Positions 1-40,710 of a DNA stretch of 40,710 bases are shown in pieces. The stretch comes from Bacteroidaceae bacterium (GTDB lineage: Bacteria; Bacteroidota; Bacteroidia; Bacteroidales; Bacteroidaceae), in contig JAFZWQ010000015.1 in the NCBI GenBank assembly GCA_017617235.1, positions 1 through 40,710 on the forward strand, written 5' to 3'. Position numbers and translations under genes: made by a program. How positions within the stretch are numbered: the first letter of the stretch is position 1; each line of letters opens with the position of its first letter. Below the pieces are notes generated by a model. That model ran no database searches. It had not been told where the DNA came from and was given only the letters and a program-made list of their open reading frames with translations.

Positions 1-1
1 C

Positions 2-262
2 ACGCTGAAGAATGCTGGTAACACGGGCGCATCCTCTTACCTGGGAACTCAGACGAACGGTGTGGACAAGGCCGTGATTGCCAACCAGTCTGCAAGCGTC
101 GAGAGATCTCATTGGACGATTGCCAAGTATGTTGACACTGCCATCAGCCGCATTGCCGATGAGAACGAGGGCGTAGTTGTCTACGACCTGAACGGCCGCC
201 GCGTAAGCCGCAATGCCAAGGGTGTCCTCATCATCAACGGCAAGAAGGTTATGCGTAAGTAA
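2..262 (+). CDS. C-terminal end of a secreted protein with a sorting-like tail (partial)
   Basis: The reading frame is open from the window edge to TAA, so only the last 86 residues are seen and the start lies outside. The tail reads VVVYDLNGRRVSRNAKG followed by VLIINGKKVMRK. That is the pattern of the C-terminal sorting-like domain found on many exported Prevotella and Bacteroides proteins (type IX secretion-like tails), also present here at 17397 and 29793. The part before it contains HWTIAKY, which resembles the end of a beta-trefoil or carbohydrate-binding domain, but that is too little to name. The protein is probably exported. Its enzymatic function, if any, cannot be told from this piece. 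Confidence 0.75.
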   Translation, partial: TLKNAGNTGASSYLGTQTNGVDKAVIANQSASVERSHWTIAKYVDTAISRIADENEGVVVYDLNGRRVSRNAKGVLIINGKKVMRK

Positions 263-280
263 GGACCCTCTTCCCCAAGT

Positions 281-301
281 CCCTCCCCCGAATCGGGAGG
301 G
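281..301. repeat. CCCTCCC/GGGAGGG hairpin, copy 1
   Basis: CCCTCCC (281-287) pairs with GGGAGGG (295-301). The flank GACCCTCTTCCCCAAGT before it and CTTGAAT after it resemble the second copy at 13746-13787, where GACCCTATTCCTAG precedes the same stem. It lies just after a stop codon. It looks like a small dispersed hairpin element rather than a terminator, since no T-run follows. Confidence 0.6.
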
Positions 302-323
302 GCTTGAATAGGGAAAATTGATA

Positions 324-359
324 AACAAGGGGCTGTGGCAATCGCCACGGCCCCTTGTT
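324..359 (+). terminator. Strong intrinsic terminator
   Basis: A 16-bp stem (324-339 with 344-359, one G-U pair) with a 4-base loop, followed by CTTTATGTTGT. It ends the transcript of the secreted protein at 2-262. Confidence 0.85.
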
Positions 360-534
360 CTTTATGTTGTGTAATCCGTTACTTGGTGTTGCTATGCTGG
401 ATGCAACGAATCGTTTCCTTCACAGCGATGTGTCGTTCCATAAATAGGACCACGGTCTTAATTCATATGATATGTATTGTAAGTAAATAAACATTATATT
501 GCTGAAACTGATATAAGCAGATGTAAAGCGTGAT

Positions 535-612
535 AAAACCTTTGGTGAGAAGCCTATACCAAAAGAAAAAGCCTGCGGTTTGCAGGCTTTTGCGCTTCAG
601 GATGGGCTTGAA
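535..612 (-). repeat. Partial duplicate of the tRNA-Asn 3' end plus terminator
   Basis: Two blocks match the region around tRNA-Asn. AAAACCTTTGGTGAGA at 535-550 recurs at 685-700, and a 24-base block at 589-612 recurs at 742-765. The second block is the last 20 bases of tRNA-Asn (minus strand) and its 3' flank. The segment between them differs in sequence but keeps a terminator hairpin. Beyond 612 the tRNA similarity stops, so this is a tRNA fragment and not a gene. It could be the scar of an element that integrated at the tRNA 3' end, or the remains of a tandem tRNA duplication. Confidence 0.7.
567..591 (-). terminator. Terminator in the duplicated block
   Basis: AAAAGCCTGC (567-576) pairs with GCAGGCTTTT (582-591) around a 5-base loop. 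On the minus strand it is followed by TTCTTTTGG, which fits an intrinsic terminator. Confidence 0.7.
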
Positions 613-684
613 ATTTGTCGGAATCGACTCTTCGACCGAACGTTTACGGTCAGCATAGCTGGTGTAAATGAATAAGTGAGGGAG

Positions 685-765
685 AAAACCTTTGGTGAGA
701 GCGCCCTGTGAAATACAAAAATCCCAGCCTTTCGACTGGGATTTGCGCTTCAGGATGGGCTTGAA
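685..765 (-). repeat. Second copy of the tRNA-Asn 3' end/terminator repeat
   Basis: The intact counterpart of 535-612, offset by 150-153 bases. It contains AAAACCTTTGGTGAGA, the terminator hairpin at 719-744, and the 3' part of tRNA-Asn. Confidence 0.7.
719..744 (-). terminator. Terminator of tRNA-Asn
   Basis: AAATCCCAG (719-727) pairs with CTGGGATTT (736-744). It lies directly after the tRNA 3' end on the minus strand and runs into TTTGTATTT. Confidence 0.85.
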
Positions 766-819
766 CCAACGACCCCCTGATTAACAGTCAGGTGCTCTAA
801 CCAACTGAGCTACTGAAGC
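746..819 (-). tRNA. tRNA-Asn (GUU)
   Basis: A 74-nt cloverleaf on the minus strand. The acceptor stem is GCTTCAG/CTGAAGC. The D arm is GCTC...GAGC, and the anticodon arm is CCTGA-CTGTTAA-TCAGG with anticodon GTT. The T loop is TTCAAGC. The discriminator base is G, as expected for asparagine. CCA is not encoded. The T stem has one T-T mismatch. A Bacteroidetes -7 box sits 22 bases upstream and an intrinsic terminator follows at once. Confidence 0.96.
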
Positions 820-841
820 AGGTTCTTTGCGAATGCGAGTG

Positions 842-849
842 CAAAGGTA
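842..849 (-). promoter_or_regulatory. Promoter -7 box of tRNA-Asn
   Basis: On the minus strand this reads TACCTTTG, an exact match to the Bacteroidetes -7 consensus TAnnTTTG, 22 bases before the tRNA. I see no clear TTTG at the usual -33 distance. Confidence 0.7.
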
Positions 850-861
850 CAACAAAAAATT

Positions 862-889
862 AAAAGTGAAAAATGAAAAGTGAAAAATT
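862..889. repeat. Period-7 junction repeat (4 units)
   Basis: Units AAAAGTG, AAAAATG, AAAAGTG, AAAAATT lie end to end between the tRNA promoter and the kinase gene. This is one of a set of heptamer repeats at gene junctions in this window. Confidence 0.7.
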
Positions 890-894
890 TTCAT

Positions 895-902
895 TAACTT
901 TG
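895..902 (+). promoter_or_regulatory. Probable -7 box of the PfkB-family gene
   Basis: TAACTTTG matches TAnnTTTG, 18 bases before the start codon. No TTTG is seen at the -33 distance, because that region is occupied by the heptamer repeat, so strength is uncertain. Confidence 0.5.
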
Positions 903-920
903 TAAAAAAATTAGAGAAAG

Positions 921-1904
921 ATGAAAATTATAGGCATTGGAAACGCCTTGGTGGACGTATTGGTACGTCTCGACGACGAGCATGTGCTAACCCAGTTGGG
1001 ACTGCCCAAAGGGGGGATGACCCTTATTGATGATGAACAGCAATGTGCGTTAGCCAAGCGCATCGCGGACTTGCAGCCAGCAAGGGCTACGGGTGGCAGT
1101 GCGGGTAATGCTATGCTGGCATTGGCAAATATGGGTGCAGAACCAGGTTTCATAGGTTGTGTCGGTGACGATGAAGTGGGACAATTCTTCCGCGATAATT
1201 GTAAGGAACATGGTATCGAGGCACGTTTGTTTACCATTAATGGATATAGTGGCGTGGCTAATACATTTATTACGCCAGACGCAGAACGTACCTTTGCTAC
1301 CTATTTGGGTGTGGCAGGAAAACTGTCGGCTGCAGACATTACGCCTGAACTGTTCCAGGATTATCAGTTGCTTCACATCGAAGGGTATTTGGTGCAAAAT
1401 CACCAGCTCATAGAAACCATTTGTCGTTCGGCTAAAGAAATCGGATTAAAGACAAGCATTGATTTAGCCAGCTATAATGTGGTGACAGAGAACCGTGAGA
1501 TGCTTCGCAATTTAGTGGCAAAATATATAGACATTGTATTTGCAAACGAGGAGGAGAGCGCAGCTTTTACTGAAAGGAAAGTTCCCGAGGATGCTTTGCA
1601 AGATATTGGTTCAATGGCCGAAGTGGCTGTGGTGAAACTGGGAAAACGTGGGGCTATAGCCATGAGTAACGGACAGAAAGTGCAGGTTGCAGGTCGCTGC
1701 CTGCCTGTGGTGGATACTACGGCTGCTGGTGACTTTTTTGCCGGTGGTTTCTTGTATGCTTATACCCGTGGAGCAACCTTGGAGCGTTGTCTGAAGATGG
1801 GTTCGTTATTGGCAAGCAACATTATTCAGGTCGTTGGCACGCGACTGCCCGAAACCACATGGGAGGAGATTCGTCGCGAAGCAGCTAAAATAATTCTTGA
1901 ATAA
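921..1904 (+). CDS. PfkB-family carbohydrate/nucleoside kinase (adenosine kinase-like)
   Basis: A 327-residue ribokinase-fold kinase of normal length for the family. Such enzymes use ATP to phosphorylate the hydroxymethyl group of a sugar or nucleoside in the cytoplasm. Visible motifs are MKIIGIGNALVDV at the start, GGSAGN at 58-63 (substrate-side glycine motif) and DTTAAGDFFAGG at 265-276. The last is the second PfkB signature; its D271 is expected to be the catalytic base. The exact substrate cannot be read from the sequence. The N-terminal pattern is closest to the adenosine kinase/sugar kinase branch common in Bacteroidetes. The ATG at 921 is the first in frame after the promoter-like TAACTTTG. 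The S41 protease gene follows 39 bases later on the same strand, so the two may share a transcript. Confidence 0.9.
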   Translation: MKIIGIGNALVDVLVRLDDEHVLTQLGLPKGGMTLIDDEQQCALAKRIADLQPARATGGSAGNAMLALANMGAEPGFIGCVGDDEVGQFFRDNCKEHGIEARLFTINGYSGVANTFITPDAERTFATYLGVAGKLSAADITPELFQDYQLLHIEGYLVQNHQLIETICRSAKEIGLKTSIDLASYNVVTENREMLRNLVAKYIDIVFANEEESAAFTERKVPEDALQDIGSMAEVAVVKLGKRGAIAMSNGQKVQVAGRCLPVVDTTAAGDFFAGGFLYAYTRGATLERCLKMGSLLASNIIQVVGTRLPETTWEEIRREAAKIILE

Positions 1905-1922
1905 ATCAAGCGGCATAGTCGA

Positions 1923-1950
1923 TTAAAAAGTGAAGAATTAAAAATGAAAA
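1923..1950. repeat. Period-7 junction repeat carrying a start codon
   Basis: Units TTAAAAA, GTGAAGA, ATTAAAA, ATGAAAA run end to end. The last unit supplies the ATG of the S41 protease gene at 1944. Confidence 0.7.
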
Positions 1951-3623
1951 GGCTATATCTTATATTAATATTGTTGATTGGCGCAGCCCAATTTTCAATT
2001 TTCAATTTTGAATTTTCAATTGGCCATGCCCAGGCGCAGTCGAAGGAGAGTCACAATGCAACCATTGCGCGGCATTTGGAACTCTTCGATGATATTTATC
2101 GTCAGTTAGATGCCTACTATGTAGATACCCTCTCTGCCGATACTACCATCGGATGGGCTATAAAGTCTATGTTAAGTCATGTAGACCCTTTTACGCAGTA
2201 CTATCCGGAGGATAACGATGAGTTGCGACAAATGGCTACTGGAAAATATGCGGGTGTGGGCAGCATCATCCGTTACAATCGGAAGGAACAGCGGGCGATG
2301 TTCATAGAACCCTATGAGGGGACACCCAGTCAACGGGCTGGAATTCGGGCCGGCGATGTTATTTTGAGTATCGATGGTGTGGATGTTTTAAAGAAGATGA
2401 CTGATGAGGTGAGCAATATGTTGCGGGGAGAAGGAGGTACGGGCCTAGAAGTTCAGGTGAAACGCCCGAATGTGGAAAAGCCTCTGATATTCCAACTGAA
2501 ACGAGAAACTATTCAGTTGCCTACGGTTCCGTATTATGGTGTGGATAAAGATGGAACAGGGTATATGTATTTGTCAAACTTCACTGCGGGAGCGACCTCG
2601 GAGGTGCGCCATGCCCTGATGGAAATGAAGGAACGGGGTATGAGGCGTTTGGTTTTGGATTTGCGCGATAATCCAGGTGGAGCGATAGACGAAGCCGTAA
2701 GTATGGTTAACCTCTTCGTTGGCAAAGGTGAGAAGGTTGTTTATACGAAGGGCAAGATGCCTTCATCGAATCGTGATTATTATACAACCGTGGATCCATT
2801 GGATACGGAAACTCCCATTGTGGTGCTGGTCAATGGAAGTACAGCATCGGCTGCCGAAATTCTGAGCGGATCGCTTCAGGATATGGATAGGGCTGTGGTT
2901 ATGGGTTCGCGTACTTATGGTAAGGGCTTGGTGCAGGCTATTCACGATGTTAGTGACCGTGGCAACCTGAAGATAACCATATCGCGTTATTACATTCCCA
3001 GTGGACGTTGCATACAGGCATACGATTATAGGCATTTGACAGAGGATGGTCGAGTGGGAACTGTGCCCGATTCGCTGACAAATGTTTTCCATACACGCGG
3101 AGGACGTGAGGTAAGGGACGGTGGCGGCATCAAACCTGACGTGGAGGCACGCCCCGACAGTATGGCTTCATTGGTGTACGATGTGGCACAGAGCGATGAA
3201 GTCGTGATTTATGCAGCGCTGTATTCGCAACAGCACCCCACCATCGCCAAGGCTGGAGAATATTCCATGTCTGACGAGGAGTATAATGCTTTTGCCGACT
3301 GGATGGTAAAAAGCGGCTTCGAGAGTCACCGTAGGACCGACGATGTGTTGAAACTATTGCGAGAGGCTGCAAGACTGGAGGGATGCTATGACCGTGCCAA
3401 AGAAGAGATAGACCAACTGGAGGTCTGCCTAAAGACTGACCTAAAGGCAGAACTGTTGCGGTTGCGCGATGACATCCGTCCGTATTTGGAGGATGAGATT
3501 GTTTGCTGTTATTATTATCAGCGCGGACGGGCCGAGCATCTGCTTCGTAGCGACAAGGTATACGAAAAGGCTGTCGAGTTGCTGAATAGTACAGAAGAAT
3601 ACAACAAAATACTTGGAAAATGA
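1944..3623 (+). CDS. S41-family C-terminal processing peptidase (CtpA/Prc type)
   Basis: A 559-residue exported serine protease. Family members cut periplasmic proteins from their C termini. An N-terminal signal segment (about 1-31, ending HAQAQ) is followed by a PDZ domain (about 95-180, with AGIRAGDVILSIDG). The catalytic domain holds the Ser-Lys dyad: S302 in STASAAEI and K327 in TYGKGLVQ. Their spacing of 25 residues matches that in Prc. The last 150 residues are a charged helical tail. Residues 16-26 of the signal region (QFSIFNFEFSI) are encoded by four tandem heptamers, so a repeat has entered the signal peptide. The start codon lies in another heptamer repeat. The stop overlaps the next small gene (ATGA). 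Confidence 0.92.
   Translation: MKRLYLILILLIGAAQFSIFNFEFSIGHAQAQSKESHNATIARHLELFDDIYRQLDAYYVDTLSADTTIGWAIKSMLSHVDPFTQYYPEDNDELRQMATGKYAGVGSIIRYNRKEQRAMFIEPYEGTPSQRAGIRAGDVILSIDGVDVLKKMTDEVSNMLRGEGGTGLEVQVKRPNVEKPLIFQLKRETIQLPTVPYYGVDKDGTGYMYLSNFTAGATSEVRHALMEMKERGMRRLVLDLRDNPGGAIDEAVSMVNLFVGKGEKVVYTKGKMPSSNRDYYTTVDPLDTETPIVVLVNGSTASAAEILSGSLQDMDRAVVMGSRTYGKGLVQAIHDVSDRGNLKITISRYYIPSGRCIQAYDYRHLTEDGRVGTVPDSLTNVFHTRGGREVRDGGGIKPDVEARPDSMASLVYDVAQSDEVVIYAALYSQQHPTIAKAGEYSMSDEEYNAFADWMVKSGFESHRRTDDVLKLLREAARLEGCYDRAKEEIDQLEVCLKTDLKAELLRLRDDIRPYLEDEIVCCYYYQRGRAEHLLRSDKVYEKAVELLNSTEEYNKILGK
1992..2019. repeat. Four tandem heptamers inside the S41 signal peptide
   Basis: TTTTCAA, TTTTCAA, TTTTGAA, TTTTCAA run end to end at 1992-2019. 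They are translated as the hydrophobic FSIFNFEFSI stretch of the exported protease. This kind of repeat is otherwise seen between genes. Confidence 0.85.
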
Positions 3624-3742
3624 GACGACGCAGAAACATACGCACAGCGAACCGCGGTTTCCTTATGGGGATTGCCACCTTGGCCATCATGGTAATGCTC
3701 ATGGTGGGATTATTCCTTTATTGGGCATTGCCTGCAAAGTAA
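3620..3742 (+). CDS. Small single-span membrane protein (40 aa)
   Basis: The ATG overlaps the TGA of the S41 protease gene (ATGA at 3620-3623), the arrangement of a translationally coupled partner. The peptide starts MRRRRNIRTANRGF and continues as one hydrophobic stretch of about 24 residues (about 15-38) before ending PAK. The arginine-rich start predicts an N-in, C-out topology. I do not recognise a family. Being coupled to an exported protease suggests a membrane anchor or adaptor for it, but that is inference. The gene is too short for most gene callers. The coupling and the clean charge/hydrophobic pattern are the evidence that it is real. Confidence 0.6.
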   Translation: MRRRRNIRTANRGFLMGIATLAIMVMLMVGLFLYWALPAK

Positions 3743-3789
3743 CTTTTTTCTTCGTGTTTTTGACCTTCGGTCGAAAATATCCAAATAAA

Positions 3790-3821
3790 TTTGGTATTTT
3801 GCTCACTTATTCGTACCTTTG
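3790..3821 (+). promoter_or_regulatory. Promoter of the rimP-nusA-infB-suf operon
   Basis: TTTG (3790-3793), then exactly 20 bases, then TACCTTTG (3814-3821): a perfect Bacteroidetes housekeeping promoter. Transcription should start near 3828, about 55 bases before rimP. Confidence 0.85.
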
Positions 3822-3882
3822 CAGCGTTGAAAGTGAGGAGCCCGATGGAGTTCCTCACTTCTCGTTAATAAAACTGATGCAA

Positions 3883-4350
3883 ATGATTGACAAGAATCTT
3901 GTAGAGAGTGTAGTAAATGAGTGGCTGACAGGTAAGGACTACTTTCTGGTAGATGTAACCATATCGGCCGATGACTGCATCGTCGTAACTATCGACCATG
4001 CCGAAGGCGTCTGGATTGAGGACTGTGCAGAGCTGAGTCGTTTCATTGAGTCACGTCTGGACCGTGATGCAGAGGATTACGAACTGGAAGTAGGCAGTGC
4101 CGGACTTGGACAACCCTTCCGCGTACGTCGGCAGTATGAAATCCATGTGGGCAGACCCGTGGAAACCCAAACAAAGGATGGACATAAATATCAAGGCACG
4201 TTGAAAGAAGTCTCAGACGATGGTTTTACCATTGAGGTAGAAACCAAGGTGAAGCCCGAGGGTGCCAAGCGTCCACATAAGGAACTTGTCGGTATGCACT
4301 TCACTTTCGACGAGGTGGCTTACACAAAGTATTTGATAAAGGTAAAATAA
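3883..4350 (+). CDS. rimP: Ribosome maturation factor RimP
   Basis: A 155-residue protein of normal RimP length, needed for maturation of the 30S subunit. The N-terminal domain has the conserved acidic/hydrophobic pattern and the motif YELEVGSAGLGQPF, the counterpart of the family's YxLEVSSPGLxRPL. The C-terminal SH3-like part contains YQGTLKEVSDDGFTIEV. The chosen start gives MIDKNLVESVV. An ATG two codons upstream (3877) is equally possible. The frame stays open upstream to 3613, but that extension crosses the promoter at 3790-3821 and is not expected to be translated. nusA follows after 18 bases, the usual bacterial rimP-nusA-infB order. Confidence 0.93.
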   Translation: MIDKNLVESVVNEWLTGKDYFLVDVTISADDCIVVTIDHAEGVWIEDCAELSRFIESRLDRDAEDYELEVGSAGLGQPFRVRRQYEIHVGRPVETQTKDGHKYQGTLKEVSDDGFTIEVETKVKPEGAKRPHKELVGMHFTFDEVAYTKYLIKVK

Positions 4351-4368
4351 AATCATAAAATAAATATA

Positions 4369-5643
4369 ATGGCAACAAAAACAAAAGCACCGGAGGGCGT
4401 AAACCTGATTGAGTCCTTCGCAGAATTCAAGGAAATGAAGAATATCGACCGCGCCACCTTGGTGAGCGTGCTCGAGGAGTGTTTCCGTAGTGTCATAGCC
4501 AAAACCTATGGTTCGGATGACAACTACGACGTGATTGTAAACCCAGACAAAGGTGATTTCGAAATCTATCACAACCGCACCGTGGTAGAAGATGGACAGG
4601 TAACCGACCCACAGCGCGAAATCAGTCTGAGCGATGCTCGCCAGATTGAGGACGACTATGAGGTAGGTGAAGAAGTGAGTCAACAGGTGGACTTCAGTTC
4701 GTTTGGCCGTCGCAGCATCCTGACTCTGCGTCAGACCTTGGCTAGCCGTATTCTGGAACTGGAGCATGATACCTTGTACAACCAGTATAAGGATCGTGTA
4801 GGTGAAATTGTCAGTGGTGAAGTTTACCAGGTATGGAAACGTGAATTGCTGCTGCTCGACGACGAGGGTAATGAACTGTTGTTACCTAAGCAGGAGCAGA
4901 TACCCGGCGATTTCTTCCGTAAAGGCGAGACAGTGCGTGCCTGCATTTTACGTGTAGACAATGCCAACGGCAATCCCAAGATTATTCTAAGCCGTACATG
5001 CTCTGATTTCCTGAAGCGTCTGATGGAGGCTGAGGTGCCTGAGATTAACGACGGACTTATCACTATTCATCGTGTTGCCCGTATTCCTGGTGAGCGTGCC
5101 AAGGTGGCTGTGGAGAGTTACGATGAACGCATCGATCCTGTGGGTGCCTGCGTAGGTGTGAAGGGAAGTCGTGTCCATGGTATCGTACGCGAGTTGCGTG
5201 GCGAGAACATTGACGTATTGAATTATACTTCCAATCCACAGTTGTTTATCGTGCGTGCTCTGAGTCCTGCCAATGTTAATCGTGTTGAATTGGATGAGGA
5301 AGGCCGCAAGGCAGAAGTATTCTTGGATCCCGATCAGGTAAGTCTTGCTATTGGTAAGGGTGGTGCCAACATTAAACTGGCATCGATGCTTACTGGTTAC
5401 ACAATCGATGTATTCCGCGAACTGAACGAGGAAGAGGAAGAGGACGTTGCTCTGGACGAATTCAGCGACGAAATTGAACCTTGGGTTATCGAGGAGTTGA
5501 AGAAGATAGGTTTGACAACGGCTCAGCAGGTATTGAATGCTCCCAGAGAAATGATTATCAAGGAAGCCGACCTCGAGGAGGAGACGGTGGACGAGACCTT
5601 GCGCATCCTCGCTGCCGAGTTCGAAGACGAAGAACAAGAGTGA
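4369..5643 (+). CDS. nusA: Transcription termination/antitermination factor NusA
   Basis: A 424-residue RNA polymerase-binding factor that controls pausing, termination and antitermination. The order is: N-terminal polymerase-binding domain (about 1-125), S1 domain (about 135-200, around VGEIVSGEVYQVWKRE), then two KH domains. The first KH domain contains DPVGACVGVKGSRV and the second LAIGKGGANIKLA. A short acidic C-terminal part with a helix-hairpin-like segment (IEELKKIGLTTAQQVL) follows. The stop codon at 5641-5643 lies inside a heptamer repeat. It sits between rimP and infB in the expected order. Confidence 0.96.
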   Translation: MATKTKAPEGVNLIESFAEFKEMKNIDRATLVSVLEECFRSVIAKTYGSDDNYDVIVNPDKGDFEIYHNRTVVEDGQVTDPQREISLSDARQIEDDYEVGEEVSQQVDFSSFGRRSILTLRQTLASRILELEHDTLYNQYKDRVGEIVSGEVYQVWKRELLLLDDEGNELLLPKQEQIPGDFFRKGETVRACILRVDNANGNPKIILSRTCSDFLKRLMEAEVPEINDGLITIHRVARIPGERAKVAVESYDERIDPVGACVGVKGSRVHGIVRELRGENIDVLNYTSNPQLFIVRALSPANVNRVELDEEGRKAEVFLDPDQVSLAIGKGGANIKLASMLTGYTIDVFRELNEEEEEDVALDEFSDEIEPWVIEELKKIGLTTAQQVLNAPREMIIKEADLEEETVDETLRILAAEFEDEEQE

Positions 5644-5660
5644 AAAGTGAAAAATTGATA
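5640..5660. repeat. Period-7 junction repeat carrying the nusA stop
   Basis: Units GTGAAAA, GTGAAAA, ATTGATA. The TGA stop of nusA is in the first unit. Confidence 0.7.
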
Positions 5661-5683
5661 GGTTTTCGCTGATGTACAAGACA

Positions 5684-5709
5684 TTCAATTTTTAACTTTT
5701 AATTTTAAG
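5684..5709. repeat. Period-7 junction repeat before infB
   Basis: Units TTCAATT, TTTAACT, TTTAATT followed by TTAAG, ending four bases before the infB start. Together with 5640-5660, roughly complementary A-rich and T-rich repeats fill most of the nusA-infB spacer. Confidence 0.65.
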
Positions 5710-5712
5710 AAG

Positions 5713-8499
5713 ATGAGTATAAGACTAAATAAAGCTACCAAAGAATGTAATGTAGGCTTGCAGACTGCTGTTGAGTTCCTGCAAAAAAAGGGTTTCTCCG
5801 ATGTGGAAGCAAATCCGAATAGCCGCATTACAGACGAGCAATACAATTTATTGCTCGAAGAGTTTAGTCCCGACAAGGGTTTGCGTAAGGAAGCAACGGA
5901 ACTCATTCAACAGCGCCAAAGCAGTAAGGAGCAAGCCAAGGAACGCCGCCGCGAAGAAGTCCTCATGGAAACAGCCGTGGAGAAGGTGAGCGGTCCGAAG
6001 GTTGTGGGTAAGATTGAATTGAACAAACCGAAACCAACTCCACAGACCAAGGTCGAGGAAAAAACTGTTGTGGCAGAACCAACTCTCGTTGTTCCAGAAA
6101 CCAAGGTTGAGGAAACTCCTGTCATCGAAGAAGAAAAATCTGTCGTGACGGAAAAAGAACAGACTGAAACTTCTGAATCAGAAGAAACAGTAGAAGAGAA
6201 GACTGCTCCTAAGAAAAAGGAGAAGGCTGCTATTGGCGATGTTTCGGAAGATGGTGTTTTCCGTCTAAAACAGGATACTGTTGCTGCGCCTGGAATTACG
6301 GTTCTTGGGCATGTTGACCTGTCTTCTATGAATCAAAGCACGCGTCCGAAAAAGAAATCGAAAGAGGAAAAACGTAAGGAACGCGAGGAAAAGCAGGGTG
6401 ACCGCAAAAAACGTGCCCGTATCGGTCAACAGCGTGTCGACGTTAACGCTGTGGCCAATCAACAGCAGGTGCAAAATAACGCCAATAACCAAAATCGTAA
6501 TAAGCAGCAAAACAACCAGCAACAGCAGCAGGCTCAGGGTGGTAAGAAGAAAAAGAAGAACCAGCCAAAGCAAACTGTACTTCAGCCCGAAGTAAGTGAG
6601 GAGGAGGTGGCTAAGCAGGTACGCGAAACATTGGCTCGCCTGACCAGTAAGGATAATAAGCTGGGCAAGGGTGCCAAGTATCGTCGTGAGAAGCGCGATG
6701 CCATCCGTCAGGGTATGGAGGAGGAACTGGAGCAGCAGGCTGCAGAAAGCAAGGTGCTGAAGCTGACGGAATTCGTTACGGCCAATGAGTTGGCAACGAT
6801 GATGAATGTTCCTGTCACCCAGATTATCGGTACTTGCATGAGCATTGGTATCATGGTCAGCATAAACCAGCGTATGGATGCCGAGACCATTAATCTCATT
6901 GCTGAAGAGTACGGTTTTAAGACAGAATATGTCAGTGCCGAAGTTAGTGAGGCTGTTGTCGAAGAAGAAGATAGCGAGGAGGATTTGCAGCCACGTGCTC
7001 CAATTGTTACGGTGATGGGTCATGTTGACCATGGTAAGACATCGTTGCTCGACTATATTCGTCAGACCAACGTTATTGCTGGTGAAGCGGGTGGTATTAC
7101 CCAGCACATTGGTGCCTATAACGTGACACTTGAAGACGGACGACATGTTACTTTCCTGGACACTCCTGGTCACGAGGCCTTTACTGCCATGCGTGCCCGT
7201 GGTGCTCAGGTAACGGATATTGCCATTATCATTGTGGCTGCCGATGACGACATCATGCCGCAGACCAAGGAGGCCATCAATCATGCTATGGCCGCCAATG
7301 TTCCTATTGTATTTGCCATCAACAAGATAGATAAGCCTGCAGCCAATCCCGAGAAGATTAAGGAAGGTCTGGCCAATATGAATTTCCTGGTCGAGGATTG
7401 GGGTGGTAAGTACCAAAGCCAGGACATCAGTGCCAAGAAGGGTATTGGTGTAAAGGAACTTTTGGAGAAGGTGCTACTTGAGGCTGAGATGCTCGACCTC
7501 AAAGCCAACCCCAACCGTAAGGGTACGGGTACGGTCATTGAATCATCGCTCGACAAGGGCCGTGGTTACGTGGCTACGGTATTGTGCAGTAATGGTACCC
7601 TCCGTGTGGGCGATGTTATGCTGGCTGGAACGAATTATGGTCGTGTAAAAGCTATGTTCAACGAGCGTGGTCAGCGCGTCAAGGAAATTGGTCCTTCACA
7701 GGCTGCTACCATACTGGGCTTGAATGGTGCACCAACGGCCGGTGATGCGTTCCATGTCATGGAGAGCGACCAGGAAGCTCGTGATATTGCCAACAAGCGT
7801 GAACAACTGGCTCGTGAACAGGGTCTGCGTACCATGAAGCGTGTTGACTTGAATGAAATTGGACGTCGTATTGCTTTGGGTAACTTCAAGGAATTGAATA
7901 TTATCGTTAAGGGTGATGTGGATGGTTCTATCGAAGCTTTGAGTGATTCGTTGCTGAAACTTTCTACAGAAAAAATTCAGGTTAATGTAATTCAGAAGAG
8001 TGTGGGTCAGATCAGCGAGAACGATGTGAATCTGGCTGCTGCTTCGGACGCTATCATCGTGGCCTTCCAGGTTCGTCCTTCAGCCGCTGCTCGTCGCTTG
8101 GCAGAGCAGGAGGGTGTGGACATTCGCACCTATAGTGTCATTTACGATGCTATTGAGGAAATTCGCGATGCCATGGAGGGTATGCTTTCGCCCGAAATCA
8201 AGGAGGAAGTCACTGCCCAGGTGGAGGTGCGTCAGGTCTACCATATTTCGAAGGTGGGTACCGTTGCTGGAGCCTATGTTATCGAAGGTAAGGTCAGTCG
8301 TACAAACAAAGCCCGTGTCATTCGCGATGGTATCGTTGTCCACACTGGCGAAATCAATGCCCTGAAGCGTTTCAAGGACGATGTGAAGGAGGTTACTACC
8401 AACTTCGAGTGCGGTATCTCGCTGGTCAACTACAATGATTTGCGTGAAGGCGATATTCTCGAGACCTTCCAGGAAATTGAGATTAAAGCAAAATTGTGA
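5713..8499 (+). CDS. infB: Translation initiation factor IF-2
   Basis: A 928-residue GTPase that places initiator tRNA on the 30S subunit and promotes subunit joining. The N-terminal IF2N helix region is followed by a long charged, low-complexity linker (about 80-310) rich in Glu, Lys, Gln and Asn. A second IF2N-like segment follows (about 345-400). The G domain shows GHVDHGKT (436-443), [18 protein letters not shown] (483-490) and NKID (537-540). Domains II to IV complete the protein to the C terminus (IEIKAKL). The stop overlaps the cvpA start (GTGA at 8496-8499), suggesting translational coupling. Confidence 0.97.
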
Positions 8500-8939
8500 T
8501 TGAGCTACTTTGTTTGGCAATCCTGCTGTTTGGTGCATGGAGAGGGTGGAAGAACGGCCTAATTAAAGAGGTCGTTTCTTTCACAGGAATCTTCTTAGGT
8601 TTTTATATTGCCTATCACTATTACAAACAGGCCGATGTCGGGGTATTGGGTTTTCTGCTTATCTGGATAGGTGTACCCTTGATATTGAGCGTTCTGGCTT
8701 GGTTGATAACGAAACTCTTTGACAAGATGAAGGTTATCGGCACAACCAATAAAATATTAGGTGCAGCAGCAGGGTTTCTAAAGTATGCTTTCTTATTGGG
8801 TTGCATAATGCTAGCTATTGACTATGTCCGGGAGGTTAAGCACAAGGTAGAAGAAAGTTCTATGATGAAGGTATTGCAAGTAGTACCTGACTACCTTTTC
8901 CCGGATATCAACAAAGAGGATGAACATGGAGAAGAATAA
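8496..8939 (+). CDS. CvpA-family membrane protein
   Basis: A 147-residue inner-membrane protein of the CvpA/colicin V production family. It has four hydrophobic segments at about 2-16, 24-41, 48-69 and 84-105, with the family pattern [24 protein letters not shown] at the start split over the first loop. The C-terminal tail is cytoplasmic and charged. It starts with GTG, whose last bases form the infB stop (GTGA), and its end overlaps sufB by 20 bases. Translation of infB, cvpA and sufB is therefore physically linked. The family's molecular role is poorly known; links to purine synthesis and stress come from other bacteria. Confidence 0.85.
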
Positions 8940-10377
8940 CGAGCAGGCCATTATTCAGGAAATAGCCGAGAAGAAATATGAGTACGGCTTTACGACGGAT
9001 GTCCAGACCGATATTTTAGAAAAAGGTCTGAATGAGGATGTGGTACGTCTGATATCTGAGAAAAAAGGGGAGCCGACATGGTTGCTTGACTTCCGCCTGA
9101 AAGCTTTCCGTTATTGGCAGACCTTGGAGGAACCGACATGGGGACACCTCGATTTGCCCAAGATTAACTATCAGGATATCTCTTATTATGCTGACCCTAC
9201 GATACAAAAAAAGTCGAATTCATCAGGGGAAATAGACCCTGAGTTGATGAAGACCTTTGACAAACTGGGTATTCCTTTGGAAGAACGGATGGCGCTGAGC
9301 GGTATGGCCGTGGATGCCGTCATGGATTCGGTTTCCGTGAAGACCACTTTCCGCGAACGCCTTCGTGAAAAGGGAATTATCTTCTGTTCCATAAGCGAAG
9401 CAGTCCGTGAACATCCCGACCTCGTACGCCAGTATCTTGGTACTGTTGTTCCCTATCGTGATAACTTCTTTGCTGCACTTAACAGCGCTGTGTTTTCCGA
9501 TGGCTCATTCGTTTATATCCCCAAGGGCGTTCGCTGTCCCATGGAGCTAAGTACCTACTTCCGTATCAATGCCCGTGGAACAGGACAGTTCGAACGCACA
9601 CTGATTGTGGCAGACGACGATTCTTATGTTTCCTATCTTGAGGGCTGTACTGCTCCTATGCGCGACGAGAACCAATTGCATGCAGCCATTGTGGAGATTG
9701 TGGTTATGGAGAATGCTGAGGTGAAATATTCCACCGTGCAGAACTGGTATCCTGGCGATAAGGATGGTAAGGGTGGTGTTTTGAATCTTGTGACGAAGCG
9801 TGGGCATCTGCGTGGCAAAAATAGTCGTCTCTCATGGACTCAGGTGGAGACAGGTAGTGCCATTACTTGGAAATATCCCAGTTGTGTGCTTTCGGGTGAC
9901 GGTTCTCAAGCTGAATTTTATAGTGTGGCGCTCACGAACAACCATCAGCAGGCCGATACGGGTACGAAAATGATTCATTTGGGAAAGAACACCAAGAGTA
10001 CGATTATCAGCAAAGGTATTAGTGCTGGCTACAGTCAGAATGCCTATCGTGGACTGGTAAAGGTTGGCAAGCATGCCGACGGCGCTCGCAACTATTCGTC
10101 GTGCGACTCTTTGCTACTTGGTGATAAATGCGGAGCCCATACGTTTCCTTATATGGACGTTCAAAATTCCACGGCGGTAGTGGAACATGAGGCCACGACT
10201 AGTAAAATCTCCGAGGATCAGCTCTTCTATTGCAATCAGCGTGGCATCCCCTTGGAAGATGCCGTAGGTTTGATTGTCAATGGCTATGCCAAGGATGTAT
10301 TGAACAAACTGCCCATGGAGTTTGCCGCAGAGGCTCAGAAACTCCTTGGAGTCAGTCTGGAAGGAGCGGTTGGCTAA
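8920..10377 (+). CDS. sufB: Fe-S cluster assembly protein SufB
   Basis: A 485-residue scaffold of the SufBCD complex, where iron-sulfur clusters are built. The N-terminal half contains the family segments [10 protein letters not shown] and [13 protein letters not shown]. The C-terminal half forms the beta-helix typical of SufB/SufD, with the conserved stretch [20 protein letters not shown] and the end segment [19 protein letters not shown]. Its start overlaps cvpA by 20 bases; a second ATG at 8926 is also possible. It is the first gene of a complete sufB-sufC-sufD-sufS set. Confidence 0.97.
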
Positions 10378-10410
10378 TAATCGTAATAACGTAATACCGA
10401 AATAACGAAA
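10378..10410. repeat. Period-8 junction repeat between sufB and sufC
   Basis: TAATCG, TAATAACG, TAATACCG, AAATAACG, AAA fill the whole spacer from the sufB stop to three bases before the sufC GTG. Confidence 0.65.
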
Positions 10411-10413
10411 AAA

Positions 10414-11156
<743 letters not shown>

Positions 11157-11160
<4 letters not shown>

Positions 11161-12500
11161 GTGTGGAGAAACAGTATATTGAGCTGTATGAGCAGTGCCG
11201 TGCGATGGTTAATGAGCATTCGGCAGCATTACTGAATGAACCACGTGATAAGGCCTACGAGGACTTCTGCCGATTGGGCTTCCCAACTCAGAAACAAGAA
11301 CGCTACAAATATACAAATGTTGCAGAGGCTTTTGCGCCCGACTATGGACTGAACTTACGACATATAGAGATTCCCGTTAATCCTTACGAGGTGTTCCGTT
11401 GCGATGTGCCCAACCTGAGCACTTCGTTATATTTTGTGGTCAACGACCGTTTCTATGATAAGGTATTGCCCAAAGTTTCTTTGCCCGAGGGCGTGTTGGT
11501 GATGTCGTTGGCCGAGGCTGCAAAGGACCATCCCGAACTAGTTGCTGGACACTATGGTCGTTTGGCACGAAGCCGTAAGGATGGACTGAATGCACTAAAT
11601 ACGATGTTTTGTCAGGACGGACTCTTCATATATGTGCCCAGGCATACTGTGTTGGAACGTCCCTTGCAGATTATCAATATCCTGCGAGCCGATGTTGACC
11701 TGATGGTGAACCGTCGAGTGCTCATTGTCGTTGAGGAAGGTGCTGAAGCTAAGGTTTTGTTTTGTGACCATGCTATCGACGACCATCAGTTCCTAGCCAC
11801 GCAGGTTAGCGAGGTTTATGTGGGCGAGAATGCTCATCTGGAACTCTACGAACTGGAGGAAACACATGTGAAGAATCATCGCTTTTCGAATATGTATGTC
11901 GACCAGCAGCGTTCCAGTACAACCACTATCGACAGTATTACCTTGCATAATGGACTGACACGAAACCGAACGGATGTCACACTTAACGGTGAATACGCCG
12001 AAACGCGGATGTTCGGTTGCGTTGTTGCCGACAAACAACAGCATGTTGATAACAATACCCTTATCGACCATCGTGTGCCCAATTGCCAGAGTACGGAACT
12101 ATATAAATATGTGCTCGACGGTGAGGCCGTAGGTGCTTTTGCTGGAAGGGTCCTGGTTCGTGAGGGTGCCCAGAAAACTACGTCGCAGGAAACGAACGCG
12201 AACTTAGTGGCTACTGACACGGCGCATATGTATACCCAGCCGATGTTGGAAATATATGCCGACGATGTAAAATGTTCGCATGGCAGCACAATCGGTCAGC
12301 TCAACGAGCAGGCCCTGTTCTATATGCGTCAGCGCGGCATACCCCTCGATGAGGCTCGTATGTTGCTGAAATTCGCTTTCGCTGGTGAGGTGCTTGACAG
12401 CATCTGCCTGGAACCCTTGCGCGACCGTCTTCACTATCTAGTAGAGAAACGTTTTCGTGGCGAACTCTCCAAGTGCGAAGGTTGCAAGCTTTGTAAATAA
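11157..12500 (+). CDS. sufD: Fe-S cluster assembly protein SufD
   Basis: A 447-residue paralogue and partner of SufB in the SufBC2D complex. The N-terminal helical part is followed by the beta-helix core, with the family end motif LNEQALFYMRQRGIPLDEARMLLKFAFAGE split across the last helix region. It closes with KCEGCKLCK, a CxxCxxC tail. That tail is unusual to my eye and could bind metal, though this is speculation. It starts by ATGA overlap with sufC. Confidence 0.95.
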
Positions 12501-12536
12501 TCCCATACGCCCTATTAGCCCCATGTGTCCTATAAT
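12501..12536. repeat. Period-9 junction repeat carrying the sufS start
   Basis: Four nonamers end to end: TCCCATACG, CCCTATTAG, CCCCATGTG, TCCTATAAT. The ATG start of sufS (12523) is in the third. Same repeat family as 14392-14436. Confidence 0.75.
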
Positions 12537-13746
12537 AAATATCAGACAGGATTTTCCGATATTGTCACGTAAAATCTACGATAAATACCCGTTGGTTTAT
12601 CTTGATAATGCTGCGACGACGCAGAAACCGCATCAGGTAGTTGAGGCGATGACGGATGAATATTTCAACGTGAATGCCAATGTCCACCGTGGTGTGCATT
12701 TTCTCTCGCAGCAGGCTACCGACCTCTACGAAGGGGCTCGTGATACGGTGCGTCGCTTCCTGAATGCCCGCTCAACCCGTGAAATCGTCTTTACTCGTGG
12801 CACCACAGAGAGTATTAACTTGGTGGCTTCGTGTTTCGGACAGGCTTTTATGAAGGAGGGCGATGAAGTTCTTATCACCGAGATGGAGCATCATTCGAAC
12901 ATCGTTTCGTGGCAATTACTCCAGGCCCGTCAGGGCATAAAAATTCGCGTATTGCCCATTACGGATGATGGAGAACTCATTCTCGATAACATCGAGACTT
13001 TTTTCAATGAACGTACCAAGATTGTCAGCATCACCCATGTTAGCAATGTGCTGGGTACGGTAAATCCCGTCAAGAAAATAATTCGCATTGCTCATGAACA
13101 TGGCGTACCGGTCTTAGTTGACGGAGCACAGAGTACACCCCATTTTCGGGTGGACGTACAGGATCTTGACTGTGACTTCTTTGCCTTCAGCGGACATAAG
13201 ATTTACGGTCCTACGGGCATAGGCGTACTTTATGGTAAAGAAGAGTGGCTCGAACGCATTCCTCCCTACATGGGCGGAGGTGAGATGATAAAGACTGTAT
13301 CGTTCGAACAGACCACCTTTAACGATTTGCCCTATAAGTTCGAGGCCGGAACGCCCGACTATGTGGCCAGCACCGGGCTTGCCCGTGCCTTGGACTATGT
13401 CAGTTCGATAGGTATCGATTGTATTGAGGCTTATGAAAAAGAGCTTACGGAATATGCCATGCAGCGTATGATGGAAATCCCTGGTATGAAAATATATGGT
13501 CCGAAGGATATTGACAAGCACGATGCGGTTATCAGTTTCCAGGTGGGGGCTATACACCATCTTGATATGGGCACCCTGCTCGACCGTTTGGGTATTGCTG
13601 TGCGTACGGGACATCATTGTGCCGAACCTCTGATGCATAGACTGGGTATCGAAGGTACGTGTCGCGCCTCTTTCGCGCTCTATAATACCCGTGAGGAGGT
13701 GGATGCCTTAGTGGCTGGCATACAGCGTGTTCAACAAATGTTTTAG
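12523..13746 (+). CDS. sufS: Cysteine desulfurase SufS
   Basis: A 407-residue PLP enzyme that takes sulfur from cysteine and leaves alanine, feeding SufBCD. Conserved landmarks are YLDNAATTQKP near the N terminus, the PLP lysine in FSGHKIYGPTGIG, and the catalytic cysteine in RTGHHCAEPLM. The start at 12523 gives MCPIINIRQDFPILS, the family opening. The frame is open back to 12457 inside sufD, but that extension is not conserved in kind and is rejected. A nonamer repeat spans the start. No sufE or sufU gene is seen next to it. Confidence 0.96.
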   Translation: MCPIINIRQDFPILSRKIYDKYPLVYLDNAATTQKPHQVVEAMTDEYFNVNANVHRGVHFLSQQATDLYEGARDTVRRFLNARSTREIVFTRGTTESINLVASCFGQAFMKEGDEVLITEMEHHSNIVSWQLLQARQGIKIRVLPITDDGELILDNIETFFNERTKIVSITHVSNVLGTVNPVKKIIRIAHEHGVPVLVDGAQSTPHFRVDVQDLDCDFFAFSGHKIYGPTGIGVLYGKEEWLERIPPYMGGGEMIKTVSFEQTTFNDLPYKFEAGTPDYVASTGLARALDYVSSIGIDCIEAYEKELTEYAMQRMMEIPGMKIYGPKDIDKHDAVISFQVGAIHHLDMGTLLDRLGIAVRTGHHCAEPLMHRLGIEGTCRASFALYNTREEVDALVAGIQRVQQMF

Positions 13747-13759
13747 ACCCTATTCCTAG

Positions 13760-13781
13760 CCCTCCCGCATAATGGGGAGGG
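13760..13781. repeat. CCCTCCC/GGGAGGG hairpin, copy 2
   Basis: CCCTCCC (13760-13766) pairs with GGGAGGG (13775-13781) around an 8-base loop. The flanks GACCCTATTCCTAG and ATTGAAT match those of copy 1 at 265-308. It fills the sufS-rnhB spacer, right after the sufS stop. Confidence 0.65.
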
Positions 13782-13787
13782 AATTGA

Positions 13788-14399
13788 ATGATGTTGAAAC
13801 CATATTTACATAATGATTTGATAGAGGCTGGGTGCGATGAAGCCGGTCGGGGTTGTCTTGCAGGTCCTGTCTATGCTGCTGCTGTCGTTCTGCCTAAGGA
13901 TTTTCAGAATGATTTATTAAACGATTCCAAACAGCTGACCGAGAAACAGCGCTATCAGTTGCGCGAGGTCATTGAACGCGAGGCTGTGGCTTGGGCCGTT
14001 GGTGTGGTAACAAACGAGGAGATTGATAAAATAAATATTCTTCGGGCCAGCATCTTGGCCATGCACCGTGCGGTGAATCAGTTGAAGGTGCGTCCTCAGC
14101 ACTTGCTCATCGATGGTAACCGATTCTCACCTTACGAGGATATTCCTCATACTACGGTTGTGAAGGGCGATGCTACGTATATGAGCATTGCGGCGGCTTC
14201 AATCCTGGCTAAGACTTACCGTGACGACTTCATGCTTCGGATTCATCAGGAATATCCACGATATCATTGGGACCGGAACAAGGGGTATCCTGCGCCTATA
14301 CATCGCGAAGCCATCCGCCAGTACGGTACTACGCCATACCATCGTATGACGTTTAACCTCTTGGGTACAAAACAGCTGGAATTTGATTTTAACCTATGA
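13788..14399 (+). CDS. rnhB: Ribonuclease HII
   Basis: A 203-residue enzyme that cuts RNA in RNA-DNA hybrids and removes single ribonucleotides misincorporated in DNA. The opening motif [18 protein letters not shown] carries the DEAGRG catalytic acidic pair. A further conserved stretch is LLIDGNRF, followed by [23 protein letters not shown]. The length is normal. It starts at ATG 13788; the following codon is also ATG. Its stop (14397-14399) lies in a nonamer repeat. It is separated from sufS only by the hairpin element, so it may be read through from the suf operon. Confidence 0.96.
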
Positions 14400-14436
14400 G
14401 TCCCATAAACCCTATGAGCCCAATGTGTCCCGTGTG
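14392..14436. repeat. Period-9 junction repeat carrying the rnhB stop
   Basis: Five nonamers: ACCTATGAG, TCCCATAAA, CCCTATGAG, CCCAATGTG, TCCCGTGTG. The rnhB TGA is in the first. The repeat ends 13 bases from the small RNA terminator that follows. Confidence 0.75.
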
Positions 14437-14448
14437 CAAAATGGGTAT

Positions 14449-14515
14449 AAAAAAAGAAGGTTGTCTCACGACAACCAATCTTTCATTAACCTTAAATCTA
14501 ATACCATGAAAAACA
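14449..14515 (-). ncRNA. Candidate small RNA with its own promoter and terminator
   Basis: On the minus strand a -7 box TACCTTTG (14522-14529) is followed about 7 bases later by a predicted transcript of some 67 nt. The transcript ends in a textbook terminator: GGTTGTC/GACAACC stem with a 4-base loop (14459-14476), TTC and seven T. It contains the segment CATGGTATTAGATTTAAGG before the terminator. No open frame of useful size fits. Promoter, short body and terminator fit descriptions of conserved Bacteroidales small RNAs such as the Bacteroidales-1 motif. I cannot confirm which family, if any, it belongs to. Confidence 0.65.
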
Positions 14516-14521
14516 CTAATG

Positions 14522-14552
14522 CAAAGGTACGGGTTTTTTACAAATTAACAAG
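14522..14552 (-). promoter_or_regulatory. Promoter of the small RNA
   Basis: Minus-strand TACCTTTG at 14522-14529, with CTTG 19 bases upstream at 14549-14552. This is close to the TTTG-N20-TAnnTTTG consensus. Confidence 0.65.
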
Positions 14553-14580
14553 TAAAACTAATAATTTTATGTAAAAAAAT

Positions 14581-14612
14581 GCTCTTTTCTTGATATATAT
14601 CAATTTTTGAGC
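14581..14612 (+). other. Hairpin in the queC leader
   Basis: GCTC (14581-14584) pairs with GAGC (14609-14612), enclosing the palindrome TTGATATATATCAA (14590-14603). It lies 18 bases before queC. It lacks the conserved preQ1 aptamer core and could equally be a protein site. Confidence 0.4.
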
Positions 14613-14630
14613 CTAAAAAGACGGTAAAAT

Positions 14631-15287
14631 ATGAAAAAAAATGCATTGATTGTTGTTTCGGGCGGAATGGATTCCACCACCATGCTATATGAGTATGCCG
14701 AACAAATTGCACTGGCCGTTACGTTCGACTATGGTGCTAACCATGGTCCGAAGGAGATTCCCTTGGCTCGGATGCATTGTGAGCGTTTGGGCATCGAGCA
14801 CATTGTGATAAAGATGGATTTTATGCAGCAATATTTTCAATCATCGTTGCTCAGTGGTGCCGATGCTATACCCGAGGGAAACTATGATGACGAGAATATG
14901 CGTTCGACGGTGGTCCCTTTCCGCAATGGGATTATGCTATCCATAGCATGCGGTCTGGCAGAGAGTAGGGGGCTAAAGCGTTTGATGATTGCCAACCATG
15001 CGGGTGACCATGCCATCTATCCTGATTGCCGTCCCGCTTTCGTACAGGCTATGAGTCAGGCCACACAGGAGGGGACCTACGACGGTATTTGCATCGATGC
15101 ACCCTATACGAACCTGACGAAGGGTGAGATTGCCGCTCATGGAAAACAATTGGGGCTGGATTATGCGGAGACGTGGAGTTGCTACAAAGGTGGCGATAAA
15201 CACTGTGGTCGCTGCGGTACGTGCATGGAGCGTCGCGAGGCACTGGCAGCTGCTGGCATCCCCGACCCTACAGAGTATCTCTCCTAG
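14631..15287 (+). CDS. queC: 7-cyano-7-deazaguanine synthase QueC
   Basis: A 218-residue ATP-dependent enzyme that converts carboxydeazaguanine and ammonia to preQ0, a step in queuosine synthesis for tRNA. The ATP-binding PP-loop is SGGMDS (10-15). The zinc site near the C terminus has C184, C192, C195 and C198, in SCYKGGDKHCGRCGTC. The body motif NHAGDHAIYPDCRPAF is typical. No other queuosine gene is adjacent. Its last 20 bases overlap the end of the convergent Fur-family gene, so no terminator separates them. Confidence 0.95.
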   Translation: MKKNALIVVSGGMDSTTMLYEYAEQIALAVTFDYGANHGPKEIPLARMHCERLGIEHIVIKMDFMQQYFQSSLLSGADAIPEGNYDDENMRSTVVPFRNGIMLSIACGLAESRGLKRLMIANHAGDHAIYPDCRPAFVQAMSQATQEGTYDGICIDAPYTNLTKGEIAAHGKQLGLDYAETWSCYKGGDKHCGRCGTCMERREALAAAGIPDPTEYLS

Positions 15288-15702
15288 AACAGTCAGGGCA
15301 GAGGCCCTTTACCATATAATTAATGGATGTCATTTGGAATCCCTCGGGTAATACGACCTGAGGGATTCTTGTATCGCGGAAACAGAACGTACGGTGGCAT
15401 CGCTCGCAGTAGAAGTGGGTGTGCTGGTCGTCGGGTGTGCATTCATCGTGCCCACTGCATATCTCGTAGCGCAGTGAACCGCTGCCGTCTTCGATGGCAT
15501 GTACGAGATGGTGCTCGAGCAGTAGGGTTAGCGTTCGGAAGATGGTGCTACGCTCGGCTGTGGGCATACGGTCTTCCAGTTCTCGAAGTGATAGCGGACG
15601 CCGTGCTTTTTCTAATTCTTCGTAGACGAGCAGGCGCATAGCCGTGAGTTTCACTCCACGATGCTCCAAACGATGTTCTATGTCGCTGTGTTTGTCAATC
15701 AT
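15268..15702 (-). CDS. Fur-family metal-responsive regulator
   Basis: A 144-residue DNA-binding repressor of the Fur/Zur/PerR family. A winged-helix N-terminal half contains LTAMRLLVYEELEKARRPLS and the recognition-helix segment STIFRTLTLL. The C-terminal dimer domain has a HTHFYCERC segment and two CxxC pairs (C99/C102 and C135/C138), the structural zinc site. Which metal it senses cannot be told. It starts only 2 bases after the stop of the nucleoside kinase gene, so the two are co-transcribed. Its 3' end overlaps queC tail to tail. Confidence 0.9.
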   Translation of the reverse strand: MIDKHSDIEHRLEHRGVKLTAMRLLVYEELEKARRPLSLRELEDRMPTAERSTIFRTLTLLLEHHLVHAIEDGSGSLRYEICSGHDECTPDDQHTHFYCERCHRTFCFRDTRIPQVVLPEGFQMTSINYMVKGLCPDCSRRDTL

Positions 15703-15704
15703 CC

Positions 15705-17363
15705 TTAATATTTAAACGAACTACCGCCTGCGAATTCGCGAATCAGTGAGGTTGGCGGAACCTGACGAGCCGGTACGGGAGTGAAGTAGCGTAGGAACTT
15801 GCGCAGACGGCTGGCCTCGCTGTATTCCGGTTCCCGTTCGTCCACCTGCTCCAATATGGGCATCACCTGTTCGCGAATGACGTTCAGTTCATAGAGTAGT
15901 GCCGAGTTAAAGGTGGCATCGGCAGTTTCTTGGAAGGGGTATATCCATTTTTCTTCGCCGCGTGTTACGGAAGGATAGCGGCGCAGGGTGTCCAAGGCAG
16001 TGTAGCCACGATAGCGGTAATCGCGAATCAGTCGGCGAAGCACACGAATGTCCTCGGTAGGCACAAAGTTGTGGTCATCGAGAGCAATGGTGGTCAGCGT
16101 GGATACATAGATGCGATATTTTTTATTATCGGGAATCTGTTCTGACAGGATGGGGTTCAAAGCATGGTTGCCTTCGAGAATGATGACGTCATCTGCTCCG
16201 ATTTTTAATTTACGGCCTTCGAATTTCCGTTCTCCGCTGACGAAATCGTAACGTGGCAGTTCCACCTCCTCGCCGTTGAGCAATTGATTCATCTGCTGGC
16301 GGAAGAAGGCTGTGTCCATAGCATCGATGTGCTCGAAGTCGTATTCGCCATTTTCGTCCTTGGGACTGTCCACACGATTCACGAAGTAATTGTCGGTCGA
16401 AAGTGTATGAGGGTGCAATCCACAGGCCATCATCTGTATGGCTAGTCGCTTGCTAGTAGTGGTTTTACCGCTGCTGCTGGGACCTGCTACCAAAACCAAT
16501 TTCGCACCGCGTTCCACAATTTCGTCGGTCATCTTATGCATCTTGCGCTCTTGCAGGGCTTCTGCAACGTTGATGATTTCCGCAGCTCGTCCAGCACGTA
16601 TGGCGGCATTTACCTCTCCGGCATTACGCACGCCCATGATGTGTTGCCACCGATGGTATTCTCGAAAGACTCCCAACTGCTTTTCCTGTGGTATAAACTG
16701 CTCCAATTCGGAAGGATTTTTCCGCGAGGGTACACGCAGCAGCAGGCCACCGTCCAACGGAATCAGGTCGAACAGGTGAATCTGTCCTGTCCGGGTTAGC
16801 AGACTGCTATAGAAAAAATCAATGCTTTCCCCCAATTGGTAGTAGTGGACATACAGGTTACCCTGGCTTTCCAGCAGCTGAGCCTTGCTTTCCATGCCAT
16901 GTTCGCGGAAGATTCGTATGGCTTCCTCGATAGGGCATTGAATGCGATGGATTTGCATGTCGGCATCGATGATTTCCTGCATGCGCTGGCGGATGCGCTT
17001 GACATCGGTCTCTTCGAGGGGATGGTCGAGGAATAGCTCGCAGTAGAAACCACGACAAACGGGCGCGCCGATGATGAGTCGCCCATTGGGATAGGTATCT
17101 TCCACGGCCTTGGCCAACACGAAGAACAGTGAATGGATGTAGGTTCGCATACCATCGGCTGTAGTCAGGTCCAATAACTCGACATCTTTGCTGTTATAGA
17201 AACGATAGTTTAGTCCCTGTACTTTGTTGTTGATGCTGGCACAGACCGGCCCATGATTCATGGTTATACCAGATTGCAGGAAGACATCGTTGACGGAACA
17301 ACCCAAGGGCATGGGGAATGTCTTGCCCGTGTTTTTGCAACGTATATTTATTTCGTTGGCCAT
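15705..17363 (-). CDS. Bacteroidetes-type nucleoside (uridine) kinase with N-terminal ThrRS-like region
   Basis: A 552-residue two-part protein. Residues about 1-200 resemble the TGS and second additional domains of threonyl-tRNA synthetase (opening INIRCKNTGKTFPMPLG). Residues about 285-490 are a uridine kinase/phosphoribulokinase P-loop domain with GPSSSGKTT at 294-302 and the acidic stretch STDNYFVNR. It probably phosphorylates a nucleoside with ATP or GTP in the cytoplasm. The role of the ThrRS-like part is unknown. The ATG at 17363 gives MANEINIRCK. The upstream spacer is mostly a heptamer repeat, and the Fur-family gene follows after 2 bases. Confidence 0.88.
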   Translation of the reverse strand: MANEINIRCKNTGKTFPMPLGCSVNDVFLQSGITMNHGPVCASINNKVQGLNYRFYNSKDVELLDLTTADGMRTYIHSLFFVLAKAVEDTYPNGRLIIGAPVCRGFYCELFLDHPLEETDVKRIRQRMQEIIDADMQIHRIQCPIEEAIRIFREHGMESKAQLLESQGNLYVHYYQLGESIDFFYSSLLTRTGQIHLFDLIPLDGGLLLRVPSRKNPSELEQFIPQEKQLGVFREYHRWQHIMGVRNAGEVNAAIRAGRAAEIINVAEALQERKMHKMTDEIVERGAKLVLVAGPSSSGKTTTSKRLAIQMMACGLHPHTLSTDNYFVNRVDSPKDENGEYDFEHIDAMDTAFFRQQMNQLLNGEEVELPRYDFVSGERKFEGRKLKIGADDVIILEGNHALNPILSEQIPDNKKYRIYVSTLTTIALDDHNFVPTEDIRVLRRLIRDYRYRGYTALDTLRRYPSVTRGEEKWIYPFQETADATFNSALLYELNVIREQVMPILEQVDEREPEYSEASRLRKFLRYFTPVPARQVPPTSLIREFAGGSSFKY

Positions 17364-17368
17364 TTTTT

Positions 17369-17400
17369 GTTATGAGTTACGAATTACGAGTTACGGTTAC
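17369..17400. repeat. Period-7 junction repeat carrying a stop codon
   Basis: Units GTTATGA, GTTACGA, ATTACGA, GTTACGG, TTAC in plus orientation. The minus-strand stop codon of the HExxH protein (17397-17399) is in the last unit, and the repeat fills the spacer before the nucleoside kinase. Confidence 0.75.
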
Positions 17401-19736
17401 TTAATCAAGAGTTTCTTGCCATTTACGATATATAGCCCTTTAGGTAATTTGCTATTTACCATTTTTCGACCGCTTAGGTCGTAGATAGTATTATCCGTTA
17501 TCCGTTGTCCATTGTCAACAGAATGGATTCCTGTCAGTTCTTCCTGGGTGTAGTTACCATAGAAGTATAGGCGGAAGTTGTCGAAACAGGTCCAGTAGCT
17601 GGTGTCCGACTTCGTGCTCTTAATGCCCATTTTCAGGGTACCTGCCGATGTGGTGGTGGCCATTACGCTGTTCTCGTACCATCCCTTGGCAAACCATTTG
17701 CTAGCTGCCTGCATGTCGTTAGGCACATACTTTCCGCCCTTGTTACTGGTGGAGCCTCCGAGCGAGCGGTTATATGCGTCTGCCCAGATGTTCTTTACCT
17801 TCTGGGCGTTGGACTTCAAGTAGATTTGTGCTACGGTGTTGTCTGTGCCATTGGTAACGAAATCTGTGTAGGTGTCGCTTGCTGAACCTGGACGTTGGAA
17901 GGCCTGTACGCGCAGTTCATAGGTTCCAACGGGCAACTTCTCGGTCGTCGTTTGGTTAAAGTCGAAAGTCTTTTCATACATTTCGCAGCACGAATATGAA
18001 TTTGTGGCAGTGATGCTCCATCCATCGGAATTGGAGTCCAAACCCGGATTCACAATCAAGAACGAGAGTTCAAACGGTTTGCTGGCATCTGTTACTTTTA
18101 CCTGTCCCAGGAAACTTATCATGGCTCCTTTCAATTGGTCTCTGGCTGCCAGAACTTCTGTTGGCGAGGTGTAGCCGGCCTCTGCCGTTGTAATGTCTGC
18201 TATCAGTGTTGCCAATTCATTGTCTATAGCTTCCACATCGCCTTCCTCGTTCTGGGCGACATGTGGTGTTGCTAACAGTTTCGATGCGTTGGTAAGTGCG
18301 GCATCTACCAGTTTCTTCATCTCTACAACTGCTTTCTGTTCAAATGCCTTAGACTGCTCCATTGTCATAATCAGCCAGCGTTGTGTCTCTGCTGAATTGG
18401 TAATGTCGAAGTCGGCTACACCTGTCGCGTTCTTTGCGTTTGCCTGCAGACATTTGGGCGTCCAGTTCGATTCGGGGTGAATCATCCAATAGCCGCGCTG
18501 TCCGTCCACGTCTACGCGTCCCTTCATCAACTGAAAGTCCTCAGAGGATGAAGGCGTAGTTTTCGACGCGGTTTTGAAGGAACTGGCGTAACTTATGTAT
18601 TGACCAGTGGCAGCATTGCGGAACTGATAGTATTGGTTAGATGGCGTGAAGGTGATGTACCATGCTACGCTGTCGTTGCCGGCAGCTTCGTCTGTACTCA
18701 TTGACACCCATTTCAGAGCGCCCGACTTATTGGGCATCAGATACGATGTGTAGCGGCCGCGGTCTTCCGATTCGTTCTTGATATAGAACTTCACGTCGTC
18801 CTCTTGGTCAAGGGCATAGTATGGTTCGGCAAAGAGCGAATAAGTGTGTTGCAGACCGTCTTCGCCCAGCGCTTGGCAAACAAGCGAGTTGCCAATATAG
18901 AGCAACTCCGTCCCGTTGTCCTCCTGTGCACCATTGATGCCATAGGGCCACATGTGCTGGTAGTCGCCGTTCAACTGCTGGCTCTTGTTGTCCCAGAATG
19001 TCAGTACTTCTGTCACGCGGTCTCCCAGCCAATAGCCCGTGCCGTAGCCGTCGCCATTCACACTTGATCGCAGGGTATGACGGCTCCATTCGGTATCGGC
19101 CCAGGGAATAACACCAATGCCATGAAGCATTTCATGCATAATAGTACCACAACGCTGGTACGAAGAGTTAGATCCCACGCGAATCCATCCACCGTATGAG
19201 CAGTCGGCTGTTGGTGTGCCCTCAACGAATCCTACACTGGGATTGAATCCTTTCATCTCTGTCAGGTTGTTCCAATAGTTGACAGCCATCTCGGAAGCCT
19301 CCTTGATGCGTTTATATGTGGCATCGTCTCCACCGTCACGCATGCTTAGGTAGATTTCTCCCATGGGAATGGTGTAGAACTTGATGATATCGCCATAGCC
19401 AGTTTCACCGTCCTTGTTGGTTGCGTAACCACGCATGTAGTATTTGGTAGCCGGCTTCAGGTTTTCGAAGACATAGATTGTGCCGTTATTTGTCAGTGTC
19501 TTCGTATTAAGAATGTCATCAATCGTTGGCTCAGGATTCTCGCTCAGGCAGAAACCACGCGTTTGAATTGAGCTGCCGCCATTTGCGGTCGAGGTTTTGA
19601 TACGACCAAAGGCCATCGTGGCACCACGTGCGAATCGGGTATCTGTAACGACCTTAGGCGTTTGTGCAATAGAATGAAGAGTGAGGAGTGTAGAGTGAAG
19701 AACTAACATCACTACAGCCAGTGCAATTCGTTTCAT
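17397..19736 (-). CDS. Secreted multidomain HExxH putative metalloprotease with sorting-like tail
   Basis: A 779-residue exported protein. The parts, in order, are a signal peptide (about 1-24, ending SIAQ) and a fibronectin-like domain (about 30-123). A zincin-like region follows with HEMLHGIG at 201-208. Next come a beta-trefoil-like stretch (about 370-470), a helical bundle, and a carbohydrate-binding-like beta-sandwich (about 545-735). The sorting-like tail YDLSGRKMVNSKLPKG...GKKLLIK ends the protein. HExxH predicts a zinc peptidase. The position where a metzincin would have its third histidine is P211, so the third ligand is unclear. The start is at 19736, giving MKRIALAVVML; a Met eight codons upstream lies in the spacer repeat. 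Heptamer repeats encode part of the signal peptide, the linker before the tail, and part of the tail. Confidence 0.8.
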   Translation of the reverse strand: MKRIALAVVMLVLHSTLLTLHSIAQTPKVVTDTRFARGATMAFGRIKTSTANGGSSIQTRGFCLSENPEPTIDDILNTKTLTNNGTIYVFENLKPATKYYMRGYATNKDGETGYGDIIKFYTIPMGEIYLSMRDGGDDATYKRIKEASEMAVNYWNNLTEMKGFNPSVGFVEGTPTADCSYGGWIRVGSNSSYQRCGTIMHEMLHGIGVIPWADTEWSRHTLRSSVNGDGYGTGYWLGDRVTEVLTFWDNKSQQLNGDYQHMWPYGINGAQEDNGTELLYIGNSLVCQALGEDGLQHTYSLFAEPYYALDQEDDVKFYIKNESEDRGRYTSYLMPNKSGALKWVSMSTDEAAGNDSVAWYITFTPSNQYYQFRNAATGQYISYASSFKTASKTTPSSSEDFQLMKGRVDVDGQRGYWMIHPESNWTPKCLQANAKNATGVADFDITNSAETQRWLIMTMEQSKAFEQKAVVEMKKLVDAALTNASKLLATPHVAQNEEGDVEAIDNELATLIADITTAEAGYTSPTEVLAARDQLKGAMISFLGQVKVTDASKPFELSFLIVNPGLDSNSDGWSITATNSYSCCEMYEKTFDFNQTTTEKLPVGTYELRVQAFQRPGSASDTYTDFVTNGTDNTVAQIYLKSNAQKVKNIWADAYNRSLGGSTSNKGGKYVPNDMQAASKWFAKGWYENSVMATTTSAGTLKMGIKSTKSDTSYWTCFDNFRLYFYGNYTQEELTGIHSVDNGQRITDNTIYDLSGRKMVNSKLPKGLYIVNGKKLLIK
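17443..17466. repeat. Period-7 repeat inside the sorting-like tail
   Basis: Units close to TAATTTG, CTATTTA, CCATTTT in plus orientation encode the MVNSKLP part of the tail on the minus strand. More degenerate than the others. Confidence 0.45.
17491..17518. repeat. Four heptamers in the linker before the sorting-like tail
   Basis: TTATCCG, TTATCCG, TTGTCCA, TTGTCAA end to end. On the minus strand they encode VDNGQRITDN, between the last folded domain and YDLSGRK. Confidence 0.75.
19672..19699. repeat. Four heptamers inside a signal peptide
   Basis: GAATGAA, GAGTGAG, GAGTGTA, GAGTGAA end to end. On the minus strand they encode LHSTLLTLHS, the hydrophobic part of the HExxH protein's signal peptide. 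Confidence 0.8.
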
Positions 19737-19746
19737 AGTATCTATA

Positions 19747-19795
19747 TTTTTAACTTTCAACCTTTAAATCTTTAACCTTTTAACCTTTCAATAAA
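19747..19795. repeat. Period 7-8 junction repeat carrying the sirtuin stop
   Basis: Units such as TTTTAAC, TTTCAAC, CTTTAAAT, CTTTAAC, CTTTTAAC, CTTTCAA. They encode the last residues (ERLKG) and the stop of the sirtuin gene and fill the spacer to the next gene. Confidence 0.7.
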
Positions 19796-20470
19796 TTCTT
19801 TCATGCCCTCGCTGGCACCTTTCATTATGTGGTGTACGGGTAGCATTGAATTCCACTGTACCGGTTTGGGGTCTATCAGGTAGATGGGACAACCTTCGGG
19901 AACATAGTGGATGAGGCCTGCTGCGGGGTAAACGTTCAGGCTGGTGCCGATAATCAGGTAGATGTCGGCTTTCGACGACAATTCCGCGGCCTGTTCTATG
20001 TTAGGTACAGCTTCGCCAAACCACACGATGAAGGGGCGTAGCTGACTACCGTCCTTGGCTTTGTCACCGATCTTTACGTCGCAGTGGTCGGGGGGAAGTG
20101 TCTCTATGAAATGGGGGTTATTGGGGTCTCGGCTGCTGCAAACCTTCATCAGTTCGCCGTGCAGGTGGCAGACCTTTGTCGAGCCGGCTCTTTCGTGCAG
20201 GTTGTCTACGTTCTGGGTGATAATCTGCACATCGTATTCCTGCTCCAGTTGGGCCAACAGTTTATGTCCCAGACAGGGTTCCACGTTTTGCAGTTCGCGT
20301 CGTCTGGTGTTATAGAAATCGGTAACTAATTGGGGGTTGCGATACCATCCCTCGGGCGTGGCCACATCCTCTACTTTGTAGGTATCCCATAGTCCGCCGC
20401 TGTCGCGAAAGGTGCTGATGCCGCTCTCGGCACTCATGCCTGCACCCGTCAGTACAACAAGTTTTTTCAT
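19772..20470 (-). CDS. NAD-dependent protein deacylase (sirtuin, CobB type)
   Basis: A 232-residue Sir2-fold enzyme that removes acyl groups from lysines using NAD. The NAD-binding motif GAGMSAESGISTFRD is at 9-23, followed by TQNVDNLHERAGS and the catalytic histidine in HLHGEL. Further motifs are FIVWFGEAVP and IIGTSLNVYPAAGL. The zinc module is incomplete: the region after HLHGEL has only isolated cysteines (VCSSRD and PDHCD) in place of two CxxC pairs. I recall the same in Bacteroides homologues, so it is probably a lineage trait and not decay. It has its own perfect promoter just upstream. The C-terminal residues come from a spacer repeat. Confidence 0.92.
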   Translation of the reverse strand: MKKLVVLTGAGMSAESGISTFRDSGGLWDTYKVEDVATPEGWYRNPQLVTDFYNTRRRELQNVEPCLGHKLLAQLEQEYDVQIITQNVDNLHERAGSTKVCHLHGELMKVCSSRDPNNPHFIETLPPDHCDVKIGDKAKDGSQLRPFIVWFGEAVPNIEQAAELSSKADIYLIIGTSLNVYPAAGLIHYVPEGCPIYLIDPKPVQWNSMLPVHHIMKGASEGMKEFIERLKG

Positions 20471-20492
20471 AGTAATAGGCCTTTAATGGCTA

Positions 20493-20524
20493 CAAAACTA
20501 CGAAAAAAAAGCGGCTTTACCAAA
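20493..20524 (-). promoter_or_regulatory. Promoter of the sirtuin gene
   Basis: On the minus strand TTTG (20521-20524), exactly 20 bases, then TAGTTTTG (20493-20500), which matches TAnnTTTG. Transcription would start about 17 bases before the ATG. Confidence 0.8.
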
Positions 20525-20555
20525 CCAAAACGGATTTTCTGTCCAATTCTTCGTG

Positions 20556-22334
20556 TTATTTCACCACCAGCACAAAACCACCGCGGGCACGGCAGTGTAC
20601 GCTTTTGGGCAGGGCTGATTCGGATAGCAATTGCCAGGCACGGTCCTCGTCGGCATCCAGGAAACAATTGGCCTGTCGCTTCTTGCCTACGATAGCGGGC
20701 AGACGGCTTAGGTCAATGTCACATGGCTGTTCAGTCCCGTTAATGCCTGCTACATACCACGTTGTGCCGCTACGACGGGCAATGACTGCCGTTTCACCCG
20801 GATATCCGCTTACCAGTCGGGTGTCGTCCCATGCGGCAGGCAGTTGTCCCAGAAAGTCCTGTACGGCCTGTGGTTGTGCCAGGAAACTTTCGGGGCGGTC
20901 GGCCAGGTGTTGCAATCCGCTCTCATAAAGTACCGTCAGTGCCAGTTCGTGGGCATGGGTGGTGATGTGCGGATGCTGTGAATCGCTGAAAGCACAGGGT
21001 GTGTAGTCCATGGGACCAACCACGTTTCTTGTGAAGGGCAGCGTGGCGTTGTGGGCAGCAGCGCGACGGGTGAAGGTGGGCACGTTGTTGTACCACTCGG
21101 CACCATACACGCCTTCTGTCGAAAGCAGGTTGGGGTAGGTGCGTTGCCAGCCGCGTGGGAAAGTGGCACCATGGAAGTTCACCAGCAGGTGGTGCTTGGC
21201 TGCACATTCCATCAGGTCGATGCAATAGGCCATGTTCATGTTGTTGTCGCCGCTGAAGAAGTCAATCTTTACACCGGCCACGCCAATCTTTTCGCACCAG
21301 GCGAACTCCTTCTCGCGGTCTTCGGGTTTGTTCAGTCGGAACTTAGGCCCTGGGGCACCATTAATCCATCCCACGCTGGAATTGTACCAAATCATGGGTC
21401 TTATGCCTTTCTCGTTGGAATAGCGCACGGCATCCTCGATGGTCTTGCCGTCCTTCATCTCGTCCCATTCGGCATCGATGAGCACGTAGGGCAGATGTAG
21501 TATAGCTGCCATATCTACGTATTTTTTAATGATGTTCAAGTCGTTCGAACCATGGTTATAGGCCCAGTAGACCCACGACACTACACCGGGTTTTATCCAG
21601 CTGGTATCTGTCAGTTTGCAAGGGTCGCTAACGTCTGTAACCAGTGTCGATTCCACCACATCGGCCAAGCTGCCGATAATCATCACTTTCCAAGAACTTT
21701 GTTTAGCTGTCTGTTCATTCTTGTCCGCCACGATGTTGAAACGGTTCTTGCCGTCCAGACTGTAAAACGATGATGCGGCCTGGTCGCGGTGTATGTTGGC
21801 CTCGGTTAGCAAGGCAAACACGTTGTCGTTGAATTCGAACAGGGCGGGGTAGGACAGGCGGTCGCCCTGTTTGAAGGAACGGTTCTTGGGGTAGAAATTC
21901 TCAGCACCGTCCGTCCAGTCCATCATCCATGTATTTTTATAATTAGGTATGCTAATGGCAATTGGCATCTCGGCCTTGTCGTCCATGCTCTCGCGACCAA
22001 TCTTTTGGAAGGCCACTCCGTCGTTGAACACCCGGATGCGCAACAGACCTCCGCTGTGCAGCGAATACACCGATTCCTTGCCTTTATTTACACAATGCAG
22101 CCGTTTGCCGGCTAGCATGGTATAGTCTTCCTTGATGTTGCGAGTGTCTCCGCCATTTATGCCTTCTATTTCGGCGGTATAGATTTCCATCCACTTGCCG
22201 TTGCTTTTATAGCTGACAGTGATGTGGTCGCTGAATTTCTCGGCTTTGATGCGTCCGTTGGGCGACACTGTGCGTTGTGCCGTCACGTTTATGGTGGAAA
22301 ACAGCAGCAACAGGGTAATCAGTCTTGTTCTCAT
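20556..22334 (-). CDS. Glycoside hydrolase family 97 (alpha-glucosidase/alpha-galactosidase type)
   Basis: A 592-residue exported glycosidase with signal peptide MRTRLITLLLLFSTINVTAQ. The N-terminal beta-sandwich (about 21-245) opens with SPNGRIKAEKFSDHITVSY. The central barrel (about 250-500) carries GVKIDFFSGDNNM, LVNFHGATFPRGWQRTYPN and STEGVYGAEW. A small C-terminal beta domain ends the protein. D358 in KIDFF lies where the retaining GH97 branch (alpha-galactosidase-like) has its nucleophile; E407 or E413 would be the acid/base. That points to a retaining enzyme, by inference. It lies 8 bases downstream of the beta-propeller glycosidase gene, so the two act together. No SusC/SusD pair is present in the window. 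Confidence 0.88.
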   Translation of the reverse strand: MRTRLITLLLLFSTINVTAQRTVSPNGRIKAEKFSDHITVSYKSNGKWMEIYTAEIEGINGGDTRNIKEDYTMLAGKRLHCVNKGKESVYSLHSGGLLRIRVFNDGVAFQKIGRESMDDKAEMPIAISIPNYKNTWMMDWTDGAENFYPKNRSFKQGDRLSYPALFEFNDNVFALLTEANIHRDQAASSFYSLDGKNRFNIVADKNEQTAKQSSWKVMIIGSLADVVESTLVTDVSDPCKLTDTSWIKPGVVSWVYWAYNHGSNDLNIIKKYVDMAAILHLPYVLIDAEWDEMKDGKTIEDAVRYSNEKGIRPMIWYNSSVGWINGAPGPKFRLNKPEDREKEFAWCEKIGVAGVKIDFFSGDNNMNMAYCIDLMECAAKHHLLVNFHGATFPRGWQRTYPNLLSTEGVYGAEWYNNVPTFTRRAAAHNATLPFTRNVVGPMDYTPCAFSDSQHPHITTHAHELALTVLYESGLQHLADRPESFLAQPQAVQDFLGQLPAAWDDTRLVSGYPGETAVIARRSGTTWYVAGINGTEQPCDIDLSRLPAIVGKKRQANCFLDADEDRAWQLLSESALPKSVHCRARGGFVLVVK

Positions 22335-22342
22335 GTGTTTGT

Positions 22343-23926
22343 TTATTTTCTGGCGGTAAAGGTTTCGCCGTTAATGTCTATGGTTAGGGGTTCCGTTACA
22401 GATTTTGCGTTCAGCCGAAAATTCAGCGTGGTTTTTTCGTAGGGCTGCAGGGGGCGTAGTTTGCCTTTTGCCACTACCTGGTTGCCTTGTAGGATTTTTA
22501 CGTTGGCTGTTTCCGAGGCATACAGTCCGAAGTTCTGTATTTCGATGCTCACTTCATGGTTGCCGACCACTGGTTTGCGGGCTGACAGAATGGGACCGTC
22601 GGCTACGGCTTTTGGCATTCGGGCATACGAGAAGACCATTTGTCCGTTGCGCTGCTTTCCCAACAGCTTGGCTACCTGTTGCGTACTGCCCAGCCCATGG
22701 TTGCCGCTGAAGCGTACCAGCAGGTCGTTCCCGTCTGCGTTGGTGTTGGCAACAGTGGCTCCGCGGCCAAAGTTTACCTCGCTTGACGTGCCCAGTCGCA
22801 GACTCTCCAGGTCCAGGTCCCTTTGCGGCTGAAATCCTTTCTCGCTATGGATTCGCAGGGTTATGCCTTTCTGGTCGACAGCCTCAATACTTGTCAGTAA
22901 ACCTGGATTCATCTGTATGCAGATGTTCTTTGAACTATGACGGTCAAAGGGCTTGTCCTCGTTCTTCAGGGTGTCTATCACGGCAAAGTTCATCTGCGCC
23001 ACACGTCCGTATTGGTCTTGCATCACTTTGGGTCGTTCGTATTTGAACCATCCTTCACTGCTTCCATCGGTGTGGCGGGCGATGCCGGGCATATATGCCT
23101 CGCCCTCTTCGGCCTGCCAATGCACTCCGTCCAGCGAACGCAGGTAATAGGCAATGCGTCCCTGCCAGTCATTCACAATCAGGTGATACTGCACACTGTC
23201 GCGCCACAGCACGGGGTCTTCGAACTGGCCGTGTACAGGTGGATAGGCACTCTTGTCCGTCAGCAGTTGCCATTCGGACAGTCCGTCGCGGCTTACCCAG
23301 ATACCTCCGCCGCGGTCCACCATCAGCACGGAACCATCGGGTCGGGGAGCAAAACTCAGGTTGCTCAGTCCTTCTATGATATGCCGGTCGCGGGTATTGA
23401 AATTGTATTTCCCGTAGGTCCATTCACCCAGCAGGTCGTCGGCTACGTAACGCCCGTCAATGACGTATAGCACCCACTTTCCGGCTGCCGTGCGATATAC
23501 CTCGGGGTTGTGTCCGCGACCAATGATGCGGTAGGGACGGAAAGGTCCTGATGGCGAATCGGCAATGCTATGCATCACATAGGAATTCGGCCACTCGTGG
23601 TGCCCTTTTTCCGATGCCTCCAGCCAGACTGCCACCATCAGATGGTATCGCCCGTCATCGCCACGTACAATATTACCACCCCAATAGCTCCAGATGCGGT
23701 CCTCTATGCCGTTGTCCACCAGTCGCGGACGCACTGCATCGGCTCCCCACGTATCCATTGTCAGTTGTTGGCCTGGCATTGTCAGGAAGCGGTCCATAAA
23801 ACGCGCACCCTGTACCAGTTGTTTCCACGTTTCGGGTCGTGGACGTTCTTGAACGAAATAGGAATCCTGTGCTGATGCACTCATTGTCCCTATCGTCATC
23901 AGCAGAGCTAACACTTTTGTTTTCAT
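22343..23926 (-). CDS. Secreted five-bladed beta-propeller glycosidase-like protein (GH43/GH117-like)
   Basis: A 527-residue exported protein, signal peptide MKTKVLALLMTIGTMSASAQ. Residues about 25-380 show repeats of the type RGDDGRYHLMVAVW, HNPEVYRTAAGKWVLYV, FAPRPDGSVLMVDRGGGIW and GQFEDPVLWRDSVQYHLIV. This is the pattern of five-bladed propeller glycosidases (clan GH-F and relatives). The last 130 residues form beta-sandwich segments. The family is not certain: GH43, GH117 or a related unnamed family. The start at 23926 gives the clean signal peptide; 23941 is an alternative. It is the promoter-proximal gene of a pair with GH97, so both likely act on the same glycan. Confidence 0.7.
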   Translation of the reverse strand: MKTKVLALLMTIGTMSASAQDSYFVQERPRPETWKQLVQGARFMDRFLTMPGQQLTMDTWGADAVRPRLVDNGIEDRIWSYWGGNIVRGDDGRYHLMVAVWLEASEKGHHEWPNSYVMHSIADSPSGPFRPYRIIGRGHNPEVYRTAAGKWVLYVIDGRYVADDLLGEWTYGKYNFNTRDRHIIEGLSNLSFAPRPDGSVLMVDRGGGIWVSRDGLSEWQLLTDKSAYPPVHGQFEDPVLWRDSVQYHLIVNDWQGRIAYYLRSLDGVHWQAEEGEAYMPGIARHTDGSSEGWFKYERPKVMQDQYGRVAQMNFAVIDTLKNEDKPFDRHSSKNICIQMNPGLLTSIEAVDQKGITLRIHSEKGFQPQRDLDLESLRLGTSSEVNFGRGATVANTNADGNDLLVRFSGNHGLGSTQQVAKLLGKQRNGQMVFSYARMPKAVADGPILSARKPVVGNHEVSIEIQNFGLYASETANVKILQGNQVVAKGKLRPLQPYEKTTLNFRLNAKSVTEPLTIDINGETFTARK

Positions 23927-24018
23927 GCCGTTTGTATTCATTTTCCTTGCGAAGATACGAAAAAAATAGCAAATCCGTTGGGGGGTAGCGTTTTTTTTTC
24001 GTAATTTAGCACCCGCAA

Positions 24019-24798
24019 ATGGGAACATTGTATGTTGTACCCACGCCTGTGGGTAATTTAGAAGACATCACGGCACGGGCCTTACGCATACTGCGTGAAG
24101 CCGATTTGGTGCTGGCCGAGGACACCCGTACCTCGGGCAACTTGCTTCGTCATTTCGACATCCAGCGTCCCATGCTTTCCTTCCACAAATTCAATGAGCA
24201 CCAGGTGGTTACCAGTCTGGTGCGTCGCTTGCAGGGTGGCGAACAAATGGCCTTGGTGAGCGATGCGGGCACGCCAGGCATCAGCGACCCAGGGTTCCTG
24301 TTGGTGCGCGAAGCCATCCGGGGTGGGGTGGAGGTGATAACGCTGCCTGGCGCAACGGCTTTCGTGCCAGCTTTGGTATCATCGGGTCTGCCCTGCGACA
24401 AGTTCTGCTTCGAAGGCTTCCTCCCCCAAAAGAAGGGGCGGCAGACACGTTTAGAGGAACTGAAGAACGAACCCCGTACCCTGATTTTCTACGAAAGTCC
24501 CCATCGTGTGGTGAAGGCGCTGGAACAGATGGCCGAAGTGTTCGGTCCTGAGCGTCCGGTATCCGTAACCCGCGAAATATCGAAAGTACACGAAGAGAGT
24601 ATCCGCGGCACGATGGAAGAAGTCCTGGCCCATTTCCGCGACGAAGAGCCTCGTGGCGAATTCGTCATCGTCGTAGGCGGCTGTCCGGAACCGTTCCGGG
24701 AGGATGCACCTGCAAATTCGGCGAAAGCCAGTCAGTCCGTGGAACCGCGATTATCGAAATATCAACGCAAACAACTTGAAAAGGAGAATAACCTATGA
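24019..24798 (+). CDS. rsmI: 16S rRNA 2'-O-ribose C1402 methyltransferase RsmI
   Basis: A 259-residue SAM-dependent tetrapyrrole-methylase-fold enzyme that methylates the ribose of C1402 in the decoding centre of 16S rRNA. Motifs are LYVVPTPVGNLEDITARALRIL at the start (split over the first strand and helix), LAEDTRTSGNLL, VSDAGTPGISDPGF, LPGATAFVPALVSSGLP and FEGFLPQKKGR. The length is slightly short of E. coli RsmI. It overlaps the next gene by 4 bases (ATGA at 24795-24798). It diverges from the propeller glycosidase gene. Confidence 0.95.
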   Translation: MGTLYVVPTPVGNLEDITARALRILREADLVLAEDTRTSGNLLRHFDIQRPMLSFHKFNEHQVVTSLVRRLQGGEQMALVSDAGTPGISDPGFLLVREAIRGGVEVITLPGATAFVPALVSSGLPCDKFCFEGFLPQKKGRQTRLEELKNEPRTLIFYESPHRVVKALEQMAEVFGPERPVSVTREISKVHEESIRGTMEEVLAHFRDEEPRGEFVIVVGGCPEPFREDAPANSAKASQSVEPRLSKYQRKQLEKENNL

Positions 24799-25649
24799 AA
24801 AAGTTTTTTATCTTGGCCCTGTCCGTAGTGACTTTGGCCTCTTGTGATCAATTTGGCAAACAATCCAGCGAAGAATCCGCTCGCGAGCGCGATTCTCTGA
24901 TGCAAATCATTAACCAGAAGGACGATGAACTGAACGAAATCATCGGCTGTGTAAACGAGGTGCAGGAAGGCTTCCGTCGCATTAACGAGGCCGAAGGGCG
25001 CATTACCGTGGCTGATGGGAACACCGAGAGTGCATCGTCACGTGGCATCATTCAGGAGAATATGCAGTACATCCAGCAGGCTATGCAGCAGAACCGCGAA
25101 CTGATTGCCCAGCTGCAGGAGCGTATGAAGAAATCCACCATCAACGCCAAGGCGCTGGAGCGCACCATCCAAAACCTGCAGGAACAGTTGGAGAGCCAGA
25201 ACCAGCGCATCCAGGAGCTGGAGGCATCGTTGGCCGAGAAGGATATCCTGATTGCCGAACAGGGCGAGCAAATCGATAACCTGAACGAGAACGTGAATAA
25301 TCTGACCCAGGAGAACCGTCAGAAGTCGGAGACTGTAGCTGCACAGGACAAGGACCTGCATACCGCATGGTTCGTATTCGGCACCAAGGCCGAGCTGAAG
25401 GAACAGAAAATCCTGAAGGACGGCGATGTGCTGAAAACCGGCGAGTTCAACAAGGACTACTTCACGGAAATCGACATTCGCGTGGTGAAGGAAATCAAGC
25501 TGTACAGCAAGAGTGCACAGCTGCTGACCACACACCCCGCCGGTTCGTACACCCTGCAGAAGGACAGCAAGGGCGAGTACGTGCTGCGCATCGTCGAGGC
25601 CAACAAGTTCTGGAGCGTAAGCAAGTATCTGGTAATCCGAGTAAAATAA
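24795..25649 (+). CDS. Coiled-coil lipoprotein
   Basis: A 284-residue protein with a lipoprotein signal (MKKFFILALSVVTLASC, lipobox LASC, lipidated C17). Residues about 23-190 are almost entirely heptad coiled coil rich in Gln and Glu (QLQERMKKS, LEESQNQ-like and LAEKDILIAEQGEQI segments). A compact C-terminal domain (about 190-284) starts TAWFVFGTKAELKEQKIL and ends WSVSKYLVIRVK. Similar proteins are frequent in Bacteroidales, but I know no established function; anchoring in the outer or inner membrane with the coil in the periplasm is likely. Translation is coupled to rsmI through ATGA. Confidence 0.8.
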   Translation: MKKFFILALSVVTLASCDQFGKQSSEESARERDSLMQIINQKDDELNEIIGCVNEVQEGFRRINEAEGRITVADGNTESASSRGIIQENMQYIQQAMQQNRELIAQLQERMKKSTINAKALERTIQNLQEQLESQNQRIQELEASLAEKDILIAEQGEQIDNLNENVNNLTQENRQKSETVAAQDKDLHTAWFVFGTKAELKEQKILKDGDVLKTGEFNKDYFTEIDIRVVKEIKLYSKSAQLLTTHPAGSYTLQKDSKGEYVLRIVEANKFWSVSKYLVIRVK

Positions 25650-25729
25650 ACGCACCGACTTTGGGAAGAAAAGAATCATACAACATTTCCCGTTCGTCCA
25701 CTTCTGCAACCCGTATGCAGGAGGGACTT

Positions 25730-27001
25730 ATGGGAACGGATAAGAAATTCTATCACGAGGAGCAGGGGCCCGAAACGGCCATCCTGGTGGGCCTTATCAC
25801 CCCCAACCAGAACGAGCGGAAGACACGCGAGTATCTGGACGAGTTGGAGTTTTTGGCCACTACGGCCGGAGCAGTAACGGTGAAACGGTTCACCCAGCGC
25901 ATGAACGGCCCCAGCAGCGTTACCTACCTGGGTATCGGAAAACTGAAGGAAATCCGCGAATACATACAGGCCGAGGAGGATCAGGAGCGCGAAATATCGA
26001 TGGTCATCTTCGACGATGAACTGTCGGCCAAGCAACTACGCAACATTGAATCGGAACTGAAAGTGAAGATTCTGGACCGCACCAGCCTTATCCTCGACAT
26101 CTTTGCCATGCGTGCCCAGACGGCGAATGCCAAGACCCAGGTGGAGTTGGCGCAGTATCGCTACATGCTGCCCCGTCTGCAACGCCTGTGGACGCACCTG
26201 GAACGACAGGGCGGTGGCTCGGGCGGCGGAGGCGGCAAGGGCAGTGTGGGATTGCGCGGACCGGGTGAGACCCAGTTGGAAATGGACCGCCGCATCATCC
26301 TGAACCGCATGTCGCTCCTGAAACAGCGTCTGGCCGAGATAGACCGTCAGAAAACCACCCAGCGCGGCAACCGCGGACGCATGATTCGTGTGGCCCTGGT
26401 TGGGTACACCAATGTGGGAAAGAGCACACTGTTGAACCTGCTGGCCAAGAGCGAAGTGTTTGCCGAGAACAAACTTTTTGCCACCCTGGACACCACAGTG
26501 CGCAAGGTCATCATCGACAACCTGCCCTTCCTGCTCAGCGACACCGTTGGTTTCATCCGCAAACTTCCCACCGACCTTGTGGATTCCTTCAAGTCCACGT
26601 TGGACGAGGTGCGCGAGGCCGACCTGCTGGTGCATGTCGTAGATATCTCGCATCCCGATTTCGAGGATCAGATAAAGGTGGTGGACAAAACGTTGGCCGA
26701 CCTCGGTTGTGCCGAAAAACCGCAGATGATAATCTTCAATAAGGTCGATGCCTACGAGTGGGTGGAGAAGGATGCTGATGACCTGACGGAGGCGACGAAG
26801 GAAAACATTTCGCTGGCCGACCTCATGCGGACGTGGATGGCAAAACTGGGCGGCGATTGTCTGTTTATTTCGGCTCGCGAACGTACAAATATCGACGAGT
26901 TGAAACAGGTATTATATAATAAGGTAAGGGAACTGCACGTGCAGAAGTATCCCTACAACGATTTCCTCTTCGCCCACTACGACGACGAGGATGGTCAATA
27001 A
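25730..27001 (+). CDS. hflX: GTPase HflX
   Basis: A 423-residue ribosome-associated GTPase that splits or rescues stalled ribosomes in stress. The N-terminal HflX domain (about 15-200) contains LVGLITPNQNERKTREYLDE over its first strand. A glycine-rich stretch GGGSGGGGGKGS precedes GLRGPGETQLEMDRR. The G domain has GYTNVGKST at 225-233, DTVGFIRKLP and FNKVD. The start chosen at 25730 has GGAGGGACTT just upstream, a rare Shine-Dalgarno-like match that decides it; ATG 25715 is the alternative. The frame stays open back into the lipoprotein gene, but that part reads as a shadow. It ends 3 bases from the convergent tadA-like gene. Confidence 0.95.
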   Translation: MGTDKKFYHEEQGPETAILVGLITPNQNERKTREYLDELEFLATTAGAVTVKRFTQRMNGPSSVTYLGIGKLKEIREYIQAEEDQEREISMVIFDDELSAKQLRNIESELKVKILDRTSLILDIFAMRAQTANAKTQVELAQYRYMLPRLQRLWTHLERQGGGSGGGGGKGSVGLRGPGETQLEMDRRIILNRMSLLKQRLAEIDRQKTTQRGNRGRMIRVALVGYTNVGKSTLLNLLAKSEVFAENKLFATLDTTVRKVIIDNLPFLLSDTVGFIRKLPTDLVDSFKSTLDEVREADLLVHVVDISHPDFEDQIKVVDKTLADLGCAEKPQMIIFNKVDAYEWVEKDADDLTEATKENISLADLMRTWMAKLGGDCLFISARERTNIDELKQVLYNKVRELHVQKYPYNDFLFAHYDDEDGQ

Positions 27002-27004
27002 ACC

Positions 27005-27442
27005 TTATCTTTTTTCCCGAAAGAACTTAACCATTAGCTGCCGGCATGCTTCTTCCAGTACGCCGGCAGTTACTTGTGTTTTGGGGTGCAGGGCATCAGG
27101 CGCAAAACGCTGGTAACCCCGTTTCTCGTCGGCTGTTCCGAAGACGATGCGTCCTATCTGTGACCAGCCCAGGGCACCGGCACACATCACGCACGGCTCT
27201 ACGGTAACATACAGCGTGCATTCGTTCAGATACTTTCCACCCAGTTCGCTGGCGGCAGCTGTAATGGCCTGCATTTCGGCATGTGCCGTAACGTCTGTCA
27301 GCGTTTCCGTCAGGTTATGCGCCCGGGCAATGATGTCGCCACGGCATACCACCACCGCACCCACGGGAACTTCGCCTTCGTCGTATGCACGTTGTGCCTC
27401 CTCCAGTGCGCGTTTCATATAGTATTCGTCGTCTCTTGTCAT
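27005..27442 (-). CDS. Nucleoside/tRNA adenosine deaminase (TadA family)
   Basis: A 145-residue zinc deaminase. The catalytic HAE motif is H54-A-E56 and the second zinc motif PCVMC spans 83-87. The proton-shuttling glutamate is E56. The opening DEYYMKRALEEAQRAYDEGEVPVGAV (in two adjacent helices/strand) is typical of TadA, which converts adenosine 34 of tRNA-Arg to inosine. A close paralogue acting on free guanine or cytosine cannot be excluded. It diverges from the S46 peptidase gene; the two promoters overlap at 27462-27493. Confidence 0.88.
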   Translation of the reverse strand: MTRDDEYYMKRALEEAQRAYDEGEVPVGAVVVCRGDIIARAHNLTETLTDVTAHAEMQAITAAASELGGKYLNECTLYVTVEPCVMCAGALGWSQIGRIVFGTADEKRGYQRFAPDALHPKTQVTAGVLEEACRQLMVKFFREKR

Positions 27443-27461
27443 AGTCTCGTGTCTGATTTCA

Positions 27462-27493
27462 TTTGCAAAGATACTAATTTATTTGTACCTTTG
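27462..27493 (+). promoter_or_regulatory. Promoter of the S46 peptidase gene
   Basis: TTTG (27462-27465), exactly 20 bases, TACCTTTG (27486-27493). A minus-strand -7 box TATCTTTG (27466-27473) for the tadA-like gene lies directly beside its -33 element, so the two polymerases would compete. Confidence 0.85.
27466..27473 (-). promoter_or_regulatory. -7 box of the tadA-like gene
   Basis: Minus-strand TATCTTTG, 23 bases before the start codon. No matching TTTG 20 bases upstream. Confidence 0.6.
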
Positions 27494-27516
27494 CACTACG
27501 AAACAAAATTTATGAC

Positions 27517-29655
27517 ATGAAACGTATTCTTTTCTCCCTGCTGCTTGTGTGCAGCGTGGTTTCCCGTGCCGACGAGGGTATGTGGATGCTGAACAACATC
27601 GACAAGCGGACAGCCGATGTAATGAAAGGCTTGGGCCTGCAATTGAATCCCCTGCAACTCTATAATCCCCAGGGCGAAAGCCTGAAGGATTGCGTGGTGG
27701 ATTTCTGCGACTTCTGTTCCGGTGTCGTGGTTAGTCCCGAAGGCCTGGTATTTACCAACCACCACTGTGGTTTTGGCGGTATTCAGAAACTGTCAACACC
27801 CGAGGACGACATCCTGAAGAATGGTTTCGCGGCCAAATCCTATGAAGAGGAGCGTCCTGTCGAGGGCTTCTTCGTGCGTTTCCTGGATCGCACCGAGGAG
27901 TGCACGGGTCGGGTGATGCGAGCCATGAACGAGATTTATAGTCAGAATCCCGGCAAGGAACCCAAGAAATTGGATTCCGAGAATCTGGACAGCGTGATGA
28001 CGGCCGTGGAGCGGGAATACACCGAGGCGAATCCTGGCAAGTATTGTCTGGTGAAGTCGTACTACGGCGACAACCGTTTCTTCGCTTCCATCTATACGGT
28101 GTACAACGACATCCGCCTGGTTTTCACCCCCACACAGACACTGGGAAAATTCGGCGGCGACACGGACAACTGGATGTGGCCGCGCCAGACGTGCGACTTC
28201 AGCGTATTCCGCATCTATGCCGACTCGTTGGGTCGTCCTGCAGAATATGCCAAGGAAAACGTCCCCCTGAAGGCAAAGCGCTATGCCCGTGTCAGCCTGA
28301 AAGGCTTCCAGCCTGGCGACTACTGCATGACTGTGGGCTATCCCGGCTCTACCGACCGTTATTTGAGCAGCTATGGCATCAATGAACGCATCGAGGGCAT
28401 CAATGTCAGCATGATTGACGTGCGTGGCAAGAAGCAGCAGGTGTGGAAGAAGTGGATGGATTCGGACCGTGCTATTGCCATCAAATATGCCTCGAAGTTC
28501 GCCTCCAGCAGCAACTACTGGAAAAACAGTATCGGTATGAACAAGGCGGTGAAGGAACTGAACGTTATCGGGCAGAAACAGCAGTTGGAGCAAGACATCC
28601 GTCGATGGTACGAACAGGATGCCAGCCTGCAAGCCCGTTTCGGCACCATGTTCGATGAGCTGTCGGAAGCCTACGCCCGCCGTATGGAGCCCATCCGTGC
28701 CTATGGTTTCTTTTCCGAGACCTTCCTGCGTGGCATTGAACTGCGTCGTGTAGCCGCTATTCTGTCTTCGAAAGGCGGAAAGATAGACTCGACGGAGATT
28801 GTCCAGACGCGCGAACAGCTGCAGGCTTTCTACAAGGATTACGATGCACGGGTCGACGAGGAAACAATGGCCGTTTTGCTGCAGAACTATCGTAATCAGG
28901 TGGACAAAAAGTACCTGCCATCTATATATAATAAGGTAGACAGCCTGTATCAGGGCGACACGAAGGCATACGCTCACGACCTGTTCTCAAAAACAGTAAT
29001 GACCGATATCAGTTGCCTCGATAAAATGGTAGCTGACAGCACCTTGTTCGACAGCGACCCGATGTTCAGCTATTACGAGAGCATCCGCGATTTCCAGACT
29101 ACCATTTACGACCGTGTTCACAGTGACCGCCAGACCATCGACTACAACGAGCACCTGCTGACCCAGGCCATTTTGGAGCGCGACCAGGAAACACCGCACT
29201 ACAGCGATGCCAACTTCTCGCTGCGCCTTTCGTATGGTATCATCCAGGACTACACGGCAGGCAGTCAGCACTTCGATTACTTCACCCCCAGCCAGAGCCT
29301 GCTTGACAAAGCAGCCCGACAGGCCGAAATCGAGGATTACGAACTGGAGGATGACATCATTGCCATGTTCAAACAACGCGACTTCGGACGCTATGCCGAC
29401 CCGCAGGACGGCGACTTGCACCTCTGCTTCTTGTCGAACAACGACATCACGGGCGGAAACTCCGGCTCGCCCATGTTCAACGGTCGTGGCGAACTCATCG
29501 GTTTGGCCTTCGATGGAAACTGGGAAGCCATGTCGGGCGACATTACCTTCAATCCCGCCCTGCAGCGCTGCATCGGTGTCGATATCCGCTTCGTCCTCTA
29601 CCTCATAGAGCGTTGGGGCAAGGCCGACCGCCTGATAAAGGAAATCGGGCTGTAA
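27517..29655 (+). CDS. S46-family dipeptidyl peptidase (DPP7 type)
   Basis: A 712-residue exported serine exopeptidase that removes dipeptides from peptide N termini in the periplasm. A signal peptide (about 1-18) is followed by the N-terminal half of the chymotrypsin-like fold with TNHHCGFGG (80-88, catalytic His). The inserted helical domain spans about 280-570, and the C-terminal half carries the nucleophile in GGNSGSPMFNGRGE. The specificity position is in LAFDGNWEAMSGD: a glycine after FD, as in DPP7, where DPP11 has arginine. That predicts preference for hydrophobic residues at the second position. The start ATG at 27517 gives MKRILFSLLLVCS; it follows a perfect promoter. Confidence 0.93.
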   Translation: MKRILFSLLLVCSVVSRADEGMWMLNNIDKRTADVMKGLGLQLNPLQLYNPQGESLKDCVVDFCDFCSGVVVSPEGLVFTNHHCGFGGIQKLSTPEDDILKNGFAAKSYEEERPVEGFFVRFLDRTEECTGRVMRAMNEIYSQNPGKEPKKLDSENLDSVMTAVEREYTEANPGKYCLVKSYYGDNRFFASIYTVYNDIRLVFTPTQTLGKFGGDTDNWMWPRQTCDFSVFRIYADSLGRPAEYAKENVPLKAKRYARVSLKGFQPGDYCMTVGYPGSTDRYLSSYGINERIEGINVSMIDVRGKKQQVWKKWMDSDRAIAIKYASKFASSSNYWKNSIGMNKAVKELNVIGQKQQLEQDIRRWYEQDASLQARFGTMFDELSEAYARRMEPIRAYGFFSETFLRGIELRRVAAILSSKGGKIDSTEIVQTREQLQAFYKDYDARVDEETMAVLLQNYRNQVDKKYLPSIYNKVDSLYQGDTKAYAHDLFSKTVMTDISCLDKMVADSTLFDSDPMFSYYESIRDFQTTIYDRVHSDRQTIDYNEHLLTQAILERDQETPHYSDANFSLRLSYGIIQDYTAGSQHFDYFTPSQSLLDKAARQAEIEDYELEDDIIAMFKQRDFGRYADPQDGDLHLCFLSNNDITGGNSGSPMFNGRGELIGLAFDGNWEAMSGDITFNPALQRCIGVDIRFVLYLIERWGKADRLIKEIGL

Positions 29656-29674
29656 GGTCGGACGGAATGTGTCG

Positions 29675-29688
29675 CGTCGTTGCCGACG
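29675..29688 (+). other. Weak hairpin after the S46 gene
   Basis: CGTCG (29675-29679) pairs with CGACG (29684-29688) around TTGC. There is no T-run after it, so it is at most a weak terminator. Confidence 0.25.
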
Positions 29689-29730
29689 ATTCGCGGTTCG
29701 CTGAACGAAATAGCCGTTTTGTTGAATATA

Positions 29731-29762
29731 TTTGCAAGGTGGCGGAAAAAGTCCTATCTTTG
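29731..29762 (+). promoter_or_regulatory. Promoter of the secreted-protein/two-component operon
   Basis: TTTG (29731-29734), exactly 20 bases, TATCTTTG (29755-29762). Transcription would start about 25 bases before the first gene. Confidence 0.85.
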
Positions 29763-29792
29763 CACAAAATCTAAGACCAAACGACTATTTGT

Positions 29793-30188
29793 ATGAAGAA
29801 ACTTGTTTTATTACTGTTGACACTGGTAAGTGTACTGACGGCCCGGGCTGAACAGTACACTTACTTGACTTTTGTGACAACAGACGGAGCGAAAGCATCG
29901 GTTTCTGTTGAAGCGCTGGCATTGACCATCAGCGGAACCACACTGAAGGCCGGTTCGCAGACGTTTACCCTCTCGAACCTGTCGAAGATGTATTTCTCGA
30001 CAACAGACGAGACAAATGCGGATGCCGTCGAGAAACTGACGATGGATGATTCATTGTTGGAAAACGCAGAAATCTACGACCTGAAAGGCCGTAAAATCGC
30101 TACTGGGAATACAACTGCCGGTAAATTACCTCGGGGTGTGTATATCGTGAAGACCAATGACAGAACCTGTAAAGTGGTAATAAGATGA
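29793..30188 (+). CDS. Small secreted protein with sorting-like tail
   Basis: A 131-residue exported protein. Signal peptide (about 1-19, ending ARA), a small domain (about 20-80) and a tail YDLKGRKIATG...LPRGVYIVKTNDRTCKVVIR. The small domain has the order TYLTF, LTISGTTLKAG, TFTLSNLSKMYF, which matches the N-terminal domain of the next gene's product (TYLF, LTIMGKTFALSDIDAMKV). The two proteins therefore look like paralogues at that domain. Function unknown. Its TGA overlaps the next ATG (30185-30188), so the two are translated together. Confidence 0.75.
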   Translation: MKKLVLLLLTLVSVLTARAEQYTYLTFVTTDGAKASVSVEALALTISGTTLKAGSQTFTLSNLSKMYFSTTDETNADAVEKLTMDDSLLENAEIYDLKGRKIATGNTTAGKLPRGVYIVKTNDRTCKVVIR

Positions 30189-32047
30189 AGAAGATATATG
30201 CACTTCTTACGGCCCTCGTGCTGACGATAGCAGCCATGGGCCAGACACTGAACGTACAGGTGGGCAATGTCACCTATCTGTTTCCCGCTGCACAGACAGG
30301 CGAGATGAATTATCAGAAGGGCACGGCGCTGACGATTATGGGTAAGACCTTTGCCCTCAGCGATATCGATGCCATGAAAGTCGATGATACAGAGGTCACC
30401 GACAACCTGGTAAAGGTGGAATACGGCACATCGTCGGCTATGGTTTATGTGGCCGGCAACGTGGCACAGTATGTAACGCCCACCGTCAGCGGTGCACACG
30501 TCAGCATTGCCCAGAGCAACACCGAGGCTGTGGATAACGACGAAATCACCTACCAGCTGAGCGGTTCCACCACGGATGGCTCGTTCTCGCTGGACGGCTC
30601 GTACAAGTGCACGGTGTCGTTGGCAGGTCTCACGCTGACGAACCCCAGCGGTGCTGCCATCAACATCACCGACGGCAAGCGCATCCAACTCAGTGCCAAG
30701 GAGAATACCACCAACACACTGACCGACTGCGCCAACGGTTCGCAGAAAGCCTGTATCTACAGCAAGGGACAATTGCAGTTGCAGGGCAAGGGTGTGCTGA
30801 ACGTGGTGGGCAAGACCAAACACGGCATCAAGAGCGGCGACTACATCACCGTTAAGAACCTGACGCTGAACATTACATCGGCTGTGAGCGACGGCATCAG
30901 CTGCGAGGAATACTTCCTGATGAAGAGTGGAACGGTGACCATCAAGGGTGTCGGTGACGATGGTATCCAGTGCGATTTGGGCGGCACCACCAACACGGGC
31001 GAGACCACCGACCACGAGGATGAGGACAGTGGAAACATCTACCTTGAAGGCGGTACGCTGACGGTGACTACTACGGCGGCTGCCACCAAAGGCATTAAGG
31101 CCGATGGCGACCTCAGAATCAGCGACGGCACGTTGAATATCACGACTTCGGGCAACGGGACTTACGACAGCACCGACAAGGATTCCAAAGGATGTGCCGG
31201 CTTGAAGTCCGACAAAAACATGACCATTGCAGGTGGCACGCTGACCTTGAAATCGACGGGAACAGGCGGCAAGTGCATCAAAGCCGACGGCACGCTTGCC
31301 ATTACAGGCGGCACCATTTCGGCCACGACGACAGGTGGTACTTACACTTACAGTTCGAAAAAGGCGCAGCCCAAGGCCATCAAGGCCGATGGTAACATGA
31401 CCATCAGCGGTGGTTCTGTTACTGCTACATCCAGCGGTCACGAGGCTATCGAGACCAAGGGTACGATGACCATCATCGACGGCACGGTCTATGCCTTCAG
31501 CAAATCAGACGATGCCATTAACTCGGCCAGCCACATGTATCTGAAAGGCGGTGCGGTGACAGGTGTCAGCAATGGTAATGATGGTATCGACAGCAACGGA
31601 AATTTGTATATCTCGGGTGGTACAGTCATCGCTTGTGGAGCTGGTCAGCCCGAATGTGGACTGGATGCCGCAGAAAGATACTATCTCTACATTACTGGCG
31701 GCACGGTGCTGGGTGTTGGCGGCGGTAACAATACCGTTACTTCGACCAGCGGCTCGCAGTGTGTGCTCAGCACCTCGGGCAGTGCTACGGCTGGCACAGC
31801 GGTTACTGTGAAGAGCAGTACCCAGACTCTGGCTTCGTTCACGATTCCTTCGGACTATTCTCCCTCGTCCGGTGGTGGCGGTGGCGGTCCTGGCGGCGGC
31901 CCCGGTGGCGGTCCTGGCGGTGGTGGCAGCAGCAGTTTCAGTTATCTGCTTAGCTGCTCGGGTCTGACATCCGGTACCAGTTACACCGTAACCGTCGGCA
32001 CTTCCTCTTCTTCGTGCAAGGCTTCCACCAGCTATTCGGGAAGATAA
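30185..32047 (+). CDS. Secreted beta-helix carbohydrate-binding domain protein (DUF4353-like)
   Basis: A 620-residue exported protein. Signal peptide (about 1-20, ending AAMGQ), the small domain shared with the preceding gene (about 21-85), then a long right-handed beta-helix-like region (about 100-540). The helix is built from turns such as KGIKADGDLRISDGTLNITT, KCIKADGTLAITGGTISATT and AIKADGNMTISGGSVTATS. The pattern resembles the carbohydrate-binding domain annotated as DUF4353. A glycine-proline linker (about 559-577) precedes a short beta-rich C-terminal domain. No catalytic motif is evident. It sits between a small secreted protein and a LytS/LytTR pair in a tight operon, so it may bind or display something that the pair controls. 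Confidence 0.75.
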   Translation: MKKIYALLTALVLTIAAMGQTLNVQVGNVTYLFPAAQTGEMNYQKGTALTIMGKTFALSDIDAMKVDDTEVTDNLVKVEYGTSSAMVYVAGNVAQYVTPTVSGAHVSIAQSNTEAVDNDEITYQLSGSTTDGSFSLDGSYKCTVSLAGLTLTNPSGAAINITDGKRIQLSAKENTTNTLTDCANGSQKACIYSKGQLQLQGKGVLNVVGKTKHGIKSGDYITVKNLTLNITSAVSDGISCEEYFLMKSGTVTIKGVGDDGIQCDLGGTTNTGETTDHEDEDSGNIYLEGGTLTVTTTAAATKGIKADGDLRISDGTLNITTSGNGTYDSTDKDSKGCAGLKSDKNMTIAGGTLTLKSTGTGGKCIKADGTLAITGGTISATTTGGTYTYSSKKAQPKAIKADGNMTISGGSVTATSSGHEAIETKGTMTIIDGTVYAFSKSDDAINSASHMYLKGGAVTGVSNGNDGIDSNGNLYISGGTVIACGAGQPECGLDAAERYYLYITGGTVLGVGGGNNTVTSTSGSQCVLSTSGSATAGTAVTVKSSTQTLASFTIPSDYSPSSGGGGGGPGGGPGGGPGGGGSSSFSYLLSCSGLTSGTSYTVTVGTSSSSCKASTSYSGR

Positions 32048-32057
32048 TGTATTTTAT

Positions 32058-33197
32058 ATGACAAGAGGAATCTGGATGAGGCGTCTTTCGCGACAGGAAA
32101 ACCTGATATACTTGGCAGTGTGGGGTTTGCTCTTTGCATCCCCGCTGCTGAGTTTGTATGTGCGGATGGCAAGCGATGCGAACATTCGGTTCAATTGGAC
32201 GGAAGTGTTCATCGCGTGGCGCCAGTTCCTGCCGTTCCTGCTGCTTTTCCTCGTGCATAATTTCTTCTTAGCACCCCTCTTTGTGTATGGTCGCCGACGG
32301 ATGGCTTACGGTTCTGTCGTTTTGGTGTTGGTTGCCGCCTTCACGCTGTATCAGTGCAGCGACAGGCCGCAACGCGGTCCCCACAGGCCACCTATGGAGC
32401 AGACCGAGCATCTGGGACCGCCTCGTGAATTCCGTCATAAACCCAAGCACCGTCCCCATGGCGATGGCATGTTCAAACCGGCCGATGCCCCACCACCCAT
32501 CATTGGCGAACACGATGTTTTGGCCGTCGTCATTCTAATCCTGATGTTTGGTGCCAACGTGGGCATTAAGGGTTATTTCCGCAGTCGCGACGACCAGAAG
32601 CGGCTATCTGAACTGGAGAAGCAGAATCTGGAGCAGCAGTTGGAGTATCTGCGCTATCAGATTAATCCGCACTTCTTCATGAATACGCTCAACAACATCC
32701 ATGCCCTGGTGGATATAGATCCGGAGCAGGCAAAAAATACCATCTTGGAACTGTCCAAGATGATGCGTTTCGTACTTTACGAGGGCAACAAGCAGTATGT
32801 CCATCTCTATTACGAACTCGACTTCATCCGGCACTATGTGGCACTGATGCAGTTGCGCTATACGGACAAGGTTAGGATTTCACTCGATCTCCCGTTAGTC
32901 CCCGATAGGAAGGTGCCGCCACTGATTCTCATCACCTTCATCGAGAATGCCTTCAAACATGGCATCAGCTACCAGAACGAATCGTTCATCGAGATAGCCG
33001 TTGCCGTAGAGGGCGAAAACCTGCAGTTCAGCTGTCGCAACTCGAAGGCCGATACATCCATAGAGGATAAGGGTGGCGTGGGGCTTGCCAATGTCCGCAG
33101 ACGCCTCGACTTGCTCTACGGGCACAACTATTCGTTAAAGATACAGGACGAAGCAGATGTCTACTCCGTAGAGTTAACGCTTCCGCTCAAATCGTAA
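32058..33197 (+). CDS. LytS/YehU-type sensor histidine kinase
   Basis: A 379-residue membrane kinase. Four hydrophobic segments (about 15-37, 50-78, 82-98 and 152-173) include no large extracellular sensor domain. Between the third and fourth is a Pro/His-rich loop (about 101-150). A short coiled coil leads to the His_kinase domain with phospho-acceptor H205 in QINPHFFMNTLNN. The ATPase domain has the N box in FIENAFKHGI and the G box GGVGLANVRRRLD. It starts 10 bases after the beta-helix gene and precedes its cognate LytTR regulator. The stop codon lies in a heptamer repeat. Confidence 0.92.
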   Translation: MTRGIWMRRLSRQENLIYLAVWGLLFASPLLSLYVRMASDANIRFNWTEVFIAWRQFLPFLLLFLVHNFFLAPLFVYGRRRMAYGSVVLVLVAAFTLYQCSDRPQRGPHRPPMEQTEHLGPPREFRHKPKHRPHGDGMFKPADAPPPIIGEHDVLAVVILILMFGANVGIKGYFRSRDDQKRLSELEKQNLEQQLEYLRYQINPHFFMNTLNNIHALVDIDPEQAKNTILELSKMMRFVLYEGNKQYVHLYYELDFIRHYVALMQLRYTDKVRISLDLPLVPDRKVPPLILITFIENAFKHGISYQNESFIEIAVAVEGENLQFSCRNSKADTSIEDKGGVGLANVRRRLDLLYGHNYSLKIQDEADVYSVELTLPLKS

Positions 33198-33210
33198 ATC
33201 GTCAAATCGT
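33189..33210. repeat. Period-7 junction repeat carrying the histidine kinase stop
   Basis: AAATCGT, AAATCGT, C, AAATCGT. The TAA stop (33195-33197) spans the first two units. Confidence 0.75.
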
Positions 33211-33218
33211 CAGGATAT

Positions 33219-33938
33219 ATGATACGTTGCATAGCTATCGACGACGAGCCTCTGGCGCTCAGGCAAATTGTTGCATACATCGGCAAGGTTCCCTTCTTGG
33301 AACTGGCTGCCCAGTGTCAAAGTGCCCTCGAGGCTCGTGCCTTCCTGGAGCATGATACGGTGGATGCCATTTTCTGCGACATCAACATGCCGGACCTCAA
33401 TGGTATGGAATTCGTGAAGTCGCTTGCTGTTCCGCCCCTGATAGTCTTTACCACTGCCTACTCCGATTATGCTGTCGAGGGATTCCGTGTGAATGCGGTA
33501 GATTATTTGCTGAAACCCTTCGGCCTGCAGGAATTCCAACGGGCTGCACAGCGACTGCGCGAAAGGGTGGAAGGAGCCGCCTTGGCCGAAAACACCCCCG
33601 TGCCGCAGGCCGATACCATTTTCCTTAAAACCGAATCGCGCATCGTAAACGTGAACATCCCCGATATTCGTTATGTCGAGGCCATGAGCGAGTACCTGAA
33701 AGTGTGGCTCGACGGTCAGGAAAAGCCCATCGTCACCTTGCTTTCAATGAAAAAAATAGAGGAACGGCTTCCCGACTATTTTATGCGGATTCACCGTTCC
33801 TATATCATTAATCTCACCAAGATTCAGGAGGTAAACAAGAACCGAGTCGTCATGGATGCAAACACCATCCTGCCCATTGGCGATATGTACAAAGAATCTT
33901 TCCAGGCCTATTTGAACACAAAGTTCCTGAGCCGGTAA
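33219..33938 (+). CDS. LytTR-family response regulator
   Basis: A 239-residue regulator. The receiver domain (1-120) has the acidic pocket in IDDE (7-10), phospho-acceptor D54 in FCDINMPDLNG and lysine in LLKPFG. The LytTR DNA-binding domain (about 135-237) contains FLKTESRIVNVNIPDIRYVEA (first strands) and FMRIHRSYIINL. Partner of the kinase 21 bases upstream. LytTR proteins usually bind imperfect direct repeats; I did not find a clear pair next to the operon promoter. Confidence 0.94.
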   Translation: MIRCIAIDDEPLALRQIVAYIGKVPFLELAAQCQSALEARAFLEHDTVDAIFCDINMPDLNGMEFVKSLAVPPLIVFTTAYSDYAVEGFRVNAVDYLLKPFGLQEFQRAAQRLRERVEGAALAENTPVPQADTIFLKTESRIVNVNIPDIRYVEAMSEYLKVWLDGQEKPIVTLLSMKKIEERLPDYFMRIHRSYIINLTKIQEVNKNRVVMDANTILPIGDMYKESFQAYLNTKFLSR

Positions 33939-33943
33939 CCATC

Positions 33944-34804
33944 CTAATTTGTCGATAGTTTGCCCAGGGCCTGCTGCGTCTTCTGCCGACCGATGGCGAT
34001 GAGTTTCTCCGATTTGTCGTAGTCGAAGCCCCCGTAGCGGGCCATTTGTATGTCGACAAGCACATCGGGCTTCATCAGTTGTGCCATCAGGATGGAGTTC
34101 TGCCGAATCATTAGGGAACTGACGCGCGAGAGCATGGTGTAGTGGTTGAATTCGATGCTGTCCGGCCGCAACTTGTTGATGATTTTCTGGGAGAACGACG
34201 TGCTGCGCTTGCGCCGCTCGTTCAGTGCCTGTTTCTGTTCCCATTGTGCGGCATAGTCGTGGCCGCTCACATCCACGCCGACCAGGATGTCGCCCTCGTG
34301 GCGCTCCACGCGGTTCAGGGGGATGGGGTTGGTAACGCCGCCATCGATGAGTATCATGCCGTCGCGCCGCACGGGTTCGTAGAAAGCCGGCAGTGAAATG
34401 GAGGCGCGGATGGCTTCGAAAAGGCTGCCTTTGCGGAACACCACTTCGCGACCCGATTTCCAGTCGGTGGCCACAGCGCAATAGGGAATCGGCAGTTCCT
34501 CGATAGGTACATCAGGCACGAATTCCATGATGGCCTCGATGATTCTCGTTCCTTTGACGATATGATTGAAGCTGAGCGTGAAATCCGTCAGTTTCAGCAT
34601 TTTCTTGCGGTCCATGGTCTTCATCCATTCGCGGAACTCATTCAGCTTTCCAGCGGCATAAACGCCTCCGATGAGCGAACCCATCGAACAACCGGCGATG
34701 GAGGTGATACGGTAGCCCTGCGCCTCCAACTCCTCGATTGCGCCAATGTGTGCAAGTCCCCTTGCTCCGCCGCTCGACAATACCAGTGCAACGTCCTTGT
34801 TCAT
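33944..34804 (-). CDS. Patatin-like phospholipase
   Basis: A 286-residue acyl hydrolase of the patatin/RssA type. The oxyanion motif is SGGARG (11-16), the nucleophile S40 is in GCSMG, and the dyad aspartate D154 is in the DGG motif of ILIDGGVTNPIP. There is no signal peptide, so it is cytoplasmic or membrane-associated. It is convergent with the LytTR gene (5 bases between stops) and divergent from the thioesterase gene, with which it shares a symmetric promoter region. Confidence 0.93.
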   Translation of the reverse strand: MNKDVALVLSSGGARGLAHIGAIEELEAQGYRITSIAGCSMGSLIGGVYAAGKLNEFREWMKTMDRKKMLKLTDFTLSFNHIVKGTRIIEAIMEFVPDVPIEELPIPYCAVATDWKSGREVVFRKGSLFEAIRASISLPAFYEPVRRDGMILIDGGVTNPIPLNRVERHEGDILVGVDVSGHDYAAQWEQKQALNERRKRSTSFSQKIINKLRPDSIEFNHYTMLSRVSSLMIRQNSILMAQLMKPDVLVDIQMARYGGFDYDKSEKLIAIGRQKTQQALGKLSTN

Positions 34805-34834
34805 TTGCTGTTCGTTTGTACGAAGATGACACTA

Positions 34835-34842
34835 CAAAGATA
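34835..34842 (-). promoter_or_regulatory. -7 box of the patatin gene
   Basis: Minus-strand TATCTTTG, mirror image of the plus-strand box at 34866-34873. Confidence 0.65.
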
Positions 34843-34865
34843 GTGCAATTTCCCATATTTATTAC

Positions 34866-34873
34866 TATCTTTG
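34866..34873 (+). promoter_or_regulatory. -7 box of the thioesterase gene
   Basis: TATCTTTG. The region 20 bases upstream overlaps the opposing -7 box. CAAAGATAGT (34835-34844) and ACTATCTTTG (34864-34873) form a perfect 10-bp inverted repeat. Confidence 0.65.
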
Positions 34874-34907
34874 CACAGAAAAATGTGAAAAGCAATCATA
34901 ACAGACT

Positions 34908-35375
34908 ATGAAGAAAATAATAAATCCCTGGCGCAACCATGCCGAGTACAACTGTTTCGGATGCTGTCCCGATAACCCCATCGGCCTTCACATGGAGTTC
35001 TACGAAGATGGCGAATATATCGTCAGCACATGGCACCCCGAACATAACTACCAGGGGTGGGTGAACACCATGCATGGCGGCATCCTGAGCACCCTGATCG
35101 ACGAGGTCTGCGGATGGGTGGTGACGCGTAAACTGCAAACCAGCGGATATACCGTACAGCTGACCGTGAAGTTCAAGAAAGCCATTCCCACCACCGAGCC
35201 CGAACTGACGATACGTGCAAAGGTCACGAAACAAGTCCGCAACCTGGCCTATATCAGTGCCGAGATTGTCAACTCCGAAGGCGAACTATGCAACGAGGGC
35301 GAGGCCGTCTATTTCCTCATGAACCAGGAAAAGGCCAAGGAAATGGGATTCCTGCCTTGTCAGGTCGAAGACTGA
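34908..35375 (+). CDS. PaaI-type hotdog-fold thioesterase
   Basis: A 155-residue acyl-CoA thioesterase-like protein. The hotdog helix and its catalytic-side motif are in NTMHGGILSTLIDEVCGWV, where HGG and the following acidic residue D/E match the PaaI family. The N-terminal HAEYNCFGCCPDNPIGL with clustered cysteines is the frequent FGCGxxNPxGL lead-in of this branch. The substrate is unknown. It ends 9 bases from the convergent small membrane protein gene. Confidence 0.88.
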   Translation: MKKIINPWRNHAEYNCFGCCPDNPIGLHMEFYEDGEYIVSTWHPEHNYQGWVNTMHGGILSTLIDEVCGWVVTRKLQTSGYTVQLTVKFKKAIPTTEPELTIRAKVTKQVRNLAYISAEIVNSEGELCNEGEAVYFLMNQEKAKEMGFLPCQVED

Positions 35376-35384
35376 CTTAACGAT

Positions 35385-35720
35385 TCATTTGGACAGGTTC
35401 GCCTCGATGCGCTTCAGCGTTCGCGAGATATTCACGAACACCTTGAAGAATGCCCAATATCCCAGAACCGCCACGATAAGGAACACTGCGAGGGCAATCA
35501 TGATGCCATTTGCTGCGGCGCCGAAACTTGGGTATGCATAGGGATTTTCCATCACTACCACAATCATGATAATGGGAAAAATCAGTCCCAGAATCAGGAG
35601 GATGTAGGCCACAATCTCCAGAATGGTTTCGGCCACATTGCTGCTTTGACTGTTACGACCCACCACCTCAACGGTGAATCCCATCTCCTTCAGTTCTTCT
35701 AAAGTCTTTTCGTCTTTCAT
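35385..35720 (-). CDS. Small two-span membrane protein
   Basis: An 111-residue protein with a charged cytoplasmic start (MKDEKTLEELKEMGFTVEVV), two hydrophobic segments (about 33-58 and 70-95) and a basic C terminus (SRTLKRIEANLSK). No family recognised. The start at 35720 is preferred: the frame is open to 35780, but the extra part is encoded by the octamer repeat of the spacer (ITKQLNNQTT) and looks non-native. Confidence 0.65.
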   Translation of the reverse strand: MKDEKTLEELKEMGFTVEVVGRNSQSSNVAETILEIVAYILLILGLIFPIIMIVVVMENPYAYPSFGAAANGIMIALAVFLIVAVLGYWAFFKVFVNISRTLKRIEANLSK

Positions 35721-35721
35721 A

Positions 35722-35745
35722 GTTGTTTGGTTGTTTAGTTGTTTA
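35722..35745. repeat. Period-8 junction repeat
   Basis: GTTGTTTG, GTTGTTTA, GTTGTTTA end to end, immediately upstream of the start codon of the small membrane protein (minus strand). Confidence 0.75.
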
Positions 35746-35843
35746 GTAATCTCTCTCACCCCTTTATCAACAACATGCATTCAGTAACGACAGCGCCTTT
35801 TATGGTCTTATTGTATAATCTGATGTTTACGGATTAAGGGGTG

Positions 35844-36806
35844 TTAACGGATACACGATGTTGACAATGAAGATATTCGTTTGCTCAGTAATTGATGATA
35901 GTCGGCCTTCATCTTATCGGGAAGGAATGATTGGTCAATGAGATTATTCCATTGAGGTAAGTAGGCCTTCATTCGCCCTATCATTTTCTCTGCCACCGTG
36001 GCAGGAATACCGCTCTGGGTAAAGGCTGTGATGAAGGTGTTGCGGTTGAACCCGTTTTTCTCGCCCCCCACCGCAAAACTCATTGCCATCTCCTCAGTAT
36101 CTTGAGGGTCGGCCAGCAGCACGGCCAGCAGATCGTAGGCTGGCGATAGCACATATTCTCCCCCTCCGCTATCTAACAGAGAAAAGTTCTTGCAGTGCAT
36201 ATCGGAGTTTCCTGTAATCCATGAGAATAAAACGATTTCCCAGAATCGCTGCACATCCAACATAGGGGCCGACGAGTACTTCTTGATGGTTTCTGCCAGT
36301 TGCTGGTAGGTGCCGTAGTACTTATGCTCGGTGAGTCGGTTGGTTAGCTGACACATATCGAGCATGGATATTTTTTCTCCACTATGCCCACGATCCATTC
36401 TTCGAGTAAGATACCCCAGTTCGCCGTCGGCCAGGCGGATGAGCGTATGACGGGCGGTGCGGATATGGGCAGCCTCGGCCATTTTCATCGTCAAGTCCTC
36501 CAGTTCGGGCAGGCAGGGGTATTGTGCACTCTGCGGCTTGAAGATGTATTTACCCCACAGACCTACGATGGTAAACTTTGAAGGCTCGTTCTTCCCGCCA
36601 CGGTTTACGTCCAGCGACATCTTAGCCTGCACACCAGTTACCGACGCACTGGTGCGGATAACCTGACGGGCAAGTTCCGACATGTTGTCTCGCGTGTAAG
36701 GAAGAATTGGCGCCGTATCGCTGCCGAAGAACTTACGCGCACAGCCTGGATGAAAGTCCACCTGACCATCCTCCAACTCTTGATAACAGTACAAACACTT
36801 ACTCAT
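35844..36806 (-). CDS. HipT-like kinase toxin (C-terminal HipA domain) with N-terminal zinc finger
   Basis: A 320-residue HipA-fold Ser/Thr kinase lacking the N-terminal HipA subdomain, which is encoded separately upstream. Residues 4-22 form CX2C-X11-HX2C (C4, C7, H19, C22), a likely zinc finger. The glycine-rich loop is TGVQAKMS (57-64). It is preceded by S53-A54-S55, in the place of the autophosphorylated SxS motif described for HipT. The catalytic loop GNSDMHCKNFSLL (199-211) has D202 and N207, and the metal-binding aspartate D225 is in SPAYDLLA. All core residues are present, so it should be active. Known HipA and HipT phosphorylate aminoacyl-tRNA synthetases (GltX, TrpS); the target here is unknown. 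It overlaps the hipS-like gene by 8 bases. Confidence 0.88.
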   Translation of the reverse strand: MSKCLYCYQELEDGQVDFHPGCARKFFGSDTAPILPYTRDNMSELARQVIRTSASVTGVQAKMSLDVNRGGKNEPSKFTIVGLWGKYIFKPQSAQYPCLPELEDLTMKMAEAAHIRTARHTLIRLADGELGYLTRRMDRGHSGEKISMLDMCQLTNRLTEHKYYGTYQQLAETIKKYSSAPMLDVQRFWEIVLFSWITGNSDMHCKNFSLLDSGGGEYVLSPAYDLLAVLLADPQDTEEMAMSFAVGGEKNGFNRNTFITAFTQSGIPATVAEKMIGRMKAYLPQWNNLIDQSFLPDKMKADYHQLLSKRISSLSTSCIR

Positions 36807-37122
36807 AGTCCAATGGTTTTACGCTGATGTTTCCGATACAATCCTTGCAGCAAGCCATCAAGAGCGACATCCTGTCGCGTGGGTCTATTTTCCACGACGA
36901 TGATGCGATGTCCAAGAGCCAGCCCTCAGGGATGAGTCCATCGAATACGGGAAACATCATCTCTTTATCGTACTGCTGGGCAGTCAACGGTATCGTTGGA
37001 CTTACAGGGGCAGCATCCGAACGGGTAAGATACGCCTCGTCATACACAAAATGGAATCCCTCTTCGTCTTCTGTAAGGATGCCACAGTAGATGTCGTTTA
37101 CATAGATTCCTGCCTGTTTCAT
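36799..37122 (-). CDS. HipS-like protein (separate HipA N-terminal domain)
   Basis: A 107-residue protein matching the N-terminal subdomain of HipA: MKQAGIYVNDIYCGILTEDE, then FVYDEAYLTRSDAAPVSPTIPL, then MFPVFDGLIPEGWLL (each a piece of the conserved fold). In the three-gene HipBST systems this piece is the separate HipS subunit and acts as the antitoxin. It is translationally linked on both sides: ATGA overlap with the HTH gene before it and an 8-base overlap with the kinase after it. Confidence 0.88.
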   Translation of the reverse strand: MKQAGIYVNDIYCGILTEDEEGFHFVYDEAYLTRSDAAPVSPTIPLTAQQYDKEMMFPVFDGLIPEGWLLDIASSSWKIDPRDRMSLLMACCKDCIGNISVKPLDYE

Positions 37123-37322
37123 ACGATGTCACGTTTTACGGGTGCAAGGCATTCGCCAAACAGGGCCAGCACATCATTTACCTTATCCATTCTCAATGTC
37201 TGCTTACCTTGTTCAAGTTCTCTTACAAACCTGAGTCCTACCCCGGACCTCTCCGCCAATTCAACTTGAGAAAGCCCGTTCTTCTTCCGTTTTTGCTTAA
37301 TATATTCCGATAGCGTCATCAT
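37119..37322 (-). CDS. HipB-like HTH repressor
   Basis: A 67-residue Xre/Cro-type regulator. The helix-turn-helix lies at about 17-44 (LSQVELAERSGVGLRFVREL). The C-terminal ALFGECLAPVKRDIV is short. First gene of the hip operon, with its start 14 bases or so after the predicted transcription start. It should bind the three TATACC-N6-GGTATA dyads upstream and repress the operon. ATG at 37322 or the next codon 37319. Confidence 0.9.
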   Translation of the reverse strand: MMTLSEYIKQKRKKNGLSQVELAERSGVGLRFVRELEQGKQTLRMDKVNDVLALFGECLAPVKRDIV

Positions 37323-37324
37323 AA

Positions 37325-37427
37325 TTATACCTTATCGGGTGCAAATATAGGCAAAATATTGTTACAATATACCACTTCGGGTATAAATTTAATGTTTTTC
37401 ATCAATATTATACCCTATATGGTATAA
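37325..37427 (-). promoter_or_regulatory. hip operon control region: three operator dyads and -7 box
   Basis: Three dyads share the half sites TTATACC and GGTATAA with a 6-base spacer. O1 is at 37325-37344 (right half GGTGCAA, degenerate), O2 at 37368-37385 (TATACC/GGTATA exact) and O3 at 37408-37427 (perfect to 7 bp per half). Their centres are 41-42 bp apart, about four helical turns, so a repressor would lie on one face. A minus-strand -7 box TATATTTG (37342-37349) overlaps O1. The layout resembles E. coli hip operators, TATCC-N8-GGATA, with the same 18-bp total. Confidence 0.8.
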
Positions 37428-37431
37428 AGTT

Positions 37432-37476
37432 TAGCCTTTCCTCATTCCCGCTGACGCGCCTATTGTAGCCTTTTTT
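37432..37476 (-). repeat. Diverged intergenic copy of the pyrG insertion element
   Basis: In plus orientation CATTCCCG (37443-37450) and GTAGCCTTT (37465-37473) flank GACGCGCCTA. They correspond in order to the ends and middle of the 36-bp element found twice in pyrG. TAGCCTTTC (37432-37440), just before CATTCCCG, equals the end of a further unit, so two units may have been in tandem. It starts 9 bases after the asnB stop. Confidence 0.6.
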
Positions 37477-37484
37477 GGGTGATG

Positions 37485-39149
37485 TCAATATGCCATTTCA
37501 TGGACACCCTTGACGGCACGTCCACTGGGATCGTTCATATTCTTGAAGGCGGCATCCCATTCCAGAGCAATGGCGGTGGAGCAAGCCACACTGGCCTCTT
37601 GGTTCACGCTGCGTGCAGCGCTGTCGCTGGGGAAGTGCTCGGCAAAAATGCTGCGGTAGTAGTATTCCTCTTTGTTGAGTGGTGGGTTGATGGGGAATCG
37701 CTCGGCAGCATGCGCCATCTGCTCGTCGGTGACGGCCTCTGAGGTAATCTTTTTCAGGGTGTCAATCCAACTGTAGCCTACGCCATCGCTAAACTGCTCC
37801 TTCTGGCGCCAAGCCACCTCAGCTGGCAGCATATCGGCAAAGGCCTCGCGCACAATCTTCTTCTCCATCGTTGTGCCTGGGCACATTTTTGCCTCAGGGT
37901 TGGTGCGCATAGCCACATCGAGGAACTCCTTGTCGAGGAAGGGTACACGACCCTCTACGCCCCAAGCGCTCAAGCTCTTGTTGGCACGCAGACAATCGTA
38001 GAGGTGCAGCTTAGAGAGCTTGCGAACGGTCTCCTCATGGAAGTCCTTAGCCGATGGGGCTTTGTGGAAGTAGAGGTAACCTCCGAAAATCTCGTCGGCA
38101 CCTTCGCCACTGAGCACCATCTTGATACCCATCGACTTGATGACGCGAGCCAACAGATACATAGGTGTTGACGCGCGAACAGTAGTTACATCGTAGGTCT
38201 CGATGAAGTAGATGACATCGCGGATGGCATCAAGTCCCTCCTGGATGGTATAGTTGATTTCGTGATGTACGGTGCCTATGTGGTCGGCTACCATTTTTGC
38301 CTTTGCCAAATCCGGTGCCCCCTTCAGGCCGACTGCAAACGAGTGCAGACGTGGCCAGTAGGCTTTTGTTTTAGAATCGTCCTCGATACGATGCTCGCTG
38401 AACTTCTCGGCAATGGCAGAGATGACGCTGGAGTCAAGACCTCCTGAGAGCAGTACGCCATAAGGCACATCGCTCATCAGCTGGCGCTTAACGGCAGCGG
38501 TAAGCGCATCGTGTATAGCTGCTACGCTGGCAGTATTATCCTTTACAGCATCGTAGCTGAACCAGTCGCGCTGGTAGTAGCGCTTCATACCAGGATCGCC
38601 ACTCCAATAGTAGTGACCTGGCAGGAATGGCTCATACCTTTCGCACTGGCCCTCGAGGGCTTTCAGCTCTGAGGCCACATACACCATGCCATCACTATCG
38701 TAGCCAATATAAAGAGGTATAACGCCAATGGGGTCGCGGGCAATCAGGAATGCGTCTTTTTCCTCGTCGTAGAGTGCAAAGGCAAAAATGCCGCTTAGGT
38801 CTTCGAGAAAGTTGATGCCCTTGTCGCGATAAAGCGCCAAGATAACCTCGCAGTCGCTGCCCGTCTGGAACTCATACTGACCAGCATAGCGGCGACGAAT
38901 CTCCTGATGGTTGTAAATCTCGCCGTTCACGGCCAGGACTTGCTTCTTGTCGGGGCTGTAGAGGGGTTGGCCGCCACTCTCGGGGTCAACGATAGAGAGT
39001 CGCTCATGCGCCAGGATGGCAGAGCCGCCACAGTATATTCCACTCCAGTCAGGTCCGCGGTGACGGATTTTCTGACTCATTTTCAACGCCTTCTGTCGCA
39101 ATTCCTGCGACTGCTGCTTGATGTTAAATATGGCTACGATTCCACACAT
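37485..39149 (-). CDS. asnB: Asparagine synthetase B (glutamine-hydrolysing)
   Basis: A 554-residue enzyme that makes asparagine from aspartate, glutamine and ATP. The N-terminal glutaminase domain starts MCGIVAIF with the nucleophile C2, and has RGPDWSG and the NGEIYNH motif. The C-terminal synthetase domain (about 210-520) has the PP-loop LLSGGLDSS and the motif SGEGADEIFGGYLYF. The length matches E. coli AsnB. It follows pyrG across a 64-base spacer with heptamer repeats, in the same direction, so a shared transcript of two glutamine amidotransferases is likely. Confidence 0.96.
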   Translation of the reverse strand: MCGIVAIFNIKQQSQELRQKALKMSQKIRHRGPDWSGIYCGGSAILAHERLSIVDPESGGQPLYSPDKKQVLAVNGEIYNHQEIRRRYAGQYEFQTGSDCEVILALYRDKGINFLEDLSGIFAFALYDEEKDAFLIARDPIGVIPLYIGYDSDGMVYVASELKALEGQCERYEPFLPGHYYWSGDPGMKRYYQRDWFSYDAVKDNTASVAAIHDALTAAVKRQLMSDVPYGVLLSGGLDSSVISAIAEKFSEHRIEDDSKTKAYWPRLHSFAVGLKGAPDLAKAKMVADHIGTVHHEINYTIQEGLDAIRDVIYFIETYDVTTVRASTPMYLLARVIKSMGIKMVLSGEGADEIFGGYLYFHKAPSAKDFHEETVRKLSKLHLYDCLRANKSLSAWGVEGRVPFLDKEFLDVAMRTNPEAKMCPGTTMEKKIVREAFADMLPAEVAWRQKEQFSDGVGYSWIDTLKKITSEAVTDEQMAHAAERFPINPPLNKEEYYYRSIFAEHFPSDSAARSVNQEASVACSTAIALEWDAAFKNMNDPSGRAVKGVHEMAY

Positions 39150-39162
39150 AATGTAATTTACT

Positions 39163-39198
39163 ATTTGACGATTTACGATTTACAATTTACAATTTATT
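39163..39198. repeat. Period-7 junction repeat between pyrG and asnB
   Basis: ATTTGACG, ATTTACG, ATTTACA, ATTTACA, ATTTATT end to end. A further degenerate part (39206-39226) includes the pyrG stop and its last residues. Confidence 0.75.
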
Positions 39199-39213
39199 TG
39201 GTGATGGGGTTAT

Positions 39214-40710
39214 TTAGTTATTTATACAGGCCTTGATGAAGCTCATAAACAGTGGGTGTGGATTAAGTACGGTCGATGAGTACTCTGGGTGGAACTGGGT
39301 TCCTATGTACCATCTCTTCTCAGGTATCTCAACGATCTCTACCAGGTTGGCGGCTGGGTTTATGCCCACGCACTTCATTCCGTTCTTCTCGAACTCCTCC
39401 TGATACTTGTTGTTGAACTCATAGCGATGGCGATGGCGCTCCTTGATGAGCGCCATTCCCGACGTTCCGTCGCCTACCCGTAGCCTTTCTTTGTCGTAAG
39501 CCTCGTAGACGCGACTGTCCTTCAGCAGCTCGCACTCGTAGGCGCCCAGTCGCATGGTACCACCCATCTGGGTGATGTTCTTCTGCTCCTCCATCATGTC
39601 GATAACGTTGTGTGGAGTCTTCTCGTCCATCTCAGCACTGTTGGCGTCCTTGTAGCCCAATACGTTGCGAGCGAATTCTATCACCATCATCTGCATACCG
39701 AGGCAGATGCCGAAGGTGGGGATGTCGTGTGTGCGAGTGTATTCGGCTGCGATAATCTTGCCTTCGATACCACGCTGACCAAAGCCTGGACAAACAACGA
39801 TGCCCTGTAAACCGTCCAGTTTCTCTGCAACATTCTGCTTGGTTATCTCCTCGCTGTTCACGAAGTGCAGCTTGGCCTTCACATCGTTGTAGATGCCAGC
39901 CAGATTCAAGCTCTCGCGAATGCTCTTGTAGGCATCCTGCAGGTCGTATTTTCCTACCAGTCCGATGTGTACCTCGCGTGTGGCATTGCGCTGCTTGGCC
40001 AGAAAGTCGTGCCAGCCCTTCATGGCAGGAGTCATTCCCGACGTGCCGTCGCCTACCCGTAGCCTTTCGCCTACGGGGATACCTATCTTGCGCATGATGG
40101 CAGCGTCCAGGCCTTGCTTCTGCATGTTCACCGGCACCTCGTAGATGCTGGGCATATCCTCGCTCTGCACCACACACTCCAGGTCAACGTTGCAGAACGA
40201 TGCCACCTTCATCCGCATCGAATCGTCCAGATGGCGCTCTGTGCGCAGCACCAGTATATCGGGCTGTATTCCCATGCCCTGCAGCTCCTTCACGCTGTGC
40301 TGCGTGGGCTTGGTCTTCAGCTCGTCGGCAGCTTTTAAGTAAGGTACGTACGTAAGGTGTACGCAGACAGCTTTCCTGCCCAGCTCCCAGCGCAACTGTC
40401 GAATGGCCTCCATGAATGGCGCACTCTCAATGTCGCCGATGGTACCGCCCACCTCTGTAATGACGAAGTCAAAAGCCTCCCCCTGTTCATCTTCTCTCAG
40501 CATCCTCCGTTTTATCTCGTCGGTGATGTGTGGCACCACCTGAATCGTCTTTCCCAGGTAGTCGCCGTGGCGCTCGCGATCTATCACCGTCTTGTAGATG
40601 CGACCGGTTGTTATAGAGTTGTTTCGTGTGGTGTGTATGCCTGTAAAGCGCTCGTAGTGACCCAGATCCAAGTCGGTCTCAAACCCATCCTCAGTCACGT
40701 AGCACTCGCC
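39214..40710 (-). CDS. pyrG: CTP synthase (5' truncated by the window edge), with two inserted elements
   Basis: The last 498 residues of the enzyme that makes CTP from UTP, ATP and glutamine. The visible synthase part has EDGFETDLDLGHYERF and GGTIGDIES. The glutaminase domain has the nucleophile in FGICLGMQ and the histidine/glutamate in GTQFHPEYSS. Two foreign in-frame inserts break conserved stretches. ERLRVGDGTSGM follows IPVG before TPAMKGW in the linker between the domains. The same 12 residues lie between AYDK and ALIKERHRHRYEF, next to the conserved RHRHRYE motif. Both come from a 36-bp repeat. The core motifs are intact, so the enzyme is probably active. The start is outside the window. 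Confidence 0.95.
   Translation of the reverse strand, partial: GECYVTEDGFETDLDLGHYERFTGIHTTRNNSITTGRIYKTVIDRERHGDYLGKTIQVVPHITDEIKRRMLREDEQGEAFDFVITEVGGTIGDIESAPFMEAIRQLRWELGRKAVCVHLTYVPYLKAADELKTKPTQHSVKELQGMGIQPDILVLRTERHLDDSMRMKVASFCNVDLECVVQSEDMPSIYEVPVNMQKQGLDAAIMRKIGIPVGERLRVGDGTSGMTPAMKGWHDFLAKQRNATREVHIGLVGKYDLQDAYKSIRESLNLAGIYNDVKAKLHFVNSEEITKQNVAEKLDGLQGIVVCPGFGQRGIEGKIIAAEYTRTHDIPTFGICLGMQMMVIEFARNVLGYKDANSAEMDEKTPHNVIDMMEEQKNITQMGGTMRLGAYECELLKDSRVYEAYDKERLRVGDGTSGMALIKERHRHRYEFNNKYQEEFEKNGMKCVGINPAANLVEIVEIPEKRWYIGTQFHPEYSSTVLNPHPLFMSFIKACINN
39454..39489 (-). repeat. 36-bp in-frame insertion element in pyrG, copy 2
   Basis: On the minus strand it begins GAAAGGCTACGGGTAGGCGA and ends ACGTCGGGAATG, encoding ERLRVGDGTSGM. 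It differs from copy 1 at one position of 36. It contains two small inverted repeats: CTAC-GG-GTAG and CGACG-NNN-CGTCG. Confidence 0.9.
40033..40068 (-). repeat. 36-bp in-frame insertion element in pyrG, copy 1
   Basis: Same 36 bases as 39454-39489 except one, in the same reading frame. The preceding host bases GTAGGCGA resemble an internal part of the element, so the exact insertion boundary on that side is ambiguous by three bases. Confidence 0.9.

Follow-up and report, generated by a model that had tools for sequence, protein, structure and literature searches.

A short, probably mobile DNA repeat of rumen Prevotella and related Bacteroidales lies twice, in frame, in the CTP synthase gene pyrG

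Introduction

How does a gene that is taken to be essential come to hold the same short piece of DNA twice, in frame and without losing its reading? The question is raised by pyrG at one end of a 40,710-nt stretch of DNA from a Bacteroidaceae bacterium, the whole of which is called the window here. Working from the sequence of the window alone, an initial annotation had proposed that a 36-nt element was inserted at two places in this gene, likened it to the Rickettsia palindromic elements, and named a simple intragenic duplication as the alternative. Rickettsia provides the best-known examples of in-frame "protein-coding palindromes", and various other bacteria those of intragenic REPs. In the present case, such in-frame repeats are found in common gut Bacteroidales and in housekeeping enzymes, and since many genomes of this group are available, the insertion target, the filter on reading phase and the tolerance of protein loops become measurable. 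Two questions are thereby made testable, namely which agent mobilises elements this small, and whether invasion by repeats supplies conserved proteins with new loops. There is also a practical side, as PyrG or AsnB proteins of odd length in such assemblies are not necessarily errors.

Results

Two copies in pyrG of the source genome

The minus strand carries two 36-nt stretches, 39454-39489 and 40033-40068, that agree at 35 of 36 positions, as had been claimed; a scan of the window with the repeat recovered both of them, at 0 and 1 mismatch, and 100 shuffles returned no match. Both translate as ERLRVGDGTSGM inside a single open frame, that of pyrG, which has 498 codons and is truncated by the end of the contig; this bears out the reading of an in-frame repeat with a common peptide. 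The features are collected in Table 1; site A is presumably the linker joining the synthase and amidotransferase domains of CTP synthase. A third copy, with one mismatch, lies on contig C11 (70001-70033) of the source genome (2.54 Mb in 50 contigs, 85.5% complete); it too is in frame, within a 581-residue ORF in which it reads ERLQVGDDTSGM.

Table 1. Features of the window that bear on the repeat
Feature	Coordinates	Strand	Remarks
pyrG, CTP synthase	39214..40710	-	ORF, 498 codons in window, 5' end cut by contig edge; phmmer against solved CTP synthases, best 9kao, 1.6e-138
33-nt element copy 1 (CGGAACG hairpin)	39455..39487	-	site B, just before RHRHRYE; +11 residues
33-nt element copy 2 (CGGCACG hairpin)	40034..40066	-	site A, between IPVGE and TPAM; +11 residues
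Hairpin CGACG-gaa-CGTCG of copy 1	39460..39472	-	covariation across copies; fold
Hairpin CGACG-gca-CGTCG of copy 2	40039..40051	-	covariation across copies; fold
Possible degenerate intergenic relative (AAAGGCTAC..AGGCG..CGGGAATG, gapped)	37443..37473	-	suggestive only

A relative of the element had also been proposed between genes, at 37432-37476. When the element was aligned end to end with gaps, the best match in the window outside pyrG did fall there, scoring 27 against 24 for the next of 1573 window tiles and against a maximum of 26 in 4000 random 100-mers, none of which reached 27; we regard the match as suggestive. Elsewhere in the window, 14446-14516 (minus strand) matches the Rfam family FopS (RF04319, 84 bits), a family of paralogous Bacteroidetes sRNAs, and 35844-37322 (minus strand) carries a run of three ORFs resembling, by eye, a HipA-type pair and an XRE regulator.

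Inserted unit, ends and target

The inserted unit proved shorter than the 36 nt first given to it. It comprises 33 nt, AAGGCTACGGGTAGGCGA-N7-TCGGGAAT, and the three other bases of the repeat, GA before and G after, are the host target (GA^G). In pyrG this target is one Glu codon, GAG or GAA in relatives whose sites are empty, and the net gain at site A relative to these empty alleles is 33 nt at GA^G. Because the leading GA and the trailing G belong to the host, each insert adds 11 residues. Similarly, the element in the asnB gene of another Prevotella follows ALYR, and the asnB of the window itself reads ALYRDKGI. Flanks were counted in 132 of the 138 copies described below, six being left out as they lay near locus ends or contained N: A stands at position -1 in 99%, G at -2 in 87% and G at +1 in 74%.

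A target-site duplication was looked for in pyrG and asnB and none was found, the net gain being 33 nt at GA^G. Terminal inverted repeats are likewise lacking in the copies collected, whose ends, AAGG and GAAT, do not complement each other. Complementarity at nine possible centres of the target was 24-30%, a range obtained without a shuffled control, and gave no clear signal of a palindromic target. The spacing of the two arms appears fixed: when gaps of 8-38 were allowed across 139 genomes of the genus, a single match was returned, a tandem right half, and no other longer or cargo-bearing version was detected. By eye, copies are often nested in other repeats, for example CTCCCCTCCC...GGGGTGGGG. 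At three loci part of the element is expanded in tandem, as in repeated CCAAAGGTCGGGAAT, in a manner resembling slippage.

Hairpin structure

The initial annotation had noted two small inverted repeats in the element, and they fared differently. In a set of 89 distinct sequences at up to 5 mismatches, the variable pairs of CGANN-NNN-NNTCG were paired in 90.4% of cases against a shuffled mean of 50.7%, a level reached by none of 1000 shuffles, and only 12-38% remained paired when these positions were slid out of register. Counts over the 138 copies are 71 G-C, 54 C-G, 11 A-T and 2 others for the outer variable pair and 98 C-G, 34 G-C and 6 others for the inner one, and the bases of the loop vary freely. 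The hairpin therefore covaries. CTAC/GTAG was paired in 95.8%, the same as after shuffling, so that its pairing reflects invariance and not covariation, and the sequences had mostly been gathered with patterns that fix CTAC and GTAG, which limits this test. The element thus has a single hairpin with a stem of 5 bp; GTAG lies one base 5' of it, at positions 11-14 of 33, and is preceded by a conserved 10 nt, AAGGCTACGG. RNAfold forms the hairpin in both copies of the window and preferred another fold for the single GC-type variant tried.

Dispersal across genomes

A scan of one genome per species returned at least 120 stretches with the element. Among the 120 matches listed, the titles of 117 point to Prevotella or another group of Bacteroidales, those of three read only "uncultured bacterium", and many refer to rumen, omasum or other ruminant gut sites. 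Taken together with the matches from the genus, there were at least 144 with an exact core, which left at least 138 distinct copies, including the two of the window, after repeats with the same flanks had been removed. A copy at up to 3 mismatches was present in 41 of 139 genomes of the genus, where the reversed pattern gave none; a copy at up to 1 mismatch was present in 40 of the 399 genomes of a family sample, spread over 8 of 30 genera, with a maximum of 20 in one genome. Three records titled as isolates rather than metagenome-assembled genomes carry it as well at up to 2 mismatches, namely Prevotella sp. tf2-5 with 13 copies, and P. lacticifex and Hoylesella loescheii An865 with one each. 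The suggestion that the element is dispersed was thus upheld. Thirteen viral contig stretches of IMG/VR also carry it and might be a vehicle between hosts. In one genome of the family (contig C5, 239994-240186), two inverted copies stand 127 nt apart in a REPIN-like arrangement.

Empty sites and other inserts in PyrG of relatives

PyrG matches were obtained in 63 of 101 genus genomes searched, and 37 further stretches were fetched; the resulting alignment comprised 62 ORFs, each 300 residues or longer and a part of them incomplete, with the window's own among them. The peptide RLRVGDGTSGM occurs in the window's PyrG alone and in none of the other 61 ORFs, as far as these reach. In the closest relative, which the search put at 93% identity, site A reads IPVGETPAM and site B carries no insert. 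Nor is the 33-nt element present at the inspected sites of other relatives, some of which carry different inserts; the two best solved CTP synthases show gaps of 12 at both sites in the phmmer alignment. Each insert therefore splits a stretch that is continuous in the closest relative, as had been supposed, and the notion of an old, family-wide segment of PyrG is refuted within the sequences examined.

Altogether 41 inserts of at least 7 residues were counted in 26 of the 62 ORFs, most of them at core positions 456 (17 inserts) and 135 (14 inserts). DNA of loci without pyrG matched 25 of these 41 (23 of 39 when the two of the window are set aside), compared with 0 of 123 control pieces of pyrG. 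Three background loci that hold pyrG had been excluded from this comparison; before that, 48 of the 123 control pieces had matched because these loci contained the gene, and the count of 25 of 41 was unaffected. The two inserts of the window matched 184 loci each, which is so by construction, since the background loci had mostly been picked as carriers of the 33-nt element. Some inserts are plain repeats, for example CCCTCCCTCTATGGAGGGGAG or AGTGAAAAGTGAAA, and two further, closely similar Prevotella PyrGs carry a repeat-like insert at site B. The regions of sites A and B thus tolerate insertion and are used by several kinds of repeat; they are likely to be surface loops, and the PyrG bearing two extra loops is presumably active. 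Four PyrGs of the genus contain two or three different in-frame inserts together, each of up to 45 residues. In three genus genomes the PyrG match has an internal stop (TAA, TGA and TAG), which may be a real disruption, a wrongly drawn span or an assembly error.

In-frame copies in other genes and the phase filter

In 61 of the 138 copies an open frame runs across the element and continues for 50 codons or more to either side, or past the end of the locus. Under the same criterion, 941 of 1305 random positions in the same loci (72%) lie in an open frame, so that genes are struck less than by chance and yet are not avoided. The phase reading ERLRVGDxxSGM accounts for 36 of the 61 in-frame copies. 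The phases were compared with expectation after the element had been removed by script, using the 56 of 138 copies in frames of at least 60 codons per side (shorter at a locus end); expected numbers came from the GAG phases in 378 long ORFs, with GAG as the sole target and the longest frame taken for each copy. For the two phases that bring a stop, 2 copies were observed and 10.3 expected (p = 0.0017); the counts were 3 against 13.7 for the antisense phase, whose peptide is hydrophobic, and 33 against 20.8 for the main phase. Purifying removal of harmful inserts by selection may have caused this depletion.

Besides pyrG, the element is in frame in genes for asnB, an M18 peptidase, an Fe-ADH, GH97 and GH95. 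Solved structures are gapped at the element by 11 residues for AsnB (plus 2 nearby), 12 for the M18 aminopeptidase and 11 for Fe-ADH. The best solved GH97 is shorter there by six residues, not 11, and no clean gap was seen in the comparisons of IGPS and of a helicase of Prevotella sp. tf2-5. In the latter genome, long ORFs hold 4 of the 13 copies in frame, and the domains recognised in these ORFs are helicase, GH31, GH97 and GH95. One copy of tf2-5 lies between transporter and ABC-ATPase domains in a single open frame, perhaps through a gene fusion or a start codon provided by its AATG end. The gapped relatives and structures, the copies in many genomes and the same inserts in unrelated conserved enzymes confirm the original reading of an in-frame insertion by a dispersed element.

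Discussion

On the most probable account, pyrG of this genome has twice received a 33-nt, short, non-autonomous, mobile-like element that spreads among Prevotella of the rumen and their Bacteroidales relatives. The element enters cleanly between A and G, usually at GA^G, without duplicating its target, and a folded single strand may be what an enzyme recognises in trans. As its 33 nt make up eleven codons and the sense phase seen most often contains no stop, insertion into a gene lengthens the protein by 11 residues (RLRVGDxxSGM) and keeps the frame. Copies would persist where a loop tolerates them, and those that bring a stop into a gene or a hydrophobic peptide into a protein would be purged by selection; pyrG here would have taken two copies, at places that in the genus also accept several other dispersed repeats. 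Several findings count against this explanation: no transposase is linked to the element, copy numbers are low, not exceeding 20, two of the three copies of the source genome fall in one gene, which is unlikely under random insertion, and the gaps are unclean for the helicase and IGPS and amount to 6 for GH97.

The concentration of copies in one gene could mean that a single copy entered pyrG and that the second is a local re-insertion or a templated copy of the first. The two share their orientation and differ by one base, and we consider this history possible, though rather less likely than not having occurred. The repeated block consists of exactly the 33-nt element with its GA and G target, and the flanks are not duplicated; for this reason the simple intragenic duplication offered at the outset is rejected, as the block stops at the target bases. 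Moreover, the differing base lies in the loop, and both loop types rank among the most frequent in the 138 copies (GAA in 23; GCA in 17, as is TTT), so that two separate arrivals fit equally well. In yeast mitochondrial byps and in T4 gene 60, ribosomes skip an insert and leave the protein unchanged. A mobile element of this bypassing type would likewise be short, hairpin-bearing, placed inside genes and a multiple of three in length; bypassing does not require the depletion of stop phases, however, and the main phase reads as a normal open frame, which makes this account very improbable. An assembly artefact might be suspected in a draft metagenome genome of 50 contigs and 85.5% completeness, but the same element with the same ends recurs in many independent assemblies and in the three isolate-titled genomes, and we give an artefact slightly less credence still. 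The least credible is an ancient origin within PyrG, which has next to no chance of being right given the 61 other ORFs and the two solved enzymes.

The remaining rival concerns the mover. As GTAG adjoins the hairpin, a RAYT would be expected, and the element could be a GTAG-type REP whose hairpin, in single-stranded DNA, is the substrate on which such a Y1 (HUH) transposase acts to move it. The covarying hairpin one base from GTAG and the lack of terminal inverted repeats and of target duplication fit this idea, as do Y1_Tnp matches above the cut-off in 5 of 6 high-copy genomes and in all three isolate-titled genomes (13, 1 and 1 copies). Strong matches (E < 1e-15) occur in 26 of 139 genus genomes, and the link strengthens with copy number in post hoc comparisons (minimum of 2 copies, p = 0.06; 3, p = 0.14; 4, p = 0.04; 5, p = 0.02), such matches being found in 4 of 8 genomes with at least 4 copies versus 22 of 131 others, and in 3 of 4 with at least 5 versus 23 of 135. 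On the other hand, GTAG is internal instead of terminal, and simple presence of the element is not associated with a strong match (carriers are 10 of 26 genomes with one and 31 of 113 others, p = 0.34). No Y1_Tnp match above the cut-off was found in the source genome. Some 1.5 kb on either side, where the contig allows, was scanned at 35 Y1_Tnp loci, three of them below the family cut-off, and no copy of the element was present, the best match having 9 mismatches in 26. The flanks of seven Y1 loci were read, and in each the gene stands between inverted copies of another sequence. On balance, movement by a RAYT, which might act from a distance, is somewhat unlikely. Those seven Bacteroidales Y1_Tnp (RAYT/IS200-like) loci bear palindromes such as GTAGCCAGCC...GGCTGG, and form REPtron-like units unrelated to the 33-nt element.

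Returning to the short mobile-like element, its general kind is known; as far as our literature searches go, its family, host group, fixed length of 33 nt and target have not been described, and no Prevotella element of this kind was among their best-ranked matches. We tentatively entertain, at somewhat less than an even chance, that it represents a novel class of mobile DNA tolerated within genes of gut Bacteroidales, that is, a codon-multiple hairpin of 33 nt with an insertion chemistry of its own (A^G, no duplication, no Y1 transposase). It would then be one member of a guild of short repeats, several in number (four or more, judged by eye) and unrelated to each other, that enter essential enzymes in frame at shared positions and continually supply new loops on which protein evolution can draw.

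Among known systems, MITEs such as those described for Porphyromonas gingivalis (PMC4596501) are likewise non-autonomous repeats of Bacteroidota, from which the element differs in being shorter and in having neither terminal inverted repeats nor a target duplication. The REPs tagged by GTAG or CGTC, intragenic ones in several phyla included, are closer in the account of Di Nocera 2013 (PMC3733652): they share the small hairpin adjoining GTAG, for which 5 bp is the shortest stem given there, stem subfamilies with compensating changes as observed here, some in-frame copies and double insertions in one gene. In contrast to the GTAG-REPs of that account, the GTAG of the present element is internal, behind ten conserved nucleotides, no RAYT gene was found beside a copy, none of the 35 Y1_Tnp loci scanned is flanked by copies, and the numbers per genome stay far from the more than 100 stated as usual for REPs in PMC2817692. 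In the main text of PMC3733652, "Prevotella" is absent and "Bacteroid" appears once, for CGTC repeats. The Rickettsia palindromic elements, given as about 150 bp (Ogata 2000 and 2002, as cited in PMC10969869), are longer than the 33 nt found here, and the single 5-bp hairpin, the Bacteroidales hosts and the sharp A^G target also set the present element apart. As an analogy the initial comparison was right: in both cases a short dispersed palindrome is inserted in frame into unrelated protein genes and adds a recurrent peptide to their products.
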